Assembly (NCBI RefSeq): GCF_003002055.1
Contig: NZ_PVZF01000009.1
Location: 1 to 64,000 of the forward strand
Source of the DNA: Kineococcus rhizosphaerae
Lineage (GTDB): Bacteria; Actinomycetota; Actinomycetes; Actinomycetales; Kineococcaceae
Direction: 5' to 3'
DNA: 64,000 nt
The position numbers were made by a program, and so were the translations under genes. Below the pieces are notes generated by a model, which did no database searches, had not been told where the DNA came from, and was given only the letters and a program-made list of their open reading frames with translations. Each line of letters starts with the position of its first letter. Position 1 is the stretch's first letter. Positions 1 through 64,000 of this stretch are shown here, piece after piece.

Positions 1-215
1 CCGCCGAGGTTGAAGGCCAGGTTCTTCTCGTGCAGGTTGACCGTGGCCAGGTCGTCCTTCGAGCGGGCCTCGGCCAGCTTCTCCAGGGCGGTGTTCACGC
101 CCGCCACGTAGGTGGCGTGGTGCTTGTCGTGGTGCAGCTCCATGATCGCCCCGGAGATGTGGGGCTCGAGCGCGGAGTAGTCGTAGGGCAGATCCGGAAG
201 GGTGTACTCAGCCAT
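1..215 (-). CDS. sodA: Superoxide dismutase (Fe/Mn type), N-terminal part
   Basis: Converts superoxide to hydrogen peroxide and oxygen in the cytoplasm. The visible 71 residues begin [13 protein letters not shown] and contain the first metal-ligand region (ALEPHIS) and the conserved [10 protein letters not shown] block of the Fe/Mn family, ending at FNLGG where the window stops. The C-terminal two thirds with the remaining ligands lie outside. The ATG at 215 has a strong Shine-Dalgarno sequence (GAGGAGAAGG) just upstream on the minus strand. It is divergent from the HAD gene. Metal preference cannot be told from this part. Confidence 0.93.
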
Positions 216-399
216 GCCTTCTCCTCGTCAGCGTCGATCTGGGCGGGACGAGGGCCGGACTCGTGGACCCCGCCTCGCACCCGCGACCTTCGCGCAGCCT
301 CCGACGGTGCGCAACCGGCCGCCCGAAGCGTCTCACCGCGTGATCTCCGGACCGTCGCCGGGGTGGGGCGCAGCGGCCGGGTCCGCGCGACGCACCCCG

Positions 400-405
400 T
401 AGGGT
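400..405 (+). promoter_or_regulatory. -10 element TAGGGT of a leaderless promoter
   Basis: TAGGGT ends six bases before the ATG at 412, and there is no Shine-Dalgarno sequence. This spacing would place transcription initiation on the start codon. The same layout recurs at many starts in this window. Confidence 0.6.
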
Positions 406-411
406 CGGGGC

Positions 412-1131
412 ATGAGCTCCGTGCCCGGGACCGACGACACCGCAGCCCCTCCCCGGCCGAGCTCGGCGGTACCGGTCGTCGGGTTCGACCTGGACATGAC
501 GCTGGTGGACTCCAGCGCCGGGATCGCCGCGACGATGCGCGCCGTCCTGGCCGAGGTCGGCGTCGAGGTGAGCGCCGCGGACGTCTGGCCGTACGCCGGG
601 ATGCCGCTGGAGCTCATCGTCGCCGGCCTGGCCCCCGGCCGCTCCGCGTCCGAGGTCGCCCGGCTGACCGCGCGGTACCGCGAGCTGTACCCCGCCCTCG
701 GCGTGCCCACCGTCCGCTCCTACCCCGCCGCGGCCGCCGCCCTGAGCGCGCCGGCCGGGCACGGGGGCCGCAGCGTCGTCGTGAGCGCCAAGCACACCCC
801 GAACGTCCACCGGGTCCTGGCCGGCACCGGCCTCGCCTCCTCGATCGCCGCGCAGGACGTCACGGGCGACCTGTTCGCCGAGGACAAGGGCGTGCGGCTG
901 CGCGAGCTGGGCGCGACGGCCTACGTCGGCGACCACCCCGGCGACGTGCGGGCCGCCCGGGTGGCCGGGGCGGTCGCGGTCGCGGTGACGACGGGCTCGC
1001 ACGACGCGGCCGCGCTGCGCGAGGCCGGGGCCGACGTCGTGCTCGGCGGGCTCGAGGACTTCCCCGCCTGGCTCGAGGGCCACGCGACCGACCTGCGCGA
1101 CGGGAAGCGGACGGTGCCCGGCCCCCGTTAA
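412..1131 (+). CDS. HAD-family hydrolase (phosphoglycolate phosphatase-like)
   Basis: A 239-residue haloacid-dehalogenase superfamily phosphatase. Motif I is FDLDMTLVDS at about residue 24, giving the nucleophile and acid/base Asp pair. Motif II is the Ser in VVVSAKHTP, the motif III Lys follows in AEDKGVRL, and the motif IV acidic residues are in YVGDHPGDVRAA. A helical cap of about 70 residues after motif I suggests a small-molecule phosphatase such as phosphoglycolate phosphatase, but the substrate is not determined. It appears to be a single leaderless gene, divergent from sodA. Confidence 0.85.
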   Translation: MSSVPGTDDTAAPPRPSSAVPVVGFDLDMTLVDSSAGIAATMRAVLAEVGVEVSAADVWPYAGMPLELIVAGLAPGRSASEVARLTARYRELYPALGVPTVRSYPAAAAALSAPAGHGGRSVVVSAKHTPNVHRVLAGTGLASSIAAQDVTGDLFAEDKGVRLRELGATAYVGDHPGDVRAARVAGAVAVAVTTGSHDAAALREAGADVVLGGLEDFPAWLEGHATDLRDGKRTVPGPR

Positions 1132-1155
1132 CCTGGTGGGGACGGCTCACGTCCA

Positions 1156-1175
1156 GGCGGACCTCCCGGTCCGCC
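1156..1175 (+). other. Perfect GC hairpin upstream of the cold-shock gene
   Basis: GGCGGACC and GGTCCGCC arms flank a TCCC tetraloop in the 134-base gap after the HAD gene. It could terminate the HAD transcript or lie in the leader of the cold-shock mRNA. There is no following T run. No other element is evident in the gap. Confidence 0.5.
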
Positions 1176-1265
1176 GGTCGTGGTCCCGCTCAGACCCGAG
1201 AACGCACCCCGCCGGTGCGCGCGGCCCCCCGCAGCGCCCGGCACCGCAAACTGGAGAAGGTTCCC

Positions 1266-1649
1266 GTGCCGACTGGCAAGGTCAAGTGGTTCGACGCCGA
1301 CAAGGGTTTCGGCTTCCTCGCCGCCGAAGGGGGCGACGAGGTGTTCGTGCACGCCTCCGCGCTGCCCGCCGGCACGACGACGCTCGCGAAGGGCACCCGC
1401 GTCGAGTTCGGCGTCGTGCAGGGCAAGAACGGCAACCAGGCGCTGTCGGTGCGCGTCCTGGACCCGGTGCACTCCGTGAGCCGCGCGACGCGCAAGAAGC
1501 CCGAGGACATGGTCCCGATCGTGGAGGACCTCATCAAGCTGCTCGACGGCCTCTCGGGCTCCTTCCGCCGCGGCCGCTACCCCGACAAGGCCGGCGCGGC
1601 CAAGATCGCGACCGTCCTGCGGGCCGTCGCCGACGACATCGAGGCGTGA
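1266..1649 (+). CDS. Cold-shock domain protein with C-terminal extension
   Basis: Residues 1-65 form a cold-shock domain with both nucleic-acid motifs: KGFGFLA (RNP1) and VFVHAS (RNP2), opening with GKVKWFD. A further 60-residue helical extension (KKPEDMVPIVEDLIKLLDGL...) makes the protein 127 residues, longer than the usual 67-residue CspA but typical of a known actinobacterial subgroup. It probably binds single-stranded RNA or DNA. The GTG at 1266 follows GGAGAAGG. Two bases separate its stop from the next gene, so the two are likely co-transcribed. Cold induction is not shown by the sequence. Confidence 0.9.
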   Translation: MPTGKVKWFDADKGFGFLAAEGGDEVFVHASALPAGTTTLAKGTRVEFGVVQGKNGNQALSVRVLDPVHSVSRATRKKPEDMVPIVEDLIKLLDGLSGSFRRGRYPDKAGAAKIATVLRAVADDIEA

Positions 1650-1651
1650 GC

Positions 1652-2635
1652 GTGACCCAGGAGACGACCGACCCCGCGACCGACCCCGCGACCGACCCCG
1701 CGACCGACCCCGCGACCGACCCCGCGACCGACCCCGCGACCGACCCCGCGACCGAGGTGGCCCCGGGACCGGTCAAGCGCGTCCGCAAGCCGCGCAAGCC
1801 GACCCTCGACGCCGCCACGGCCGCCGCGGTGGACCTCGCCCGCGAGGCCGCCGAGGAGATCGCCGAACCGGGCACCGTCGGCGAGCACCTCGGCGCGGTC
1901 GCCGAGGGCGACCGCCTGGTCAGCCACACGTTCGCGTGCCTGCTGCCGGGCTACCGCGGCTGGCGCTGGACGGTCACCGTCACGCGCGCCTCGCGGGCCA
2001 GGAACGTCACGGTCAGCGAGGTCTGCCTGCTGCCCGGCGAGGACGCGCTCCAGCCGCCGGTGTGGCTGCCCTGGTCCGAGCGGCTGCGCCCCGGCGACGT
2101 CGGGCCCCAGGACACGTTGCCGCGCAAGGCCGACGACCCGCTGCTCGAGCAGGGCTTCGAGGCGACCGGGGACGACGACGTGGACGCGGTGGCGCTGTGG
2201 GAGCTCGGCCTGGGCCGTGAGCGCGTCCTGTCCGCGCAGGGCCGCGACGAGGCCGCCGCCCGCTGGTACGAGGGTGACCGCGGCCCGAGGAGCGAGATCG
2301 CCGAGCACGCCAAGGCGCCGTGCTCGACGTGCGGGTTCTTCGTGCCCGTCGCGGGGTCCCTGCGGCAGGTCTTCGGCGTCTGCGCCAACGAGTGGTCCCC
2401 TGAGGACGCCCGGGTCGTGAGCGTCGACCACGGGTGCGGTGCGCACAGCGAGACCGACGTCGAGAGCGCCGCCGAGGAACCGTCGGCCCCGCTGATCGAC
2501 GACCTGTCCCCCGACGGTCTCGAGCTCTTCGGGCCCGACGAGCTCGCGCCCGACGACGCGACCGGCGACGCGACCGAGGGCGCGACCGGGGACGAGCCCG
2601 GGCAGGCTCCCGGGGCCGTCGAGGCCACCAGCTGA
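1652..2635 (+). CDS. DUF3027 domain protein
   Basis: A 327-residue protein of the actinobacterial DUF3027 family, function unknown. After a TDPA repeat tail (about residues 6-33) and a basic KRVRKPRKP stretch comes the conserved domain (about 45-250), including GYRGWRWTVTVTRA, LLPGEDALQPPVW and a Cys-rich end (CSTCGFF, FGVCANEWSPEDARVV, HGCGAHSE) that looks like a metal-binding knuckle. The C terminus is acidic and low in complexity. The GTG at 1652 follows the cold-shock gene stop by two bases. The grouping with a cold-shock protein and a sacsin-type ATPase is common in actinobacteria and hints at an RNA or protein quality role, which is inference. Confidence 0.85.
   Translation: MTQETTDPATDPATDPATDPATDPATDPATDPATEVAPGPVKRVRKPRKPTLDAATAAAVDLAREAAEEIAEPGTVGEHLGAVAEGDRLVSHTFACLLPGYRGWRWTVTVTRASRARNVTVSEVCLLPGEDALQPPVWLPWSERLRPGDVGPQDTLPRKADDPLLEQGFEATGDDDVDAVALWELGLGRERVLSAQGRDEAAARWYEGDRGPRSEIAEHAKAPCSTCGFFVPVAGSLRQVFGVCANEWSPEDARVVSVDHGCGAHSETDVESAAEEPSAPLIDDLSPDGLELFGPDELAPDDATGDATEGATGDEPGQAPGAVEATS
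1667..1750 (+). repeat. Seven tandem 12-bp repeats (TDPA codons)
   Basis: The unit ACCGACCCCGCG is repeated seven times without a mismatch inside the 5' end of the DUF3027 gene. It encodes Thr-Asp-Pro-Ala each time. Copy-number change would keep the reading frame. Confidence 0.95.
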
Positions 2636-2643
2636 ACCAGGCC

Positions 2644-5600
2644 GTGCGCGCCGTCGAGGACCCGTTCGGCACCGCGGACGTCGTCGAGCGGGTCCTCGCC
2701 GCCTGGAACGCCTCCCCCGAGCGGTTGCGGGAGGACGCCAACGCCGAGGAGGACGCCGCCCTCGGCGCCTACCGCGACCGGCTCGTGGTGGAGCTGGCCC
2801 AGAACGCCGCCGACGCCGCCGCGGCCGCCGGGGTGCCGGGCCGGCTGCTGCTGCGCCTGGTCGACGACCCCGCCGGCGGGCCCGGCCGGTTGCTCGCCGC
2901 CAACACGGGTGCGCCGCTGAGCGCCGAGGGCGTCGGCGCCCTCGCCACCTTGCGCGCGAGCGCCAAGCGCGACGAGGGCGGCTCCGTCGGCCGGTTCGGC
3001 GTCGGCTTCGCCGCGGTCCTGGCGGTCACCGACGCCCCGGCCCTGCGGTCCTCCACGGGCGCGGTCCGCTTCAGCCGCGAGGACTCCGCCGAGCTGGTCC
3101 GGACCCGGGGCAGCGCCGGCGCGCAGCGCGAGCTGCGGGCCCGCGCCGGTCACGTGCCGGCCCTGCGGCTGCCGTTCCCGGCCCCGCTCGCCGCGCCCGT
3201 GCCCGAGGGGTACGAGACCGTCGTCGAGCTGCCGCTGCGGGACGCCGCGGCCCGCGACCTCGTGGAGTCGGCGCTGCGGGACCTGGCCGCCGACGCCGCC
3301 ACCGACGCGGCCGCCGACGTCCTGCTGCTGGCCCTGCCCGGCCTGGACGAGATCGTCGTCGACCTGCCGGGTGCACCGGTGCGGGCCGTGGCCGACGTCG
3401 AGCAGCGGTGGCGAGTGGTGCGCCGCAGCGGGCGCCTGTCCGCCGCCGACGTCGCCGGCCGCGGGGTCGAGGACCGCGGCCGGCTCGGCTGGCACCTGAC
3501 GTGGGCCCTGCCGGTGGACGGGGCGCCGGGTCCCGGGGTCGTGTGCGCGCCGACCCCGACCGACGAGGACCTGCCGTGGCCGGCGCTGCTGGTGGCGACC
3601 TTCCCGCTGGGCCCGGACCGGCGCCGGCTGGCCCCGGGCCGGGCGACGGAGGTGCTGCTGGACGCGGCGGCCGACGCCTACGGGGACCTGCTGGCGCAGG
3701 TCGCCGCCGAGGGCGGCGACGCGCTGTCCCTGCTGCCGTACGGGGCTGCGGCGGGACGGGTGGACGCCGAGCTGCGCCGCCGGGTGCTGGACCGGGCCCG
3801 CGACGTCCCGCTGCTGGTGTGCGTCGAACGCGTCGACGGGGCCCCGCTGGCGGTCCGGCCGAGCTCGGCGGTCGCCCTGACCGGGCCGGGCTCCGACGAC
3901 CCCGCCCTGCTGGCTGCGCTGGCCCCGGCGCTGGCCGGGCTGGTCGCCGCCGGGCGCGGCACCGACCGGCTGCTCACCGAGCTCGGGGTGACGCGGATGG
4001 GCCTGGCCGAGGTCCTGGACGTCCTGCCCGGTCTGGACGGGCCGGGGTCGCGGGCGTTGTTCGCGGCGCTGGCGCCGCTGGCGGGCGACCCGCTGGCCCG
4101 GGAGGCGCTGAGCGGGCTGCCGGTCCCGCTGCTGGGGGGCCGGCGGGTGCACGGTGTCGCGGGGGTCGTCCTGCCGGACGGGGACCTGGACGTCGACCCG
4201 GAGACGGCCGGGCTGCTGGCCGGCTTCGGGCTGCGGGTGGCCGCGCCGGAGGTGGCCGCGGGTCCGGCGCGGGACCTGCTCGTCCGCCTCGGGGCCCGGG
4301 AGGGTGGCGCGTGGGCGGTCCTGACCGATCCCGCGGTCCGTGCGGCGGTGCAGGCCTCCCCCGACGCCGACGACCCCGACGAGGTGGCCGCGGCGGTGCT
4401 CGACGTCGTGGCCGCGGCGGTGGGGCCCGACGGTGACGACGAGCCCACCGACGTCCCCTCCGGCACCGCCGAGCGCGCCGCCCGCGTGGCGCGGGAGCTG
4501 GCGTGGTTGTCCGACCTGGCCCTGCCCGACGACCGCGACGACCTGGCCCCGGCGGGGGCGCTCGTGCTGCCGGGGACGCTGGCCGAGCGCGCCCTGGACC
4601 CCGCGGCGGTGGCCCCGGTGCACCCGGACCTGCTGCGGGAGTGGGGTCCGGACGTCCTGCGGGCGGTCGGGGTGCTCGCGGGCCCGGCCCTCGTCGAGGC
4701 CGACCTGGATCTCACCGACGTCGGGACCGCCGCCGAGGCCGGTCTTGTGGACGTCGAGCGGTACGTCGAGGAGGTCTGGGGCGAGGCGCTCGACGCGCTG
4801 GACGACCCGGTCGCCGGTCCGACCGTCCACGGCGCGGGGTCGGTGCGCGACCTCGACCTCGTCGTCGACGCGTGGCCCGAGGTGCTCGCCGCGCTGGTCG
4901 CCGACCCCGCGGGGCTGCGCGCGCTGACCGCTCCCTGGGTGGTGGGGGGCCACCGGCGCCCCGGCCACCTGGCGTGGTGGTTGCGGCGCCACGGGCCGCT
5001 GCCCGCCGTCTCGCGCGACCCGGCGGGGACGGCCCCGGACTGGTTGCCGCCCGCCCCGGCCTGGGTGGGCGAGCTGCCCGCGAGCGCCCGCCGCGCCCTC
5101 GGCGTCCTGCCCGACCTGGCGGCCGCCGGGGTCGACGACCTGGAGCCCCTGCTGGACGCGAGCGCCGCGCGGACCCCCGCGGCCGCGGACCTGCTGGCCC
5201 TGTGGGCCCTGCTCGGCCGGTCGGCGCAGGACGCCGGGCGGCTCGCGCCCGAGCGGCTCGCCGCGCTCGACGCGGACGGGCGGGTGGTGTCCGCTGACGC
5301 CGACGACGTCGTCGTGCCCGACTCCCCGGCGTGGGCCGCGCGCACGGACCTGGGGCCGCGCCTGCTCGTCCCGCACGCCGCCCGCGTCGCCGACCTGCTC
5401 GACGTGGACCTGGCCTCCGACCGTGCCGAGGGGGTCCTGGCCCACCCGGGCGGGACGCAGCGCCCGGTCCCGGCCGCCGCCCACGCCCTGGTCCCCGGGC
5501 TGCCCGCCACGTGGACGTCGGTGCCGACCCTGACGTGCGACGGGGTCCCGGTGCCGTTCTGGGTCGGTGCGGACGCGGACGCGGACCACGTGGTGGCCAC

Positions 5601-5733
5601 GGGCACCGCCGCCGCGGCCGACGGGCTGGCCCAGGCCGCGGGGGCGTGGTGGGCCCGGGGGGCGCTGGCCCGGCTGCTCGCCGGTGACGACCCGGCCGGC
5701 GTCCTCGGCGGGGAGCTGCCGGGGCTGACCTGA
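2644..5733 (+). CDS. Sacsin-type N-terminal ATPase-like (GHKL fold) large protein
   Basis: A 1029-residue protein. Residues about 1-140 match the HSP90/sacsin-like ATP-binding fold: an N-box (ELAQNAADAA), an ANTGAPLS loop where classical GHKL enzymes carry D-x-G-x-G, and a glycine loop (GRFGVGFAAVL). The remaining roughly 880 residues are Ala/Leu/Asp rich without a recognised domain. Such proteins are taken to be ATP-dependent chaperone-like factors, with no established bacterial role. The GTG at 2644 lies eight bases after the DUF3027 stop without a good ribosome site, implying coupling; the exact start is uncertain. The Asn in place of the adenine-binding Asp leaves ATP binding open. Confidence 0.8.
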   Translation: MRAVEDPFGTADVVERVLAAWNASPERLREDANAEEDAALGAYRDRLVVELAQNAADAAAAAGVPGRLLLRLVDDPAGGPGRLLAANTGAPLSAEGVGALATLRASAKRDEGGSVGRFGVGFAAVLAVTDAPALRSSTGAVRFSREDSAELVRTRGSAGAQRELRARAGHVPALRLPFPAPLAAPVPEGYETVVELPLRDAAARDLVESALRDLAADAATDAAADVLLLALPGLDEIVVDLPGAPVRAVADVEQRWRVVRRSGRLSAADVAGRGVEDRGRLGWHLTWALPVDGAPGPGVVCAPTPTDEDLPWPALLVATFPLGPDRRRLAPGRATEVLLDAAADAYGDLLAQVAAEGGDALSLLPYGAAAGRVDAELRRRVLDRARDVPLLVCVERVDGAPLAVRPSSAVALTGPGSDDPALLAALAPALAGLVAAGRGTDRLLTELGVTRMGLAEVLDVLPGLDGPGSRALFAALAPLAGDPLAREALSGLPVPLLGGRRVHGVAGVVLPDGDLDVDPETAGLLAGFGLRVAAPEVAAGPARDLLVRLGAREGGAWAVLTDPAVRAAVQASPDADDPDEVAAAVLDVVAAAVGPDGDDEPTDVPSGTAERAARVARELAWLSDLALPDDRDDLAPAGALVLPGTLAERALDPAAVAPVHPDLLREWGPDVLRAVGVLAGPALVEADLDLTDVGTAAEAGLVDVERYVEEVWGEALDALDDPVAGPTVHGAGSVRDLDLVVDAWPEVLAALVADPAGLRALTAPWVVGGHRRPGHLAWWLRRHGPLPAVSRDPAGTAPDWLPPAPAWVGELPASARRALGVLPDLAAAGVDDLEPLLDASAARTPAAADLLALWALLGRSAQDAGRLAPERLAALDADGRVVSADADDVVVPDSPAWAARTDLGPRLLVPHAARVADLLDVDLASDRAEGVLAHPGGTQRPVPAAAHALVPGLPATWTSVPTLTCDGVPVPFWVGADADADHVVATGTAAAADGLAQAAGAWWARGALARLLAGDDPAGVLGGELPGLT

Positions 5734-5749
5734 GCGGCCGGGCGCCGTC

Positions 5750-7033
5750 TCACCCGCGGCGACCGTCGCCGGTGCCGCGCAGGCGCAGCGCGGCACCCGC
5801 CGCGGCCGCGAGCACGGGCAGGGCGCCGGCCCCCACGAGGAGGACGGCGGTCCCCCGGTCGGTCAGGAGGCCGGCCAGGGCCGCTCCCGCGGCGGCGCTG
5901 CTCACCTTGAGCCCGGCGGCCAGCGTGAAGACCTGCGCCCTGGAGCCCGGCGGGGCGTGGTGGTCGCGGGTGGTGAACAGGGCCCCGGTGAACGGGCCGG
6001 TGAAGGTCCCGCTGACGGCGAACAGGACGGCCGCGAGCGCCGGACCGGGTGCCACGGCGGTGAGGGCCACGGGGCTCCCGACGCCCAGCAGGCTCAGCAG
6101 GCACCAGCGTGCCGCCCGGGCGGGTGGAGCCGGTCGCCACGTCCACGCCAGCGATCCCAGCAGCGCGCCGGCGGCGTTGAGGCTCAGCAACCAGGCCGCG
6201 AGCTGCGGGTCGCCGGCCCGGGAGGCCAGGACGACGGCGACGACGGGCAGAGCGCCCAGGCCCACCTGAGCGGTGCTGCTGGCGAGGGTGACGGCGGCCA
6301 GCGTCGGTTCCCCGAGGATCGCCCGGGCGCCGGCGGTCGCTGCACCGGTCCTGCCCACCCGCGCCGGACGGGCGGCGCCGACCGCAGGACCGGTGCGTCC
6401 GGGCAGCGTGAGCAGCAGCGCGGCGCCCAGGGCGCAGCTGAGCGCGAGCAGGCCCAGCGCGACCCGCGGGGAGGTCAGCGTCGAGACCACGCCGGTCAGC
6501 GCCGGGCCGGCGATCCCGCACACGTTGTAGGTCAGGGAGTCCAGTCCGAACGCCCGGGCCGTCCCGACCCCGGCCCCGGCCCCGGCCCCGGCCCCGGCCC
6601 CGGCCCCGGCCCCGGCGGTCAGCGTCGGTACCCGGCTGGACAGACCGCCGGTGAGCGCCGGGCCGCAGCAGCCGCCCGTCAGCAGGACGACCAGGACGAC
6701 CGGGTCGGGGACCCGTCCCAGGCCGACCGCGGCGGCGGCCAGGGCGAGGCCGAAGACGACCGCCGCCCCGGCCAGCCACCGGTGGGGGTGGCGGGCGCGG
6801 TCGGTCACGACGCCCACGGCCGGGGCGGCCACCACGTGGGGGACGAGCAGGGCCGCCACGAGCAGACCGCTCAGCGCCGGACCGCCGTGCCGGGCCCCCG
6901 CGAGGACCAGGGCGACCCGGGCTCCTTCGTCGCCCAGGCGCACCAGCACCGCGACCGCGCCGTAGCGGGCGAGGGGCGTGCGCAGCAGCGCGGGGTTCAC
7001 CGCTGCTGCGGGCGAGGTGGGTGACGACGTCAT
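5750..7033 (-). CDS. MFS transporter
   Basis: A 427-residue major facilitator with about twelve hydrophobic segments and the short charged loop DRARHPHR after the second segment. It resembles drug or metabolite efflux proteins; substrate unknown. The ATG at 7033 has AGGAG upstream. A run of Gly-Ala dipeptides from eight 6-bp repeats sits between two transmembrane segments, in a loop before FGLDSLTYNVCGIAG. It is divergently transcribed from a CGNR regulator, with paired operator-like repeats between them, so it is probably that regulator's target. Confidence 0.85.
   Translation of the reverse strand: MTSSPTSPAAAVNPALLRTPLARYGAVAVLVRLGDEGARVALVLAGARHGGPALSGLLVAALLVPHVVAAPAVGVVTDRARHPHRWLAGAAVVFGLALAAAAVGLGRVPDPVVLVVLLTGGCCGPALTGGLSSRVPTLTAGAGAGAGAGAGAGAGVGTARAFGLDSLTYNVCGIAGPALTGVVSTLTSPRVALGLLALSCALGAALLLTLPGRTGPAVGAARPARVGRTGAATAGARAILGEPTLAAVTLASSTAQVGLGALPVVAVVLASRAGDPQLAAWLLSLNAAGALLGSLAWTWRPAPPARAARWCLLSLLGVGSPVALTAVAPGPALAAVLFAVSGTFTGPFTGALFTTRDHHAPPGSRAQVFTLAAGLKVSSAAAGAALAGLLTDRGTAVLLVGAGALPVLAAAAGAALRLRGTGDGRRG
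6568..6615 (-). repeat. Eight tandem 6-bp repeats (CCCCGG) in the MFS gene
   Basis: Eight exact copies of CCCCGG on the plus strand encode alternating Gly and Ala on the minus strand. Slippage would change loop length by two residues per unit without a frameshift. Confidence 0.95.
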
Positions 7034-7068
7034 CGACGGCTCCTGCCGGTGGGCCGGCGACCACGTGC

Positions 7069-7089
7069 GTCACCGGTCGAGGAGGTGAT
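7069..7089. promoter_or_regulatory. Operator-like inverted repeat, copy A
   Basis: GTCACC and GGTGAT arms flank nine bases. The 21-base element matches copy B at 18 of 21 positions and lies exactly 48 bases from it, inside the divergent promoter region of the MFS and CGNR genes. A binding site for the CGNR regulator is inferred. Confidence 0.6.
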
Positions 7090-7116
7090 TGCGGCCCGAG
7101 CCTTGCAGTCCGATCC

Positions 7117-7137
7117 GTCACCGGTCAAGGTGGTGAC
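7117..7137. promoter_or_regulatory. Operator-like inverted repeat, copy B
   Basis: Perfect GTCACC and GGTGAC arms with a nine-base spacer, ending right at the start region of the CGNR gene. Placed here, a bound protein would block the regulator's own transcription or translation, so autoregulation is likely. Confidence 0.62.
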
Positions 7138-7149
7138 GTGGAGGAGCAC

Positions 7150-7743
7150 GTGGACGTGGACGCGGACAGCGGTGACACCGGCCCGGGCGGGTCGGTGTTC
7201 GAGTTCGTCGGCGGTCGGGCGTGCCTGGACTTCGTCGGCACCGTCGCCGAACGCCGCACCACCGCCCTGGAACGGCTGCGGGTCCCCGCGGACCTGCAGC
7301 GCTGGATCGGGCAGGCGCACCTGCTGGACCGCCCTCCCGCGGTGTCCGCGGCCCAGCTCGTCCGCGCCCGGGAGGTCCGTGAGGCGTTGTTCGCCGTCCT
7401 GGCCGCCGCGCTGGACGGCACCCCCGCCCCACCGTCCGCGCGGGAGCTGCTGAACACCACCGCGCTCCGGCCCCCGGTCGGTCTGCACCTGGGGGACGCA
7501 GGCGCCGTCGAACGCAGCGGCGACCTCGACGCGGTGCTGTCCGGGCTCGTGCGCGACTGCTTCGACCTGCTGTCCGGCCCGCAGCGGGCGGCGCTGTCGT
7601 GGTGCGACGACGAGCGGTGCACGCGGGTGTTCGTGGACACCTCCCGCGGCCGGAGACGACGCTGGTGCGGCATGAGCGGCTGCGGCGACCGGGCGAAAGC
7701 GGCGGCGTACCGGCGGCGGCGCGCGGGGGTCCCGACCGGCTGA
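7150..7743 (+). CDS. CGNR zinc-finger transcriptional regulator
   Basis: About 197 residues. The N-terminal half is the ABATE-type stress-sensor domain (FEFVGGRACLDFVGT). The C-terminal 45 residues form the CGNR zinc finger: CDDERC, then WCGMSGCGDRAKAAAYRRR, with CGDR in place of CGNR and a basic tail for DNA binding. Members of this family are presumed transcription factors. GTG starts exist at 7138, 7150 and 7156; 7150 is preferred because GGAGG lies five bases upstream. It is divergent from the MFS gene and flanked by the twin repeats. Confidence 0.85.
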   Translation: MDVDADSGDTGPGGSVFEFVGGRACLDFVGTVAERRTTALERLRVPADLQRWIGQAHLLDRPPAVSAAQLVRAREVREALFAVLAAALDGTPAPPSARELLNTTALRPPVGLHLGDAGAVERSGDLDAVLSGLVRDCFDLLSGPQRAALSWCDDERCTRVFVDTSRGRRRRWCGMSGCGDRAKAAAYRRRRAGVPTG

Positions 7744-7811
7744 CCCGGTCCCGGACAGCACCCGCCCGGGCCGGGGACCCACCGCTCGTGGCACGAAGCC
7801 GACCCTCACCA

Positions 7812-7826
7812 GTTGCCTCCAGCAAC
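7812..7826. promoter_or_regulatory. Small inverted repeat upstream of the ABC cassette
   Basis: GTTGC and GCAAC arms separated by five bases, about 50 bases before the presumed -10 element of the ABC operon. Possible operator; the regulator is unknown. Confidence 0.3.
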
Positions 7827-7875
7827 GTTCATCTGCCGTTCCCCGCACGGTCCCCCGGCGGGGAGGACGGGCTCC

Positions 7876-7881
7876 TAGCGT
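7876..7881 (+). promoter_or_regulatory. -10 element TAGCGT of the ABC operon
   Basis: TAGCGT lies 30 bases before the GTG at 7912, and a GAGGAG ribosome site follows it, so this promoter has a normal short leader. No convincing -35 hexamer is visible. Confidence 0.4.
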
Positions 7882-7911
7882 CTGGCCCTGAGCCGGGACG
7901 AGGAGCGGTCT

Positions 7912-8850
7912 GTGACGCACGTGGGGACCATCAGGGCGCGCGGCGTCCACCAGCGGTTCGGGGACGTCATCGCCCTGGACGGCGTCGACCTCGACGTCGC
8001 CGAGGGCCGGGTCCACGGGCTCGTCGGCCCCAACGGGGCCGGCAAGACGACCCTGCTGGGCCTGCTGCTGGGCCTGTCGGCGCCCGACCGCGGCAGCGTG
8101 GAACTCCTGGGCACCGTCCTGCGCCCCGGGGCGGGCGTGCCCGAGGGTGTCGCGGGGTTCGTCGACGGCCCCGGGCTCTACCCCCAGCTCACCGCGCGCC
8201 AGAACCTCACCGCCGTCGCGGACCTGCGCCGGCGCGAGCGCCGGGGCGTGGACGAGGCCCTGGAGCAGGTGGGGCTCGGCGACGTCGCCGACGACCGCGT
8301 GCGCGGGTTCTCCCTCGGCATGCGCCAGCGCCTCGGGCTGGCCGCCGCCCTCCTGCTGCAGCCGCGCGTGCTCGTCCTGGACGAACCCTCCAACGGCCTC
8401 GACCCCGCCGGGGCCCGCCACGTCCAGCGCGTGCTCGCCGGCCTGGCCGCCGGGGGCACCTCGGTGGTCCTGTCCAGCCACCGGATGGACGACGTGGCCG
8501 CGCTGTGCAGCGACGTCACCCTCCTCGCCGGGGGCCGGGCGGTGTTCAGCGGGCCGATCGGCAAGCTGGCCGCCGAGTCCGGCGAGCTCGACCACCGGCT
8601 CGTGACGTCCAGCCCCGGGACCGCCCGGCGGGTGGCCGCCGCCACCCCGGGGGTGCGGCTCCTGCCGGACGACGACCTCGTCCGGGGCCGCGAGAGCGAC
8701 GCGCTCCTCGTGCGCGGCTCGGTGCCGGCGCTGGAGGACCTCGTCGCCCGGCTCGTGCGCGCCGGCGTGGGGGTGCGGGAGGTGGCGCCCGTCGTGAGCC
8801 CGCTGGAGGCGGCGTTCCTGGCCCTGACCGAGACGGGGGAGCACTCGTGA
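7912..8850 (+). CDS. ABC transporter ATP-binding protein
   Basis: A 312-residue ATPase subunit. Walker A is GPNGAGKTTLLG (about residue 42), the signature is FSLGMRQRLGLA, Walker B is VLVLDEPSNGLDPAG, and the switch His is in LSSHRMDD. The C-terminal 90 residues form the extension common in the drug/antibiotic exporter class (CcmA-like). It would energise the permease, whose GTG start overlaps this stop by four bases. The third gene follows two bases after the permease, so the three form one cassette. A GAGGAG sequence precedes the GTG. Confidence 0.92.
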   Translation: MTHVGTIRARGVHQRFGDVIALDGVDLDVAEGRVHGLVGPNGAGKTTLLGLLLGLSAPDRGSVELLGTVLRPGAGVPEGVAGFVDGPGLYPQLTARQNLTAVADLRRRERRGVDEALEQVGLGDVADDRVRGFSLGMRQRLGLAAALLLQPRVLVLDEPSNGLDPAGARHVQRVLAGLAAGGTSVVLSSHRMDDVAALCSDVTLLAGGRAVFSGPIGKLAAESGELDHRLVTSSPGTARRVAAATPGVRLLPDDDLVRGRESDALLVRGSVPALEDLVARLVRAGVGVREVAPVVSPLEAAFLALTETGEHS

Positions 8851-10202
8851 CGACCCTCGCCGCGCCGTCGGCCGCGCGCAGCCGCCCGGCCCCCGCCCTG
8901 CCCGGGTACCGCTTCGAGCTGCTCAAGCTCACCGCCCAGTGGCGCACCCGCGCCCTGCTGCTCGTGGGCTGGCTGGGCCCCGGTGTCCTGGTGGCCGCCA
9001 TCAGCCGGCAGAGCACGCTGCCCACCGACACCGTCTTCGGGCGCTGGATGGGGCAGAGCGGCTGGGCCGGTCCCCTCGTCGTGCTGTCCTTCTGCTGCAG
9101 CTGGGTCCTGCCGCTGGCGACGTCCCTGGTGGCCGGGGACGTGTTCGCCGCCGAGGACCGGCTCGGGACGTGGCGCCACCTGCTGACCGTCGTCGGCTCC
9201 CCCCGGCGGATCTTCACCACCAAGGCGCTCGCCGCCGCCACCGTGCTGCTGGTCGTGGTGCTCGGCCTGGCCGTCTCGAGCACCGCCGGCGGGCTGCTGG
9301 CCGTCGGGCCCCACCCGCTGGTGGGCCTGGACGGACACCTGCTGGGCCCGGCGCGCGCGGGGGCGACGGTGCTGTTGGCCTGGGCCGCGGTGCTGGCCCC
9401 CACGGCGGCCTTCGCCGCGGTCGGCCTGCTCGGCTCGGTGGTCTTCGGCCGCTCCCCCGTGGGTCTGCTCCTGCCGGCGCTGCTGGCCCTGGTGCTGCAG
9501 CTCGTGCAGCTGCTGCCGCTGCCGGTCGTCGTCCGGGCCGCGCTGCCGGGTTTCGCGTTCACCGCCTGGCACGGGCTGTTCACCTCCCCCGCTCAGACGA
9601 CCCCCCTGCTGCTGGGGGTCGGGGTGGCCCTGGCGTGGGCGGTGCTGGCGACGGCGCTGGCGCGCCACCTGTTCCTGCGCCGCGACTTCACCGGCCCGGC
9701 CCACGACGGCTCCGGTGCCGGGGTCGCGGTCCGCGCGGTGCTCCCCCCGGTCGGGTTGCTGGCCGCGACGATCGGGCTCCTGGCCGCCACGACGCCGGTC
9801 ACCGGCGCCGGCGTCACCGGCCCGCAGCTGGAAACCTCGCTGGCGACGAGCTACGCGCACCTGTACCGGTTGCAGACCCGGGAGCTGGGCCGGCCCGACG
9901 TGCCCGAGGCGCAGCTGCGCACCGGTGCCACCTGCGACAAGGGCGGCGACCGGGTCGAGGACAGCGGCCCGGGCAACGACTGGCGCTGCGTCGTGAGCTG
10001 GCACATCCCCGGCGCCACCGCGACCGGCTCGGCCGTCTACCAGCTCGACGTCACCGCCGACGGGCGCTACGTCGCCGACGGGGACGGACCGCAGACGGTG
10101 AACGGGTTCTTCCCCGTCCCCACCGTCACGGGGCCCGGCCCCAACCCGCTCTGGCAGTTCGACGGCTCGGTCGACCTGCTCGCCACCACCACGAAGGGCT
10201 GA
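8847..10202 (+). CDS. ABC-2 type permease with C-terminal exported domain
   Basis: A 451-residue membrane subunit. About six hydrophobic segments occupy residues 30-320 (for example LLLVGWLGPGVLVAAI and LLLPALLALVLQLVQLL). A last segment around 300-320 is followed by about 135 hydrophilic residues with two Cys (TGATCDKGG, DWRCVVSW) and a beta-rich pattern (YQLDVTADGRYVADGDG), probably on the outer face and disulfide-bonded. Ordinary ABC-2 permeases lack such a tail. Start overlap with the ATPase gene implies translational coupling. Transported substrate unknown. Confidence 0.85.
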   Translation: MTTLAAPSAARSRPAPALPGYRFELLKLTAQWRTRALLLVGWLGPGVLVAAISRQSTLPTDTVFGRWMGQSGWAGPLVVLSFCCSWVLPLATSLVAGDVFAAEDRLGTWRHLLTVVGSPRRIFTTKALAAATVLLVVVLGLAVSSTAGGLLAVGPHPLVGLDGHLLGPARAGATVLLAWAAVLAPTAAFAAVGLLGSVVFGRSPVGLLLPALLALVLQLVQLLPLPVVVRAALPGFAFTAWHGLFTSPAQTTPLLLGVGVALAWAVLATALARHLFLRRDFTGPAHDGSGAGVAVRAVLPPVGLLAATIGLLAATTPVTGAGVTGPQLETSLATSYAHLYRLQTRELGRPDVPEAQLRTGATCDKGGDRVEDSGPGNDWRCVVSWHIPGATATGSAVYQLDVTADGRYVADGDGPQTVNGFFPVPTVTGPGPNPLWQFDGSVDLLATTTKG

Positions 10203-10204
10203 GA

Positions 10205-13018
10205 ATGAACCACGTCACACGGCGCCGCGCACCGCGGGCCGTCCGGCGGCGGCTGCCGCAGGTCCTCGGCCGCCGGGCCCTGCCGCTCGCCGCCGCGGGG
10301 ACCGCCGTCCTCGTCGTCACCGGCGGCGGGGTGGCCTACGCGACCACCACGGTCTTCGGCCACCACCGGGTCGGCTCCACCTACGGCACCGGGCTGCAGA
10401 TCTCCTCCGACCAGGTCCTCAAACCCCTCGGGGACCGGCTCGTCACGGACAACGGCAAGATCATGGGGTCGGCCGTCAGCCCCGACGGGCGGTTCCTGGC
10501 CGCGGCGAGCACCGACAAGTCGATCGTCCTGCAGATCTTCGACCTGAAGAGCTACGAGCTCGTCTGGACGGTCGGCACGGGCGCCGCGGCGAACGCGAAG
10601 ATCGCCGACGGCAGCGTCGGGCAGGAGGCCCCGACGTTCTCCCCGGACGGGAAATTCGTGTGGCTGGCCCAGACCGACGGGCTGACCCGGTTCCCGGTGA
10701 ACGCCGACGGGACCCTGGGCGCCGGGACCGTCGTTCCCCTGCCGCAGGTGAACGGGCAGTCGGCGCTGCCGGGCGGGGCCGCCTACTCCGCCGACGGCGG
10801 GACGCTGTACGTGGCCCTCAACGGGCAGAACTCCGTCGCGGCGCTGAACCCCTCGACCGGGAAGGTGCAGCGGACGTGGGCCGTGGGCACCGCCCCGCGC
10901 CAGGTCGCCCTCGTGGGCGGCACGCTCTACGTCAGCGACGAGGGCGGGCGCGCGCCGCGACCGGGTGAGACGGCGATCAACTCCTACGGGACCGCCGTGC
11001 CCGCCGACCCGTACCTGGGGACCTCCACCACGGGCACCCTCAGCGTCATCGACACCGCCCACCCGGGGGCCGCGGTCGGCTCGATCGACGTCGGTCTGCA
11101 CCCCACCGCGCTGCACGTCTCCGGGGGCGCGCTGTTCGTCGCGAACACCGGCGACGACAGCGTCTCGGTCGTCGACACCCGCAAGGGCCGTGTCGTGCAG
11201 ACGATCTCGACCAAGCCGTGGGCCTCGGCGGACGTCGGCTACCAGCCGACCGCGATCGCGACGACGAAGGACGGCCACCTGCTCATCACCCTGGCCCGGG
11301 CGAACGCCGTCGCCGTCTACACCTACGCGGGCCGCCCGCAGGAACCCGTCGGCTACCTCGGGCTGCTGCCGACCGACTACTACCCCGCGGACGTGGCGGC
11401 CGTCGGGAACCAGGTCGTCGTGACGAACACCCGCGGCATCGACGCGCGTGGTCCCGAACTCACGTTCAAGGAGGGCACCGGCACGACCCCGGCGACCGGC
11501 CACGGCACGCACAGCACGACCGCGTCCCTGACCCGGTTCCGGCTGCCCACGACGGCGCAGATCGCCAAGGACACCGCGACGGTGTTCGCCCAGAACGGCT
11601 GGGGGAAGGACGACGTCGCGCAGGCGAAGGGCCGCACCCCGGCCGCGGTCCCCGTCCCGGCCCGCGTCGGCGACCCGTCCACGATCAAGCACGTGTTCCT
11701 GCTCGTGAAGGAGAACCGCACCTACGACCAGGTGTACGGCGACGACCCGCGCGGCGACGGCGACCCGTCGCTGGCGCAGTTCGGGGCGAAGGTCACGCCG
11801 AACCAGCACGCGCTGGCCAAGCAGTTCGGCCTCTACGACAACCTCTACGACGTCGGGACGAACTCCGCCGAGGGCCACAACTGGCTCATGCAGGGCGACA
11901 ACCCCGAGTACACCGAGTCCTCCGCCGGGGAGTACGTCCGCAGCTACGACACCGAGGACGACGTCCTGGGCCATCAGCGCTCGGGGTTCCTGTGGACGTC
12001 GGTGCAGTCGGCCGGGAAGACGGCGCGCAACTTCGGCGAGTTCACCCAGTTCGAGACCAAACCCGCCACCGCGACGTGGCAGTCGTACTACTGCGCGGCC
12101 ACCGGCGTGGACCAGGGCGGCGACCCGGCCACCCTGTTCGACCCCTCGATCCGGCAGGACTCCGAGTCGCCGATCCCGTCCCTGAACGCGATCACCGACC
12201 ACGCCTACCCGAAGTTCGACACCGACATCCCGGACCTGTACCGCTACCAGGTGTGGAAGCAGGACTTCGAGAAGAACGGCCCGGCGGCGCTGAACACGTT
12301 CTGGCTCTCCAGCGACCACACCGGCGGCACCCCGGACCCGCGCGCGCAGGTCGCCGACAACGACCTGGCGGTCGGCAAGATCGTCGACGAGATCTCCCAC
12401 AGCCCGTACTGGAAGGACTCCGCGATCTTCGTGGTCGAGGACGACAGCCAGGCCGGGGCCGACCACGTCGACGGCCACCGGGCGCCCGTGCAGATCATCA
12501 GCCCGTGGGCCCAGCACGGGAAGGTCGACAGCACCTACTACTCCCAGCTGACCGTCGTGCGCACGATCCAGCAGATCCTGGGTGCGCAGCCGCTGAACCA
12601 GAAGCTCGCCGCGGCCACGCCCATGGCCTCCGCCTTCACGAGCAAGCCGGACCTCACGCCCTTCACCGCGGTCCCCAACCAGGTGCCGCTCACCGAGGGC
12701 GTGGCCACCGCACCCGCCTGCGGCGAGGACACCCTGGGCCTGACGGGGGCGAGGGCCGCGCAGCTCAAGGCCCAGGTCCAGCAGGAGACGGCGGTCCCCG
12801 CGAGCCAGCAGGCCGTCGCCGACCAGTGGGCCGCGTGGGCGAAGTCCCAGCACTTCACGGGCGCCGGCGCGGCTCCCGACCAGGCCAACCCCGAGCAGAT
12901 GAACCGCTACACCTGGTACCGCACCCACGGCTGGACGGTGCCCTACCCCGGTGACTCGGTGATCTACGTGCCCGGGAAGGTGCCCGGCGCGTACGTCGCG
13001 AGCGCCGAGACGGACTGA
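10205..13018 (+). CDS. Secreted YVTN-type beta-propeller / phosphoesterase fusion
   Basis: A 937-residue two-domain protein. An N-terminal basic stretch and hydrophobic segment (ALPLAAAGTAVLVVTGGGVAYA) form a signal or anchor. Residues about 75-440 carry propeller repeats (SPDGRFLAAAS, SADGGTLYVALNG, ALFVANTGDDSVSVVD). Residues about 490-850 form a phosphoesterase/alkaline phosphatase-like domain: KENRTYDQVYGD metal-binding motif, NSAEGHNWLM, SSDHTGG and VVEDDSQAGADHVDGHRAP. It probably hydrolyses a phosphodiester or phosphomonoester outside the membrane. It follows the ABC permease by two bases, suggesting that exporter and enzyme share a substrate. Confidence 0.88.
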   Translation: MNHVTRRRAPRAVRRRLPQVLGRRALPLAAAGTAVLVVTGGGVAYATTTVFGHHRVGSTYGTGLQISSDQVLKPLGDRLVTDNGKIMGSAVSPDGRFLAAASTDKSIVLQIFDLKSYELVWTVGTGAAANAKIADGSVGQEAPTFSPDGKFVWLAQTDGLTRFPVNADGTLGAGTVVPLPQVNGQSALPGGAAYSADGGTLYVALNGQNSVAALNPSTGKVQRTWAVGTAPRQVALVGGTLYVSDEGGRAPRPGETAINSYGTAVPADPYLGTSTTGTLSVIDTAHPGAAVGSIDVGLHPTALHVSGGALFVANTGDDSVSVVDTRKGRVVQTISTKPWASADVGYQPTAIATTKDGHLLITLARANAVAVYTYAGRPQEPVGYLGLLPTDYYPADVAAVGNQVVVTNTRGIDARGPELTFKEGTGTTPATGHGTHSTTASLTRFRLPTTAQIAKDTATVFAQNGWGKDDVAQAKGRTPAAVPVPARVGDPSTIKHVFLLVKENRTYDQVYGDDPRGDGDPSLAQFGAKVTPNQHALAKQFGLYDNLYDVGTNSAEGHNWLMQGDNPEYTESSAGEYVRSYDTEDDVLGHQRSGFLWTSVQSAGKTARNFGEFTQFETKPATATWQSYYCAATGVDQGGDPATLFDPSIRQDSESPIPSLNAITDHAYPKFDTDIPDLYRYQVWKQDFEKNGPAALNTFWLSSDHTGGTPDPRAQVADNDLAVGKIVDEISHSPYWKDSAIFVVEDDSQAGADHVDGHRAPVQIISPWAQHGKVDSTYYSQLTVVRTIQQILGAQPLNQKLAAATPMASAFTSKPDLTPFTAVPNQVPLTEGVATAPACGEDTLGLTGARAAQLKAQVQQETAVPASQQAVADQWAAWAKSQHFTGAGAAPDQANPEQMNRYTWYRTHGWTVPYPGDSVIYVPGKVPGAYVASAETD

Positions 13019-13051
13019 CGGCTCAGCCGCTGCCCGACGCTCCTCCACGAC

Positions 13052-13076
13052 GGCCCGCCGGCCCCGCCGGCGGGCC
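13052..13076 (+). terminator. Hairpin terminator after the ABC/phosphoesterase cassette
   Basis: An 11-bp perfect GC stem (GGCCCGCCGGC with its complement) closes on a CCC loop 33 bases after the stop codon. There is no T tract, which is usual for high-GC actinobacteria. Confidence 0.65.
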
Positions 13077-13113
13077 GCCGTGCGTCCGCGGCCGGACCTG
13101 GTCGAATGGCCGG

Positions 13114-13806
13114 GTGGAGTTCACCCGCGGCCGGCACCCACGGCGCGGCGAGACACGACTGCCGGCCACCGTGGCCACCGCCGTGGCCATCGCGCTGTAC
13201 GCCGTCCTGCCCGAGAAGCTGATCCCCGGCCCGCGCCTGGCCGTGCCCGTGCTCGAGGTCCTGCTCCTCGTCGCCGTCGTCGTGGCCAACCCGGTGCGCA
13301 GCGGACCGCGGACGCGGTGGTCGCGCCGCACGTCCATCGCGCTCACCGTGCTGGTGCTGGCCACCAACCTCTACGCGCTCACCGTCCTGCTGCACGCCCT
13401 GGTGGCGACGAAGGCCGGCGGGCCGCCGCTGCTCCTGGCCGCGCTGCAGATCTGGGTCACGAACGTCATCGTCTTCGGACTGCTGTTCTGGGAGCTGGAC
13501 CGCGGCGGCCCGGTGGCCCGGCAGCAGACGCGGCGGGACCGGCTGCAGGCCGCGGACTTCCGCTTCACGCAGGACGAGGACGACGACACCGTCGAGGAGG
13601 TCCGCCGGGGCTCCAGCGCCGTCAGCGGATGGATCCCCGGCTATGTCGACCACCTCTACGTGTCCCTGACGAACTCCTCCGCCTTCAGCCCGACCGACAC
13701 CATGCCGCTGACCCCGCGCGCGAAGGTGCTCATGGGCTTCGAGGCGACGACCGCGCTCATCACCTCGGTGGTCGTCATCGCCAAGGGGGTCGGCTCGCTG
13801 CAGTGA
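13114..13806 (+). CDS. DUF1345-like integral membrane protein
   Basis: A 230-residue membrane protein with about five hydrophobic segments (VATAVAIALYAVL, VLEVLLLVAVVVA, IALTVLVLATNLYAL, WVTNVIVFGLLFWEL, and a C-terminal segment). The C-terminal part carries VSLTNSSAFSPTDTMPLTPRAK, close to the conserved block of the DUF1345 family. Function is unknown. The GTG at 13114 is the first in-frame start with a good membrane N terminus. It is convergent with the DUF2530 gene ten bases away. Confidence 0.65.
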   Translation: MEFTRGRHPRRGETRLPATVATAVAIALYAVLPEKLIPGPRLAVPVLEVLLLVAVVVANPVRSGPRTRWSRRTSIALTVLVLATNLYALTVLLHALVATKAGGPPLLLAALQIWVTNVIVFGLLFWELDRGGPVARQQTRRDRLQAADFRFTQDEDDDTVEEVRRGSSAVSGWIPGYVDHLYVSLTNSSAFSPTDTMPLTPRAKVLMGFEATTALITSVVVIAKGVGSLQ

Positions 13807-13816
13807 CGGCGACGGG

Positions 13817-14065
13817 TCAGCGGTCCCGGCGCCCGCGGCGTTCGCGCCGGTGGACGTACCCGAGCCCGACCAGCCCCAGCAGCAGTCCCGCGACGCAGGA
13901 CCCGAGCCAGCGCCCCTCTCCCGTGCCGCGCACCTCCGGCACGGCCAGCGCGACGACGAGCAGCACCGCCCAGACGCCCAGCCCGACCAGCACGGCCCGG
14001 CGGTCGTCGGTCCGCAGCGGCGGGGGCGGGGGCTTGGCCTTGGACGGCGGCAGGAACAGGGGCAC
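13817..14065 (-). CDS. DUF2530 small membrane protein
   Basis: An 82-residue protein with a proline-rich N terminus (SKAKPPPPPLRTDDRR), two hydrophobic segments (VGLGVWAVLLVVALAV and GSCVAGLLLGLVGLGYV) and a basic tail (HRRERRGRRDR). This is the layout of the actinobacterial DUF2530 family, of unknown function. GACACT sits six bases before the GTG start, consistent with a leaderless mRNA, and no Shine-Dalgarno sequence supports another start. It is divergent from the SDR gene. Confidence 0.75.
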   Translation of the reverse strand: MPLFLPPSKAKPPPPPLRTDDRRAVLVGLGVWAVLLVVALAVPEVRGTGEGRWLGSCVAGLLLGLVGLGYVHRRERRGRRDR

Positions 14066-14110
14066 GGGGTCAGTGTCCCCCCTCGCGGGTCCGTCTGCTG
14101 GGATGACGGC

Positions 14111-14866
14111 ATGGCTCCCCAGGACACGGTTCAGGACACCCGCCGGCGCACGGCCCTCGTCACCGGCGCCAGCAGCGGGATCGGTGCCGCCACGGTGCGC
14201 GCCCTGGCCGCCGCCGGTTTCGCCACGATCGCCGCCGCCCGCCGGGTGGACCGCCTGGAGGCGCTGGCCGCGGAGGTCGGCGGCCGGGCCGTCGCGCTGG
14301 ACGTGACCGACGCGGACTCGGTGGCCGCGATGGCCGCCGCGGTCGGCGACGTCGACGTCGTGGTGCACTCCGCGGGCGGCGCGTTCGGCAGCGACACGAT
14401 CGAGAACGGCGACCCCGAGGGCTGGAAGGCCATGTACGACGTCAACGTCGTCGGCCTGCTGCGGGTGCACCAGGCGCTGCTGGCGGGGATGCGGCGCGGC
14501 GGCGACGGGCACGTCGTCGTCCTGGGGTCCATCGCCGGTTTCGAGGTCTACCCCGGCGGGGCCGGGTACACCTCCGTCAAGCACGGGGTGAACGCCGTCG
14601 TCCGGACGCTGCGCCAGGAACTGCTCGGCGAACCCGTGCGGGTCACCGAGATCGCCCCCGGGATGGTCGAGACGGAGTTCTCCGTCGTCCGCCTGGGGTC
14701 CCAGGAGGCGGCCGACAAGGTGTACGAGGGGCTGAAGCCGCTGAGCGCCGAGGACGTCGCCGACGTCATCGCGTTCGCGGTGACGCGCCCGTCGCACGTC
14801 GACCTCGACAAGATCGTCCTGCGCCCGATCGCGCAGGCGGACGCCGCCCACGTGCACCGGGCCTGA
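14111..14866 (+). CDS. SDR-family oxidoreductase
   Basis: A 251-residue classical short-chain dehydrogenase. It has the cofactor glycine motif TGASSGIG (about residue 18), an ADP-ribose-stabilising SAGG, the catalytic Ser in LGSIAGF, and the YTSVKHG Tyr/Lys pair. The Arg pair after the second strand (AARRVDR) favours NADP(H). It resembles the YdfG/serine 3-dehydrogenase-like group acting on small hydroxy acids; the substrate is undetermined. It appears monocistronic. Confidence 0.87.
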   Translation: MAPQDTVQDTRRRTALVTGASSGIGAATVRALAAAGFATIAAARRVDRLEALAAEVGGRAVALDVTDADSVAAMAAAVGDVDVVVHSAGGAFGSDTIENGDPEGWKAMYDVNVVGLLRVHQALLAGMRRGGDGHVVVLGSIAGFEVYPGGAGYTSVKHGVNAVVRTLRQELLGEPVRVTEIAPGMVETEFSVVRLGSQEAADKVYEGLKPLSAEDVADVIAFAVTRPSHVDLDKIVLRPIAQADAAHVHRA

Positions 14867-14993
14867 GGTCCGCAGGGCGTAGGATCCCGGGCAACGCTCC
14901 TCACCCAGGTCGCGTCCCCCCGCTGCGCGCGGCGTCACGATCGCTGCACCGCACCGGGTTCCACCCGAACGCCACCACCTGGGGAGCAGACCC

Positions 14994-16175
14994 GTGCCGA
15001 AACCCGCGCTCAACCGCCGCCTCGCCGGGGTCCGGTCCTCACCGGTCCGCGACCTGCTCGCGCTCACGTCCGCGCACGACGTGATCTCCTTCGCGGGCGG
15101 TCTGCCGGCCCCCGAGCTGTTCGACGCCGAGGGGCTGCGCGCCGCCTACGACCGCGCGCTGAGCGGGCCGGCGGCGCGCCGGAACCTGCAGTACGCGGCC
15201 ACCGAGGGCGACCCGCGGCTGCGCGAGCTCGTCGCGGCGCGGCTGACCCGGCGCGGCCTGCCGACCGCGGCGGACGACCTGCTGATCACGACGGGCTCGC
15301 AGCAGGCGCTGACGCTGCTGACGACCGCGCTGCTGGAACCCGGTGCGGTCGTCGCGGTCGAGGAACCCAGCTACCTGGCTGCGCTGCAGTCGTTCTCCCT
15401 GGCCGGCGCCGACCTGGTCGGGGTCGCGAGCGACGACGACGGGGCCGTGCCGGAATCGGTCGCGGAGGTGTTCGCGACCCACCGGCCCGCGGTGCTCTAC
15501 CTCGTCCCGAACTTCGCCAACCCCACGGGCCGCACGCTGTCCGCCGACCGGCGCGCCCGCATCGCCGAACTGGCCGCGGCGCACGGGGTGTGGGTCGTCG
15601 AGGACGACCCCTACGGGGAACTGCGGTACTCCGGGGAGCACCTGCCCCCCCTCGCCGCGCACCCGGCGGCGGCGGACCTGACGATCCACCTGGGCAGCTT
15701 CTCCAAGATCGGCGCCCCGGGCCTGCGGCTGGGCTGGGCCAGGCTGCCCGGCGCGCTGCGACCGGCCGTCGTCGTCGCCAAGCAGGCCGCGGACCTGCAG
15801 ACGTCGACGGTCGACCAGGCCGCCGCCGCGGAGTACCTGGGCGCCACCGACCTCGACGCGCACGTCGCGGGGGTCGTCGCGGCCTACCGCGAGCGCCGCG
15901 ACGCGCTGCTGGACGCGCTGGGGCGCGAACTGCCGACGGGCAGCACCTGGTCGCGACCCGAGGGCGGCATGTTCACGTGGGTGGAACTGCCCGACGGCCG
16001 GGACACGGCGAAGCTGCTGGAGGCGGCCCTGGCCGAGGGCGTCGCCTTCGTGCCCGGGGAGGCGTTCTACGCCGGCCCGGCGAACCCCTCGACGTTGCGG
16101 GTGTCGTTCACGACGTACACCCCCGACCGGATCGCCGAGGGGGTCTCGCGGCTGGGCCGGGCGCTACGGGCGTGA
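14994..16175 (+). CDS. PLP-dependent aminotransferase (LysN/2-aminoadipate type)
   Basis: A 393-residue fold-type I aminotransferase of the stand-alone MocR-like class. The PLP lysine is in GSFSKIGAPGLRLGW. The PNFANPTGR motif and DDPYGEL give the cofactor-ring Asn and Asp, and the C-terminal Arg in LRVSFTTY binds the substrate carboxylate. It likely transfers amino groups between 2-oxoglutarate and an aromatic, branched-chain or aminoadipate substrate. The GTG at 14994 follows GGGGAG. A 127-base gap precedes it with no clear motif. Its 3' end overlaps the convergent GGDEF-EAL gene by 12 bases. Confidence 0.85.
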   Translation: MPKPALNRRLAGVRSSPVRDLLALTSAHDVISFAGGLPAPELFDAEGLRAAYDRALSGPAARRNLQYAATEGDPRLRELVAARLTRRGLPTAADDLLITTGSQQALTLLTTALLEPGAVVAVEEPSYLAALQSFSLAGADLVGVASDDDGAVPESVAEVFATHRPAVLYLVPNFANPTGRTLSADRRARIAELAAAHGVWVVEDDPYGELRYSGEHLPPLAAHPAAADLTIHLGSFSKIGAPGLRLGWARLPGALRPAVVVAKQAADLQTSTVDQAAAAEYLGATDLDAHVAGVVAAYRERRDALLDALGRELPTGSTWSRPEGGMFTWVELPDGRDTAKLLEAALAEGVAFVPGEAFYAGPANPSTLRVSFTTYTPDRIAEGVSRLGRALRA

Positions 16176-18437
16176 GGTGACCGGGAGGCGTCCGGCGTCC
16201 ACGGGCCGGCCGAACAGGTACCCCTGGGCGCGGTCGCACCCCATGTCCCGCAGCATCTTCGCCTGCAGCTCGGTCTCGACCCCCTCGGCCGTGACGACCA
16301 TGCCGTGGGCGTGGGCGAGGCTGATGAGGGCCCGGACGACGGCCTCGGCGCGGTCGGAGGAACCCAGCGGCCGGACGAAGCTCATGTCGATCTTGAGGAA
16401 GCTCAGCGGGAACCGGTCGAGGTAGGACAGCGAGGAGTAGCCCGTCCCGAAGTCGTCCAGGCCGACGCGGGCGCCGATGCTGCGCAGCTCGCCCAGGCTG
16501 GCGCGGGTGGACGTCGACAGGTCGATGAGGGTGCGTTCGGTGACCTCGGCCAGCAGCGAGCTGCCCGCGGCCCCGGTCGACTCGACGCTGTGGGCGAGCC
16601 GGTGCGCGAAGGCCGGGTGCTCGAGCGTCTTGCCGGAGACGTTGAAGGAGACCTGCAGGCCGACGCCGTCGCGGCGCCACTCGCGCAGCTGGCGCAGGAC
16701 CTCCCCGAGGACCCACGTGTCGACGTCGACGATGAGCCCGGTGTCCTCGGCGGTGTCGACGAAGTGCTTGGGTTCGAGGATGCCCTGGACGGGGTCGTCG
16801 AGGCGGACGAGGGCCTCGGCGGCGACGAGCTCGGAGGTGCGCAGGTCGACGATGGGCTGCCAGACGACGCGCAGGCCGTCGGTGCGCAGGGCCCGGCGGA
16901 CGCGGTGCTCGGCGTCGTGGCGGGCCTGGGCCTCCTCGCGCATGGCGGAGTCGTACAGGGCGACGCGGTCGCGGCCGCCGTCCTTGGCGCGGTACAGGGC
17001 CATGTCGGCGCTGCGGAAGAGGTCGTCGGCGGTCCCCTCGTGCCCCACCGCGACCCCGGCGCTGGAGGTGCAGACGAAGGGTTCGGGCAGGCCGGGCAGC
17101 AGCATGGGCGAGCGCAGCCGGCGGATGATGTCGCGGGCGACGAGGGCGGCGGCCTCGGGCCGGGTGAGGCCGGGGACCATGACGACGAACTCGTCGCCGC
17201 CGAGGCGGGCCAGGGTCGCCCCGGGCGGGGCGGCGTCCTCGAGGCGGACGGCGACCTGGCGCAGCAGGGCGTCGCCGATCTGGTGCCCGAGGGTGTCGTT
17301 GACGAGCTTGAAGCGGTCGAGGTCGAGCAGGACGAGGGCGACGGCGTCGTTGGCGCTGGCGCCCGCGAGCGCCTCGGCGAGGCGGACGTCGAGCACGGAG
17401 CGGTTGGCCAGCCCCGTCAGGGAGTCGCACTGGGCGAGGCGGACGAGTTCGCCGGTGGACTTCTCCCCGGCCGAGACGTCCATGACCAGGCCTTGGACGA
17501 CCGAGGAGCTGGTCGTGGCCAGGGGGACGCTCATGCCGAGGAAGGTGCGTTCGGTCCCGTCGGGAGCGGCGACGCGGAACGGGTACGGGGCCGACGTGCC
17601 GGCGTGGGCGGCCGGGTCCTCGACCCCGGTGAAGGGGCCGCGGTCGTCGGGGTGGATGCGCAGCCGCCAGGTCTCCAGGTCCGGGTCGGCTTCGGCGCCG
17701 GTCATCCCCAGCATCTCGCGCAGCCGGTCGTCGAGGGCGACGACGCCGGTGGCGGGGTCCCAGGACCACGACCCGAGACCGGCCAGCCGCAGCGCCCCGG
17801 ACAGCAGCAGCTGCGAGCGGGTGGACTCCCCAGCGGCGCGCAGGGCCTCGGCGGTGGCGGTCAGGGCCCGCCAGGCGGCACCGGCGGCGACGGCGAGGAC
17901 CTCCAGGCTCGGTGCGTGGGAGGTGGGTACGCCCCAGACGGCCAGCCGGGGGGCGCGGGGGTGGCCGGGGACGAGCTCGACGACGGCCGAGGGCGACATG
18001 CGGGTGAGGTCGGCGCCGGTGAGGCGGCGGCCGGGCACGAGCAGGAGGTCGCCGCGGGCGGCGAGCACCTCGAGCTCGCGGTGGCGCGAGCGGGCCACGG
18101 TCTCCAGCAGCAGGACGCGCTGGTGGCCGGCGTCGTGGACCTCCGCGACGAGTTCCTCGCCGAGGGCGGCGAGGTCACCGCACTCGCTGAACCGCCGCTG
18201 GGCCCGCACGAAGGCCTGGCCCGGGTCGACCGCGAGGGCGTCGGCGCCGAGGGGCCCGTCGACGACGAGCTCGACGTCCGCGTCACGGGTGCGCAGGGCG
18301 GGACCGGACTCGGCGACCGCCGCCGCGGCACGTTCCAGGGCGCGTCGGGCTCGGCGGGTGGCCGAGGTCGCCGGAGATCCACTCACTCGCTCGCTCCACC
18401 GTCCGCGACGCGGGCCCGAGGACCCCCGTCTGTCCAT
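16164..18437 (-). CDS. PAS-GGDEF-EAL cyclic-di-GMP protein
   Basis: About 757 residues. The N-terminal 190 residues form an unrecognised, possibly sensory region. A PAS-like segment follows (GLGSWSWDPATG ... IHPDDR), then GGDEF (LGGDEFVVM intact) and EAL (AAEALVRL, FNVSGKTL, DDFGTGYSSL, KIDMSF, TAEGVET all present). Both diguanylate cyclase and phosphodiesterase residues are kept. The RxxD inhibitory site before GGDEF is absent. There are no clear membrane segments, so it is probably cytoplasmic. ATG 18437 and GTG 18440 are both possible, with TAGAGT just upstream at 18453-18458 on this strand. Confidence 0.9.
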   Translation of the reverse strand: MDRRGSSGPRRGRWSERVSGSPATSATRRARRALERAAAAVAESGPALRTRDADVELVVDGPLGADALAVDPGQAFVRAQRRFSECGDLAALGEELVAEVHDAGHQRVLLLETVARSRHRELEVLAARGDLLLVPGRRLTGADLTRMSPSAVVELVPGHPRAPRLAVWGVPTSHAPSLEVLAVAAGAAWRALTATAEALRAAGESTRSQLLLSGALRLAGLGSWSWDPATGVVALDDRLREMLGMTGAEADPDLETWRLRIHPDDRGPFTGVEDPAAHAGTSAPYPFRVAAPDGTERTFLGMSVPLATTSSSVVQGLVMDVSAGEKSTGELVRLAQCDSLTGLANRSVLDVRLAEALAGASANDAVALVLLDLDRFKLVNDTLGHQIGDALLRQVAVRLEDAAPPGATLARLGGDEFVVMVPGLTRPEAAALVARDIIRRLRSPMLLPGLPEPFVCTSSAGVAVGHEGTADDLFRSADMALYRAKDGGRDRVALYDSAMREEAQARHDAEHRVRRALRTDGLRVVWQPIVDLRTSELVAAEALVRLDDPVQGILEPKHFVDTAEDTGLIVDVDTWVLGEVLRQLREWRRDGVGLQVSFNVSGKTLEHPAFAHRLAHSVESTGAAGSSLLAEVTERTLIDLSTSTRASLGELRSIGARVGLDDFGTGYSSLSYLDRFPLSFLKIDMSFVRPLGSSDRAEAVVRALISLAHAHGMVVTAEGVETELQAKMLRDMGCDRAQGYLFGRPVDAGRLPVTSRP

Positions 18438-18515
18438 CACACAACGTGACCAACTCTAACGCGCTGTGGGGAATCGCGGTACCTCGCAGCGGGGTCGCCT
18501 GAACTGCTTCACCTC

Positions 18516-18525
18516 GCTAATTAGC
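18516..18525. promoter_or_regulatory. Palindrome GCTAATTAGC, probable MarR operator
   Basis: A perfect 10-bp palindrome and a rare AT-rich island. It lies 11 bases upstream of the TATGGT -10 element, so it overlaps the -35 region of the marR gene. A bound MarR dimer would block its own operon. Confidence 0.5.
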
Positions 18526-18536
18526 CGACCTCACGA

Positions 18537-18542
18537 TATGGT
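18537..18542 (+). promoter_or_regulatory. -10 element TATGGT of the leaderless marR promoter
   Basis: TATGGT ends six bases before the ATG at 18549, and no ribosome site is present. Transcription is expected to start at the ATG. Confidence 0.6.
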
Positions 18543-18548
18543 GGCCTC

Positions 18549-19031
18549 ATGCCACCAACTGCCGACGACACCCCCGCTCCGGACACCGGGGCGGGCGTGG
18601 ACGTGGCGGTCGCCCCGCTCGACCAGCTCGCCGTCGACCTGCGCGTCTCGCTGCTGCGCACGGCCCGCCGCCTGCGCGCCCAGAAGAGCGTCGACGAGCT
18701 CACCGACGGTCAGTTCTCCGTGCTGTCGCAGCTGTTCAACGCCGGCCCCCGCACCCCCGGCGAGCTCGCCGAGGCCGAGCACGTGCGCCCCCCGTCCATG
18801 ACCCGCACCATCGCCTCCCTCGTCGAGGCGGGCCTGGTGGCCCGCACCGACCACCCCGACGACGGCCGCCAGGTGCTCGTCTCGCCCACCGAGGCCGGCC
18901 GCCGCGTGGTCCTGGAGACCCGCGAACGCCGCGCGGCCTGGCTCAGCCGCCGCCTCGAGGACCTGTCCCCCGCCGACCGCGCGACGCTGGCCGAGGCCGC
19001 CCGCATCCTCAACGCGGTGATCGGCGCGTGA
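18549..19031 (+). CDS. MarR-family transcriptional regulator
   Basis: A 160-residue winged-helix regulator. The core runs DGQFSVLSQLFNAGPRTPGELAEAEHVRPPSMTRTIASLVEAGLVAR, with the wing HPDDGRQVLVSPTEAG, both textbook MarR. It probably represses its own operon and is released by a small ligand or the drug exported by the next gene. Its stop overlaps the MFS start by four bases (GTGA), so the two are coupled. The promoter is leaderless and carries a palindrome in its -35 region. Confidence 0.92.
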   Translation: MPPTADDTPAPDTGAGVDVAVAPLDQLAVDLRVSLLRTARRLRAQKSVDELTDGQFSVLSQLFNAGPRTPGELAEAEHVRPPSMTRTIASLVEAGLVARTDHPDDGRQVLVSPTEAGRRVVLETRERRAAWLSRRLEDLSPADRATLAEAARILNAVIGA

Positions 19032-20323
19032 ACCAGACCTTCCGCTCCCTGCGGCACCGCGACTACCGGCTCTGGGTCAGCGGCGCCGTCGTCTCCAACG
19101 TCGGCACCTGGATGCAGCGCGTGGCGCAGGACTGGCTCGTCATCCAGGTCCTCACCCACGGCTCGGGCACGGCCGGCGGCATCACGACGGGCCTGCAGTT
19201 CGGCCCGATCCTGCTGCTGGCCCCGATCGCCGGGACGATCGCCGACCGGTTCCCGCAGCGACGCACCCTGATGGTCACCCAGTCCGTCATGGGGTTCCTC
19301 GGGCTGGTCATGGCCGCCCTGGTCCTGTCCGGTCACGTGCAGCTGTGGCACGTCTACGTCCTGGCGGTCCTGCTGGGCTGCGCGTCCGCCATCGACGGCC
19401 CCGTCCGCCAGACGTTCGTCGGCCAGCTCGTGCCCCGCGAGGACCTGCCGAACGCGATCGGCCTGAACTCGGCGTCGTTCAACTCCGCCCGCCTCATCGG
19501 GCCGGCCCTGGCCGGGGTGCTCATCGCCTGGATCGGCACCGGTCCGGTGTTCCTGCTCAACGCGCTGTCGTTCGTGGCCCCGCTGGTCATGCTGCACCTC
19601 ATGCGGCCGGTGGACCCGGTGCCGCGCGAGAAGCCCGCCAAGGGCACGGGCGGCATGCGCGAGGGGTTGCGGTACGTCCGGGCGCGCCCCGACCTGGTGG
19701 CGATCTTCGCGCTGGTCGCCGTCGTGGGGACCTTCGGGCTGAACTTCCAGCTCACCAGCGCGCTCATGACGAGCGTGAAGTTCGGCACCGACTCCGCCGG
19801 CTACGGGCTGGCGGGCACCGTCCTGGCGGTCGGTTCGCTGGCCGGGGCGCTCGTGGCGGCCCGGCGCGACCGCCCCCGCTACCGGCTCGTCGTGGGCGCG
19901 GCCGTCGCGTTCGGGGTGCTCGCCTCGCTGGCGGCGCTCATGCCGACGTACGCGCTGTACCTCGTCGTCCTGCCCTTCATGGGCCTGGCGTCGCTGACGC
20001 TGCTGACCGCGGCGAACGCGACGGTGCAGATGAGCACCGAACCGGCCGTGCGCGGCCGGGTGATGGCGCTGTACATGTCCCTCATGCAGGGCGGCACGGT
20101 CGTCGGCGGACCCTTCGTCGGGTGGGTGGGCACCGCGTTCGGGCCGCAGTGGTCGATCCTCGTCGGCTCGATCCCCTCGGCGCTGGTGGGGCTCGCGGTC
20201 GGCTGGTTCTTCCTGCGGCGCGCGCGGGTCCGGGTCCGGTACTCCTGGCGCGGCACCCCGCACCTGCGGCTGGTGCCGGCCGCGCCGGCCCCCGACGGCG
20301 ACCGGGACCCGGCCGCCGCCTGA
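19028..20323 (+). CDS. MFS transporter (DHA3-like)
   Basis: A 431-residue twelve-segment permease of the EntS/MefA-like DHA3 group. It has LRHRDYRLWVSGAVVSNVGTWMQ at the N terminus, the ADRFPQRR loop, and PREDLPNAIGLNSASFNSARLIGPALAG in the conserved central loop. It is likely an exporter of drugs or metabolites. It is coupled to the upstream MarR regulator, which implies inducible efflux. The repeat-rich gap 20324-20482 follows. Confidence 0.9.
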   Translation: MNQTFRSLRHRDYRLWVSGAVVSNVGTWMQRVAQDWLVIQVLTHGSGTAGGITTGLQFGPILLLAPIAGTIADRFPQRRTLMVTQSVMGFLGLVMAALVLSGHVQLWHVYVLAVLLGCASAIDGPVRQTFVGQLVPREDLPNAIGLNSASFNSARLIGPALAGVLIAWIGTGPVFLLNALSFVAPLVMLHLMRPVDPVPREKPAKGTGGMREGLRYVRARPDLVAIFALVAVVGTFGLNFQLTSALMTSVKFGTDSAGYGLAGTVLAVGSLAGALVAARRDRPRYRLVVGAAVAFGVLASLAALMPTYALYLVVLPFMGLASLTLLTAANATVQMSTEPAVRGRVMALYMSLMQGGTVVGGPFVGWVGTAFGPQWSILVGSIPSALVGLAVGWFFLRRARVRVRYSWRGTPHLRLVPAAPAPDGDRDPAAA

Positions 20324-20328
20324 CCCCC

Positions 20329-20441
20329 GCGATCGAGGAACTCCCCTCGGCGATCGAGGAATCCCCCCGGCGATCGAGGAAACGCTGCCCCCGCCGGGGC
20401 CGGTGCGTCCTTGATCGCCGGGTCGGGGTCCTTGATCGCCG
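20329..20441. repeat. Three direct and two inverted copies of a 12-13 bp repeat
   Basis: GCGATCGAGGAA occurs at 20329-20340, 20350-20361 and 20370-20381. TCCTTGATCGCCG, its inverted form with one change, occurs at 20408-20420 and 20429-20441. Spacing within each set is 20-21 bases. Any left copy can pair with either right copy, so alternative hairpins can form between the MFS and methyltransferase genes. It could be a terminator or a dispersed palindromic element. Confidence 0.8.
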
Positions 20442-20482
20442 GGGTGGGCGGAGGAGCTCGCCGGGCGCGGGAGAATGGGAGC

Positions 20483-21673
20483 GTGCCCACCGACCTGACC
20501 GCCGCCCTCGCCGACGTCCGCACCCTGCTGCTGGACGCGCCGAACCTGTCGCGGGCGGTCGCGGCGGGCCGGCGCAAGGGGCTGGAACCGCCTGCGGCCG
20601 AACGGGTCGAGGTCCGCCCCGTGGCGCTGAAGAACGGCCCGCACCTGCAGTTCACGGCCCGCACGGGGCCGGTCGTCTCGACCCGCAACGTGCCCGTCGC
20701 CGACGCGGGGGCGGCCGTCGACGAGCTGCTGGCCGAGCCCTACGGCAACCTGCACGTCGAGACCGCGTCCGAGGTCGTCCAGGTGCGGGTCACCAAGAAG
20801 GGCGACGCGCAGGTCCACCGGGCCGCGGCCGAGCACGCCGCCGGCCCGGCCCGGCACGACAAGGCGAAGCAGCGGCTCGTGGACCCCGACGACCCGGTGT
20901 TCCGCGTCCTGGGCGCCGGCGGCGACAAGCGCCGGCAGGTCGAGGCGTTCGTGCGCCAGCTCGCCCCCCTGGCCCCGACGGTGCTCTCGCGCGACGGCGA
21001 GCGGGTCCGGGCGGTCGACCTCGGGTGCGGCAACGCCTACCTGACGTTCGCGGCCCACCGCTGGCTCGGGCAGGCCGCGCGGGAGCGGGGCAAGGAGCTG
21101 GTCACGGTCGGCGTCGACGTGCGCGAGGACGTCGTCGCGACCGGCCTGAAGGCGGCGCGGGAGGCGCAGCTGGCGGGCCTGGAGTTCGCGGTGGGGTCCA
21201 TCGCGGGCGCAGAACCCTTCACCGGTGCCCGGCCGGACCTCGTGATGGCCCTGCACGCGTGCGACACCGCGACGGACGAGGCGCTGGCCCGCGCGGTGCG
21301 CTGGGGCTCGCCGCTGGTGCTCGCGGCGCCGTGCTGCCACCGCGACGTGCAGCGGCAGCTGCACGAGAACCGCACCGCCCTGGTGCGGCACGCCATCCTG
21401 CGCGAGCGCTTCGCCGACGTCCTCACCGACGCGCTGCGCTCGCTCGTGCTGCAGGTGCTCGGCTACAAGGTCGAGGTGGTGGAGTTCATCGACTCCGCCC
21501 ACACGCCCCGCAACGCGATGATCCGCGCGGTGCGCACGGGCGCACCCCGCGGGTCGCGGCTGGCGGACCTGCTGGCCGAGTACGACGACCTGACGCGGAC
21601 GTGGGGCGTGGAACCCGCGCTGGCGCGGATGCTGGCCCCCGAGCTCGAACGGGTCCGTCAGGCCGCGCTGTAG
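20483..21673 (+). CDS. SAM-dependent methyltransferase (Methyltransf_32 / GSTCD-like)
   Basis: A 396-residue protein. The C-terminal half is a class I methyltransferase: DLGCGNAYLTFAAHRWL (SAM-binding motif I), GVDVRED (motif II), MALHACDTATDEAL and AAPCCHRDVQRQL, which mark the Methyltransf_32 family shared with eukaryotic GSTCD/METTL25-type proteins. The N-terminal 170 residues are family-specific. The substrate is unknown; an RNA or protein target is possible. GTG 20483 follows GAGAAT by six bases. It overlaps the convergent DUF1540 gene by 16 bases. Confidence 0.82.
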   Translation: MPTDLTAALADVRTLLLDAPNLSRAVAAGRRKGLEPPAAERVEVRPVALKNGPHLQFTARTGPVVSTRNVPVADAGAAVDELLAEPYGNLHVETASEVVQVRVTKKGDAQVHRAAAEHAAGPARHDKAKQRLVDPDDPVFRVLGAGGDKRRQVEAFVRQLAPLAPTVLSRDGERVRAVDLGCGNAYLTFAAHRWLGQAARERGKELVTVGVDVREDVVATGLKAAREAQLAGLEFAVGSIAGAEPFTGARPDLVMALHACDTATDEALARAVRWGSPLVLAAPCCHRDVQRQLHENRTALVRHAILRERFADVLTDALRSLVLQVLGYKVEVVEFIDSAHTPRNAMIRAVRTGAPRGSRLADLLAEYDDLTRTWGVEPALARMLAPELERVRQAAL

Positions 21674-21957
21674 GTCAGGCAGCGGGTCTGGCCGGAGTCG
21701 GCGGTGCCGACCTCGATGGTCGCGGCGTGGCAGGTGAGGTCGGAGTTGTGGGAGCAGTCGGCGAGCTGGCACGCGCCCACGTGACCCTCGACGGTCGGCG
21801 AGTGCTTGGTCGGGATGCCCAGGAACGTGGCGCAGTGGTTCGCGCCGTGGTCGCCCACGGTAATGGCCGGGGCGTGGCAGCTCGTCGAGGCGTTGAACGT
21901 GCAGCCGTCGACGGAGCACTGGTGGATCGGGGTGAGGTCCAGGTTCACGGTCGCCAT
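21658..21957 (-). CDS. DUF1540 protein with two Cys-rich repeats
   Basis: A 99-residue protein made of two tandem DUF1540 units. Unit one has CSVDGC, SCHAPAITV and HCATF; unit two has CQLADC, TCHAATIEV and RCLTY. Each has four Cys, a likely small metal site. The function of the family is unknown; metal binding or a stress role is inferred from the Cys pattern. TACTTT lies seven bases before the ATG, giving a leaderless promoter, and a large inverted repeat surrounds its -35 region. Confidence 0.85.
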   Translation of the reverse strand: MATVNLDLTPIHQCSVDGCTFNASTSCHAPAITVGDHGANHCATFLGIPTKHSPTVEGHVGACQLADCSHNSDLTCHAATIEVGTADSGQTRCLTYSAA

Positions 21958-21964
21958 GGCGTCG

Positions 21965-21970
21965 AAAGTA
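21965..21970 (-). promoter_or_regulatory. -10 element TACTTT of the DUF1540 gene
   Basis: Read on the minus strand, TACTTT ends seven bases before the ATG at 21957. The adjacent inverted repeat begins two bases upstream of it. Confidence 0.5.
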
Positions 21971-21972
21971 AC

Positions 21973-22012
21973 CAGGAAAGGCGTTCACGGCTAGCCAGGA
22001 ACGCCTTTCCTG
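21973..22012. promoter_or_regulatory. Perfect 14-bp inverted repeat between serC and DUF1540
   Basis: CAGGAAAGGCGTTC and its exact complement flank 12 bases that contain GGCTAGCC. It sits directly upstream of the DUF1540 -10 element, so its arms flank the -35 position. It could be an operator or the serC terminator, as it also lies just after the serC stop. There is no T tract on the serC side. Confidence 0.65.
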
Positions 22013-22033
22013 ACAACGGCGGAGAAATGCAGG

Positions 22034-23648
<1,615 letters not shown>

Positions 23649-23661
23649 GGCGCGGGCTCGC

Positions 23662-24456
23662 TCAGACGAACTCCTCGAACCGCTTGCGCACGGTGCGGGC
23701 GACGTCGTCGGGGTCCTGCGCCCACCAGTGGCTGGAGAGGATCTCGACCTCCACGGGCCCGGTGTAGCCGGCCTCGGCGACCAGCCGCGACATCCGGGGC
23801 AGGTCGATGAGCCCGTCACCCATCATCCCGCGGTCCAGCAGCAGGTCGGCGGTCTCGGGCAGCCAGTCCGAGACGTGGTAACCGAGGATCCGCTCGCCGG
23901 CCCGGGCGATCTGCGCGTCGAGCTCGGGGTCCCACCACACGTGGTAGGCGTCGACGATCACGCCCACCTCGGCGTCGAAGGCGTCGGACAGGTCCAGGGC
24001 CTGGCGCAGCGTGTTCACCACCGAACGGCGGCTGATCATCATGGGGTGCAGCGGTTCGACCGCGAGCTTCACGCCCGCGGCGCGCGCGTGCGGCAGGAGG
24101 TCGGCGATGCCGTCGCGGACCCGTTCCCGGGCGGCGGGCAGGTCGTGGTCGAGCGCGGGGCCGCAGACGAGCACGAGGCAGTCGGCCTCCAGCGTCGCCG
24201 CCTCCTCGACGGCGCGGCGGTTGTCCTCGCGCACGTCGACGGCGGGGTCGGTGAACATGCCGCCGCGGCATACGGAGCTGACGTGCAGGCCGGCGGAGCG
24301 GACGAGCTCGGCGGCCCGTCCGAGGCCGACCCCGGCGATCTTGTCGCGCCACAGCGCGATGGAGCCGATCTCGTGCCGCTCGCAGGCGGCGACCGCCTCG
24401 GGCAGGGCGAGGGAGTTCAGGGTGATCTGGTTCAGGCTCAGCCGTGCGGGCTCCAT
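23662..24456 (-). CDS. Sugar phosphate isomerase/epimerase (TIM barrel)
   Basis: A 264-residue xylose-isomerase-like TIM-barrel protein (AP endonuclease 2 superfamily). Metal ligands are suggested by the Glu in KLAVEPLHP, the Asp and His in VIVDAYHVWWDP, and the His in YHVSDWLPE, with a C-terminal Glu in VEVEILSS. It is likely a ketose/aldose or inosose-type isomerase in sugar catabolism. GGAGTGG precedes the ATG. A LacI-type operator-like palindrome lies 22 bases upstream, suggesting sugar-responsive repression. Confidence 0.82.
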   Translation of the reverse strand: MEPARLSLNQITLNSLALPEAVAACERHEIGSIALWRDKIAGVGLGRAAELVRSAGLHVSSVCRGGMFTDPAVDVREDNRRAVEEAATLEADCLVLVCGPALDHDLPAARERVRDGIADLLPHARAAGVKLAVEPLHPMMISRRSVVNTLRQALDLSDAFDAEVGVIVDAYHVWWDPELDAQIARAGERILGYHVSDWLPETADLLLDRGMMGDGLIDLPRMSRLVAEAGYTGPVEVEILSSHWWAQDPDDVARTVRKRFEEFV

Positions 24457-24477
24457 CGTCCACTCCGTCGTCGATCT

Positions 24478-24493
24478 GGGAATGCGCTTTCCC
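24478..24493. promoter_or_regulatory. LacI-family operator-like palindrome
   Basis: GGGAATGCGCTTTCCC is symmetric around a central GCGC with one mismatched pair, the usual shape of LacI-family operators. It lies just upstream of the isomerase start. A perfect TGACCGGTCA palindrome (24514-24523) and a GTCACA/TGTGAC repeat (24526-24546) fill the rest of this divergent gap. Confidence 0.55.
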
Positions 24494-24599
24494 GCACCTT
24501 CCCACAGCGGGGGTGACCGGTCAACGTCACAGGCCCGGGTTGTGACCCCACGGTTCGCGGTGAGTTTCGCGCGGTCGCCGTCAGGCGCACCCTGGCAGG

Positions 24600-25607
24600 G
24601 TGCTCCGCGCCGTACCCCGCCCCGCCCCCCTGACCGCCCTCGTCCCCGGGCTCGCCGTCGTCGTCGCCGCGACCCTGCTCGCCTTCGGCGTCCAGACCGT
24701 CTCGCACGTCCTGACGGCCTCCACCGCGGCCGTCGCCCTGGGCGCCGTCGTGCGCAGCACCGGGCTGTTCCGCCCCTCCTGGAAGCCGGCGACGGGGTTC
24801 GCCTCCAAGCGGCTGCTGCGCGTCGCCGTCGTCCTGCTGGGGCTGCAGCTGCCCCTGTCGCAGGTGCGCGACCTGGGCTGGGGCGGGATCGCGCTCGTCC
24901 TGGGCGTCGTCGTCGTGACGTTCCTCGGCACCCAGCTCATCGGCCGCGCCCTGGGCCTGTCCCCGGCCCGGTCGCTGCTCGTGGCCACGGGGTTCTCCAT
25001 CTGCGGCGCGTCCGCCATCGCCGCCGTGCGGCCCGCCACCGACGCCGACGAGGAGGACGTCTCGACCGCCGTGGCGCTGGTGACGCTGTGCGGCTCGCTG
25101 GCGATCGTCGTCCTGCCGCTGCTGCGCGGTCCCCTCGGCCTCGACGTGCACGAGTTCGGCGCCTGGGTCGGGGCCAGCGTGCACGACGTCGGGCAGGTCG
25201 TCGCCACGGGCGACCGCGTCCCGGGGGCCCTGACCACGGCCGTCGTCGTCAAGCTCTCGCGCGTCCTGCTGCTCGCCCCGCTGGTGGCCCTCGTCGTGCT
25301 GAACCGGCGCCGGAGCGTGGGGGCGGACACGCGCGAGCGCCCGCCGGTCCTGCCGTTCTTCGTCGCGGCCTTCGTCGTGGCCGTCCTGGTGCGGGCCACG
25401 GGCCTGCTGCCCGACGCCGCGCTCGGTGCGGCGAACCGGGTGCAGTCGGTGCTGCTGGTGGCCGCCCTGTTCGCGCTGGGCACCGGGATCGACGTGCCGC
25501 ACCTGGTGCGCACGGGCGGGCGCTCGCTCCTGCTGGGGCTGTCCTCCTGGGTCCTGGTGGCCGGGGTGGCCCTGGCCGGGGTGCACCTCCTGCACGTCGG
25601 CGCCTGA
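24600..25607 (+). CDS. YeiH-family transporter (putative sulfate exporter)
   Basis: A 335-residue membrane protein with about ten hydrophobic segments. It carries the family blocks FRPSWKPATGFASKRLLRVAVVLLG, GFSICGASAIAAVRP, GAWVGASVHDVGQVVA and LFALGTGID. YeiH (UPF0324) proteins are annotated as putative sulfate exporters on limited evidence. The GTG at 24600 lies six bases after CACCCT. The gene is divergent from the sugar isomerase and convergent with the alpha-mannosidase. Confidence 0.85.
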   Translation: MLRAVPRPAPLTALVPGLAVVVAATLLAFGVQTVSHVLTASTAAVALGAVVRSTGLFRPSWKPATGFASKRLLRVAVVLLGLQLPLSQVRDLGWGGIALVLGVVVVTFLGTQLIGRALGLSPARSLLVATGFSICGASAIAAVRPATDADEEDVSTAVALVTLCGSLAIVVLPLLRGPLGLDVHEFGAWVGASVHDVGQVVATGDRVPGALTTAVVVKLSRVLLLAPLVALVVLNRRRSVGADTRERPPVLPFFVAAFVVAVLVRATGLLPDAALGAANRVQSVLLVAALFALGTGIDVPHLVRTGGRSLLLGLSSWVLVAGVALAGVHLLHVGA

Positions 25608-25635
25608 CCCCCGCGGTGCAGGGGTCAGGCACCGC
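25604..25635. terminator. Two interleaved inverted repeats between convergent genes
   Basis: CTGACCCC (25604-25611) pairs with GGGGTCAG (25621-25628), and GCGGTGC (25613-25619) pairs with GCACCGC (25629-25635). The arms interleave, so they form alternative hairpins or a pseudoknot. The first arm contains the YeiH stop codon. It probably terminates both convergent transcripts. Confidence 0.6.
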
Positions 25636-25646
25636 TCACGCGGGCG

Positions 25647-28600
25647 TCACGCGCGGGTCAGGCGCAGCGTGAGGATCTGGAACGGGCGCAGCGTGAGCGT
25701 CGCGCCCCCGTCCCGCACCGTCGTCGCCCCCTGCTCCAGCGGGCGTTCGAGCAGGTCGACCTCCGTGACCGACCCCACCGGGAAACCCCACCGCACGGTG
25801 GTGCGGACCCGGCCGCCGAGCGCCTCGTAGAGCCGGACGACGACGTCGCCCGAGCCGTCCTCGGCGAGCTTGACCGCCTCCACCACGACACCGCCGTCCT
25901 CGACGGCGACGAGGGGTTCGACCGGTCCGGCGCCCTGCACGACCCGCGGGGCGAGGTTCTGCCGGTACCCCTCGCGCACGGCGTCGGTGATCTGCGCGCC
26001 GACGACGAGCGAGTACTCCAGGTGGTGGCTGCCCTGGTCGGTCTCGGGGTCGGGCGACAGCGGGGCCCGCAGCAGCGACAGGCGCACCGTCGTCCCCGGC
26101 CGTCCGCCCTCGACGGCGCTGCGGGTCACGTCGTGGCCGTAGGTCGCCGAGTTCGTGACCGCGGCGCCGTACCCGGCCTCGCCGACGTGCACCCAGCGGT
26201 GCGCGCAGATCTCGAACCGGGACGCGTCCCAGCTGGTGTTCTCGTGGGTGGCGCGGAACACGTGCCCGAACTGGATCTCCGAGGCGGACCGGTCGGCGTG
26301 GACGTCGAGGCCGAACGCGGCCTTGAGCAGGGCCTCCCGGTCGTGCCAGTCCACGTCCAGGGAGTACGCCAGGCGCGCTTCGCCGCGGGGCAGCCGGACG
26401 GTCTGGACGAGGGTGCTCGCCCCCGTCGACCGGGTCACCACGACGCTCGCGCCCCGCCCCGGGTCCCCGTCGTCGGGGTGCACGACGACGGACTCGGCGT
26501 CGGTGAGGTCGCGCACGACGTTGCGGTAGTGCGCGTCGACGTCCCAGGCGTCCCAGCGGTTGGGGGTGTCGCGGTGCAGCTGCAGCAGTCCCGCGCTCGT
26601 CCCGGGCAGCAGGACCTCGCGGTCCTCCAGCAGGTCCAGCACCGAGACGACGTTCCCGCCGGCGTCGACCCGCACCCGCAGGAGCCCGTTGTCCAGCACC
26701 GTGTCCGCCCCGTCGGACGTGGTCGACACGGGCGCCCCGGCGGTCTCGGCGACGGCCAGGCCCAGGGCGGGGACGCCGTCGCGGGCGTGCGGGGCGGCGT
26801 TGGCCACCAGCCGCTGCGACCCCTCGCCGGCGAGCGCGCGCAGGGAACCGGCGACGAGCTCCTCCAGCTCGGCGCTGACCCGGGCGTGGGTGGCCGCGGC
26901 CTCGCGGTGCACCCAGGCGATCGAGGAGCCGGGCAGGATGTCGTGGAACTGGTGCAGCAGCACCGTGCGCCACAGCTCCTGCAACCGCGCGGCCGGGTAC
27001 TGCGCCCCCGTGCGCACCGCCGCCGTGGCGGCCCACAGCTCGGCCTCGCGCAGGAGGTGCTCGTTGCGGCGGTTGCCCTGCTTGGTCTTCGCCTGCGACG
27101 TGTACGTCCCGCGGTGCAGTTCCAGGTACAGCTCCCCCGACCACACGGGCCGGTCGGGGTAGTCCGCCTCGGCAGTGGTGAAGAACTGCTCCGGGGAGTG
27201 CAGCGACACCCGGGTGGACCCGTCGAGGCTGCCCAGCCGGTCGGCGCGCTGCAGCATCTCGCGGGTGGGGCCCCCGCCGCCGTCGCCCCAGCCGAACGGG
27301 ACGAGCGACCAGTGCGCGCGGCCCTTCTCCTGGAAGTTCCTGGCCGCGTGGGCCAGTTCCCGCGCGGACAGCTCGGAGTTGTAGGTGTCGACGGGCGGGA
27401 AGTGGGTGAAGATCCGCGTCCCGTCGATGCCCTCCCAGTCGAACGTGTGGTGCGGGAACTTGTTGTCCGCGTTCCAGGAGATCTTCTGGGTGAGGAACCA
27501 GCGGACCCCCGCCAGCTTCATGATCTGCGGCAGCGCCGCGGAGTACCCGAAGGAGTCCGGCAGCCACGCCTCCTGCGTGTCGACGCCGTACTCGCGCAGG
27601 AAGTAGCCCTTGCCCTCCACGAACTGCCGCACCATGGCCTCGGAGCCGACCATGTTCGTGTCGGACTCCACCCACATGCTGCCCACCGGGACGAAGCGCC
27701 CCTCGGCGATGCGCCGGCGCACCTTCTCGTGGACCTCGGGCCGGTGCTCGGCGATCCAGGCGAACTGCTGCGCCGAGCTCATGGCGTAGACGAACGAGGG
27801 GTGGACGTCCATGAGCTGGGTGACGTTCGCCGTGGTCCGCGCGACCTTGCGGACGGTCTCGCGCAGCGGCCACAACCAGGCCGAGTCGATGTGCGCGTGC
27901 CCCACCGCGCTGACCCGGTGCGCCGAGGCGCGCGCCTTCGCCGCGAACAGCGGCGCGAGGACCGAGCGGGTGCGGGCGGCGGACCCGGCGACGTCGTGCG
28001 GGTCGAGGGCGTCCAGCGCCCGGTCGATCCCCCGCAGCAGTTCCCAGCGCCGGGCGTCTTCCGGCGGCAGTTCCAGCATGAGGCCGCCAAGCACCTCCAG
28101 GTCGGCCAGGAGCTCGGCGACCTCGGTCTCGCGCACGCACACGTCGGCGCGGGCCAGGACGTACAGCGGCTGCTGCGGGGCGGTCAGCACGTCCCCCAGC
28201 GGCGTGGGGTCGAAGGCGTGCCCCCCACCGCCGAGGACGTCGGGGTTGGAGGCGGCCTCGACGAAGAACTCGAACTCCTGCGTCCCGGCGGGGACCGGGA
28301 TCCAGGTCGACAGGGGGTTGATCGACTTCACGGGTTCACCCGCGGGCGTGTACACGAGGCCCTCGGCCTGGAACCCGACGTGGTCGGCGACGGTCCCGAG
28401 GTCGAAGACGACCTCCACCGGCCGGCCCGCCCACTCCGCGGGAACCTGCCCGCGCAGGCGGAACCACGTCGTCCCCCACGGCAGCCCCCACGGCGTGCCG
28501 ACGGCGAACTCCTCGTAGGGCGCGGCGAGCCCCTCGGCGACGGGGACGGGTTCGCCCGGCGCGTGCCACGCCGCGACCTGCAGCGCGGTCGCGCCGGAGT

Positions 28601-28673
28601 GCACGGCGGGGCGCACGCGCTGCACCACCGCCCGCTCGAGCCGGGCTTCGGTGGCCTGACGGTGGTCGTGCAC
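25647..28673 (-). CDS. Alpha-mannosidase (GH38)
   Basis: A 1008-residue glycoside hydrolase 38. An N-terminal beta domain (1-230) precedes the catalytic domain with the zinc site HAHIDSAWLWP, the nucleophile Asp in WLPDSFGYSAALPQ, and the metal-binding HQFHDILPGSS. C-terminal beta domains follow (about 640-1008). It cleaves alpha-mannosides, probably from oligosaccharides inside the cell, as no signal peptide is seen. The LacI regulator gene lies 71 bases upstream on the same strand, with 13-bp repeats in the gap, so the two are probably one unit. Confidence 0.93.
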   Translation of the reverse strand: MHDHRQATEARLERAVVQRVRPAVHSGATALQVAAWHAPGEPVPVAEGLAAPYEEFAVGTPWGLPWGTTWFRLRGQVPAEWAGRPVEVVFDLGTVADHVGFQAEGLVYTPAGEPVKSINPLSTWIPVPAGTQEFEFFVEAASNPDVLGGGGHAFDPTPLGDVLTAPQQPLYVLARADVCVRETEVAELLADLEVLGGLMLELPPEDARRWELLRGIDRALDALDPHDVAGSAARTRSVLAPLFAAKARASAHRVSAVGHAHIDSAWLWPLRETVRKVARTTANVTQLMDVHPSFVYAMSSAQQFAWIAEHRPEVHEKVRRRIAEGRFVPVGSMWVESDTNMVGSEAMVRQFVEGKGYFLREYGVDTQEAWLPDSFGYSAALPQIMKLAGVRWFLTQKISWNADNKFPHHTFDWEGIDGTRIFTHFPPVDTYNSELSARELAHAARNFQEKGRAHWSLVPFGWGDGGGGPTREMLQRADRLGSLDGSTRVSLHSPEQFFTTAEADYPDRPVWSGELYLELHRGTYTSQAKTKQGNRRNEHLLREAELWAATAAVRTGAQYPAARLQELWRTVLLHQFHDILPGSSIAWVHREAAATHARVSAELEELVAGSLRALAGEGSQRLVANAAPHARDGVPALGLAVAETAGAPVSTTSDGADTVLDNGLLRVRVDAGGNVVSVLDLLEDREVLLPGTSAGLLQLHRDTPNRWDAWDVDAHYRNVVRDLTDAESVVVHPDDGDPGRGASVVVTRSTGASTLVQTVRLPRGEARLAYSLDVDWHDREALLKAAFGLDVHADRSASEIQFGHVFRATHENTSWDASRFEICAHRWVHVGEAGYGAAVTNSATYGHDVTRSAVEGGRPGTTVRLSLLRAPLSPDPETDQGSHHLEYSLVVGAQITDAVREGYRQNLAPRVVQGAGPVEPLVAVEDGGVVVEAVKLAEDGSGDVVVRLYEALGGRVRTTVRWGFPVGSVTEVDLLERPLEQGATTVRDGGATLTLRPFQILTLRLTRA

Positions 28674-28697
28674 GACGTCCTCCTCGACGGTTCCTGC

Positions 28698-28740
28698 TGC
28701 TGGGTCTCGCTGCTGGGTCTCGCTGCTGGGTCCTGCTGGG
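28698..28740 (-). repeat. 13-bp direct repeats in the lacI-mannosidase gap
   Basis: TGCTGGGTCTCGC occurs twice in tandem (28698-28723), followed by shortened copies TGCTGGGTCC and TGCTGGGAG. They lie in the 71-base gap just upstream of the mannosidase start. Confidence 0.75.
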
Positions 28741-28744
28741 AGTC

Positions 28745-29773
28745 CTACCGGTGGACCTGCTGCCGGTCCCCGAACTCGGCCAGTTCGACCGGGACGGTGA
28801 TCCGGCGCGGGGCGACGTCCACCCCGTCCAGCCGCTCGAGCAGGAGCCCGGCGGCCTGCCGCCCCACGTCCACCGGGTCGTACGTCACGAGCGCGACCCG
28901 GTCGACGAGGACCTCGGCGAGCTCGACCGTGTCGAAACCGGCGACGACGACGTCCGCGCGGGCGCGGTGGACGGCCAGCAGCGCCCCCACCGTCATCCGG
29001 TTGTTGTCGCAGAAGATCGCGGTGGGCGGGTCGGCCAGGGCCAGCAGGTCCTGCGTGGCGAGGCGCGCCTCGTCGCTGGAGTGCTGGGCGAAGTGCAGGA
29101 GTTCACGGTGCTCGGGGACGCCCGCGGCCTTCAGCGCGGCCCGGAACCCGGAGTACCGCTTGGACCCGGTGCCCGAGCCGCGGTCGCCGCCGACGTAGGC
29201 GATGCGCCGGTGCCCCCGCTCGAGCAACCGCCGGGTGAGCCGGCGGCTGCCGCCGACGTTGTCGAGCAGCACCACGTCGCCCTTGACGCCCCTGGGCAGG
29301 CGGTCGACGAACACGACGGGCGCCCGTTCGGCCAGGGCGGCGTAGCGGCCCGAGGCGTCGTCGGCGCCGGGGATCATGAGGACGCCGTCGACGCGGCGGC
29401 TGAGCAGCTCGCCGACGATCTCCTTCTCGCGGACCTCGTCGCGGTCACCGAGCGCGTCCCGGCCCGTGGACAGCAGCAGGACGACGTAGCCGGCCGCCGC
29501 GGCGACCTCCTCGACGCCGTGGGCGAGCTCGGCCGAGAACGGGTTGGTCAGGTCCTCGACGACGAGCGCGATCGTCGCCGTCCGCTGGCCGGGCCGCAGG
29601 GTGCGGGCGCTCTCGTTGCGCAGGAAGCCCAGGGCGGCCACGGAGGCCTCGACCCGCTCGCGCGTGGCGGCGTCGACGTACTTCTCGGCGTTGACGACGC
29701 GCGAGACGGTGGAGATGCTGACCCCGGCGTGCTCGGCCACGTCCCGCATGGTGGGCGGTCGTCCTGCTCCCAC
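28745..29773 (-). CDS. LacI-family transcriptional regulator
   Basis: A 342-residue repressor. The helix-turn-helix and hinge helix are MRDVAEHAGVSISTVSRVVN and NESARTLRPGQRT. A periplasmic-binding-like sensor domain follows (IALVVEDLTNPFSAEL, DGVLMIPG, RRIAYVGGDRG, VAGFDTVELAEVL). It likely senses a mannoside or manno-oligosaccharide and represses the downstream alpha-mannosidase and itself. GGAGGGG precedes the GTG at 29773, and an operator-like palindrome lies 26 bases upstream. Confidence 0.92.
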   Translation of the reverse strand: MGAGRPPTMRDVAEHAGVSISTVSRVVNAEKYVDAATRERVEASVAALGFLRNESARTLRPGQRTATIALVVEDLTNPFSAELAHGVEEVAAAAGYVVLLLSTGRDALGDRDEVREKEIVGELLSRRVDGVLMIPGADDASGRYAALAERAPVVFVDRLPRGVKGDVVLLDNVGGSRRLTRRLLERGHRRIAYVGGDRGSGTGSKRYSGFRAALKAAGVPEHRELLHFAQHSSDEARLATQDLLALADPPTAIFCDNNRMTVGALLAVHRARADVVVAGFDTVELAEVLVDRVALVTYDPVDVGRQAAGLLLERLDGVDVAPRRITVPVELAEFGDRQQVHR

Positions 29774-29798
29774 GTCGACCCCTCCCCGGCGAAGCGCC

Positions 29799-29812
29799 TG
29801 TGAACGTTCCCA
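29799..29812. promoter_or_regulatory. LacI-type operator upstream of the lacI gene
   Basis: TGTGAACGTTCCCA is a palindrome around AACGTT with a single mismatched pair, close to classic LacI-family operators. Its position before the repressor gene suggests autoregulation. Confidence 0.6.
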
Positions 29813-29883
29813 GCGCAGGGTAGACGACTCCCCCTCCCGGCGTCACGACTCCCGCCCCCGGCGTCGGCCGACCTCCCGCCGGA

Positions 29884-29932
29884 GGCACACCTCGCGCCCG
29901 GGACTGCGCTCCCCCGGGACGCGGGGTGTGCC
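29884..29932 (-). terminator. Long imperfect hairpin after leuA
   Basis: Arms starting GGCACACC and ending GGTGTGCC continue inward through TCGCG/CGCGG and CCCGGG/CCCGGG, about 19 pairs with one bulged A and one wobble, around a 10-base loop. It starts 11 bases after the leuA stop on the minus strand, so it is its probable terminator. Confidence 0.7.
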
Positions 29933-29942
29933 TGCGGCCCGG

Positions 29943-31301
29943 TCAGCCGGCGGTGTGGAGGGCGAGGACCTCGGCGGCGCTGACCTCGCGACCGGTGGCG
30001 TCGGTGCGCTCCTGCACACGGCGGGCCAGCGCGACCTGCTCGGCCCGCGTCAGCTCGATCCCGTAGGCGCTCTCCAGCAGGTGGGCGACCCCGCCCTTGC
30101 CGGACTGGGAGTTGACCCGCACGACCGCCTCGTAGTCGCCGCCGAGGTCGGCGGGGTCGACGGGCAGGTACGGCACCCGCCACGCGATCTCGCGCTCGGG
30201 CCTGCCCTGTGCGGCGGCGCGGGCGCGGTGCTCGGCGAACCCCTTGCGGATGGCGTCCTGGTGGGTGCCGCTGAACGCCGTGTGCACGAGGTCGCCGGCG
30301 TACGGGTGCCGGGGGTGCACCGGGATCCGGTTGCACTCCTCGACGACGCGGCGGACGTCGTCGATCCGCGAGAAGTCGACCATCGGGTCGACGCCCTGGG
30401 CGTGCAGGTTGAGGGCCAGCGTGACGAGGTCGACGTTGCCCGTCCGTTCCCCGTTGCCGAACAGGCACCCCTCGACGCGCTGCGCGCCGGCCAGGACGGC
30501 GAGCTCGGCGCACGCCACCCCGGTCCCCCGGTCGTTGTGCGGGTGGACGGACAGGACCACCGAGTCCCGGCGGTCCAGGTTCCGGTGCATGAACTCGATC
30601 TGGTCGGCGTACACGTTGGGCGTCGCGACCTCCACGGTGGCGGGCAGGTTGAGGATCACCGGCCGGTCCGGGCTGGCCTCCCACAGCGCCGTGACGGCGT
30701 CGCACAGCTCCAGGGCGAACCCGGGTTCGGTGAGGTTGAACACCTCGGGGGAGAACTCGAAGCGCACGTTCGGCAGGTCGCCGGCGAGTTCGAGCACGTC
30801 GCGGCAGCCGGCCAGCACCAGGTCGGTGAGCTCGGCGCGGTCGCGTCCCAGGACGACGTCGCGCCACACGGGCGCGGTGGCGGTGTAGAGGTGGACGACG
30901 ACGTCGTTGCGCAGGCCGCGCACCGACTCGACGGTGCGTTCGACGAGGTCCCGGCGCGCCGCCGTGAACACGACGACCGTCACGTCCGGCGGGGCGAGGT
31001 CGGACCCGGCCAGCAGCCGGACGAAGTCGTGGTCGGTCTGCGAGGCGGAGGGGTAGCCGACCTCGATCTCCTTGTACCCCGTGGCGACGAGCTGTTCGAA
31101 GAACCGGCGCTTGCGCAGCGGGTCCATGGGTTCGGCCAGGGCCTGGTTGCCGTCGCGCAGGTCGACGGGCACCCACAGGGGGGCCTGCTCCAGCCGCCGC
31201 GACGGCCACGTCCGGCCGGTCAGCGGCACGTCGACGCGGGAGAACACGTCGCGGTAGCGGTGCGAGGGCATCGGGGACGGTTGCTGACGGTTCCAGTTCA
31301 C
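29943..31301 (-). CDS. leuA: 2-isopropylmalate synthase lacking the regulatory domain
   Basis: A 452-residue catalytic protein. It condenses acetyl-CoA with 2-oxoisovalerate, the first step of leucine synthesis. The TIM barrel has [13 protein letters not shown] and [11 protein letters not shown] (metal ligands), [12 protein letters not shown] and the [15 protein letters not shown] subdomain. It ends at [12 protein letters not shown], where full-length actinobacterial LeuA (about 570-640 residues) continues into the leucine-binding domain; that domain is absent and no remnant follows. The GTG has AGGAG seven bases upstream. A Leu-rich leader peptide and pseudoknot precede it. Feedback inhibition by leucine is probably lost. 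Confidence 0.88.
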
Positions 31302-31313
31302 GGTGGGCTCCTG

Positions 31314-31392
31314 CGGTCGGCGGGTCTCGGCGGGGATCGACCGGCGGCACCACGCACCACGACGGGGGCCGGTCGGTCAGGACCCGTCGTGG
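31314..31392 (-). ncRNA. LEU-type pseudoknot leader of leuA
   Basis: On the minus strand, segment 31392-31383 pairs with 31366-31357 (10 bp, perfect). The loop segment 31375-31368 (CGACCGGC) can pair with 31345-31338 (GCCGGTCG), giving an H-type pseudoknot. The latter can instead pair over six bases with 31319-31314, directly beside the leuA ribosome site. The first stem overlaps codons of the Leu-rich leader peptide. A conserved leuA pseudoknot (LEU element) is described for actinobacteria. Leucine-responsive control is inferred. Confidence 0.72.
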
Positions 31393-31412
31393 CGACGAAG
31401 GAGGAGCAGCAC
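31377..31412 (-). CDS. leuL: Leucine leader peptide of leuA
   Basis: An 11-codon frame reads M-L-L-L-L-R-R-H-D-G-S: a GTG start, then CTG, CTC, CTC and CTT, ending with TGA. Four successive Leu codons are what a ribosome-stalling leader needs. TACGGT ends six bases before the GTG, so the mRNA would begin at this start codon. The last codons form one arm of the first stem of the leader structure. Too short for gene finders. No homology evidence was available; the call rests on composition and position. Confidence 0.72.
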   Translation of the reverse strand: MLLLLRRHDGS

Positions 31413-31418
31413 CCGGCG

Positions 31419-31424
31419 ACCGTA
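31419..31424 (-). promoter_or_regulatory. -10 element TACGGT of the leuL-leuA promoter
   Basis: Minus-strand TACGGT lies six bases before the leader-peptide GTG, implying a leaderless start. No good -35 is seen. The divergent FadR-family promoter is about 25 bases away. Confidence 0.55.
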
Positions 31425-31448
31425 CCACTCCTCAGACAAGTAGCGGAG

Positions 31449-31454
31449 TAAGGT
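31449..31454 (+). promoter_or_regulatory. -10 element TAAGGT of the FadR-family gene
   Basis: TAAGGT ends six bases before the GTG at 31461, and no ribosome site is present. A short repeat ACTCC...GGAGT (31427-31449) overlaps this region and could be an operator. Confidence 0.55.
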
Positions 31455-31460
31455 GCTCTC

Positions 31461-32129
31461 GTGGAGATCGTCCGACGTGAACCCCTGGCCGACCGGGCCG
31501 CCGACCTGCTGCTCGAGCGCATCCGGTCCGGGGAGTGGCCCCTGGGGGCGAAGCTGCCCGGCGAGACGACCCTCGGGCCGCAGCTGGGCGTCGGACGGTC
31601 CACGGTGCGCGAGGCCGTCCGCCGGCTCGCCGGCCGCGGCGTCCTGGCCAGCCGCCAGGGCGCGGGGGTGTTCGTCACCGCCCTCGACGTCCCGCCGGAG
31701 CGCGGCGCGGTCCTGCAGCGCGCCGGGATCGTCCACGTGCTGCAGGCCCGGCTCGCCGTCGAGTCCGAGGCCGCCGGCCTCGCCGCGCGGGCCCGGACCC
31801 CGTCGGACCTGCGGACCCTGCGCCGGGCCCTGGCCGGCCGGGCCGCGCACCGGGACGAGGCCGAGGGCCACGTCGACGCCGACACCGCGTTCCACCGGGC
31901 GGTCGTGGCGGCTGCGCACAACCCCGTGCTCCTGGACCTCTTCGACTCCTTCGTCCCGCGGTCGCGGCAGGCGATGGTCGAGATGCTGCGGATCGGCGGC
32001 CCCTTCGGCTCCGAGGCCGACCAGGACGTCCACGCCGCCCTCGCCGACGCCGTCGGCGACCGCGACCCCGACCGCGCCCGCGCGGTGGTCCGCACCCACC
32101 TGGAGGCGCTCGTCGCGGCGCTGAGCTGA
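31461..32129 (+). CDS. FadR/GntR-family transcriptional regulator
   Basis: A 222-residue regulator. The winged helix is DRAADLLLERIRSGEWPLGAKLPGETTLGPQLGVGRSTVREAVRRLAGRGVL. The all-helical FCD effector domain follows, with DADTAFHRAVVAAAHNP and the HAALADAVGDRD region providing Asp/His metal ligands. Such regulators respond to small organic acids. It is divergent from leuA and leaderless; its target is unknown. It could act on the shared intergenic region or elsewhere. Confidence 0.88.
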   Translation: MEIVRREPLADRAADLLLERIRSGEWPLGAKLPGETTLGPQLGVGRSTVREAVRRLAGRGVLASRQGAGVFVTALDVPPERGAVLQRAGIVHVLQARLAVESEAAGLAARARTPSDLRTLRRALAGRAAHRDEAEGHVDADTAFHRAVVAAAHNPVLLDLFDSFVPRSRQAMVEMLRIGGPFGSEADQDVHAALADAVGDRDPDRARAVVRTHLEALVAALS

Positions 32130-32220
32130 CGCGACGGCCCGGGTGTCGCGGTGGTCGCGGAGCACGCGGCGCGGCCCGCCCCCGCCCGGCGGCCCCGACG
32201 CCCAGGGGCGGCCCCGGTCC

Positions 32221-32226
32221 TACCCT
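32221..32226 (+). promoter_or_regulatory. -10 element TACCCT of pdxH
   Basis: TACCCT ends six bases before the ATG at 32233, without a Shine-Dalgarno sequence. This is another leaderless layout. Confidence 0.58.
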
Positions 32227-32232
32227 GGGCCC

Positions 32233-32889
32233 ATGGAGGATCCTGCGGGCCGACGGGTCGACTACGGCGAGCGGCGCTTCGAGGAGACCGACCTCGCCGC
32301 CACCCCCCTGGCGCAGTTCCAGGCCTGGTACGACGGGGCCGTCGCGGCGGGCGTCGTCGAACCGAACGCCATGACCGTGGCGACGGCCGACGCCGACGGG
32401 GTGTCGGCGCGGACCGTGCTGCTGAAGGCGGTCGACGCCCGGGGTTTCGTGTTCTTCACCAACTACCGCTCCCGCAAGGCGCGCGGCATCGCCCACGACC
32501 CGCGGGTGTCGCTGCTGTTCGGCTGGCACGGGCTGCACCGGCAGGTCGCGGTGCGGGGCCGGGCCGAGCAGGTCCCGCGCGCCGAGACCGAGGCCTACTT
32601 CGCGACCCGGCCGTACGGCTCGCGCATCGGGGCCTGGGTCAGCGAGCAGTCGCAGCCCGTCGCGAGCTCGGCCGAGCTGCAGGCGCGCGAGGCGGAGCTG
32701 CGCGCCCGCTGGCCGCAGGAGGTGCCCGCTCCCCCGCACTGGGGTGGTTTCCTCGTGCGGGCCGTCGAGGTGGAGTTCTGGCAGGGCCGGACCTCCCGCC
32801 TGCACGACCGGCTGGTGTTCGTGAACTCCGGCGCGTCGACGGACCTGGACGGGGTGGGGAACTGGCGGGTCGAACGCCGCCAACCCTGA
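32233..32889 (+). CDS. pdxH: Pyridoxamine 5'-phosphate oxidase
   Basis: A 218-residue FMN enzyme that oxidises pyridoxine or pyridoxamine 5'-phosphate to pyridoxal 5'-phosphate. Family blocks are DPLxxF-like AATPLAQFQAWYD, EPNAMTVATADADGVSARTVLLK, GFVFFTNYRSRKARGI (FMN binding), RPYGSRIGAWVSEQSQPV and HWGGFLVRAVEVEFWQGRTSRLHDR at the C terminus. Length is normal. It supplies cofactor for the aminotransferases encoded nearby. It appears to be a single gene. Confidence 0.94.
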   Translation: MEDPAGRRVDYGERRFEETDLAATPLAQFQAWYDGAVAAGVVEPNAMTVATADADGVSARTVLLKAVDARGFVFFTNYRSRKARGIAHDPRVSLLFGWHGLHRQVAVRGRAEQVPRAETEAYFATRPYGSRIGAWVSEQSQPVASSAELQAREAELRARWPQEVPAPPHWGGFLVRAVEVEFWQGRTSRLHDRLVFVNSGASTDLDGVGNWRVERRQP

Positions 32890-32900
32890 GGGTTCGCCGA

Positions 32901-32937
32901 GATCGAGCAGGGATCGAGCAGGGATCGAGCAGGGATC
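32901..32937 (+). repeat. Three tandem 11-bp repeats before the mutarotase-like gene
   Basis: GATCGAGCAGG is repeated three times exactly (32901-32933), followed by a partial copy GATC. The 11-base period places each copy on nearly the same DNA face. The array ends a few bases before the -10 element of the next gene. Confidence 0.9.
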
Positions 32938-32942
32938 CGCAG

Positions 32943-32948
32943 TATCGT
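32943..32948 (+). promoter_or_regulatory. -10 element TATCGT of the mutarotase-like gene
   Basis: TATCGT ends six bases before the ATG at 32955, giving a leaderless layout with the 11-bp repeats covering the -35 region. Confidence 0.6.
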
Positions 32949-32954
32949 CGCTCC

Positions 32955-33278
32955 ATGGAGAGGACGCTGCACACGCGCCTGCACGCCGACGCGCTCGAGG
33001 CCTACGACCGGCTGCACGCCCGGGTGCCGGACGACCTGCTCCAGGCCCTCGCGGACGCCGGGGTCCGCGACTGGCGGATCTGGCGCGACGGGCGCGACGT
33101 GTTCCACTGGCTCGACGTCGAGGACTACACCGCGATGCGGGAGTTCCTGCGCGAGCACCCGGCGAACCTGGCCTGGCAGGCGCAGGTGACCCCGCTGCAG
33201 TCCACCCCGGACGACTACGACGGCGGCGACGACGGGCTGCCATTCGTGTGGAGCTTCGCCGAGCAGCGCAGGGGCTGA
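32955..33278 (+). CDS. L-rhamnose/L-fucose mutarotase family protein (DUF718)
   Basis: A 107-residue protein resembling the RhaM/DUF718 fold: RLHADALEAYDRLHARVPDDLLQALADAGVRDWRIWRDGRDVFHWLDVEDY, then ANLAWQAQVTPLQS. These dimeric proteins interconvert sugar anomers. Placed at the edge of a complete fucose locus, it probably acts on L-fucose and feeds the dehydrogenase its preferred anomer. The regulator gene starts four bases after its stop, so the two form a small operon. Confidence 0.75.
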   Translation: MERTLHTRLHADALEAYDRLHARVPDDLLQALADAGVRDWRIWRDGRDVFHWLDVEDYTAMREFLREHPANLAWQAQVTPLQSTPDDYDGGDDGLPFVWSFAEQRRG

Positions 33279-33282
33279 GGAC

Positions 33283-33996
33283 GTGGCCGTCACCGACGAG
33301 GCGATCGAGAAGATCAAGCGGATGATCCTCGGCGGTGAACTGCGCCCGGGCGACCGGCTGCCCCGCGAGGCGGAGCTGTCCGCGGTCCTCGGGTTGTCGC
33401 GCAACTCCCTGCGCGAGGCCGTGAGGGCACTGGCCCTCATCAACGTCCTCGACGTCCGGCAGGGTGACGGGACGTACGTCTCCAGCCTGGAACCGGGCGT
33501 GATGCTGGACGCGATGACGTTCGTCGTCGACGTCCAGCGCGACGACTCGCTGCTGGAGTTCCTCGAGGTGCGCCGGCTGCTGGAACCGTCGGCCACGTCG
33601 ATGGCGACGACCCGCATGAGCGAGGAGGAGATCGCCGGCCTGGCGACGCTGCTGGACGACCTCGGCCCGGACCCGTCGGTGGAGGACCTCGTCGCCAACG
33701 ACCAGGAGTTCCACCGCCGGATCGCGCTGGGGTCGGGGAACTCGGTGCTGGCCTCGCTCATCGAGAGCTTCTCCGCACCCCTGCACCGGGCCCGGGTGTG
33801 GCGCGGGCTCACCCAGGAGTCCGCGACGACGCGGACCCTGGACGAGCACCGCGCCATCCAGCAGGCGATGGCCGCCCGCCAGCACGACGTGGCCCGCGCC
33901 TGGGCGCATGTCCACGTCGCGGGGGTGGAGCAGTGGCTGCGGTCGGTCAGTTCAGACCGTCGTGGGCCTTCTGGACCTCCTGCGGCCGCAGGGTGA
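33283..33996 (+). CDS. FadR/GntR-family regulator of the fucose locus
   Basis: A 237-residue regulator: winged helix KIKRMILGGELRPGDRLPREAELSAVLGLSRNSLREAVRALALINVLDVRQGDGTYV, then an FCD domain with EVRRLLEP, NDQEFHRRIALGSGN and DEHRAIQQAMAARQ carrying the metal-binding Asp/His residues. It probably senses a fucose-derived acid and controls the adjacent operon. Its last 50 bases overlap the 3' end of the convergent fucosidase gene. GAGGAC precedes the GTG. Confidence 0.88.
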   Translation: MAVTDEAIEKIKRMILGGELRPGDRLPREAELSAVLGLSRNSLREAVRALALINVLDVRQGDGTYVSSLEPGVMLDAMTFVVDVQRDDSLLEFLEVRRLLEPSATSMATTRMSEEEIAGLATLLDDLGPDPSVEDLVANDQEFHRRIALGSGNSVLASLIESFSAPLHRARVWRGLTQESATTRTLDEHRAIQQAMAARQHDVARAWAHVHVAGVEQWLRSVSSDRRGPSGPPAAAG

Positions 33997-35506
33997 CGCG
34001 GACGACCGAACCGCCGGCCGGCAGGTCGACCTCCAGCGCCTCGTCGGTGCGGCGGGCGCTGACCTCCCCCGGGCCGCCCAGCACGGTGAGGTCGTCGTAG
34101 TCGCCCAGCAGCCCCGCCCCGGTGCCCCAGGACCGGATCCGCAGCACCCCGCCGTCCACCGGCCCCAGCGGGATCGCGTACAGGTGGGTCCCGGCGGAGT
34201 CCGTCCGGGTCGTGAACCGTACGTCCCGTCCCGTGTACTCGCGGGCCGTGGCGTCCACGAAGGACCCGGCGGCGAGCCGGGTGGGTCCCTCCCCCGGGAT
34301 CGTCCACGGCCGCGAGCCGTAGATCGCCTGGCCGTTGACGGTGAGCCAGTCGCCGATCCCGTGCAGGATCTCGACCTCCTCCGGGGCCAGCGTCCCGTCC
34401 GCCTTCGGGCCGACGTTCAGCAGCAGGACGCCGTTCTTGGCGACGACGTCGACGAGTTCGGCGACGAGTTCGCCCACGGTCTTGTACTGCTGGTCGGGCA
34501 CCCAGCTCCAGGAGGTGCGCCCGACGGAGGTGTCGTTCTGCCACACCCGCGGGTGGATGCCCTGCAGGGCGCCGCGCTCGACGTCGTAGACCGCCGCCCC
34601 GTCGGGGTAGGCCTGCCACTTGTAGTTGATGACGACCTCGCGCCCCCAGCGGGCCGCGGAGTTGTAGTAGTAGGCCGCGAGCAGCTTCAAGTAGGGGGCG
34701 AAGGCCGGGGTCTCGATCCACCAGTCGAACCAGAGGACCTGCGGGCGGTGCCGGTCGATCAGCTCGACGGTCCGCAGCAGCCAGTCCTCGAGGAACTGCT
34801 CGTTGGGGGCCGTCTCCTGCCGCAGCGCGGGGCCGTAGAAGGCGGCGTTCGCCGGGTCGCGCACGTCGGAGTCGAACTCGGTGCCGCCGTTCATGAACCA
34901 CCAGTGCTCGGCGCGGTGCGAACTGGCGCCCAGCACCATCCCGGAGGCCCGCACCGCCTCGCCCAGCTCCCCGACGACGTCGCGGCCGGGGCCGCGCACG
35001 GCCGCGTTCCAGTCCGAGCGCTCGGTCGCGTACATCGCGAAGCCGTCGTGGTGCTCGGCGACGGGGACCACGAACTGCGCCCCGGCCCGGTGGAACGTCG
35101 CCGCCCACGCGGCCGGGTCGAACTGCGGGGCGCGGAACTGCTCGACGAAGTCCTTGTACCCGAACTCGGTGTGCGGTCCGTACGTGGCGACGTGGTGCTC
35201 GAACTCCTTCGTCCCCTGCTTGTACATGTTGCGCGCGTACCACTCGTTGCCGAAGGCGGGCACGGAGTAGACGCCCCAGTGGATGAAGACGCCGAACTTG
35301 GCGTCCTCGTACCACCGGGGCGCGGTGTACTGCTGCAGGGACTCCCAGGTGGGCTGGTACGGGCCGGACGTGGCGACCTCGCGGACGCGCGCCAGTTCGG
35401 CGTCGTCCTTGCCGACGGTGGGTCCGGTGGTGCTGTGCACTGCGGTGCTCTCCTCGGTGCTGTCGGTGATGTCGGTGGTGCTGCGGGTGGTGCCTCGGTC
35501 GTTCAC
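33947..35506 (-). CDS. Alpha-L-fucosidase (GH29), second copy
   Basis: A 519-residue GH29 hydrolase releasing L-fucose from oligosaccharides. It has KFGVFIHWGVYSVPAFGNEWYARNMY, PVAEHHDGFAMY, the nucleophile Asp in VLWFDWW, NGVLLLNVGPKADG and a C-terminal beta domain. No signal peptide, so it is intracellular. The first 45 residues are low-complexity; the true start could be an internal GTG. The GTG at 35506 overlaps the stop of the preceding fucosidase by four bases. Last gene of the fucose operon. Confidence 0.9.
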   Translation of the reverse strand: MNDRGTTRSTTDITDSTEESTAVHSTTGPTVGKDDAELARVREVATSGPYQPTWESLQQYTAPRWYEDAKFGVFIHWGVYSVPAFGNEWYARNMYKQGTKEFEHHVATYGPHTEFGYKDFVEQFRAPQFDPAAWAATFHRAGAQFVVPVAEHHDGFAMYATERSDWNAAVRGPGRDVVGELGEAVRASGMVLGASSHRAEHWWFMNGGTEFDSDVRDPANAAFYGPALRQETAPNEQFLEDWLLRTVELIDRHRPQVLWFDWWIETPAFAPYLKLLAAYYYNSAARWGREVVINYKWQAYPDGAAVYDVERGALQGIHPRVWQNDTSVGRTSWSWVPDQQYKTVGELVAELVDVVAKNGVLLLNVGPKADGTLAPEEVEILHGIGDWLTVNGQAIYGSRPWTIPGEGPTRLAAGSFVDATAREYTGRDVRFTTRTDSAGTHLYAIPLGPVDGGVLRIRSWGTGAGLLGDYDDLTVLGGPGEVSARRTDEALEVDLPAGGSVVRVTLRPQEVQKAHDGLN

Positions 35507-36834
35507 AGCAGGTCCAGGTCGACGACGACGGGCCCGGGAACCTTCGGCGCGGGCACGTCGACGACGACCCGGCCGGAGTCCTCGCGGGCCGTCACGGGCG
35601 TCCCGTCCGGGGTGCGGGCCGAGGCGACGTCCACCCCGGGCAGGTCGAGGACGACCTCACCGCTCGCGTCGACCACGGCGTGCGCGACGGACCCGGTGCG
35701 GGTGTACCGGACCCACGGGTCGTCGGAGGCGGTGGCCCCGTCGAGGACCGTGGTGCCGTGCACGGCCGGGGAGTTCAGCGCCATCCAGTCGGCGACGCCC
35801 TCCAGGCACGCCCGCTGGAGCGCGGGGATGCGCCCGGCCTCGTCGGGGCCGACGTTGAGCAGGAAGTTCCCCCCGCGCGAGACGACGTCCAGCAGGTGCT
35901 TCACCGCGCCGGGTCCGTCGAGGTAGTGCGAGGCGTCCTCGACCTGGTTGTAGCCGAAGGAGAAGCCGACCCCGCGGCAGTTCTCCCACGCCCCGGCGGA
36001 CTCGGCCTCGCGACCGGCCTGGTACTCGCTGGTCCGGAAGTCCCAGTGGGTCAGGCCGAACCGGTCGTTGACCACCCCCTCGGGCACGGCGGCGTAGTAC
36101 TTCTCGAACAGGTCGAGCAGGCTCTTGGGTCCCGCGGTCTTGCCCGCGTCGGGGTACTCGATGTCGGCCCACAGGACGTCCGGGGCGACCTTGTCGATCA
36201 GGTCGCTCAGGTGGTCGAAGACGTAGTCGGCGTAGGCCCGGTCGACGGGCCGGTTCTCCCCCGCGTCGCCGGTCAGCGGCGGCGAGTCGGCGAAGTGCCA
36301 GTCCAGGCCGGTGGAGTAGTAGGTCCCGAACTTCAGCCCGGCCGCGCGGGTCGCCTCGGCGAGCGCGGCGACCAGGTCTCGCTCGGGCCCGCGGCGCACG
36401 GTGTTCCGGTCCCCCGTGCCGGGCGCGTCCCACAGCGTGATGCCGTCGTGGTGCTTGGTCGTCGGGACGACGTACCCGGCACCCGCGCGCCGGAACAGGT
36501 CGACGAGGTCGGCCGGGTCGAACGCGGAGGCGCTCCAGCGGTCGAGGAAGTCGTCGTAGGGCGCGCCCCCGTGGACCGTCCGGTGGTGCTCCTGCGCGGG
36601 GCTGCCGTCGATGCGGATGGTGTTGAAGTACCACTCGGCGTAGGGGTTGTGCTTCATCCACTCGGTGCGCTCGATGGTGCCGAGCTCGCCGATGGGTTCG
36701 GCCCACGCGGGGACCGAGTAGGCGCCCCAGTGGATGAAGACGCCGAACTTGACGTCCCGGTACCACTGCGGGACCTCACGGACGAACTTCTCGTAGGGTT
36801 CCGGGCGCTTCGGGGCGTCGGTGAACATGGCCAC
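35503..36834 (-). CDS. Alpha-L-fucosidase (GH29), first copy
   Basis: A 443-residue GH29 enzyme with KFGVFIHWGAYSVPAWAEPIGE, PTTKHHDGITLWDAPGT, the predicted nucleophile in VLWADIEYPDAGK and GGNFLLNVGPDEAGRIP. It is clearly diverged from its neighbour copy, suggesting a different linkage preference (for example alpha-1,2 against alpha-1,3/4). No signal peptide. GGAGAGGA precedes the GTG at 36834; an ATG two codons later is an alternative. Confidence 0.92.
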   Translation of the reverse strand: MAMFTDAPKRPEPYEKFVREVPQWYRDVKFGVFIHWGAYSVPAWAEPIGELGTIERTEWMKHNPYAEWYFNTIRIDGSPAQEHHRTVHGGAPYDDFLDRWSASAFDPADLVDLFRRAGAGYVVPTTKHHDGITLWDAPGTGDRNTVRRGPERDLVAALAEATRAAGLKFGTYYSTGLDWHFADSPPLTGDAGENRPVDRAYADYVFDHLSDLIDKVAPDVLWADIEYPDAGKTAGPKSLLDLFEKYYAAVPEGVVNDRFGLTHWDFRTSEYQAGREAESAGAWENCRGVGFSFGYNQVEDASHYLDGPGAVKHLLDVVSRGGNFLLNVGPDEAGRIPALQRACLEGVADWMALNSPAVHGTTVLDGATASDDPWVRYTRTGSVAHAVVDASGEVVLDLPGVDVASARTPDGTPVTAREDSGRVVVDVPAPKVPGPVVVDLDLL

Positions 36835-36883
36835 GGTGCGGGTTCCTCTCCAACGACGGTCTCAGGACGTGTTCACGGTCGGG

Positions 36884-37681
36884 TCACAGTCGGTACGTGC
36901 GCACCGCGTTGCCCGCCAGGACGGCGGCGCGGTCGGCCTCGTCCAGCGGGTCGAGCAGGGACCGGGTGCGCTCCACCACGGTCCGGTAGTCGTGGGCCAG
37001 GGTGCTGACGGGCCAGTCGGTGCCGAAGACCAGCCGGCCGGGTCCGAACGCGTCCAGCAGGTGGTCGACGGCGGGTGCCAGCCGGTCCTGGTGCGCGAGG
37101 GTGAACAGGCCGGACAGCTTGCCGGTGACGTTCGGCTGCGCCGCCAGGCGCGAGACCCCGTCCCGCCAGGCGGCGAGGTCCGGGGTGCCGAGCGGGGGTT
37201 TGGCGCCGTGGTCGAGGACGAACGACGTCTGCGGGCAGCGTTCGGCGAGGTCGACGGCGGCGGGCAGCTGGTCCCAGCGGACGAGCAGGTCGACGACGAG
37301 GTCGCCCACCGACCCCAGCGCGGCGACGACCTCGGGCCGGCGCAACCAGTCGGGGTCGGCCTCGTCCTCCACCTGGTGCCGGACGCCCTTGAGCAGGTCG
37401 CGGTGCCGCAGGCCGGCCACCTGCTGCGGGACGTCGCGGGTGTGGTCGACCCACCCCACCACGCCGGCGACCAGCCCGCCGGAGGCCGCGGCGACGTCGA
37501 GGAACTCCTGGGTCTCGGCGAGGTCGGAGACGGTCTGCACGAGCACGGTCCGCCCCACTCCCGCCTCCTGCGTCACGCGGCGCAGGTCGTCGAGGGTGAA
37601 CGGGGCGGCGAGCTCGGCCGGCATCCAGGGGTAGGCCCGGGTGCGGGGGTCCCACAGGTGGTGGTGGGCGTCGACGATCAC
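36884..37681 (-). CDS. L-fuconolactonase (amidohydrolase family)
   Basis: A 265-residue TIM-barrel amidohydrolase of the 2-pyrone-4,6-dicarboxylate lactonase-like group: IVDAHHHLWDP at the N terminus, VGWVDH, KGVRHQVEDE, FVLDHGAKPP and VFGTDWPVS with the catalytic Asp. It would open L-fucono-1,5- or 1,4-lactone to L-fuconate. Its GTG start overlaps the stop of the aldo/keto reductase by four bases, coupling lactone formation and hydrolysis. Confidence 0.87.
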   Translation of the reverse strand: MIVDAHHHLWDPRTRAYPWMPAELAAPFTLDDLRRVTQEAGVGRTVLVQTVSDLAETQEFLDVAAASGGLVAGVVGWVDHTRDVPQQVAGLRHRDLLKGVRHQVEDEADPDWLRRPEVVAALGSVGDLVVDLLVRWDQLPAAVDLAERCPQTSFVLDHGAKPPLGTPDLAAWRDGVSRLAAQPNVTGKLSGLFTLAHQDRLAPAVDHLLDAFGPGRLVFGTDWPVSTLAHDYRTVVERTRSLLDPLDEADRAAVLAGNAVRTYRL

Positions 37682-38631
37682 GCTGCCACCCTCCCGGCCA
37701 CGAGCCCCTCGCGGTCCAGGGCCTCCCACACCCCGGCCGGGGCCGGCGCGAACAGCCCGGCGTTGCGGTGCACCTCGGCCGGTGAGCGCATGCCGAGGAC
37801 CACCGACGCCACGGCCGGGTGGGCCAGGGCGTGCTGCACGGCCAGGGCCGGCAGCGTCGTCCCGTGCTCGCGGGCGACCTGGGCGATGCGCCGGGCCCGC
37901 GCCACGAGGTCTGCCGGGGCCTGCGCGTAGGCGTAGGTGGACTCCGGGGGCGGGTCGTCGTGCGCGAGCAGCCCCGAGGCGAAGACCCCGCCCAGGACGA
38001 CCGCCGTGCCGCCCCGCTGCGCGGCCGGGAACAGGTCGGTCGCCGCGGACGCGTCGAGCAGGTGGTAGCGCCCGGCGACGAGCACGACGTCGAGGTCGAA
38101 CTCCTCGACGAACGCGGTCAACGGGGCGGTCTCGTTCATCCCGGCGCCGACCGCGCGCACGATCCCCTCCTCGCGCATCCGCAGCAGTTCCGGGAAGGCG
38201 CCCCGGCGCGCGTCGTCGAGGTGGTCGTCGGGGTCGTGGACGAGGGCGACGTCGACGCGGTCCAGGCCGAGCCGTTCCAGGCTGTCCTCGATCGAGCGGC
38301 GGACTCCGGCCGCGGAGAAGTCCCACACGCGGGTGCGGGTGGCGGGCACGTCGAAGCCCTCGGTGTCCCGGCCCGCCGCGTCGCCGCCCGTGGGGACGAG
38401 GAGGCGGCCGACCTTGGTCTGCAGCACGAACCCGTCCCGGGGCCGGTCGCGCAGGGCGGCGCCGACGCGTTCCTCGGCCAGCCCCAGGCCGTAGTGCGGG
38501 GCGGTGTCGACGTAGCGGATCCCGGCGTCCCAGCAGGCGTCCACCGTGGCGCGGGCGTCCTCGTCGGACACGGCCGTGTACAGGTTCCCGAGGGCGGCCG
38601 AGCCCAGGCCCCAGCGCGGCAGAGCGAACAC
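37678..38631 (-). CDS. Aldo/keto reductase, probable L-fucose dehydrogenase
   Basis: A 317-residue AKR of the D-threo-aldose/L-fucose dehydrogenase group. The catalytic tetrad is visible: Asp and Tyr in VDTAPHYGLG, Lys in LQTKVGR and His in ALVHDPDD. It would oxidise L-fucose at C1 to L-fuconolactone with NAD(P). It sits between the SDR (one base away) and the lactonase (four-base overlap) in the operon, fitting the first oxidation step. Confidence 0.87.
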   Translation of the reverse strand: MFALPRWGLGSAALGNLYTAVSDEDARATVDACWDAGIRYVDTAPHYGLGLAEERVGAALRDRPRDGFVLQTKVGRLLVPTGGDAAGRDTEGFDVPATRTRVWDFSAAGVRRSIEDSLERLGLDRVDVALVHDPDDHLDDARRGAFPELLRMREEGIVRAVGAGMNETAPLTAFVEEFDLDVVLVAGRYHLLDASAATDLFPAAQRGGTAVVLGGVFASGLLAHDDPPPESTYAYAQAPADLVARARRIAQVAREHGTTLPALAVQHALAHPAVASVVLGMRSPAEVHRNAGLFAPAPAGVWEALDREGLVAGRVAA

Positions 38632-38632
38632 G

Positions 38633-39382
38633 TCAGTCCTCCGTGGGGGTGGGTCGGGCGGGCACGCGCAGGGAGTGCATCCCGCCGTCGACGGCCAGCA
38701 CGACGCCCGTGGTCGCCGAGGACCGGGGGTCGGCCAGGTGGACGATGGCGTGCGCCACCTCCTCGGCGCTGACCAGCCGCCCCGTGGGCTGCCTGGCCTG
38801 CAGCGCGGCGCGTTCGGCCTCCGGGTCCTCGGCGGCGTCGAGCAGCCGCCGCACCCAGGGCGTGTCGGCGGTGCCCGGGTTGACGCAGTTGACCCGGATC
38901 CCGTCGTGCAGGTGGTCGGCCGCCATCGCGAGCGTGAGGGCCTGCACGGCGCCCTTGGTCGTGGAGTACAGCGCCCGCTGCGGGATGCCCGTCCACGCCG
39001 CGATGGAGCACGTGTTGACGATCGCGCCGCGCCCGGAGTCCCGCAGGTGCGGCAGGGCGGCGCGCGTGGTGCGCACGATCCCGAGCACGTTGACGTCGTA
39101 GACGCGGTGCCACTCCTCGTCGGGGTTCGCCGTGACGTCCCCGACCGCGCCGATGCCGGCGTTGTTCACCAGGACGTCCAGGCCGCCGAGCCGCCCGGCG
39201 GCCGCGGCGACGGCCGCGCGCACCGAGGCGTCGTCGGACAGGTCCGCCTCGACGCACGCGAACTCCGCCGTGGCGTCCCGGTCCAGCACGACGACACCGG
39301 CCCCCTCCTGCGCGAACCGCCGCGCCGTCGCCGCGCCGATCCCCGACGCCCCGCCGGTCACCAGGACCCGCAGACCCTTCAC
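38633..39382 (-). CDS. SDR dehydrogenase, probable 2-keto-3-deoxy-L-fuconate dehydrogenase
   Basis: A 249-residue short-chain dehydrogenase: TGGASGIGAATAR, LVNNAGIG, the Ser in NTCSIAAWTG and YSTTKGAVQ. An Asp after the second strand (VVLDRD) favours NAD. By pathway logic it oxidises C4 of 2-keto-3-deoxy-L-fuconate to the 2,4-diketo acid that the FAH-type hydrolase cleaves. It could instead be a second L-fucose dehydrogenase. The GTG at 39382 starts a normal Rossmann N terminus (KGLRVLVTGG). Confidence 0.85.
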   Translation of the reverse strand: MKGLRVLVTGGASGIGAATARRFAQEGAGVVVLDRDATAEFACVEADLSDDASVRAAVAAAAGRLGGLDVLVNNAGIGAVGDVTANPDEEWHRVYDVNVLGIVRTTRAALPHLRDSGRGAIVNTCSIAAWTGIPQRALYSTTKGAVQALTLAMAADHLHDGIRVNCVNPGTADTPWVRRLLDAAEDPEAERAALQARQPTGRLVSAEEVAHAIVHLADPRSSATTGVVLAVDGGMHSLRVPARPTPTED

Positions 39383-39410
39383 CGGCGCACCCCGGCGAAC
39401 CGTCGCCCGC

Positions 39411-40775
39411 TCACGCGGGGACCTGCCGGCCGGGGGCCGTGGTGATGGGCACGGCCGCGGTGTCCGTGGCCGCGGTGGCGGCCGTCCACTCGGCACCGTC
39501 GGGGAAGGCGAAGTGCCGCAGTGTCCTCGGCAGGATCTGCGCGCTGAACCCCGGGGTGGTCGGGGCGCGGTAGGCGCCGCGCTCGACGACGACGGGGTCG
39601 ACGAAGTGCTCGTGCAGGTGGTCGACGTACTCGACGACGCGGTCCTCGCGGGTGCCGGCGACGGCGACGAAGTCGAACATCGACAGGTGCTGCACGAGCT
39701 CGCACAACCCCACCCCGCCGGCGTGCGGGCACACCGGGACGCCGAACTTGGCGGCCAGCAGCAGGATCGCGACGTTCTCGTTCACCCCGGCGACGCGGGC
39801 CGCGTCGATCTGCAGGACGTCCAGCGACCCCGCCTGCAGGAGCTGCTTGAACACGATGCGGTTCTGGACGTGCTCACCGGTCGCGATCTTCACCGGGGCC
39901 ACGGCGCGCCGGATCGCGGCGTGCCCGAGGACGTCGTCGGGACTGGTGGGTTCCTCCACCCACCACGGGTCGAACGGCGCGAGCCGGGAGATCCACTCGA
40001 CGGCGTCGCCGACGTCCCAGCGCTGGTTGGCGTCGACGGCGATCCGCACGTCCGGACCGACGGTGGCGCGGGCCAGCTCCAGGCGGCGCACGTCGTCCTC
40101 GACGTGGGCCCCGACCTTGAGCTTGATCTGGGTGAACCCGTCGGCCACGGCCTCCCGCGCCAGCCGCACGAGCTTGTCGTCGGAGTACCCCAGCCAGCCG
40201 GGCGAGGTCGTGTAGGCGGGGAAGCCGGTGCGCAGGAGCTCGGCCCGCCGTTCGGCACGGCCCGGTTCGCTGCGCCGCAGCAGCTCCAGCGCCTCCTCGC
40301 GCGTGAGCGCGTCGGTGAGGTAGCGGAAGTCGACGAGGGCGACGAGCTCTTCGGGGCTCATCCGGCTCAGCAGGTCCCACAGCGGCAACCCGGCCCGTTT
40401 GGCCCGCAGGTCCCACAGGGCGTTGACGACCGCGGAGATCGCCATGTGCATGACGCCCTTCTCCGGCCCCAGCCACCGCAGCTGGGAGTCGTCGACGAAG
40501 GACTTCCACGTCGCGCCCATGTCGTCGAGGGCGGCGTCGACGTCGCGGCCCAGCACGTGCCCGGCCAGGGCCTCGATGGCGGCCACCTGCACGTCGTTGC
40601 CGCGCCCGATGGTGAAGGCGAAACCGTGCCCCTCCAGCCCGTCGCCGGCGTCGGTGCCGATGACGACGTAGGCCGCGGAGTAGTCCGGGTCGGGGTTCAT
40701 CGCGTCGGAACCGTCGAGGTCGCGCGAGGTGGGGAACCGCACGTCGTGCGTCGTGAAGCTCGTGAACCTGGCCAT
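39411..40775 (-). CDS. L-fuconate dehydratase (enolase superfamily)
   Basis: A 454-residue enzyme dehydrating L-fuconate to 2-keto-3-deoxy-L-fuconate. Mandelate-racemase-type residues are IKLKVGA (base Lys), the metal ligands in [17 protein letters not shown] and IATGEHVQN, and the His in CPHAGGVGL. The N-terminal capping domain has [27 protein letters not shown], typical of fuconate dehydratases. Its ATG overlaps the upstream hydrolase stop by one base (TGATG). Confidence 0.93.
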
Positions 40776-41617
40776 CACGCCGCCCCCAGCACCTGGCGCA
40801 TGCGGCCCAGGCCGTCGATCTCGCACTCCACGACCTGACCGGTCCGCAGGTAGGGCTTCGGGTCCGGCTGCCCCAGCGCCACACCCGCGGGGGTCCCCGT
40901 GTTGATGAGCGCGCCGGCCTCCAGGACCGTGAACTGCGACAGGTACCGCACGAGCTCACCGACGCCGAAGACCATGTCCTTCGTGGTGCCGTCCTGGCGC
41001 AGCTCGCCGTCGACCCAGCAGCGCAGGCCGAGGGCGGAGGGGTCGCCGACCTCGTCGGCCGTGACGAACCACGGCCCGAGCGGGTTGAACGTCTCGCAGT
41101 TCTTGCCCTTGTCCCACGTCCCGCCGCGCTCGATCTGGAACTCGCGCTCGGAGACGTCGTGGGAGACGACGTACCCGGCCACGGCGGCCAGCCCCTCCTC
41201 GGCGGAGTCCAGGTAGCGGACCGTGCGGCCCAGGACGACGCCGAGCTCGACCTCGTAGTCGGTCTTGGTCGACCCCCGCGGCACGAGGACCTCGTCGAAG
41301 GGGCCGACGACGGTGGAGGGGATCTTGAGGAAGACCACCGGCTCGGCGGGCACCTGGGCGCCGGTCTCGGCGGCGTGGTCGCGGTAGTTCAGCCCGATGC
41401 AGACCACGGCGTGCGGGCGCGGGACGGGCGACCCGGTCCGCTGCCCGGTCACGTCCACCACGGGGGCGCTCCCCAGGGCGGCGCGGGCCCGGTCCAGGTC
41501 CTCGAACGTCCAGGCGGTGTCCGCCGCGAGGACGCCGGACAGGTCGACGTGGGTGCCGTCCTCGCGCAGCGCGACGGGTCGTTCGGCCCCCGCGGGGCCG
41601 GTGCGCAGCAGTTTCAC
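40775..41617 (-). CDS. 2,4-diketo-3-deoxy-L-fuconate hydrolase (FAH family)
   Basis: A 280-residue fumarylacetoacetate hydrolase-family protein: [25 protein letters not shown], metal ligands in [11 protein letters not shown] and [10 protein letters not shown], and [13 protein letters not shown]. It would split the diketo acid to pyruvate and L-lactate, the last step of non-phosphorylative fucose breakdown. It lies between the permease and dehydratase genes of the operon. Confidence 0.9.
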
Positions 41618-41636
41618 GGTCTCTCCAGGAGGTGGT

Positions 41637-42545
41637 TCAGCGGCCGCCGAGGCCGGACAGGGCGATGCCCCGCACGAGGTACTTCTGCAGGACGAGGACG
41701 AGCAGCACCGTCGGTGCCATCGAGATCGTCGCAGCCGCCATCAGCAGCTGCCACTCCTGGCCGTTCTGACCGAGGAAGAGGTTGAGGCCCAGCGGCACCG
41801 TCGTCGTCGAGACGTCGTTGGTGATGATGAGCGGCCACAGGAAGGAGTTCCAGTAGTTGATGAAGGTGAAGACGGCCAGGACCGCGAAGGCGGGCGCGGC
41901 GATCGGCGCGATGACCCGGGTGAGGATCCGCACGTGGCCGGCGCCGTCGATCTTGGCGGCCTCCTCCAGCTCCGTCGGGATGGTCAGGAAGAACTGCCGC
42001 AGCAGGAACGTCCCGAAGGCCGTGAACGCCCAGGGCAGGATGAGGGCCTGGAACGAGTTGACCCACCCGAGGTCCTTCATGATGAGGAACATCGGGACGA
42101 CGACGACCTCCTGCGGGACCATGAGCGTCCCGAGGTAGAGCAGGAAGATCGCCTCGCGGAACCGGAACCGCAGCCGCGCGAAGGCGTAGGCCGACAGCGC
42201 GGAGGTGACGAGCGTGATGAGGGTGCCGGCCACCGCGACGAAGAGGGTGTTGAGCATGAACCTGGCGAAGGGCAGGTAGTCCATCGCCTGGGTGTAGTTG
42301 GAGAACAGCAGCCGGTCCCCGAGCAGCTTGGGCGGGGTGGAGAAGATCTCCCCGCCGGACTTCAGGGAGCTGGCGACCATCCAGACCAGCGGCATGGCGA
42401 ACAGCACGCCGACGAGGGTCAGCAGGACCTGGGAGACGACGCGCCGGCCGCGGTGCCGGCTCCGCGGGCCGGTGGGAGCGGGCACCGCGCCCCGGCGGGA
42501 CCCGCGCGCCCGCACCGCCGGGTGCGCCGAGGTGTCACTGGTCAT
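41637..42545 (-). CDS. Sugar ABC transporter permease (MalG-type)
   Basis: A 302-residue inner-membrane subunit with about six segments, preceded by a basic 35-residue N terminus. The EAA loop is EEAAKIDGAGHVRILTRVIAPIAAPA. With the MalF-type partner it imports fucosylated oligosaccharide or fucose. Its start overlaps the end of the partner gene by 11 bases. No ATPase gene is present, so a shared MsiK-type ATPase is expected. Confidence 0.93.
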   Translation of the reverse strand: MTSDTSAHPAVRARGSRRGAVPAPTGPRSRHRGRRVVSQVLLTLVGVLFAMPLVWMVASSLKSGGEIFSTPPKLLGDRLLFSNYTQAMDYLPFARFMLNTLFVAVAGTLITLVTSALSAYAFARLRFRFREAIFLLYLGTLMVPQEVVVVPMFLIMKDLGWVNSFQALILPWAFTAFGTFLLRQFFLTIPTELEEAAKIDGAGHVRILTRVIAPIAAPAFAVLAVFTFINYWNSFLWPLIITNDVSTTTVPLGLNLFLGQNGQEWQLLMAAATISMAPTVLLVLVLQKYLVRGIALSGLGGR

Positions 42546-43467
42546 AGTGGACCCACTTCTTCTGGCCGAGGAACTGGATCGCCGTGACGACCATGATGAA
42601 CACGAACAGCACCCAGGCGATGGCCGAGGCGAAGCCGAGCCGGAAGAACTGGAAACCGCTCTGGTACAGGTACATGACCAGCGTCGTCGTCGAGTTCCCG
42701 GGGCCGCCGCCGGTGAGGACGTAGGACTGCGTGAAGACCTGGAACGAGGAGATGAGCGTCAGGACGGTGGCGAAGAAGATGCTGGGCGACAGCAGCGGCA
42801 GGACCACGCTGAAGAACCGGCGGACCGTTCCCGCCCCGTCGATCTCGGCGGCCTCGACCAGGTGCTGCGGGACGGCGTCCAGCGCCGCGGAGAACACCAG
42901 CAGGTTGTAGCCGAACCCCTGCCAGACCGACAGCAGCACGACGGCGGGCATCGCCCACGACGACGAGCCGAGGAAGTTCGGGGCCCCCACGCCGAACAGG
43001 GACTTCATCGTGGAGTCGATGAGACCGTTCGGCGTCATGAGCAGCGAGAACACCACGGCGTTGCCGACCATGGGCGTGACGGCCGGGATGAAGAACAGCA
43101 CGCGGTAGAACCGCCGCCCCGCGACGCGCGGGGAGATCCAGACCGCCAGGCTCATCGAGACGACGACGTTGATCGGGACGTACAGGACCACGAACAGCAG
43201 CGTGTTGAGGATCGCCGTGCGGAACGTGTCGTCGGTGGTGAACAGCTCGACGTAGTTGCCGAACCCCGCGAAGGACGGCGAGCCCAGCACCGGCCAGTCG
43301 AAGAAGCTCATGACGAGCGAGGCGACCACCGGGAACAACGTGAAGGCCAGGAACCCCAGCGCCCCCGGGGTCAGGAACCCCAGGGCCGCCTTCCCGTCGC
43401 CCTTGCGGATCTCGGTCGTGCCCCGCCGCGTGCCCGCGGGGACGACCGTCGCTGCCGAGATCGCCAC
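42535..43467 (-). CDS. Sugar ABC transporter permease (MalF-type)
   Basis: A 310-residue permease with about six segments: FLAFTLFPVVASLVMSF, the NTLLFVVLYVPINVVVSMSLAVWI block, and the EAA loop VEAAEIDGAGTVRRFFSVVLPLLSP. It pairs with the MalG-type subunit and lies 19 bases after the binding-protein gene, the usual order for CUT1 importers. Confidence 0.93.
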   Translation of the reverse strand: MAISAATVVPAGTRRGTTEIRKGDGKAALGFLTPGALGFLAFTLFPVVASLVMSFFDWPVLGSPSFAGFGNYVELFTTDDTFRTAILNTLLFVVLYVPINVVVSMSLAVWISPRVAGRRFYRVLFFIPAVTPMVGNAVVFSLLMTPNGLIDSTMKSLFGVGAPNFLGSSSWAMPAVVLLSVWQGFGYNLLVFSAALDAVPQHLVEAAEIDGAGTVRRFFSVVLPLLSPSIFFATVLTLISSFQVFTQSYVLTGGGPGNSTTTLVMYLYQSGFQFFRLGFASAIAWVLFVFIMVVTAIQFLGQKKWVHYDQ

Positions 43468-43486
43468 CAGAACCCCTCTCCCCGGC

Positions 43487-44761
43487 CTACTTCGACTTGT
43501 CCTGGGCCTGGACCCGGGTCAGGAGGTCGTCGACGCTGCCGTCGCCGTTGAACGCCGGCACCGCGTACCGCGAGTACGTGTCGTTGACCTGCGTCCACGT
43601 GGCCGTCGTCTTGTAGGGGATGGAGTTCTCGATGGAGTAGTCCATGACCGTCTTGGCGTCGCCGAGGTCGTTGCCGTCGTACCAGGACTGCTGCTGGGCC
43701 ACCCGGGCCGGGAACGCCCGGCCCTGCTGACCCAGGTAGGACTCGGCATCCGTGCCGGTGAGGACGGCGACCGCCTTGGCCGCCCGGTCGGGGTCCTTGG
43801 CGGACTTCGACACGCCGAACCCCGAACCGGCCGTCATGGTCTTCGACCCCGAGGACCCCGCGGGCATCGGCGCGATGCCGACCTCGAACTTGGCGGTGGC
43901 CTTGGCGTTGATGAGGCTCCACGGACCGTCGATGCACATCATCGCGTTGCCGGACTGGAACTGGTTGGTGGCCGCCGCGCTGGACGTGGCGCTCGGCAGC
44001 GGGGCGGCGACCTTCTCGGTCGACACGAGCCCGCGGTACCAGGTCAGGACCTTGCGCCAGTCGTCGTTGTCGACGTCGAGCTTCCCGGAATCGTCGACGG
44101 CGGCCTTGCCCGTCTCCGACAGCACCCAGGGCAGCACTCCGTCGATGGAGGAGCTGGCGAAGTAGCCGTACTTGCCGTCCGTGGTCAGGGCCTTGGCCGC
44201 CGTCATGAAGTCGGCGGTGGTCCACCCCTGCGCGGGCAGCGGCAGCCCGGCGGCCTGGAACGCGGTCTTGTTGTAGAAGATCATGTACGGACCGAAGTCG
44301 TAGGGCAGGGCGACGACCTTGCCGTCGACCTTCAGGCCGTCGTAGATGCTGGATTCGAACGTGTCGTCGGCGATGCCGAGGGAGGAGAGCTTGTCGTCCA
44401 GGGGGACGAGGAGCTCGGCGAACTGCGGCGCGCGCAGCGACTGCATGCCCACCAGGTCCGCGGAGGCACCGCTGGCGGCCTGGGAGGTGAGCTTGGTCCA
44501 GTAGTCGTTCCACGCGGCGGTCTGGAACGTCACCTTCGTGGTGGAGTCGGCCTTCGTCACCATCTCGGCGACGTGCTTCCAGGCGTCGACCTCGGCGGTG
44601 GAGCCCGACCACATGAACCACGTGAGGTCGCCGTCGCCGCCGGAGGACGAGGAACCGCCGGAGTTGCCCCCGCACGCGGCGAGGGCGGCCAGTGCGCCGG
44701 CACCACCGGCGTAGGAGAGCAGGGACCTGCGCGACAAACCCTTCGGGAACTGCACGGACAT
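43487..44761 (-). CDS. Sugar ABC transporter substrate-binding lipoprotein
   Basis: A 424-residue solute-binding protein of the CUT1 family. The signal has twin arginines (LSRRSLLSYAGG) and a lipobox LAAC, then a Gly/Ser linker, giving a membrane-anchored extracellular lipoprotein. The mature part has LTWFMWSGSTAEVDAWKHVAE and YDFGPYMIFYNKTAFQAAGLPLP. GGAGG lies eight bases before the ATG at 44761; an in-frame ATG upstream (44776) is less likely. First gene of the fucose operon; the ligand is inferred from context. Confidence 0.92.
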   Translation of the reverse strand: MSVQFPKGLSRRSLLSYAGGAGALAALAACGGNSGGSSSSGGDGDLTWFMWSGSTAEVDAWKHVAEMVTKADSTTKVTFQTAAWNDYWTKLTSQAASGASADLVGMQSLRAPQFAELLVPLDDKLSSLGIADDTFESSIYDGLKVDGKVVALPYDFGPYMIFYNKTAFQAAGLPLPAQGWTTADFMTAAKALTTDGKYGYFASSSIDGVLPWVLSETGKAAVDDSGKLDVDNDDWRKVLTWYRGLVSTEKVAAPLPSATSSAAATNQFQSGNAMMCIDGPWSLINAKATAKFEVGIAPMPAGSSGSKTMTAGSGFGVSKSAKDPDRAAKAVAVLTGTDAESYLGQQGRAFPARVAQQQSWYDGNDLGDAKTVMDYSIENSIPYKTTATWTQVNDTYSRYAVPAFNGDGSVDDLLTRVQAQDKSK

Positions 44762-44838
44762 CGGGGCGGCCTCCATGACGTCGATGTCACCGCGGCGGGC
44801 CCTGCTGGCCGAGCCGCTCGAAGCGCCGAGGCAGACCT

Positions 44839-44851
44839 CGGATGTCTGAAG
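44839..44851. promoter_or_regulatory. Operator-like repeat TCGGATGTCTGAA
   Basis: Shares TCGGATGTCT with the copy at 44912-44924, in the promoter region of the fucose operon. It lies downstream of a TTGACA box on the minus strand. Likely bound by the FadR-family regulator. Confidence 0.5.
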
Positions 44852-44872
44852 GGTGGACCTGCCGCAGAGTCG

Positions 44873-44878
44873 TGTCAA
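44873..44878 (-). promoter_or_regulatory. -35-like TTGACA of the fucose operon
   Basis: A perfect TTGACA on the minus strand, about 110 bases before the binding-protein start, lying between the two operator-like repeats. No good -10 is found 16-19 bases downstream (CACCCT is the nearest), so the assignment is tentative. Confidence 0.35.
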
Positions 44879-44911
44879 GGACACTCCGAACGGCGTTTCT
44901 CAGCCTTTTCA

Positions 44912-44924
44912 TCGGATGTCTAGA
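44912..44924. promoter_or_regulatory. Operator-like repeat TCGGATGTCTAGA
   Basis: Contains the near-palindrome CATCGGATG and repeats the core of 44839-44851 at a 73-base distance. It overlaps the last codons of the YdcF gene. Confidence 0.5.
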
Positions 44925-45507
44925 GCGGGAGGCGTAGCCACAGCGAGCGTCCCACGTCGTACAGCACCGTCAGCGCCTTCAGGTCCCACCGCTCCCCGAA
45001 CCGGTAGTCGGCGGCCCGGACCAGCCGCGCGGCTAGGTCCGGGCGCTGGCGCGCCAGGTAGCGGCGGGCCCGCAGCGCGTGCACGGGCGAGGAGGCGATC
45101 GCCACGCGCCGCGCGCCGTCGAGCCGGGCCAGGGTGAACTCGACGTTCTCCCACGTCGTGCTCGCCTCCTCCTCCGTGCGCACCCGGTCCGCCGGCACCC
45201 CGAGCCCCTCGACGGCGTGGCGGGCCATGACGGCCGCCTCGCTGGGCAGACCGTCGCGGGCGTAGCCGGAGAACACCAGCACCGCCCGCCCGGGGGTGCG
45301 GACCGCGATCCGCGTCCGCCAGCGCTGCATGCGGCTCACCGAGCCGTCGGGCCGCGGGGGGCAGCCCAGCACCACCACGACGTCGGGCTCGCCGGCCCGG
45401 TGCCCGCGCGCGAACCCCCGGCGCGAGGCGAGGGCGTGGGCGGCCTCCACCCCCAGGAAGGTCCCCGCCGCGAGCGCGAGGAGGGTCCGGGACCGGGCGG
45501 GAGGCAC
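44920..45507 (-). CDS. YdcF/SanA-family membrane protein (DUF218)
   Basis: A 195-residue protein with one N-terminal membrane segment (TLLALAAGTFLGVEAAHALA) and a DUF218 domain: DVVVVLGCPPRPDGSVS, AVLVFSGYARDGLPSEAAVMARHAVEGLGVPADRVRTEEEASTTWENVEFT, VAIASSPVHALRARRYLA. SanA/YdcF proteins affect envelope integrity; their reaction is not established. The GTG at 45507 is preferred over 45567 because CATGCT lies six bases before it and the membrane segment follows directly. Confidence 0.82.
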   Translation of the reverse strand: MPPARSRTLLALAAGTFLGVEAAHALASRRGFARGHRAGEPDVVVVLGCPPRPDGSVSRMQRWRTRIAVRTPGRAVLVFSGYARDGLPSEAAVMARHAVEGLGVPADRVRTEEEASTTWENVEFTLARLDGARRVAIASSPVHALRARRYLARQRPDLAARLVRAADYRFGERWDLKALTVLYDVGRSLWLRLPL

Positions 45508-45648
45508 CGGACCAGCATGCCCTCGCCCCGGCCGGGCGCGGCGGCGGGTAGCGCTACCCGCCGACACTCCGGGGTGTTACCGGAGCCGGTGCCGTCGACG
45601 CCCCGTGCCAAGCTGGAGCGGCCCAGCAGATCCCCGAGAAGGCCGGTC

Positions 45649-46866
45649 ATGGAACTCGAGCAGTCGGACAAACTCGCCAACGTCCTCTACGACGTGCGCG
45701 GCCCCGCCCTCCGGCGGGCCCAGCAGCTCGAGGAGGCCGGGCACCGCATCCTGAAGCTGAACATCGGCAACCCCGCCCCCTTCGGCTTCGAGGCCCCCGA
45801 CGAGCTGCTGCAGGACATGATCGCCAACCTGCCCGTCGCGCAGGGCTACAGCGACTCCAAGGGCATCCCGTCCGCCCGCCGCGCGGTCGTGCAGTCCAGC
45901 CAGCTCAAGGGCGTGCCCGACGTCGACGTCGCCGACGTCTACATGGGCAACGGCGTCAGCGAGCTCATCGTCATGGCCGTGCAGGCGCTGCTCAACGACG
46001 GGGACGAGGTGCTGGTCCCCGCGCCGGACTACCCGCTGTGGACGGCCGCCGTCAGCCTGGCCGGCGGCCGGGCCGTGCACTACCTGTGCGACGAGTCCCA
46101 GGGGTGGGAACCGGACCTGGACCACCTGCGCGCACAGGTCTCCCCGCGCACCAAGGCCATGGTCGTCATCAACCCGAACAACCCCACGGGCGCCGTCTAC
46201 GGGACGCAGGTGCTCGAGGGGATGCTGCAGGTCGCCCGCGAGCACGGGCTGCTCGTCCTGTCCGACGAGATCTACGACAAGATCCTCTACGACGGGGCGA
46301 CCCACGTCTCGACGGCGTCGCTGGCCCCCGACCTGCTGTGCATCACGTTCAACGGGCTGTCGAAGGCCTACCGCGTCGCCGGGTTCCGGTCCGGGTGGAT
46401 GTACCTGTCCGGCCCCAAGTCGCACGCGACCGGTTTCATCGAGGGCCTGGACCTGCTGGCCAACATGCGGTTGTGCGCCAACGTCCCCGCCCAGCACGTC
46501 GTGCAGGCCGCCCTGTCCGGGCACCAGTCGATCGGGGACCTCGTGCTGCCCGGCGGCCGGCTGGCCGACCAGGCCCACCGGACGTGGGAGCTGCTCAACG
46601 CGATCCCCGGGGTCAGCTGCGTCAAACCGCGGGGGGCGCTGTACTGCTTCCCCCGCCTGGACCCCGAGGTGCACCGGGTCGAGGACGACTACCAGCTCAT
46701 CGTCGACCTGCTCGAGGAGCAGCACGTCCTCGTCGTGCAGGGCACCGGGTTCAACTGGCCCAGGCCCGACCACTTCCGCATCGTGACGCTGCCGCGCGTG
46801 GAGGACCTGGAGAACGCCGTGGGCCGGATCGGGGCGTTCCTGGGGGCCCGGACCGCCCGTGGCTGA
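45649..46866 (+). CDS. alaA: Alanine/glutamate-pyruvate-type aminotransferase
   Basis: A 405-residue fold-type I aminotransferase close to AlaA and the mycobacterial AspC-like enzymes: LNIGNPAPFGFEAP, YSDSKGIPSARRAVV, NPNNPTGAVYG, SDEIYDKILYDG and the PLP lysine in NGLSKAYRVAGFRSGW. It probably interconverts pyruvate/glutamate and alanine/2-oxoglutarate. GAGAAGG precedes the ATG. A perfect 23-bp hairpin begins two bases after its stop. Confidence 0.88.
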   Translation: MELEQSDKLANVLYDVRGPALRRAQQLEEAGHRILKLNIGNPAPFGFEAPDELLQDMIANLPVAQGYSDSKGIPSARRAVVQSSQLKGVPDVDVADVYMGNGVSELIVMAVQALLNDGDEVLVPAPDYPLWTAAVSLAGGRAVHYLCDESQGWEPDLDHLRAQVSPRTKAMVVINPNNPTGAVYGTQVLEGMLQVAREHGLLVLSDEIYDKILYDGATHVSTASLAPDLLCITFNGLSKAYRVAGFRSGWMYLSGPKSHATGFIEGLDLLANMRLCANVPAQHVVQAALSGHQSIGDLVLPGGRLADQAHRTWELLNAIPGVSCVKPRGALYCFPRLDPEVHRVEDDYQLIVDLLEEQHVLVVQGTGFNWPRPDHFRIVTLPRVEDLENAVGRIGAFLGARTARG

Positions 46867-46867
46867 C

Positions 46868-46920
46868 CGGCACGTTGACTCCCCGGTCCCTTTCACCGGG
46901 ACCGGGGAGTCAACGTGCCG
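46868..46920. terminator. Perfect 23-bp bidirectional terminator hairpin
   Basis: Two exact 23-base arms (46868-46890 and 46898-46920) flank a 7-base loop TTTCACC between convergent genes. The right arm includes the last codons and stop of the methyltransferase gene. Without a T tract, but the strongest hairpin in the window. Confidence 0.88.
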
Positions 46921-47653
46921 TCACCGGCCGGGCGCGGGTGGCCTCCACCACGAACTCGAGCCCGGGCCGGTCCGGGGCCTGCCCCACGTCCTGGACGGTG
47001 AAGCCGTTGCGGCGCAGGGACCCCTCGAGTTCGGGCAGGTCCCGGAACCGCAACGTCGACTCCGAGACGACGACCGTCCCGGCGAGGTCGAAGGTGTTGC
47101 GGAAGGTGACCAGGGCGCCGGTGACGTCGAGCAGCTCGAAGCGCTTGGTGACGTGACCGGTGCCCGGCACGTCGCGGTGCTGCGTGGCGGTCGACCAGTT
47201 CTCCCAGTCGCGCGCGGCCGGGCGCCGGGTCTCGAACACCAACCGGCCGCCGGGCCGCAACGCCCGGGCCACGCCGGCGAGCGCCGCGTCCCACCCGGTG
47301 TCGGTGGTGAAGACCTGGGCGACGTTCCCGGTCATGACCGCGAGGTCCGCCTCGAGGTCGGGTGCGAGGGCGGGCAGGTCGGCCGCCCCGGCCTGCAGCC
47401 ACCGGACCCGCGGCTCACGGTCGCGGGCGACGGCGAGGCTGGCGGCGGCGGGGTCGACCCCGACGACGTCGAGGCCGGCGCGGGCCAGGCGGGCGGCCAG
47501 CACCCCGGTGCCGCAGCCGACGTCGACGACGCGGCGGGCGCGGGGCTCGCGGGTGGCCCGGACCAGGTAGGGGTCGAGGTCGGGGCGCGCGGGGTCCTCG
47601 AACAGGTCGTGCAGGACCGCGAGCCGGGGGTCGGCGAAGAGCGCGTCGGGCAC
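46910..47653 (-). CDS. Class I SAM-dependent methyltransferase
   Basis: A 247-residue methyltransferase of the UbiE/Methyltransf_25 type: VVDVGCGTGVLAARLAR (motif I), VVGVDPAAASLAVAR (acidic ribose-binding loop), AVMTGNVAQVF and LRPGGRLVFETR. The RDWENWSTATQHRDVPGTGHV insert is like small-molecule methyltransferases of unknown substrate. GAGGAT upstream of the GTG at 47653 can serve as a ribosome site. The 3' end lies inside the terminator hairpin. Confidence 0.87.
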   Translation of the reverse strand: MPDALFADPRLAVLHDLFEDPARPDLDPYLVRATREPRARRVVDVGCGTGVLAARLARAGLDVVGVDPAAASLAVARDREPRVRWLQAGAADLPALAPDLEADLAVMTGNVAQVFTTDTGWDAALAGVARALRPGGRLVFETRRPAARDWENWSTATQHRDVPGTGHVTKRFELLDVTGALVTFRNTFDLAGTVVVSESTLRFRDLPELEGSLRRNGFTVQDVGQAPDRPGLEFVVEATRARPVTAR

Positions 47654-47717
47654 GTGCCGATCCTCACCCGGGACCGCTCGACGGGTCACGCGGGTTTGGC
47701 GTGTGGGACCGTGCGGG

Positions 47718-48080
47718 ATGGCCATCGCCCGGTTCAAGGACCTCTGCCTCGACGCGGCCGACCACCAGGCGCAGGCCGACTGGTGGTGCGCGGTGCTGGG
47801 CTACGTGCGCCGCGACCACGACGGGGAGGGCGACCGCGACCCCTCCTGGCCGGTGCCGATCGAGGATCCCTCCGGCGCCGGTCCGCTGATCTGGGTGAAC
47901 CCGGTCCCCGAGCCCAAGACGGTGAAGAACCGGATGCACGTCGACGTCGTCGGGGACCGGGACGCGCTGCTGGCAGCGGGGGCGACGCTCGTGCTGGCCC
48001 GCGGCGAGGACCGCCGGTGGGACGTCCTGGCCGACCCGGAGGGCAACGAGTTCTGCGCCTTCGACCCCTGCGAGGTCTGA
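47718..48080 (+). CDS. VOC-family protein (glyoxalase/bleomycin-resistance fold)
   Basis: A 120-residue protein with two beta-alpha-beta-beta-beta units: FKDLCLDAADHQAQADWWCAVLGY and NRMHVDVVGDRDALLAAGATLV, ending in DPEGNEFCAFDPCEV. This matches the actinobacterial glyoxalase_6 subgroup. Activity and substrate are unknown; many members are metal-dependent isomerases or binding proteins. Divergent from the methyltransferase gene. Confidence 0.85.
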   Translation: MAIARFKDLCLDAADHQAQADWWCAVLGYVRRDHDGEGDRDPSWPVPIEDPSGAGPLIWVNPVPEPKTVKNRMHVDVVGDRDALLAAGATLVLARGEDRRWDVLADPEGNEFCAFDPCEV

Positions 48081-48084
48081 GGGG

Positions 48085-48324
48085 TCAGCGCACGCCGGTG
48101 AGGAAGTCCGTCAGCGTGCGCGGCTGGACGTGGACGACGACGCGGCGCAGGTCCCCGTCGAGGTCGAAGGCGACGGCGACGTCGGGCACGTGGACGCCGT
48201 ACAGCTGCAGGTCGAGGGCCAGGGCCTCGCTGAGGAAGTCGCCGGGTTCGACCTCGAGGGCGTCGCGCCGGGCGCGGTCGTCCAGGGAGGACCACCACTG
48301 CTCGAGGGCTTGGGTCTGGGTCAC
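48085..48324 (-). CDS. Small hypothetical protein
   Basis: About 79 residues, soluble and acidic: MTQTQALEQWWSSLDDRARRDALEVEPGDFLSEALALDLQLYGVHVPDVAVAF in pieces, ending in VVVHVQPRTLTDFLTG. No family recognised. The GTG at 48324 is chosen as a natural N terminus, with 48351 as alternative. Convergent with the VOC gene four bases away. Confidence 0.6.
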   Translation of the reverse strand: MTQTQALEQWWSSLDDRARRDALEVEPGDFLSEALALDLQLYGVHVPDVAVAFDLDGDLRRVVVHVQPRTLTDFLTGVR

Positions 48325-48427
48325 GGGGGTTCCATCGCTGTGCGGGTGCACACGTTTCGGGGCTTCCCCCGTCCGGAGCAGGGCGCCCGGGGGTGCGCGC
48401 GCGCCGGTCCGGCGCTAGGCAGGGGGC

Positions 48428-48949
48428 ATGGACTCCAAGGACCTGCTGCTCGACCTCTACGGACGCATCCCGGACGCCGTGCACGCCGCGGTCGACGGCC
48501 TCGACGACGAGACGCTGGCGGCGCGGCTGGACCCGGGGGCCAACAGCATCGCGTGGCTGGTGTGGCACCTGGCGCGGGTGCAGGACGACCACGTCAGCGA
48601 GGTCGCGGGCACGGAGCAGACGTGGGTCGCGGACGGGTGGGCGCGGCGGTTCGCGCTGCCGTTCGCCGACGGCGAGACCGGGTACGGCTTCAGCGCCGAG
48701 CAGGTGGGGCAGGTGCGGGTGGGCGCGGACCTGCTGGCCGGCTACCTGGACGCGGTGCACCAGCGGACGACCGGGTACCTGGCGGGGCTCAGCGCGGCCG
48801 ACCTGGACCGGGTCGTGGACGTGCGGTGGGACCCACCGGTCACCCTGGGGGTCCGGCTGGTCAGCGTCGCCGACGACGACCTGGAGCACGCGGCGCAGGC
48901 GGCCTACGTGCGGGGGGTCCTGGAGCGGACCGCGGCCGCGCGGGACTGA
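48428..48949 (+). CDS. DinB-family protein (DUF664)
   Basis: A 173-residue four-helix protein: SNSIAW-like GANSIAWLVWHLARVQDDHVSEVAG with the first metal His, and a later helix VRLVSVADDDLEHAAQAAYVRG. DinB-like proteins are metal-dependent and often thiol-S-transferases such as mycothiol enzymes. The final His is present (DLEHAAQ). TAGGCA lies six bases before the ATG. Confidence 0.85.
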   Translation: MDSKDLLLDLYGRIPDAVHAAVDGLDDETLAARLDPGANSIAWLVWHLARVQDDHVSEVAGTEQTWVADGWARRFALPFADGETGYGFSAEQVGQVRVGADLLAGYLDAVHQRTTGYLAGLSAADLDRVVDVRWDPPVTLGVRLVSVADDDLEHAAQAAYVRGVLERTAAARD

Positions 48950-48964
48950 CCGGGGCCGGACGCA

Positions 48965-49001
48965 GGACGACCCCCGTCCCACGAGGGGGCGGGGGTCGTC
49001 C
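48965..49001. terminator. Bidirectional hairpin between dinB-like and cspA genes
   Basis: GGACGACCCCCG and its complement form a perfect 12-bp stem around a 13-base loop, between the convergent DinB-like gene and cspA. It can serve both transcripts. Confidence 0.75.
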
Positions 49002-49024
49002 CGGCGTTCGTCAGATCGCGAGGA

Positions 49025-49228
49025 TCAGAGACGGACGACGTTGGCAGCCTGGGGGCCCTTGGCGCCCTGGGTCACCTCGAACTCGACGGTGTCGTTCTCC
49101 TCGAGGTTGCGGTACCCGTTGCCGGAGATCGCGGAGTAGTGGACGAAGACGTCCGGTCCACCGTCGGTGGGGGCGATGAAGCCGAAGCCCTTCTCACCGT
49201 TGAACCACTTGACAGTTCCCTGAGCCAT
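49025..49228 (-). CDS. cspA: Major cold-shock protein
   Basis: A 67-residue single-domain cold-shock protein: [17 protein letters not shown] with RNP1, VFVHYSAI (RNP2) and [20 protein letters not shown]. It binds single-stranded nucleic acid and melts RNA structure. GAGGAGG precedes the ATG. A TAGGTT -10 element at 49365-49370 would give a leader of about 130 bases, as in cold-regulated csp genes. Confidence 0.95.
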
Positions 49229-49358
49229 GAGGCCTCCTCGGGTCTTGCGCCCCGCCATGAAGCGGGACTCGCCGCCGAGGGAGCTGACCTTTGTGGTCGG
49301 CGTGCGTGCCCCTCGGTGATCCCCCGGGCGCTACAAGCACGACGAGAAACTGCGACTG
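49229..49358 (-). promoter_or_regulatory. Long structured 5' leader of cspA
   Basis: About 130 bases between the presumed start site and the ATG. It contains a CCGAGGG/CCCTCGG stem (49275-49316) enclosing a smaller GACC/GGTC hairpin. Such leaders tune csp mRNA stability and translation with temperature; this role is inferred. Confidence 0.45.
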
Positions 49359-49364
49359 GCACAA

Positions 49365-49370
49365 AACCTA
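49365..49370 (-). promoter_or_regulatory. -10 element TAGGTT of cspA
   Basis: Minus-strand TAGGTT in an A/T-richer patch after the desaturase stop codon. No clear -35 hexamer. Confidence 0.4.
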
Positions 49371-49396
49371 GCACGGATCCGACCCGTTGTGGCTAG

Positions 49397-50482
49397 TCAG
49401 CTCGCACGCAGTTGCGAGACCAGCGGACAGCGGAACGGGTCGCGGGCGGCCAGCCCCACCTCGTTGAGGTAGCGCACGATGTCCGCGAAGGCCCGCGGCA
49501 ACGACGTCTCGGTGTACGAGATGCCGTGCTCGGCGCAGAAGCGGAGCACGAAGGGGCGCGCCGCACGCAGGTTCGGGCGCGGCATGGAGGGGAACAGGTG
49601 GTGCTCGACCTGGTGGTTCAGCCCGCCCATGAACAGGTCCACGAACCAGCCGCCGGAGATGTTGCGCGAGGTCAGGACCTGCCGGCGGATGAAGTCGACC
49701 TTCGTCTCGCGCGCCACGATCGGCATCCCGACGTGGTTGGGGGCGAACGCCCCACCCATCGACAGGCCGAACGCGGCCATGTGCACCCCGAAGAAGGCGG
49801 CGCCGCGGCCCGGGCCGAGCAGCAGCACGAGCGCGGCGGCGTAGACGGCCCAGTGCACGACGATCAGGGAGGTGTCGACCCAGCGCCGCTTGCCGGCGCG
49901 GCCGCGCACCATCGTGCGCACCGAGTCCACGTGCAGGTTCAGGCCCGCCAGCAGGAGCAGCGGGTAGAACCACCAGCCCTGCTTCTGCGTCGCCCACCGC
50001 AGCGCGCCCCGACGGCCCGCTGCGGCCTCCTCGTGGAAGGAGACGACGTCGGACTCGATGTCGCTGTCGGTGCCCCGCTGGTTCGGCGCCTGGTGGTGCT
50101 TGTTGTGCTTGCCCATCCACCAGCCGTAGCTGAGACCCGTCAGCAGCGCCGCGAAGATCCGCGCGGCCCACTCGTTGCTCCGGTGCGTGGCGAAGATCTG
50201 CCGGTGCGCCCCGTCGTGCCCCAGGAAGGCGAACTGGGTCAGCACCAGCGCCAGGGGCGCGGCCGTCAGCAGCACGAGCCAGGAGTCGCGCAGCAGGAAG
50301 GCCCCGGCCAGGACCGCCGCGAAGGCGAGGGTCGTGACTGCGATGCGGACCCAGTAGTGCCCCGTGCGGCGGCGCATGAGCCCCGCCTCCTGGACGGCCG
50401 CCGTCAGAGCGGCGTAGGGGGTGGTCCTGCGGGCCCGGGCGGGGGCGACCCCGGGTTCGGGGTGGGTGGGGGTCGTCGTCAC
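49397..50482 (-). CDS. Membrane fatty-acid (acyl-CoA/acyl-lipid) desaturase
   Basis: A 361-residue di-iron desaturase with the three histidine boxes: HDGAHRQ, HNKHHQ and NHQVEHHLFP, and four hydrophobic segments. The QVEHHLFP box marks the linoleoyl-CoA/DesA3-like group. It introduces double bases into membrane fatty acids, raising fluidity; location next to cspA fits a cold response but this is inference. GAGGAG precedes the ATG, and an inverted repeat lies 31 bases upstream. Confidence 0.92.
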   Translation of the reverse strand: MTTTPTHPEPGVAPARARRTTPYAALTAAVQEAGLMRRRTGHYWVRIAVTTLAFAAVLAGAFLLRDSWLVLLTAAPLALVLTQFAFLGHDGAHRQIFATHRSNEWAARIFAALLTGLSYGWWMGKHNKHHQAPNQRGTDSDIESDVVSFHEEAAAGRRGALRWATQKQGWWFYPLLLLAGLNLHVDSVRTMVRGRAGKRRWVDTSLIVVHWAVYAAALVLLLGPGRGAAFFGVHMAAFGLSMGGAFAPNHVGMPIVARETKVDFIRRQVLTSRNISGGWFVDLFMGGLNHQVEHHLFPSMPRPNLRAARPFVLRFCAEHGISYTETSLPRAFADIVRYLNEVGLAARDPFRCPLVSQLRAS

Positions 50483-50512
50483 GGGTCTCCTCGGACGGGT
50501 CTGGGGGCGGGT

Positions 50513-50538
50513 GGTGACCGGCCGGTCGGGCGGTCACC
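50513..50538. promoter_or_regulatory. Inverted repeat upstream of the desaturase
   Basis: GGTGACCG and CGGTCACC arms separated by ten bases, the size of a TetR-type operator. It lies 31 bases before the desaturase start in the 258-base divergent gap. The rest of that gap shows a TAGTCT element (50664-50669) that may serve the helicase-like gene. Confidence 0.5.
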
Positions 50539-50740
50539 GCGGTGCCCGGGAGGTGGACCCGTGGGAGGCACAGCGGTACGGCGGAGGCACTGCGACCTCA
50601 CGCAGCGTTGCTTCTTCCAGGCGAACGTACCGGTCCGCCGGTTCGTGCCCCGACGCGCGCGTCTAGTCTTCTTCGGTGCCGTTTCGCGGCACGCACCGCG
50701 CACCGTGCCCGTCGAGGCCTGTTCGAGGAGAGCCGCCCGA

Positions 50741-53005
50741 GTGAGCCAGTCGACCGAACCGAGCGTGACCGACCGCGACGCCGCCGAGGCGGGCGAGGTC
50801 GCCCGCGAGGACGCCCACGTCGGCACCCTCTACGCCCGGCTGGACGCGCTGCGCGAGCAGACCGCGGCCCAGCTGGCCGAGGTGCGCCGCACCCTGGCCA
50901 CCGGCACCCACCAGAACCGCTTCGAGCGCGACGCCTTCGCGACCCTGTACGAGGACCGGCTCTCGCAGCTGTGGTCGGTGGAGAACCGGCTCTGCTTCGG
51001 CCGCCTCGACCTGCGCGAGGGCACCCAGGACCCCCGCCGCTACGTCGGCCGGCTCGGCCTGGCCGACGAGCGCGGGACGCAGATCCTCGTGGACTGGCGG
51101 GCCCCGGCGGCCCAGGACTTCTACCAGGCGACCGCCGCCGCCCCCCGCGACGTCGTGCGCCGCCGCCACCTGCTGACGGCCGGCCGGCACGTCACCGGCC
51201 TCGACGACGAGGTGCTCGTCGCCGCCGACGGGGAACGGACCACGGGCGACGCCGCGCTGCTGGCCGCCGTCACGGCCCCGCGCACGGGCCGCATGGGCGA
51301 CATCGTCGCGACGATCCAGGCCGAGCAGGACCGGGTGATCCGCGCCTCCGACCGCGGCGTCCTCGTCGTCCAGGGCGGCCCCGGGACGGGCAAGACGGCC
51401 GTCGCCCTGCACCGCACGGCGTTCCTGCTCTACACGCACCGCGACCGGCTGGCCCGCAGCGGGGTCCTGCTGCTCGGGCCCAGCCCGGTGTTCCTGCGCT
51501 ACGTCGAGCAGGTGCTGCCGGCCCTCGGGGAGACCGGCGTCGTCACCCAGACCCTCGGCGAGCTGTACCCCGGGGTCCTCGCCCGGGGCGAGGACTCCCC
51601 CGAGGCCGCCCGCGTGAAGGGGTCGCTGCGGATGGTCGACGTCCTCGACGCCGCCGTCGCCGCCCGCGAGCGGGTGCCCGAGGCGCCCCTGCGGTTCGAC
51701 CTCGACGGCACGCGCGTGCAGCTGCGGCCCGAGGCGATCGCCTCGGCCCGCACCCGCGCCCGGCGCACCCGCAAGCCCCACAACGTGGCCCGCGTGACGT
51801 TCGTGCGCGAGGTGCTGAACTCCCTGGTCAACGCCCTGGCCCGCGCCCGCGGCGTCGACCTCGGCGAGGAGCGCGAGGACCTCGTCGCCGAGCTGCGCGA
51901 GGACCGCGACGTGCGCCGCGAGGTCAACCTGTGCTGGATGCCGCTGACCCCCGAGAAGGTGCTCGCCGGCCTGTACGCCGACCCCGCGCGCCTGGAGGCC
52001 GTCGCCCCGCAGCTGTCCCCGCGCGACCGCGCCGCGCTGCACCGCGCGGACGCCACCGCGTGGACCGAGGCCGACGTCCCGCTGCTCGACGAGCTCGCCG
52101 AGCTGCTCGGGCCGCTGGAGGAGACCGCGACGGCGGCGCGCGCGGCCGCCGACCGCGAGGAGCAGATCGCCTACGCCCGCAAGGTCCTGGAGGACTTCGA
52201 GGCCTCCGGGGTGGGCAACCCGCTGGTCAGCCCCGAGCTGCTCGCCGACCGGTTCTCCGGGACCGGCCCGAGCGGGACGGTGGCCGAGCGCGCCGCCGCC
52301 GACCGCACCTGGGCCTACGGGCACGTCGTCGTCGACGAGGCGCAGGAGCTGTCCGCGATGGCGTGGCGGCTGGTCGAGCGCCGCTGCCCGTCGCGGTCGA
52401 TGACCCTCGTCGGCGACGTCGCGCAGACGTCGAACCCCGCCGGGGCGCGCAGCTGGGCCCAGGCGCTCAAACCCGTCGTCGACGACCGCTGGCGGCTGGA
52501 GGAGCTCACCGTCAACTACCGCACGCCCGCGAAGATCTCCCGGGTCGCCGCCGACGTGCTGCGCAGCGCCGGGATCGCCGCCAACCCCCCGACGCCCGTG
52601 CGCGAGGGCGAGCACGACCCCGTCGCCGTCCCGCTCACGGGCCTGGAGTCCGTCGTGGAGCACGTGCGAGACCGGTTCGCCGCGCTCGACGAGGGCCGCA
52701 TCGCCGTCGTCGCCGCCGAGGAGCACGGGCCGCTGGGCTCGGACGCCGTCCGGGCGGCCGTGGCCGCCGTCCTGCCCGCCGGGGCGGTCGCGGCCTCCCC
52801 CGACGACCTCGACGCGACCGTGTCCGTCCTCGACGTCCACCGCGCCAAGGGCCTGGAGTTCGACGTCGTCGTGCTGCTCGAACCGGCCGCCGTCCTGCGC
52901 CGGCCGCGGGGCGCGAACGACCTGTACGTGGCCCTGACCCGCGCCACCCAGGAGCTGCACGTCCTGCACGCCGAACCCCTGCCGCGGGGCATGGACCACC
53001 TCTGA
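50741..53005 (+). CDS. HelR/HelD-type RNA polymerase recycling ATPase
   Basis: A 754-residue UvrD-like superfamily 1 motor. An N-terminal coiled-coil arm (DAHVGTLYARLDALREQTAAQLAEVRRTL) precedes Walker A (GGPGTGKTAVALHR) at about 210, Walker B (VVVDEAQELS), NYRTPAKI, and the HRAKGLEFDVVVLL and TRATQELHVLH motifs. This layout fits the HelD family that removes stalled RNA polymerase from DNA and, as HelR, can protect against rifamycins. GAGGAG is ten bases before the GTG. No rifamycin-associated promoter element was recognised. Confidence 0.87.
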   Translation: MSQSTEPSVTDRDAAEAGEVAREDAHVGTLYARLDALREQTAAQLAEVRRTLATGTHQNRFERDAFATLYEDRLSQLWSVENRLCFGRLDLREGTQDPRRYVGRLGLADERGTQILVDWRAPAAQDFYQATAAAPRDVVRRRHLLTAGRHVTGLDDEVLVAADGERTTGDAALLAAVTAPRTGRMGDIVATIQAEQDRVIRASDRGVLVVQGGPGTGKTAVALHRTAFLLYTHRDRLARSGVLLLGPSPVFLRYVEQVLPALGETGVVTQTLGELYPGVLARGEDSPEAARVKGSLRMVDVLDAAVAARERVPEAPLRFDLDGTRVQLRPEAIASARTRARRTRKPHNVARVTFVREVLNSLVNALARARGVDLGEEREDLVAELREDRDVRREVNLCWMPLTPEKVLAGLYADPARLEAVAPQLSPRDRAALHRADATAWTEADVPLLDELAELLGPLEETATAARAAADREEQIAYARKVLEDFEASGVGNPLVSPELLADRFSGTGPSGTVAERAAADRTWAYGHVVVDEAQELSAMAWRLVERRCPSRSMTLVGDVAQTSNPAGARSWAQALKPVVDDRWRLEELTVNYRTPAKISRVAADVLRSAGIAANPPTPVREGEHDPVAVPLTGLESVVEHVRDRFAALDEGRIAVVAAEEHGPLGSDAVRAAVAAVLPAGAVAASPDDLDATVSVLDVHRAKGLEFDVVVLLEPAAVLRRPRGANDLYVALTRATQELHVLHAEPLPRGMDHL

Positions 53006-53020
53006 GGGCATGATCGCCGG

Positions 53021-54025
53021 GTGAGCACGAAACCTCGCGTGGTGGTCCTGCTGACCGGCGGGACGATCGGCAGCGCCGGCCGGGACGAGTTCGACCGCCT
53101 CGACTACGTCGACGCCGGCCGGATGCTCGACGACGAGCAGGCCCGGGCGCTGTACCGCTTCCCCGACGACCTGGCCGACGAGGTCGACGTCGGCTTCGAG
53201 CGGTTCTCCGGCGTCCCGAGCACCGCGTTCGACGAGGTGGCCTGGGCGCGCCTGCGCGCGCGGGTCCTCGCCCTGGCCCCCGAGGTGAGCGGGGTCGTGG
53301 TGACGCACGGGACGGCCACGCTGGAGGAGACGGCGTACGTCCTGCACCTGACCACCCCGTCGCCGGTGCCCGTCGTCCTCGTCGGTGCCCAGCGACCGCC
53401 GACGGCCCTGGGCTCGGACGCGCAGGTCGGGCTGCTCAACGCCGTGCGCGTCGCCGCCTCCCCCGCGGCCCGCGGGCACGGGGTCCTCGTCGCGATGGAC
53501 GACCGTGTGCTGTCGGCCCGCGACGTGCTGAAGACGTCGAACTCCGGCCTCGACGCGTTCCGCGCCCGTGACCACGGCCCGCTCGGCGACGTCGACCCCT
53601 ACGGACGGGTCTGGATGCACCGCAGGCTGCTGCGCCGGCACACCGTGGACTCGGCGTTCGCCGGCACCGCCCCCGGCGCCTGGCCGCGGGTGGAGATCGT
53701 GCCCGTGTGGGCCGGGGCCGACGCCCGCGTCGTCGAGCGCCCCGTCGCCGACGGCGCCCGCGGGCTCGTCGTCGCCTCGCTGCCGCCGGGCATGAACCCG
53801 CCCGCCGTCGAGGCCGCGCTGCAGCGGGCCGTCGAGGCGGGCGTGGCCGTCGTGGTGGGCAGTCGCGCCCTCACCGGGCGGCTCACCCAGCGCCGGGGCA
53901 TGGACGAGCGCGGGCTGATCGGCTCGGACACGCTGTCCCCGCAGCAGGCGCGGATCCTGCTCGCGCTGTGCCTGGCGGCGGGGATGGACCGCGCCGGGAT
54001 CGTCGAGGCGTTCGCCACGCACTGA
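53021..54025 (+). CDS. L-asparaginase family protein (HGTAT variant)
   Basis: A 334-residue asparaginase. The N-terminal LTGGTIGS carries the nucleophile Thr. The second motif reads VVTHGTATLEETAYVL, with Ala where the classical enzymes have the substrate-binding Asp of HGTDT. The Lys is kept in ARDVLKTSNSG. It hydrolyses asparagine to aspartate and ammonia, or a related amide. No signal peptide. GTG 53021 is 15 bases after the HelR stop and lies six bases after CATGAT, so it may have its own promoter. Confidence 0.85.
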   Translation: MSTKPRVVVLLTGGTIGSAGRDEFDRLDYVDAGRMLDDEQARALYRFPDDLADEVDVGFERFSGVPSTAFDEVAWARLRARVLALAPEVSGVVVTHGTATLEETAYVLHLTTPSPVPVVLVGAQRPPTALGSDAQVGLLNAVRVAASPAARGHGVLVAMDDRVLSARDVLKTSNSGLDAFRARDHGPLGDVDPYGRVWMHRRLLRRHTVDSAFAGTAPGAWPRVEIVPVWAGADARVVERPVADGARGLVVASLPPGMNPPAVEAALQRAVEAGVAVVVGSRALTGRLTQRRGMDERGLIGSDTLSPQQARILLALCLAAGMDRAGIVEAFATH

Positions 54026-54040
54026 GCCCCCGGCCCGGCC

Positions 54041-54820
54041 TCAGAACCGCCGGTTGAGCAGTACCGGCAGGCTCGCCCGGGCCGCGGCGACCTCGGCGAG
54101 GTCCAGGTCGACGACGAGGCGGCCGGGCGCGGACCCCAGCTCGGCCACGACCGACCCCAGCGGCCCCACGACCCGGCTGTGCCCGACCCCGGTGGGGGCC
54201 GACCCCTCGGCGTCCGGCGGTTCGGCCTGGCCGCAGGCGACGACGAAGCTCGTGCAGTCCAGGGCGCGGGCCCGGGCCAGCAGTTCCCACTGCTCGACCT
54301 TGCCGGGCCCGGCGCCCCACGAGGCGGCCACCACGACGACCTGCGCGCCCGCGTCGGCCAGGGTCTGGAACAGCCCCGGGAACCGCACGTCGTAGCAGGT
54401 CGCCAGCCCCACCCCGACGCCGTCGACGTCGAGCACCACCGGACGCGCGCCGGCCTCGACGGTGTCGGACTCGGCGAACCCGAAGGCGTCGTACAGGTGG
54501 ATCTTGTCGTAGTGGTCGTGGACCCCGGCGCCGCGCGCCAGGAGCGTGTTGCGGACCCGGCCGCCCCGCCCGGGCGAGAACGCACCCGCCACGACGGTGA
54601 TCCCGGCCGCGTCGGCCAGGTCGCCCAGCGCCGTGGCCCAGGGGCCGTCGACGGGTTCGGCGACCGGCCCGAGCGGGACCCCGAACCGGCAGGAGAACGC
54701 CTCGGGCAGCACGAGCAGCCGCGCCCCGGCCGCGGCGGCCGCGGCGATCTCGGTGCGGGCGAGGTCGAGGTTGGCCGCGGGGTCGGTGCCGCTGTTCAGC
54801 TGGGAGAGGGCGACGCGCAC
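54041..54820 (-). CDS. Carbon-nitrogen hydrolase (nitrilase superfamily)
   Basis: A 259-residue amidase with the Glu-Lys-Cys triad: Glu in VLPEAFSCRFG, Lys in HYDKIHLYDAFG and Cys in ATCYDVRFPGLF. It is close to the omega-amidase/NIT2-like group that removes damaged or transaminated amides such as 2-oxoglutaramate. The GTG at 54820 has TAGGCA six bases upstream and no ribosome site, a possible leaderless start. Convergent with the asparaginase gene, another amide hydrolase. Confidence 0.87.
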   Translation of the reverse strand: MRVALSQLNSGTDPAANLDLARTEIAAAAAAGARLLVLPEAFSCRFGVPLGPVAEPVDGPWATALGDLADAAGITVVAGAFSPGRGGRVRNTLLARGAGVHDHYDKIHLYDAFGFAESDTVEAGARPVVLDVDGVGVGLATCYDVRFPGLFQTLADAGAQVVVVAASWGAGPGKVEQWELLARARALDCTSFVVACGQAEPPDAEGSAPTGVGHSRVVGPLGSVVAELGSAPGRLVVDLDLAEVAAARASLPVLLNRRF

Positions 54821-54879
54821 GGGCCCTGCCTACCACGCCGGGCCGCGCTCAAGACGTGAACCGGTTCAGCTCTACGCCG

Positions 54880-54885
54880 TAGCCT
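54880..54885 (+). promoter_or_regulatory. -10 element TAGCCT of the DHA2-type MFS gene
   Basis: TAGCCT ends six bases before the GTG at 54892, again without a ribosome site. Confidence 0.58.
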
Positions 54886-54891
54886 GGGCCG

Positions 54892-56307
54892 GTGACCGCT
54901 GCGACCGCCCCGACCGCTCCCCCGGGCTCCGTCGGCTGGTCCCGGCCGCTGGCGCTCGTCGTCGCGCTGGCGTTCTTCATGGAGAACCTCGACGCGACCA
55001 TCCTGACCACCGCCGTCCCCTCCATCGCGGCCGGCTTCGGCGTCGCCGCGACCGACCTCGGCCTCGCGGTCACGGCCTACCTCGTCGCCGTCGCCGCCTT
55101 CATCCCGTTCGGCTCGTGGCTGGCCGACCGCCTCGGCGCGCGCCGGGTGTTCCTCGCCTCCGTGGCCGTCTTCACGTTCGCCTCGGTCCTGTGCGCGGCG
55201 TCGGGGTCGGTGGGCGCGCTGACCTGCGCGCGGGTGCTGCAGGGCGTCGCCGGCAGCATGCTCGTCCCGATCGGGCGGCTCGTGGTGCTCAGGGGCACCC
55301 CCAAGGCCGACCTCGTCCGGGCCATCGCGTACCTGACGTGGCCCGCGCTCGTGGCGCCCGTCGTCGCGCCGCTGCTGGGCGGGGTGCTGACGGAGTACGC
55401 GGGCTGGCCGTGGATCTTCTGGGTCAACGTGCCCGTCGGGGTGCTGCTGGCCGTGGCCGCGTGGCGGGTCGTGCCGACGGCCGCCACGACGCGCCGCCCC
55501 CTGGACGTCGTCGGGCTGGTGCTCGTGGTCGTGGCCGTCACCGCGCTGGTGCTGGGGATGGAGTTCGTCGCGCAGCGCTCGACGACCGTCCCGGGGGCCG
55601 TCCTGCTGGTGGGGGCGCTGGCCGTGGGCGTGGCCGTGGTGGCGTGGGTGCGTCACGTCGAGCACCCCGTCCTGGACCTGGCGACGCTGCGGATCGCGAC
55701 GTTCCGCGCGTCGAACTCGGCCGGGTCGGTCTACCGGGCCGTCGTCAGCGCCGCCCCGTTCCTGCTGCCGCTGCTGCTGCAGGACGGTTTCGGCTGGAGC
55801 CCGGTGCGGGCCGGCGCGATGCTCGTGCTCGTCTTCGCGGGCAACCTGGGGATCAAACCGCTGACGACGCCGCTGATGCGCCGGTTCCGGCTGATCCCGA
55901 TCGTGGCCGTGTCGACCCTGGTGCTCGCGGCGACCTTCGTGGCGGCCGCGCTGCTGTCGCCCGGCACCCCGGAACCGGTCGTCGCCGTGCTGTTCGCCGT
56001 CTCCGGCGCCGCCCGGTCGGTGGGTTTCACGGCCTACAACACGCTGCAGTTCGCCGACGTCCCCGCCGAGCGGATGGGCCCGGCGAACGCCGTCGCCTCC
56101 ATCACGACGCAACTGGCCACGGGCCTCGGCGTCGCGCTCGCGGCGCTGCTCGTGCGCGCGGCGGACGTCCTCGCCCCCGGCGGCGACGCGCCGTTCGCCT
56201 ACCGCGTGGCGCTGGTCGGGATGGCCGTCGTCGGCGTGCTGAGCCTCGTGGAGGACGCGTTCCTGCCCCGGGGCGCCGGTGACGCGGTGCGCGCGGGCCG
56301 ACGCTGA
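54892..56307 (+). CDS. MFS transporter (DHA2-like)
   Basis: A 471-residue drug/proton antiporter-type permease with 12-14 segments: FFMENLDATILTTAVPSIAAGF (motif D1-like), GSWLADRLGARRVF (motif A), ARVLQGVAGSMLVPIGR and WIFWVNVPVGVLLAVAAW (typical of DHA2). Substrate unknown. The gene appears monocistronic, divergent from the nitrilase gene and convergent with the TauE-type gene. Confidence 0.9.
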   Translation: MTAATAPTAPPGSVGWSRPLALVVALAFFMENLDATILTTAVPSIAAGFGVAATDLGLAVTAYLVAVAAFIPFGSWLADRLGARRVFLASVAVFTFASVLCAASGSVGALTCARVLQGVAGSMLVPIGRLVVLRGTPKADLVRAIAYLTWPALVAPVVAPLLGGVLTEYAGWPWIFWVNVPVGVLLAVAAWRVVPTAATTRRPLDVVGLVLVVVAVTALVLGMEFVAQRSTTVPGAVLLVGALAVGVAVVAWVRHVEHPVLDLATLRIATFRASNSAGSVYRAVVSAAPFLLPLLLQDGFGWSPVRAGAMLVLVFAGNLGIKPLTTPLMRRFRLIPIVAVSTLVLAATFVAAALLSPGTPEPVVAVLFAVSGAARSVGFTAYNTLQFADVPAERMGPANAVASITTQLATGLGVALAALLVRAADVLAPGGDAPFAYRVALVGMAVVGVLSLVEDAFLPRGAGDAVRAGRR

Positions 56308-56318
56308 CCCGGGGCCGG

Positions 56319-57065
56319 TCAGCGCGTCACGAACAGCCGGACCGCCAGCGCGAACCCGGCGACCGCGATGACCACCCGCAGCACGCGCGGGTCGACCCGG
56401 CGCACGATGGCCGGGCCGAGCCGGCCGCCGGCGACGCAGCCGGCGCCGAGCGCGAGCGCCGCCCACCAGTGGACGGGCCCGAACGCGGCGAAACCCACCG
56501 CGGCGACGGTGTTCGCGGCGCCCGTCAGCATGTTCTTCAGCGCGTTGTTGCGGGCCAGGGACTGCGCGTGCAGCACCTCGGACAGCGCGAGCATGAGGAC
56601 GCCCGCGGCGGCGCCGAAGTAGCCGCCGTAGATCCCGACGAGGAAGATCGCGGTGAGCACCAGGGGGTTGTTCGCTGAGAACCGGCCGGGCTGCAGGTGC
56701 TTGAGGCGCGGCTGCAGCAGCAGGGTCAGCGACGCCCCGGCGACCAGGAACGGGACGGCGAGCTCGAAGGCGCCCGGCGGCAGGGCCAGCAGCAGCACGG
56801 CCCCCACCGCTCCCCCGGCGGCGGCGATCGGCAGCAGGCGCCGCATCCGGGCACCCTGGCCGGCGAGTTCGGGACGTGACCCGGCGGCCGTCCCGGCGGT
56901 GACGCCGAGCAGGGCGACGCTGTTGGTGACGTTCGCGGCCAGCGGCGACAGACCCGTCAGCAGCAGCGCCGGGTAGGAGACGAGCGAGGCCAGGCCCGCG
57001 GTGCTGCCGACCAGCCCGGAGGCGACCCCCGCGAGCAGCAGCAGCGGGATCTCGGTGGGCGGCAC
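56319..57065 (-). CDS. TauE/SafE-family sulfite exporter-like protein (TSUP)
   Basis: A 248-residue membrane protein with about seven to eight segments. It has GVASGLVGSTAGLASLVSYPALL and the duplicated GIYGGYFGAAAGVLMLALSEV signature, the paired motifs of TSUP anion transporters. It may move sulfite, sulfonates or another organic anion. The N terminus (PPTEIPLLLLAG) is normal. Divergent from the sigma-factor gene. Confidence 0.88.
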   Translation of the reverse strand: MPPTEIPLLLLAGVASGLVGSTAGLASLVSYPALLLTGLSPLAANVTNSVALLGVTAGTAAGSRPELAGQGARMRRLLPIAAAGGAVGAVLLLALPPGAFELAVPFLVAGASLTLLLQPRLKHLQPGRFSANNPLVLTAIFLVGIYGGYFGAAAGVLMLALSEVLHAQSLARNNALKNMLTGAANTVAAVGFAAFGPVHWWAALALGAGCVAGGRLGPAIVRRVDPRVLRVVIAVAGFALAVRLFVTR

Positions 57066-57133
57066 GGGCCACCATCCAACCAGGGCCGTCCGGGTGCTCC
57101 CGTCGTGTCGGACGGCTGTGCTGTGCTGTGGGT

Positions 57134-58135
57134 GTGACGACGACCACCGGGAGTTCGAGCACCTTCACCCGCGACGACCTGGAACCGGCGCTGGCCGCGC
57201 ACCGGGGCGAGCTGACGGGGTACTGCTACCGCATGCTCGGCTCGGCCTTCGACGCCGAGGACGCCGTGCAGGACACGCTGGTGCGCGCGTGGAAGGGCAT
57301 CGCCGGGTTCGAGGGACGCTCGGGCCTGCGGTCCTGGCTGTACCGGATAGCGACGAACGTGTGCCTGACGATGATCGAGAACCGCGGGAAGCGGGCCCGG
57401 CCGATGGACCTGTCGGCGGCGGCGTGGGAACCGGTCGAGGCGTCGTTGGCCGCACGCCGCCCGGAGGACACCTGGCTGGAGCCGATGGTCGACGAACGGG
57501 TGCTGCCCGAGGCCGGCGACCCGGCCGAGATCGCGGTGGCGCGCGAGTCGATCCGGCTGGCCTTCGTCGCGGCGCTGCAGCACCTGCCGCCGCGCCAGCG
57601 CGCGGTCCTCGTCCTGCGCGACGTGCTGCGCTGGAAGGCCGACGAGGTCGCCGCGCTGCTGGACACGACGACGGCGTCGGTGAACAGCGCGCTGCAGCGG
57701 GCGCGGGCGACGCTGGCCGAACGCCCCGACGTCGAGCGCACCGAGCCGCTGGACGCGCGCCACGAGGCGTTGCTGGACGAGTACGTCCGGGCGTTCGAGG
57801 CGTACGACATCGACGCGTTCGTCAAGCTCCTGGCGGCCGACGTCACGCAGAACATGCCCCCGTTCGAGCTGTGGCTGGCCGGGGCCGAGGACATCGCGGC
57901 GTGGATGCTCGGCCCCGGTCACCAGTGCCGCGGGTCGCAACTGGTGCCGGTGACGATGAACGGCTCCCCGGCGTACGTGCACTACAAGCCCATCGGTGAG
58001 CACGGCGAGCTCGTGCCCTTCGCGATCCAGGCCCTGGAACTGGCGGACGGGAAGATCGCGCGGATCACCTCGTTCCTGGACACGCGCCTGTTCGGGCTCT
58101 TCGGGTTCCCGGTTGAGCCGCCCGCGCGGGCCTGA
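57134..58135 (+). CDS. ECF sigma factor with C-terminal SnoaL-like domain (SigG-like)
   Basis: About 333 residues. Sigma region 2 is YCYRMLGSAFDAEDAVQDTLVRAWKGIAGFEGRSGLRSWLYRIATNVCL; region 4 is LPPRQRAVLVLRDVLRWKADEVAALLDTTTASVNSALQRAR. A 120-residue NTF2/SnoaL-like tail (LLDEYVRAFEAYDIDAFVKLLAADV ... FELWLAGAEDIAAWMLG) follows, as in mycobacterial SigG and related ECF groups where the tail replaces an anti-sigma factor. GTG codons at 57128 and 57134 are both possible. The DinB-like gene is convergent, five bases away. Confidence 0.87.
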   Translation: MTTTTGSSSTFTRDDLEPALAAHRGELTGYCYRMLGSAFDAEDAVQDTLVRAWKGIAGFEGRSGLRSWLYRIATNVCLTMIENRGKRARPMDLSAAAWEPVEASLAARRPEDTWLEPMVDERVLPEAGDPAEIAVARESIRLAFVAALQHLPPRQRAVLVLRDVLRWKADEVAALLDTTTASVNSALQRARATLAERPDVERTEPLDARHEALLDEYVRAFEAYDIDAFVKLLAADVTQNMPPFELWLAGAEDIAAWMLGPGHQCRGSQLVPVTMNGSPAYVHYKPIGEHGELVPFAIQALELADGKIARITSFLDTRLFGLFGFPVEPPARA

Positions 58136-58139
58136 GCGC

Positions 58140-58652
58140 TCAGCCCATGGACTTGCGCCCGTCGATCGCCTCGCGCAGGAAGTCGGCGTGCCCGGCGTGC
58201 TGGGAGACCTCGGCGAGCAGGTGCAGCAGGACGCGCCGCACGCTCCACCGCTCACGGGCGAACCACGGCGCCTCGGGCAGGTCGTGGGCGACGTCGAGGT
58301 CGGCGGTGCGGACGAGGTCGTCGGTGCGGGCGGCGACGGCGGCGTAGTCGGCGAGGATCCCGGCGACGGTCTCCCCCGGCAGCACCCGGAAGGAGTCGGC
58401 GCGGGCCTGCCAGTCGGTGTCGGCGAAGGACGGGAAGGCGGCCGGGCCCCGCAGGGCGAACGCGACCCACTGGGCCTCGGTCTGCCCGACGTGCTTGACG
58501 AGCCCGCCCAGGCACAGCTCGCTGACCGTGGGACGGGAACCGGCCTGCTCGTCGCTCAGGCCGGTCAGGGTCGCGGTGAACAGGGCGCGGTGCTCGTTCA
58601 GCGCGGACAGGAACTCACGTCGTTCGGGTGACAGGTCCTCGTCGGTGGTCAT
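58140..58652 (-). CDS. DinB-family protein
   Basis: A 170-residue DinB/DUF664-type protein: EHRALFTATLTGLSDEQAG, GLVKHVGQTEAQWVAFAL with the first His, and WSVRRVLLHLLAEVSQHAGHADFLREAIDG with the His pair, giving a three-His metal site. It is likely a metal-dependent thiol or hydrolytic enzyme. TAGCCT lies six bases before the ATG on this strand, a leaderless layout. Confidence 0.88.
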   Translation of the reverse strand: MTTDEDLSPERREFLSALNEHRALFTATLTGLSDEQAGSRPTVSELCLGGLVKHVGQTEAQWVAFALRGPAAFPSFADTDWQARADSFRVLPGETVAGILADYAAVAARTDDLVRTADLDVAHDLPEAPWFARERWSVRRVLLHLLAEVSQHAGHADFLREAIDGRKSMG

Positions 58653-58658
58653 GACCGC

Positions 58659-58664
58659 AGGCTA
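58659..58664 (-). promoter_or_regulatory. -10 element TAGCCT of the DinB-family gene
   Basis: Minus-strand TAGCCT six bases before the ATG at 58652. The divergent promoter of the helicase-associated gene (TAGGAT, 58682-58687) is only 17 bases away. Confidence 0.55.
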
Positions 58665-58681
58665 GGGGCGGCCCCCGACAC

Positions 58682-58687
58682 TAGGAT
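58682..58687 (+). promoter_or_regulatory. -10 element TAGGAT of the helicase-associated gene
   Basis: TAGGAT ends eight bases before the ATG at 58696, near-leaderless spacing. The two divergent -10 elements in this 43-base gap face each other. Confidence 0.5.
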
Positions 58688-58695
58688 CGGTTCCG

Positions 58696-61062
58696 ATGCC
58701 CACGGCCCCAGCCCCGCGCACCCTCGCCGAGGACCTGCGTTCGCGCCCGGACGAGGACCTGCAGGCCCTCTTCGCCGCCCGCCCCGATCTCGCCGCCCCG
58801 CTGCCGACGTCCTCGACGGCCCTCGCCACCCGCGCGACGACGCGGGCCAGCACCCAACGGGCCCTGGAACGGCTGGACACCCCGACCCTGCAGGTCGCCG
58901 AGGTCCTCGCCGTCCTGCCGGACCCGACGAGCGTCACCGCGGTCTCGAAGGCGTGGGGGGCCAGGGCCGGCGACGTCGTCGCGGACCTGCGCCGGCGGGC
59001 GCTGGTGTGGGGGCCGGACCGCCGGCTGCACCTCGTCGCCGCCGTGCGCGAGCTGCTCGGCCCGCACCCGGCCGGGCTGGGGCCGACGCTGGCCGACGCC
59101 CTCGGCCGGCGCTCGCCGCAGCGGCTGGCCGAGCTCCTGGAGGACCTCGGCCTGGAGGTCAGCCACGACCCCGAGGTCGCGCTGGTGCGGCTCGGCGGGC
59201 ACCTGGCCGTCCCGGCCAGGGTGGAGGCGTTGCTGGCCGGGGCGCCCGAAGGGGTGCGCGCCGTCCTGGACAAGCTGACGTGGGGTCCGCCGACGGGGGC
59301 CGTCGAACGCGCCGACCGGCAGGTCCGGGCCGCGTCGTCGTCCGGACCGGTGGAGTGGCTGCTGTCCCGCGGCCTGCTGGCGGTCTCAGGTCCGGGCACC
59401 GTCGTGCTGCCCCGCGAGGTGGCGCTGGCGCTGCGCGGGGGCAAGGTCCACCGCGGCCCCGAGCGGGTCGCGCCCGAGCTGACGGTCAGCGCCCGGCCGC
59501 ACGACCGGGTGCTCGCCGCGTCCGCCGAGGCCGCGACCGAGGCGTGCCGGCTGGTGGCCGAGCTGGGCCGCTGGTGGGGGGCGGCCGGTCCGTCCGTGCT
59601 GCGCGCCGGCGGTCTCGGAGTGCGCGACCTCAAGCGGACCGCGGCCGCCCTCGAGGTCGACGAGCCGACGGCGGCGCTCGTCGTGGAGACGGCGTGGGTG
59701 GCCGGTCTCGTCGCCGACGACGGCGAGGTCGAACCGCGCTGGCTGCCCACGCCCGCGTTCGACGCGTGGCTGGCCGAGGACGTGCCCGAGCAGTGGCTGA
59801 CGCTGGCCACGGCGTGGCTGCCCTCGACGCGGGTACCGGCGATGGTGGGCTCGCGCGACGCGAAGGACTCCGCCCGCAACGCCCTGGGCCCCGACCTGGA
59901 CCGCACGTCGGCGCCCGTGGTCCGGCACGCGGTCCTGGCCGAGCTCGCCGCGCTGCCCGCCGACGGCGCCGTGCCCGGTCCCGAGCTCGCCGCCCGGCTG
60001 CGCTGGTCGGCGCCGCGGCGCGCGACGCGGTTGCGCGACGACCTCGTCGAGTGGACGCTGCGGGACGCGGCGTGGCTGGGCGTCCTCGGCGCGGGGGCCC
60101 TGGCCCCCGCGGGCCGGGCGTTGCTGGCCGGTGACGAGGACGGCGCCCTGGCCGCCCTGGCCCGGGCGATGCCCGAACCGGTGCGCGAGGTGCTGCTGCA
60201 GGCCGACCTGACGGCGGTCGCGCCCGGACCGCTGGAGGCGGCGGTGGCCCGGCGGCTGGAGTCGCTGGCCCGGGTCGAGAGCCGTGGCGGGGCGACGGTC
60301 TACCGCTTCGACCCCACGACGGTGCGCCGCGGGCTCGACGACGGGCAGACCGCGGACGAGGTCCTCGCCTTCCTCGCCCAGCTGTCCTCGACGGGGGTCC
60401 CGCAACCGCTGGAGTACCTCGTCCGCGACGTCGCCCGGCGCCACGGGCGCGTGCGGGTGGGCCGGGCGAACGCCTACGTCCGCGCCGAGGACCCCACCCT
60501 GCTCGCCGAGCTGGTCGCCGACAAGCGCTGCAGCGCACTGGGTCTGCGAGCGCTGGCCCCCACCGTCCTGACCAGCTCCGCCGACCCGGACGACGTCCTG
60601 GCGGTGCTGCGCGACGTGGGGGTCGCCCCGGCCGCGGAGGGGCCCGGCGGGGAGCTCCTCGTCCGCCGTCCCTCGGCCAACCGTTCCGGGCCCAAGCCGC
60701 CGCCGCGACCGGTGACGGGCGAGCCGCCCGCGCCGGGCCCGTCGCTGCTGGCCGCCGCCGTGCAGACGGTCCGCGGCGGCGACGACGACCTCGCCGAGCT
60801 GGAGCGCCGCCGGGAGCGGTACGAGGACGCCCCCGCCCTGCCGGCGATGGACCCCACGACGTCGCTGTCGGTGCTGCGCGAGGCCGTCAGCCGCCGCCGG
60901 CCCGTGTGGGTCGGGTACGTCGACGCCACGGGGGCCGCGGGGCGGCACCTCGTCGACCCGCTGGGCGTCGACGGTGGCCGGGTGACGGTCTTCGACCACG
61001 CGGAGCGGACGGTCCGGTCCTTCTCGGTGCACCGCATCACCGGTGTGGTGGACGCCGGCTGA
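58696..61062 (+). CDS. Helicase-associated C-terminal domain protein (Helicase_C_3, XPB partner)
   Basis: A 788-residue protein of the actinobacterial family found beside the XPB helicase (Rv0862c-like). Residues about 1-380 are helical with winged-helix-like segments. The conserved region is about 390-620 (VESRGGATVYRFDPTTVRRGLDDGQTADEVLAFLAQLS ... VRVGRANAYVRAEDPTLLAELVADKRC). The C terminus carries a WYL-like segment (LREAVSRRRPVWVGYVDATGAAGRHLVDPLGV). It lacks helicase motifs and may regulate or recruit XPB in DNA repair. Confidence 0.85.
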   Translation: MPTAPAPRTLAEDLRSRPDEDLQALFAARPDLAAPLPTSSTALATRATTRASTQRALERLDTPTLQVAEVLAVLPDPTSVTAVSKAWGARAGDVVADLRRRALVWGPDRRLHLVAAVRELLGPHPAGLGPTLADALGRRSPQRLAELLEDLGLEVSHDPEVALVRLGGHLAVPARVEALLAGAPEGVRAVLDKLTWGPPTGAVERADRQVRAASSSGPVEWLLSRGLLAVSGPGTVVLPREVALALRGGKVHRGPERVAPELTVSARPHDRVLAASAEAATEACRLVAELGRWWGAAGPSVLRAGGLGVRDLKRTAAALEVDEPTAALVVETAWVAGLVADDGEVEPRWLPTPAFDAWLAEDVPEQWLTLATAWLPSTRVPAMVGSRDAKDSARNALGPDLDRTSAPVVRHAVLAELAALPADGAVPGPELAARLRWSAPRRATRLRDDLVEWTLRDAAWLGVLGAGALAPAGRALLAGDEDGALAALARAMPEPVREVLLQADLTAVAPGPLEAAVARRLESLARVESRGGATVYRFDPTTVRRGLDDGQTADEVLAFLAQLSSTGVPQPLEYLVRDVARRHGRVRVGRANAYVRAEDPTLLAELVADKRCSALGLRALAPTVLTSSADPDDVLAVLRDVGVAPAAEGPGGELLVRRPSANRSGPKPPPRPVTGEPPAPGPSLLAAAVQTVRGGDDDLAELERRRERYEDAPALPAMDPTTSLSVLREAVSRRRPVWVGYVDATGAAGRHLVDPLGVDGGRVTVFDHAERTVRSFSVHRITGVVDAG

Positions 61063-61093
61063 GCGGCGGGAGGTACCCGTCGGAGGTGTGGGC

Positions 61094-61099
61094 TAGCGT
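61094..61099 (+). promoter_or_regulatory. -10 element TAGCGT of the DUF4190 gene
   Basis: TAGCGT lies 46 bases before the ATG at 61146 in the short gap after the helicase-associated gene, giving a normal leader. Confidence 0.4.
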
Positions 61100-61145
61100 C
61101 GGACCCCGGACGAGCGGCACACCTTGGATCGGAGCGCGGACCACC

Positions 61146-61907
61146 ATGAGCGACAGCGGGCAGGGCGAGGGACAGCGGTCCTGGTGGGAGAAGCCGGACC
61201 CGGAACAGGCCCCGCAGGACCCGTACGCGGCCGGTCAGGGCCCCGGCACGGGTGACGCGCACGACCCGTACCGCACGGGTGGAGCGGACGACGCCACCCG
61301 GGCGAACCCGGCGCAGACGCCGCCGACCGAGAGCCTGCCGCGGTACGGCGAGCAGCAGCAGTCCTGGTCCTCGTCGTCCCCGTCCGGACAGCCGTACGGT
61401 GAGCAGCCCGGCCAGCCTTACGGCCAGCAGCCCGGCGGCCAGTACGGCACTCAGTACGGCGCCCAGCAGAACCAGCAGTACCCCGACCAGCGGTACGCCA
61501 ACCAGCAGTACACGGACCAGTACGGCAACCAGCAGTACGGCAACCAGCAGTACGGCTACGCCGGCCAGCAGCCGCCCGTGGCGCCCATGGCGCACGCGGT
61601 CCTGTGGACGGCCGTCGGCGGTCTGGCCCTGACCCTCCTGACGGCCGGGACGCTCGGGTGGATCGCCTCGATCGTGTCCCTGGCCCTCACGCCGGGGGCC
61701 CGGCGCGACATCGTGGCGGCCAACGGGGCGAAGCGGGGTCTGGGGTACCTGCTGGCCGGGAAGATCTGCGCCTGGGTCAACATCGGGCTCGTCGTCCTCG
61801 GTGTCGTGGTCCTCGGGATCGTCATCGCCGTCGCCGCCTCCAACGGCGGCTTCGACTCCGGCTCCACCTTCGACACCGGCGGTGTCGACGTCCTCTTCCG
61901 GCGCTGA
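61146..61907 (+). CDS. DUF4190 membrane protein with Gln/Tyr-rich N terminus
   Basis: A 253-residue protein. Residues 1-140 are low complexity, rich in Gln, Tyr, Gly and Pro, with repeats such as GNQQY and GQPYG. Two hydrophobic segments follow (AVLWTAVGGLALTLLTAGTLGWIASIVSLAL and ICAWVNIGLVVLGVVVLGIVIAVAA), as in DUF4190 proteins. Function unknown; the disordered cytoplasmic tail could bind partners or phase-separate, which is speculation. It lies between the two genes of the XPB pair. Confidence 0.82.
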   Translation: MSDSGQGEGQRSWWEKPDPEQAPQDPYAAGQGPGTGDAHDPYRTGGADDATRANPAQTPPTESLPRYGEQQQSWSSSSPSGQPYGEQPGQPYGQQPGGQYGTQYGAQQNQQYPDQRYANQQYTDQYGNQQYGNQQYGYAGQQPPVAPMAHAVLWTAVGGLALTLLTAGTLGWIASIVSLALTPGARRDIVAANGAKRGLGYLLAGKICAWVNIGLVVLGVVVLGIVIAVAASNGGFDSGSTFDTGGVDVLFRR

Positions 61908-61943
61908 CGGAAGTTCCCCGACCCCCACGGAGTTGACCACCAG

Positions 61944-63614
61944 GTGACCGACGGCCCCCTCATCGTCCAGAGCGACAAGACGCTGCTGCTCGAGGTCGAC
62001 CACCCGCGCGCCGCGGCGTGCCGGGCGGCGATCGCGCCCTTCGCCGAGCTCGAACGCGCCCCCGAGCACGTCCACACCTACCGGCTGACGCCGCTGGGCC
62101 TGTGGAACGCGCGCGCGGCCGGGCACGACGCCGAGCAGGTCGTCGACACCCTCCTGGAGTTCTCCCGCTACTCCGTCCCGCACGCGCTGCTGGTCGACGT
62201 GGCCGAGACGATGGCCCGCTACGGCCGGCTGCAGCTGGTCAAGGACCCGGCGCACGGGCTGGTGCTGCACTCCCTCGACGCTCCCGTGCTCGAGGAGGTC
62301 ATGCGCAGCAAGAAGGTCGCCCCGCTGCTGGGGGCCAAGGTCGCGCCCGACACGGTCCTGGTGCACCCCAGCGAGCGCGGCAACCTCAAGCAGGTGCTGC
62401 TGAAGCTGGGCTGGCCCGCCGAGGACCTCGCCGGGTACGTCGACGGCGAGGCGCACTCGATCGACCTGGCCCAGGACGGCTGGAGCCTGCGCCCGTACCA
62501 GGACCAGGCCGTCGAGGGTTTCTGGCACGGCGGGTCCGGCGTCGTCGTCCTGCCCTGCGGCGCGGGCAAGACGATCGTCGGGGCGGCCGCCATGGCCCGG
62601 GCCCGCGCGACGACCCTCATCCTCGTGACGAACACCGTCTCGGCCCGGCAGTGGCGCGACGAGCTGGTCAAGCGCACGTCGCTGACCGAGGACGAGATCG
62701 GCGAGTACTCGGGGGCGCGCAAGGAGATCCGGCCCGTGACGATCGCGACGTACCAGGTCGTGACGACGAAGCGGAAGGGCGTGTACCCGCACCTGGAGCT
62801 CTTCGACGCCCGCGACTGGGGCCTCATCGTGTACGACGAGGTCCACCTGCTGCCGGCGCCGATCTTCCGGATGACGGCCGACCTGCAGGCCCGGCGCCGG
62901 CTGGGCCTGACCGCGACGCTGGTGCGCGAGGACGGCCGCGAGGGCGACGTGTTCTCCCTCATCGGCCCCAAGCGCTACGACGCGCCGTGGAAGGACATCG
63001 AGGCGCAGGGGTACATCGCGCCCGCCGACTGCGTCGAGGTCCGCGTCACCCTGCCCGACTCCGAGCGCCTGGCCTACGCCACGGCCGAGGACGACGAGAA
63101 GTACCGGCTGTGCTCGACGTCGCTGGAGAAGTCCCGCGTGGTGGAGAAGCTCGTCGAGCAGCACCGGGGCCAGCCGACGCTGGTCATCGGTCAGTACATC
63201 GACCAGCTCGACGACCTCGGTGAGCGCCTCGACGCGCCCGTCATCAAGGGCGACACGTCCGTCAAGGAGCGCCAGCGGCTGTTCGACGCGTTCCGGCACG
63301 GGGAGATCACGACGCTCGTCGTGAGCAAGGTCGCGAACTTCTCGATCGACCTGCCGGAGGCGAAGGTCGCCATCCAGGTGTCGGGCTCGTTCGGGTCCCG
63401 CCAGGAGGAGGCCCAGCGCCTGGGCCGGGTCCTGCGTCCCAAGGGCGACCACGGGGCGGCGCGGTTCTACACCGTCGTCTCGCGCGACACCAAGGACCAG
63501 GACTTCGCCGCCCACCGGCAGCGGTTCCTGGCCGAGCAGGGCTACGCGTACCGGATCGTGGACGCCGACGACATCGACGGCGGGGTCCCGGACGCCGACG
63601 GCGTCCTGCCCTGA
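61944..63614 (+). CDS. XPB/Ssl2-family DNA helicase
   Basis: A 556-residue superfamily 2 3'-5' helicase. A damage-recognition-like N terminus (1-170) is followed by RPYQDQAVEGFW (Q motif), Walker A (PCGAGKTIVGAA), the DEVH box (IVYDEVHLLPAP), TATLVREDG with the RED motif, and motif VI (EEAQRLGRVLRPKGD). Bacterial XPB unwinds DNA and is linked to repair, alone or with a Bax1-type nuclease in archaea; no such nuclease is nearby. GTG 61944 follows a short AT-poor leader. Confidence 0.92.
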   Translation: MTDGPLIVQSDKTLLLEVDHPRAAACRAAIAPFAELERAPEHVHTYRLTPLGLWNARAAGHDAEQVVDTLLEFSRYSVPHALLVDVAETMARYGRLQLVKDPAHGLVLHSLDAPVLEEVMRSKKVAPLLGAKVAPDTVLVHPSERGNLKQVLLKLGWPAEDLAGYVDGEAHSIDLAQDGWSLRPYQDQAVEGFWHGGSGVVVLPCGAGKTIVGAAAMARARATTLILVTNTVSARQWRDELVKRTSLTEDEIGEYSGARKEIRPVTIATYQVVTTKRKGVYPHLELFDARDWGLIVYDEVHLLPAPIFRMTADLQARRRLGLTATLVREDGREGDVFSLIGPKRYDAPWKDIEAQGYIAPADCVEVRVTLPDSERLAYATAEDDEKYRLCSTSLEKSRVVEKLVEQHRGQPTLVIGQYIDQLDDLGERLDAPVIKGDTSVKERQRLFDAFRHGEITTLVVSKVANFSIDLPEAKVAIQVSGSFGSRQEEAQRLGRVLRPKGDHGAARFYTVVSRDTKDQDFAAHRQRFLAEQGYAYRIVDADDIDGGVPDADGVLP

Positions 63615-63682
63615 CCCTGCTCTGACGCGGTCCTGACGCGTTCCCGGTGGCGCCGCCGGCGGGCGGTGGCACTGTGCGGTCC

Positions 63683-64000
63683 ATGGCCGAGACCGCGCAC
63701 CCCTCCCCCGCCGAGCCCTCCACCGGCACCGCCCGGCGGTCCAGGATCCGCCTGCCCCGGGCGGCGTCGAGGCCGTTCGCGTCCGCCCGGGACGTGGCGC
63801 GCGCCTACGCGTACCCGATCGACCGGGCCGACGGGTCGGGGCTGAGCGTCGGGATCGTCGAGCTCGGCGGCGCGGTGGGCACCGACGACCTGCGGACCTA
63901 CCTCACCGAGCGCGGCCTGGCCGTCCCGGACGTCACGAGCGTGTCCGTGGACGGCGCGCAGCCGGCCTCGGACGGCGCGGACGGCGCCGACGGCGAGGTC
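63683..64000 (+). CDS. S53-family (sedolisin) peptidase, N-terminal part
   Basis: The first 106 residues of a serine-carboxyl peptidase. After a 35-residue basic N terminus comes ARAYAYPIDRADGSGLSVGIVELGGAVGTDDLRTYLTERGL, the start of the sedolisin catalytic domain. The window ends before the catalytic Ser-Glu-Asp. No propeptide domain and no signal peptide are seen, unlike kumamolisin-type precursors. CACTGT lies seven bases before the ATG. Confidence 0.75.
   Translation, partial: MAETAHPSPAEPSTGTARRSRIRLPRAASRPFASARDVARAYAYPIDRADGSGLSVGIVELGGAVGTDDLRTYLTERGLAVPDVTSVSVDGAQPASDGADGADGEV

Follow-up and report, generated by a model that had tools for sequence, protein, structure and literature searches.

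A LEU element on an apparently acquired second leuA of Kineococcus rhizosphaerae, with two predicted layers of control

Four features define the LEU element (Seliverstov et al. 2005, PMC1262725): a leader ORF containing a Leu run, a pseudoknot, the pairing of the Leu codons with the leuA Shine-Dalgarno sequence (SD), and an alternative hairpin. Leader mutants of S. coelicolor did not fit classical attenuation, and a protein-binding role was preferred (PMC1262725); the mechanism was left unsettled by its authors and has been open since 2005. In S. lividans, the Leu-run leader peptide of leuA, leuL1, is reported in PMC8079986 to come from a leaderless transcript that has no intrinsic terminator. 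A leuA leader peptide is also named in passages on C. glutamicum (PMC4046766) and on C. diphtheriae (PMC5784534), in the latter with no assignable transcript start. Both LEU elements and leuA leaders that are leaderless have already been published. What appears to be new here is the setting, a leuA2 module that combines a GntR layer with a LEU layer, of which no earlier description was found in the openly licensed PMC literature; the same literature yielded no account of a GntR-leuA pairing, which, given that scope, is a weak negative.

The leader in question belongs to a 64,000-nt stretch of K. rhizosphaerae DNA (below, the window) and sits directly upstream of leuA2 (Table 1). An earlier note, made from the letters of this stretch, had described an 11-codon frame with a GTG start and four Leu codons, a TACGGT element 6 nt upstream of it, a 10-bp stem, an 8-bp pairing of the loop and a 6-bp alternative stem. 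Every coordinate in that description holds, all three pairings being found exactly where they had been placed, and the leader proves to be of the LEU type, with the Leu-run ORF, the pseudoknot and the base stem all present. The note did not report the pairing of Leu codons with the SD, the GntR box just upstream of the -10 element, and the second copy of leuA. We lean towards the reading that this LEU element serves an acquired leuA2 which would be under two layers of control, a GntR repressor and ribosome-mediated sensing of leucine.

Table 1. Features of the leuA2-GntR region; positions are those of the window
Feature	Position	Strand	Basis or remark
leuA2, 2-isopropylmalate synthase, 452 aa, without LeuA_dimer domain	29943..31301	-	homology and domain search
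SD of leuA2, AGGAGC, second arm of base stem	31307..31312	-	6 bp with Leu codons
P3, alternative stem, 3' arm next to SD	31314..31319	-	6 bp with 31343-31338
Pseudoknot, 3' arm	31338..31345	-	sub-part 31343-31338 doubles as arm of P3
P1, 3' arm	31357..31366	-	sequence and covariation
Pseudoknot, 5' arm, inside P1 loop	31368..31375	-	sequence and covariation; 31375-31368 with 31345-31338, perfect 8 bp
Leader peptide ORF, MLLLLRRHDGS	31380..31412	-	GTG 31412-31410, then CTG CTC CTC CTT CGT CGC CAC GAC GGG TCC, 11 codons in total; Leu is codons 2-5; TGA stop 31379-31377
P1, 5' arm (leader codons 7-10)	31383..31392	-	sequence and covariation; 31392-31383 with 31366-31357, perfect 10 bp
Base stem, Leu-codon arm, GCTCCT	31402..31407	-	6 bp with SD of leuA2
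Predicted -10 of leader, TACGGT	31419..31424	-	exactly 6 nt before leader GTG; spacing conserved in relatives
15-bp operator-like box, ACTTGTCTGAGGAGT (minus-strand reading)	31427..31441	.	just upstream of leader -10
Wider imperfect inverted repeat around box	31427-31449	.	
Predicted -10 of GntR gene, TAAGGT	31449..31454	+	6 nt before its GTG
Divergent GntR/FCD (FadR-type) regulator gene	31461..32129	+	domain and homology search

When the leader was shuffled 5000 times (mononucleotides), no sequence combined a 10-bp stem and an 8-bp pseudoknot in the geometry of the window. The base stem (31407-31402 with 31312-31307) is also present in the predicted minimum-energy fold. The leuA2 transcript is predicted to start at or near 31412, which would make the leader peptide leaderless. 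A Leu run starting at codon 2 is seen in two of the 81 leaders with a recognisable -10 element, that of the window and L066, the latter having an alternative upstream start.

The host also carries a resident leuA, whose product of 577 aa is 57% identical to the window copy and which has its own LEU element and a leader likewise predicted to be leaderless; a covariance model (E up to 0.01) finds these two LEU elements in the host genome and no third. According to a domain scan, LeuA_dimer, the allosteric domain of feedback by leucine, is part of the resident protein and is absent from the window protein. Within the genus, 11 genomes were compared, that of the host among them, and window-type leuA occurs in the host only. 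The resident type is present in addition to the window type in 29 of 30 genomes, i.e., those of 30 of the 80 related loci. A script placed a stem and a Leu run upstream of 28 of the 29 residents of other genomes; the cores that it called were partly checked by hand, and at least one of them, L154, is placed wrongly.

In a relative from the same genus (L177), homologs of both genes that flank the locus, one LacI-like and the other pyridoxamine-phosphate-oxidase-like by eye, bracket an unrelated ORF in place of leuA2 and the GntR gene, an arrangement that fits insertion at a variable site. The ORF at this variable spot (L177, 2192-3085) is peptidase E-like by eye. Apparently, leuA2 is a second leuA that was acquired horizontally. 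In the tree, the window copy sits on a long branch and groups with four Microbacterium leuA2 that are likewise short, with support (93/98) just below the mark of the program and from a bootstrap that had not settled. Ten of 81 leuA2 copies (the window and the best 80 of 540 relatives) are short as judged by length, the domain scan covering, among these, the window protein. The short or long label requires five changes on the tree, two of them forced by well-supported branches, and the LeuA_dimer domain was apparently lost more than once among leuA2 genes. Copying of the window LEU element from the resident leuA is rejected on identities and on the pseudoknot sequence, which is of the leuA2 type: over alignment columns 1-87, the window leader is 70% identical to the leader of the host resident, 66-71% identical over 12 leaders of the genus and family, and up to 81% identical to leuA2 leaders.

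The leader alignment comprises 85 sequences, namely 73 leaders of the leuA2 type and 12 leuA leaders of the host genus and family, the host resident among them. Of 540 relatives identified, the best 80 were combined with the window to form the leuA2 set, so that the set represents their nearest part. Its 73 leaders are that of the window and those of 72 of the 80 loci, and 8 of the 81 loci were left out, having no core: no element was found in L035, L038, L046, L055, L058 and L062; in L065 the contig ends at the gene; and in L024 hairpin and pseudoknot are visible by eye, in a leader without the two adjacent Leu codons that the script required. Compensatory changes among relatives, on which the earlier note had staked its stems, are present in this comparison. 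Of the cells in P1 and the pseudoknot, 94.8% are paired across the 85 leaders, and 39 cells have changes on both sides, versus a shuffled mean of 12.0, with none of 500 shuffles as high. Six slid versions of the stems are all lower, with 40-57% of cells paired and no more than 17 both-side cells; the covariation score differs less clearly (0.123, against 0.104 or less in the slid versions).

In the Leu run (alignment columns 9-17), positions 1 and 2 of three CTN codons are identical in 83-85 of the 85 leaders and the third position varies, whereas compensated changes in P1 alter amino acids, e.g., His to Arg (by eye). Since amino acids change in P1 and not in the Leu run, the Leu codons seem to be under a coding constraint of their own, apart from the RNA fold. 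Conservation extends to the leaderless geometry that the earlier note had read off the window. Defined as a TANNNT box followed after 5-8 nt by an in-frame start codon, it is found in 69 of the 73 leuA2 leaders (best 80 of 540 relatives and the window; 5.5 expected), in all 12 leaders from the genus and family (0.1 expected), and in 19 of 27 leader ORFs among residents of other genomes (1.7 expected). This spacing criterion is inexact, as the Streptomyces resident L130 fails it though its peptide equals that of a leader reported leaderless; all the same, leaderless starts look conserved among leaders.

Both kinds of constraint bear on the proposal that a regulatory protein binds the LEU element (in 2005, the candidate put forward was a DEAD-box helicase-like protein) and that the Leu peptide is not a sensor. 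That proposal draws on phylogenetic co-occurrence and on the mutants at odds with attenuation (PMC1262725), but a protein site alone would not need the CTN frame and the spacing from -10 element to start, which are conserved in most leaders. Also, the sides of P1 co-vary along with changes of amino acids, which sets the constraint on Leu codons apart from the RNA fold and makes a protein site without peptide sensing, in our estimate, quite improbable.

The base stem has a mean score of 15.2 in the 73 leuA2 leaders (best 80 of 540 relatives and the window), compared to 11.6 and 12.1 in two shuffle controls, with the caveat that part of the pairing between CU-rich Leu codons and purine-rich SDs is due to composition. 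Pairing with the leader's own SD is better than in all 2000 permutations with swapped SDs, but only slightly so (swapped mean 14.3), and relatedness is included in this difference. CTT accounts for 142 of 279 Leu codons when the runs of all 85 leaders are pooled, but for 1 of 280 in seven window ORFs; this excess may favor the base stem, slow down decoding, or do both. In 81 of the 85 leaders, CTT is the last aligned Leu codon.

The switchable stem by the SD (P3), likewise drawn in the earlier note, stands in part. It is enriched in leuA2 leaders, reaching at least 6 bp in 29 of the 73 (best 80 of 540 relatives and the window) versus a mean of 9.4 and a maximum of 17 in shuffles, but at least 5 bp are available in just one of the 12 genus and family leaders, where shuffles give a mean of 6.1. 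P3 is therefore lineage-limited and is ruled out as a general switch.

A consensus scan of 31200-31600 found no terminator-like site with a U tract. Classical terminator attenuation is rejected on this absence of an intrinsic terminator, and control would be translational. Rfam 15 covariance models matched neither the window (at gathering thresholds) nor the leader (E up to 1), and a riboswitch or T-box was rejected for want of any match to the leader at that E value; in the loci of six relatives, Rfam gave no relevant match and two chance-level hits to unrelated families. A leader without an intrinsic terminator-like site could also work at the level of transcription, its ribosome exposing or hiding a Rho-loading site in place of masking the SD, and Rho-dependent attenuation has been proposed for mycobacterial cys leaders (PMC1262725). 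We take Rho to be an unlikely, if arguable, answer, as the base stem and P3 target the SD itself, and we retain ribosome-mediated masking of the SD as the preferred second layer.

The putative first layer is represented by the box and the divergent regulator gene, whose product has GntR HTH and FCD domains (Pfam). The box is found with no more than 3 mismatches in all 80 testable loci among the 81 with leuA2 (best 80 of 540 relatives and the window), 62 times perfectly, and in 68 of the 80 leuA2 loci, drawn from the same best 80 of 540, a divergent GntR gene lies 200 bp away or less. Box and divergent GntR/FCD gene are common to leuA2 loci of several actinobacterial families. Upstream of the 12 genus and family leuA genes and of 29 residents of other genomes, there are at least 5 mismatches to the box. 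In Plantibacter L038, the core of the box is a 13-bp palindrome about its central base (by eye). A search with a 13-base core, allowing one mismatch, gives a single site in the host genome, which is perfect; a control pattern read backward has four such matches. The exact 14-base core occurs in 26 of 30 genomes, once in 22 and twice in 4. The GntR gene has its -10 element spaced as in the window in 12 of 68 relatives (3.8 expected), a proportion that rules out leaderless initiation as a rule for this gene.

In 5 of the 30 genomes, leuA2 has no GntR gene as close as 200 bp. Three of these five (L158, L161 and L162) have an extra box no more than some 100 bp ahead of the relocated GntR ortholog, and no other observation argues as well for a link between box and protein as this recurrence. 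In the remaining two (loci L005 and L070), the GntR gene lies at a greater distance within the locus, and the search for a second exact box was negative. Extra exact boxes are also present in L159, at about 1234, near a gene that by eye is possibly a transporter, and near the middle of L160, on the minus strand, before a gene that is ABC ATPase-like by eye; both may be further targets.

The six leuA2 loci in which the LEU element is not detectable have kept the box. In those of Plantibacter, leuA2 itself appears leaderless (by eye). The existence of these six relatives would suit the view that the LEU element, once acquired, no longer matters in the host and that GntR alone controls leuA2, and so would the small differences between modelled states in the window. 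These states were obtained from a model of SD opening with assumed ribosome footprints and with the energy of the pseudoknot left out. Its median cost over the 85 leaders is 4.5 kcal/mol for the free leader, 3.0 with the Leu codons masked and 4.35 once the ribosome has reached the stop codon; a stalled ribosome lowers the cost of the free leader by at least 1 kcal/mol in 56% of the 85, and the stop-codon state is more closed than the stalled one by at least 1 in 47%. For the window the costs are 4.0 (free), 2.9-3.1 (stalled) and 3.1 kcal/mol (at stop), so that stalling and termination are not separated, and in the host resident L002 and in L028 stalling, in this model, raises the cost. Folding energies thus back a switch in the window itself only weakly. 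Against a relic, P1 and the pseudoknot of the window are perfect over 10 and 8 bp, respectively, and the Leu frame and the -10 spacing are intact; a LEU element without function seems to us very unlikely.

If both layers operate, as we prefer to think, the divergent GntR/FCD protein would bind 31427-31449 between the two promoters and repress both leuA2 and itself until a metabolite, probably one of the carboxylates in the branched-chain pathway, releases it. The transcript would begin at the GTG of the leader. When Leu-tRNA is ample, the ribosome would clear the 11-codon leader, leaving the Leu codons to pair with the SD of leuA2 and turn its translation off. When Leu-tRNA is short, the ribosome would stall on codons 2-5 and block the base stem; P1 and the pseudoknot would then prevent the spacer from forming P3 by the SD, and leuA2 would be translated. 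As far as sequence comparison can tell, leuA2 probably answers to the GntR repressor and to ribosome-mediated leucine sensing.

More tentatively, and with doubt prevailing, we suggest that this locus may represent a mobile actinobacterial leucine module, i.e., a second leuA, sometimes without feedback, that would be braked by a dedicated GntR protein with a conserved operator and by a leaderless leader whose Leu codons are both the sensor and the anti-SD strand. If this module is real, a 70S ribosome on base one would sense leucine at codon 2, before the nascent chain matters.

Taken together, leaderless geometry, third-position variation of the Leu codons and their pairing with the SD lead to a testable mechanism for LEU, in which stalling itself frees the SD. 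Because the Leu codons would also be the anti-SD strand, mutants of the leader may have altered sensor and mask together, and this joint change perhaps explains their paradoxical behavior. The leuA2 module comes in natural variants that have or lack the RNA layer and that have or lack the feedback domain of the enzyme. It also draws attention to a GntR regulator whose operator is sharply defined and of which no description was found in the openly licensed PMC literature. Control of leuA would be useful for leucine production strains.

With respect to the regulator, the best PDB and NCBIfam matches of the window GntR protein are the FadR-type regulators PdhR, LldR and NanR, with which it shares the GntR and FCD Pfam domains; it scores below every curated NCBIfam cut-off listed. 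The usual targets of PdhR, LldR and NanR are other genes. With respect to the leader, mycobacterial cysteine leader ORFs are likewise short uORFs rich in codons for the amino acid of their operon, as described in passages of Shell et al. 2015 (PMC4633059), and leaderless by the title of Canestrari et al. 2020; they are concerned with cysteine, not leucine, and the likeness is one of the ORFs. The leuL1 peptide, MRFGLLLLSCRGEGL, is the same as the peptide encoded upstream of resident-type leuA in L130 (translated by eye), so leuL1, as given in the passages on it, belongs to the other leuA and not to leuA2; those passages (PMC8079986) name no GntR box, unlike what is found at leuA2 of the window. 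The closest relative is the LEU element itself (PMC1262725). The window leader shares with it the position before leuA, the Leu-run peptide, the pseudoknot and the base stem, and P3 is a candidate counterpart of its alternative hairpin. It differs from the published element in being located on a second isozyme that has no LeuA_dimer domain, in lying next to a GntR-type box, and in having Leu from codon 2.
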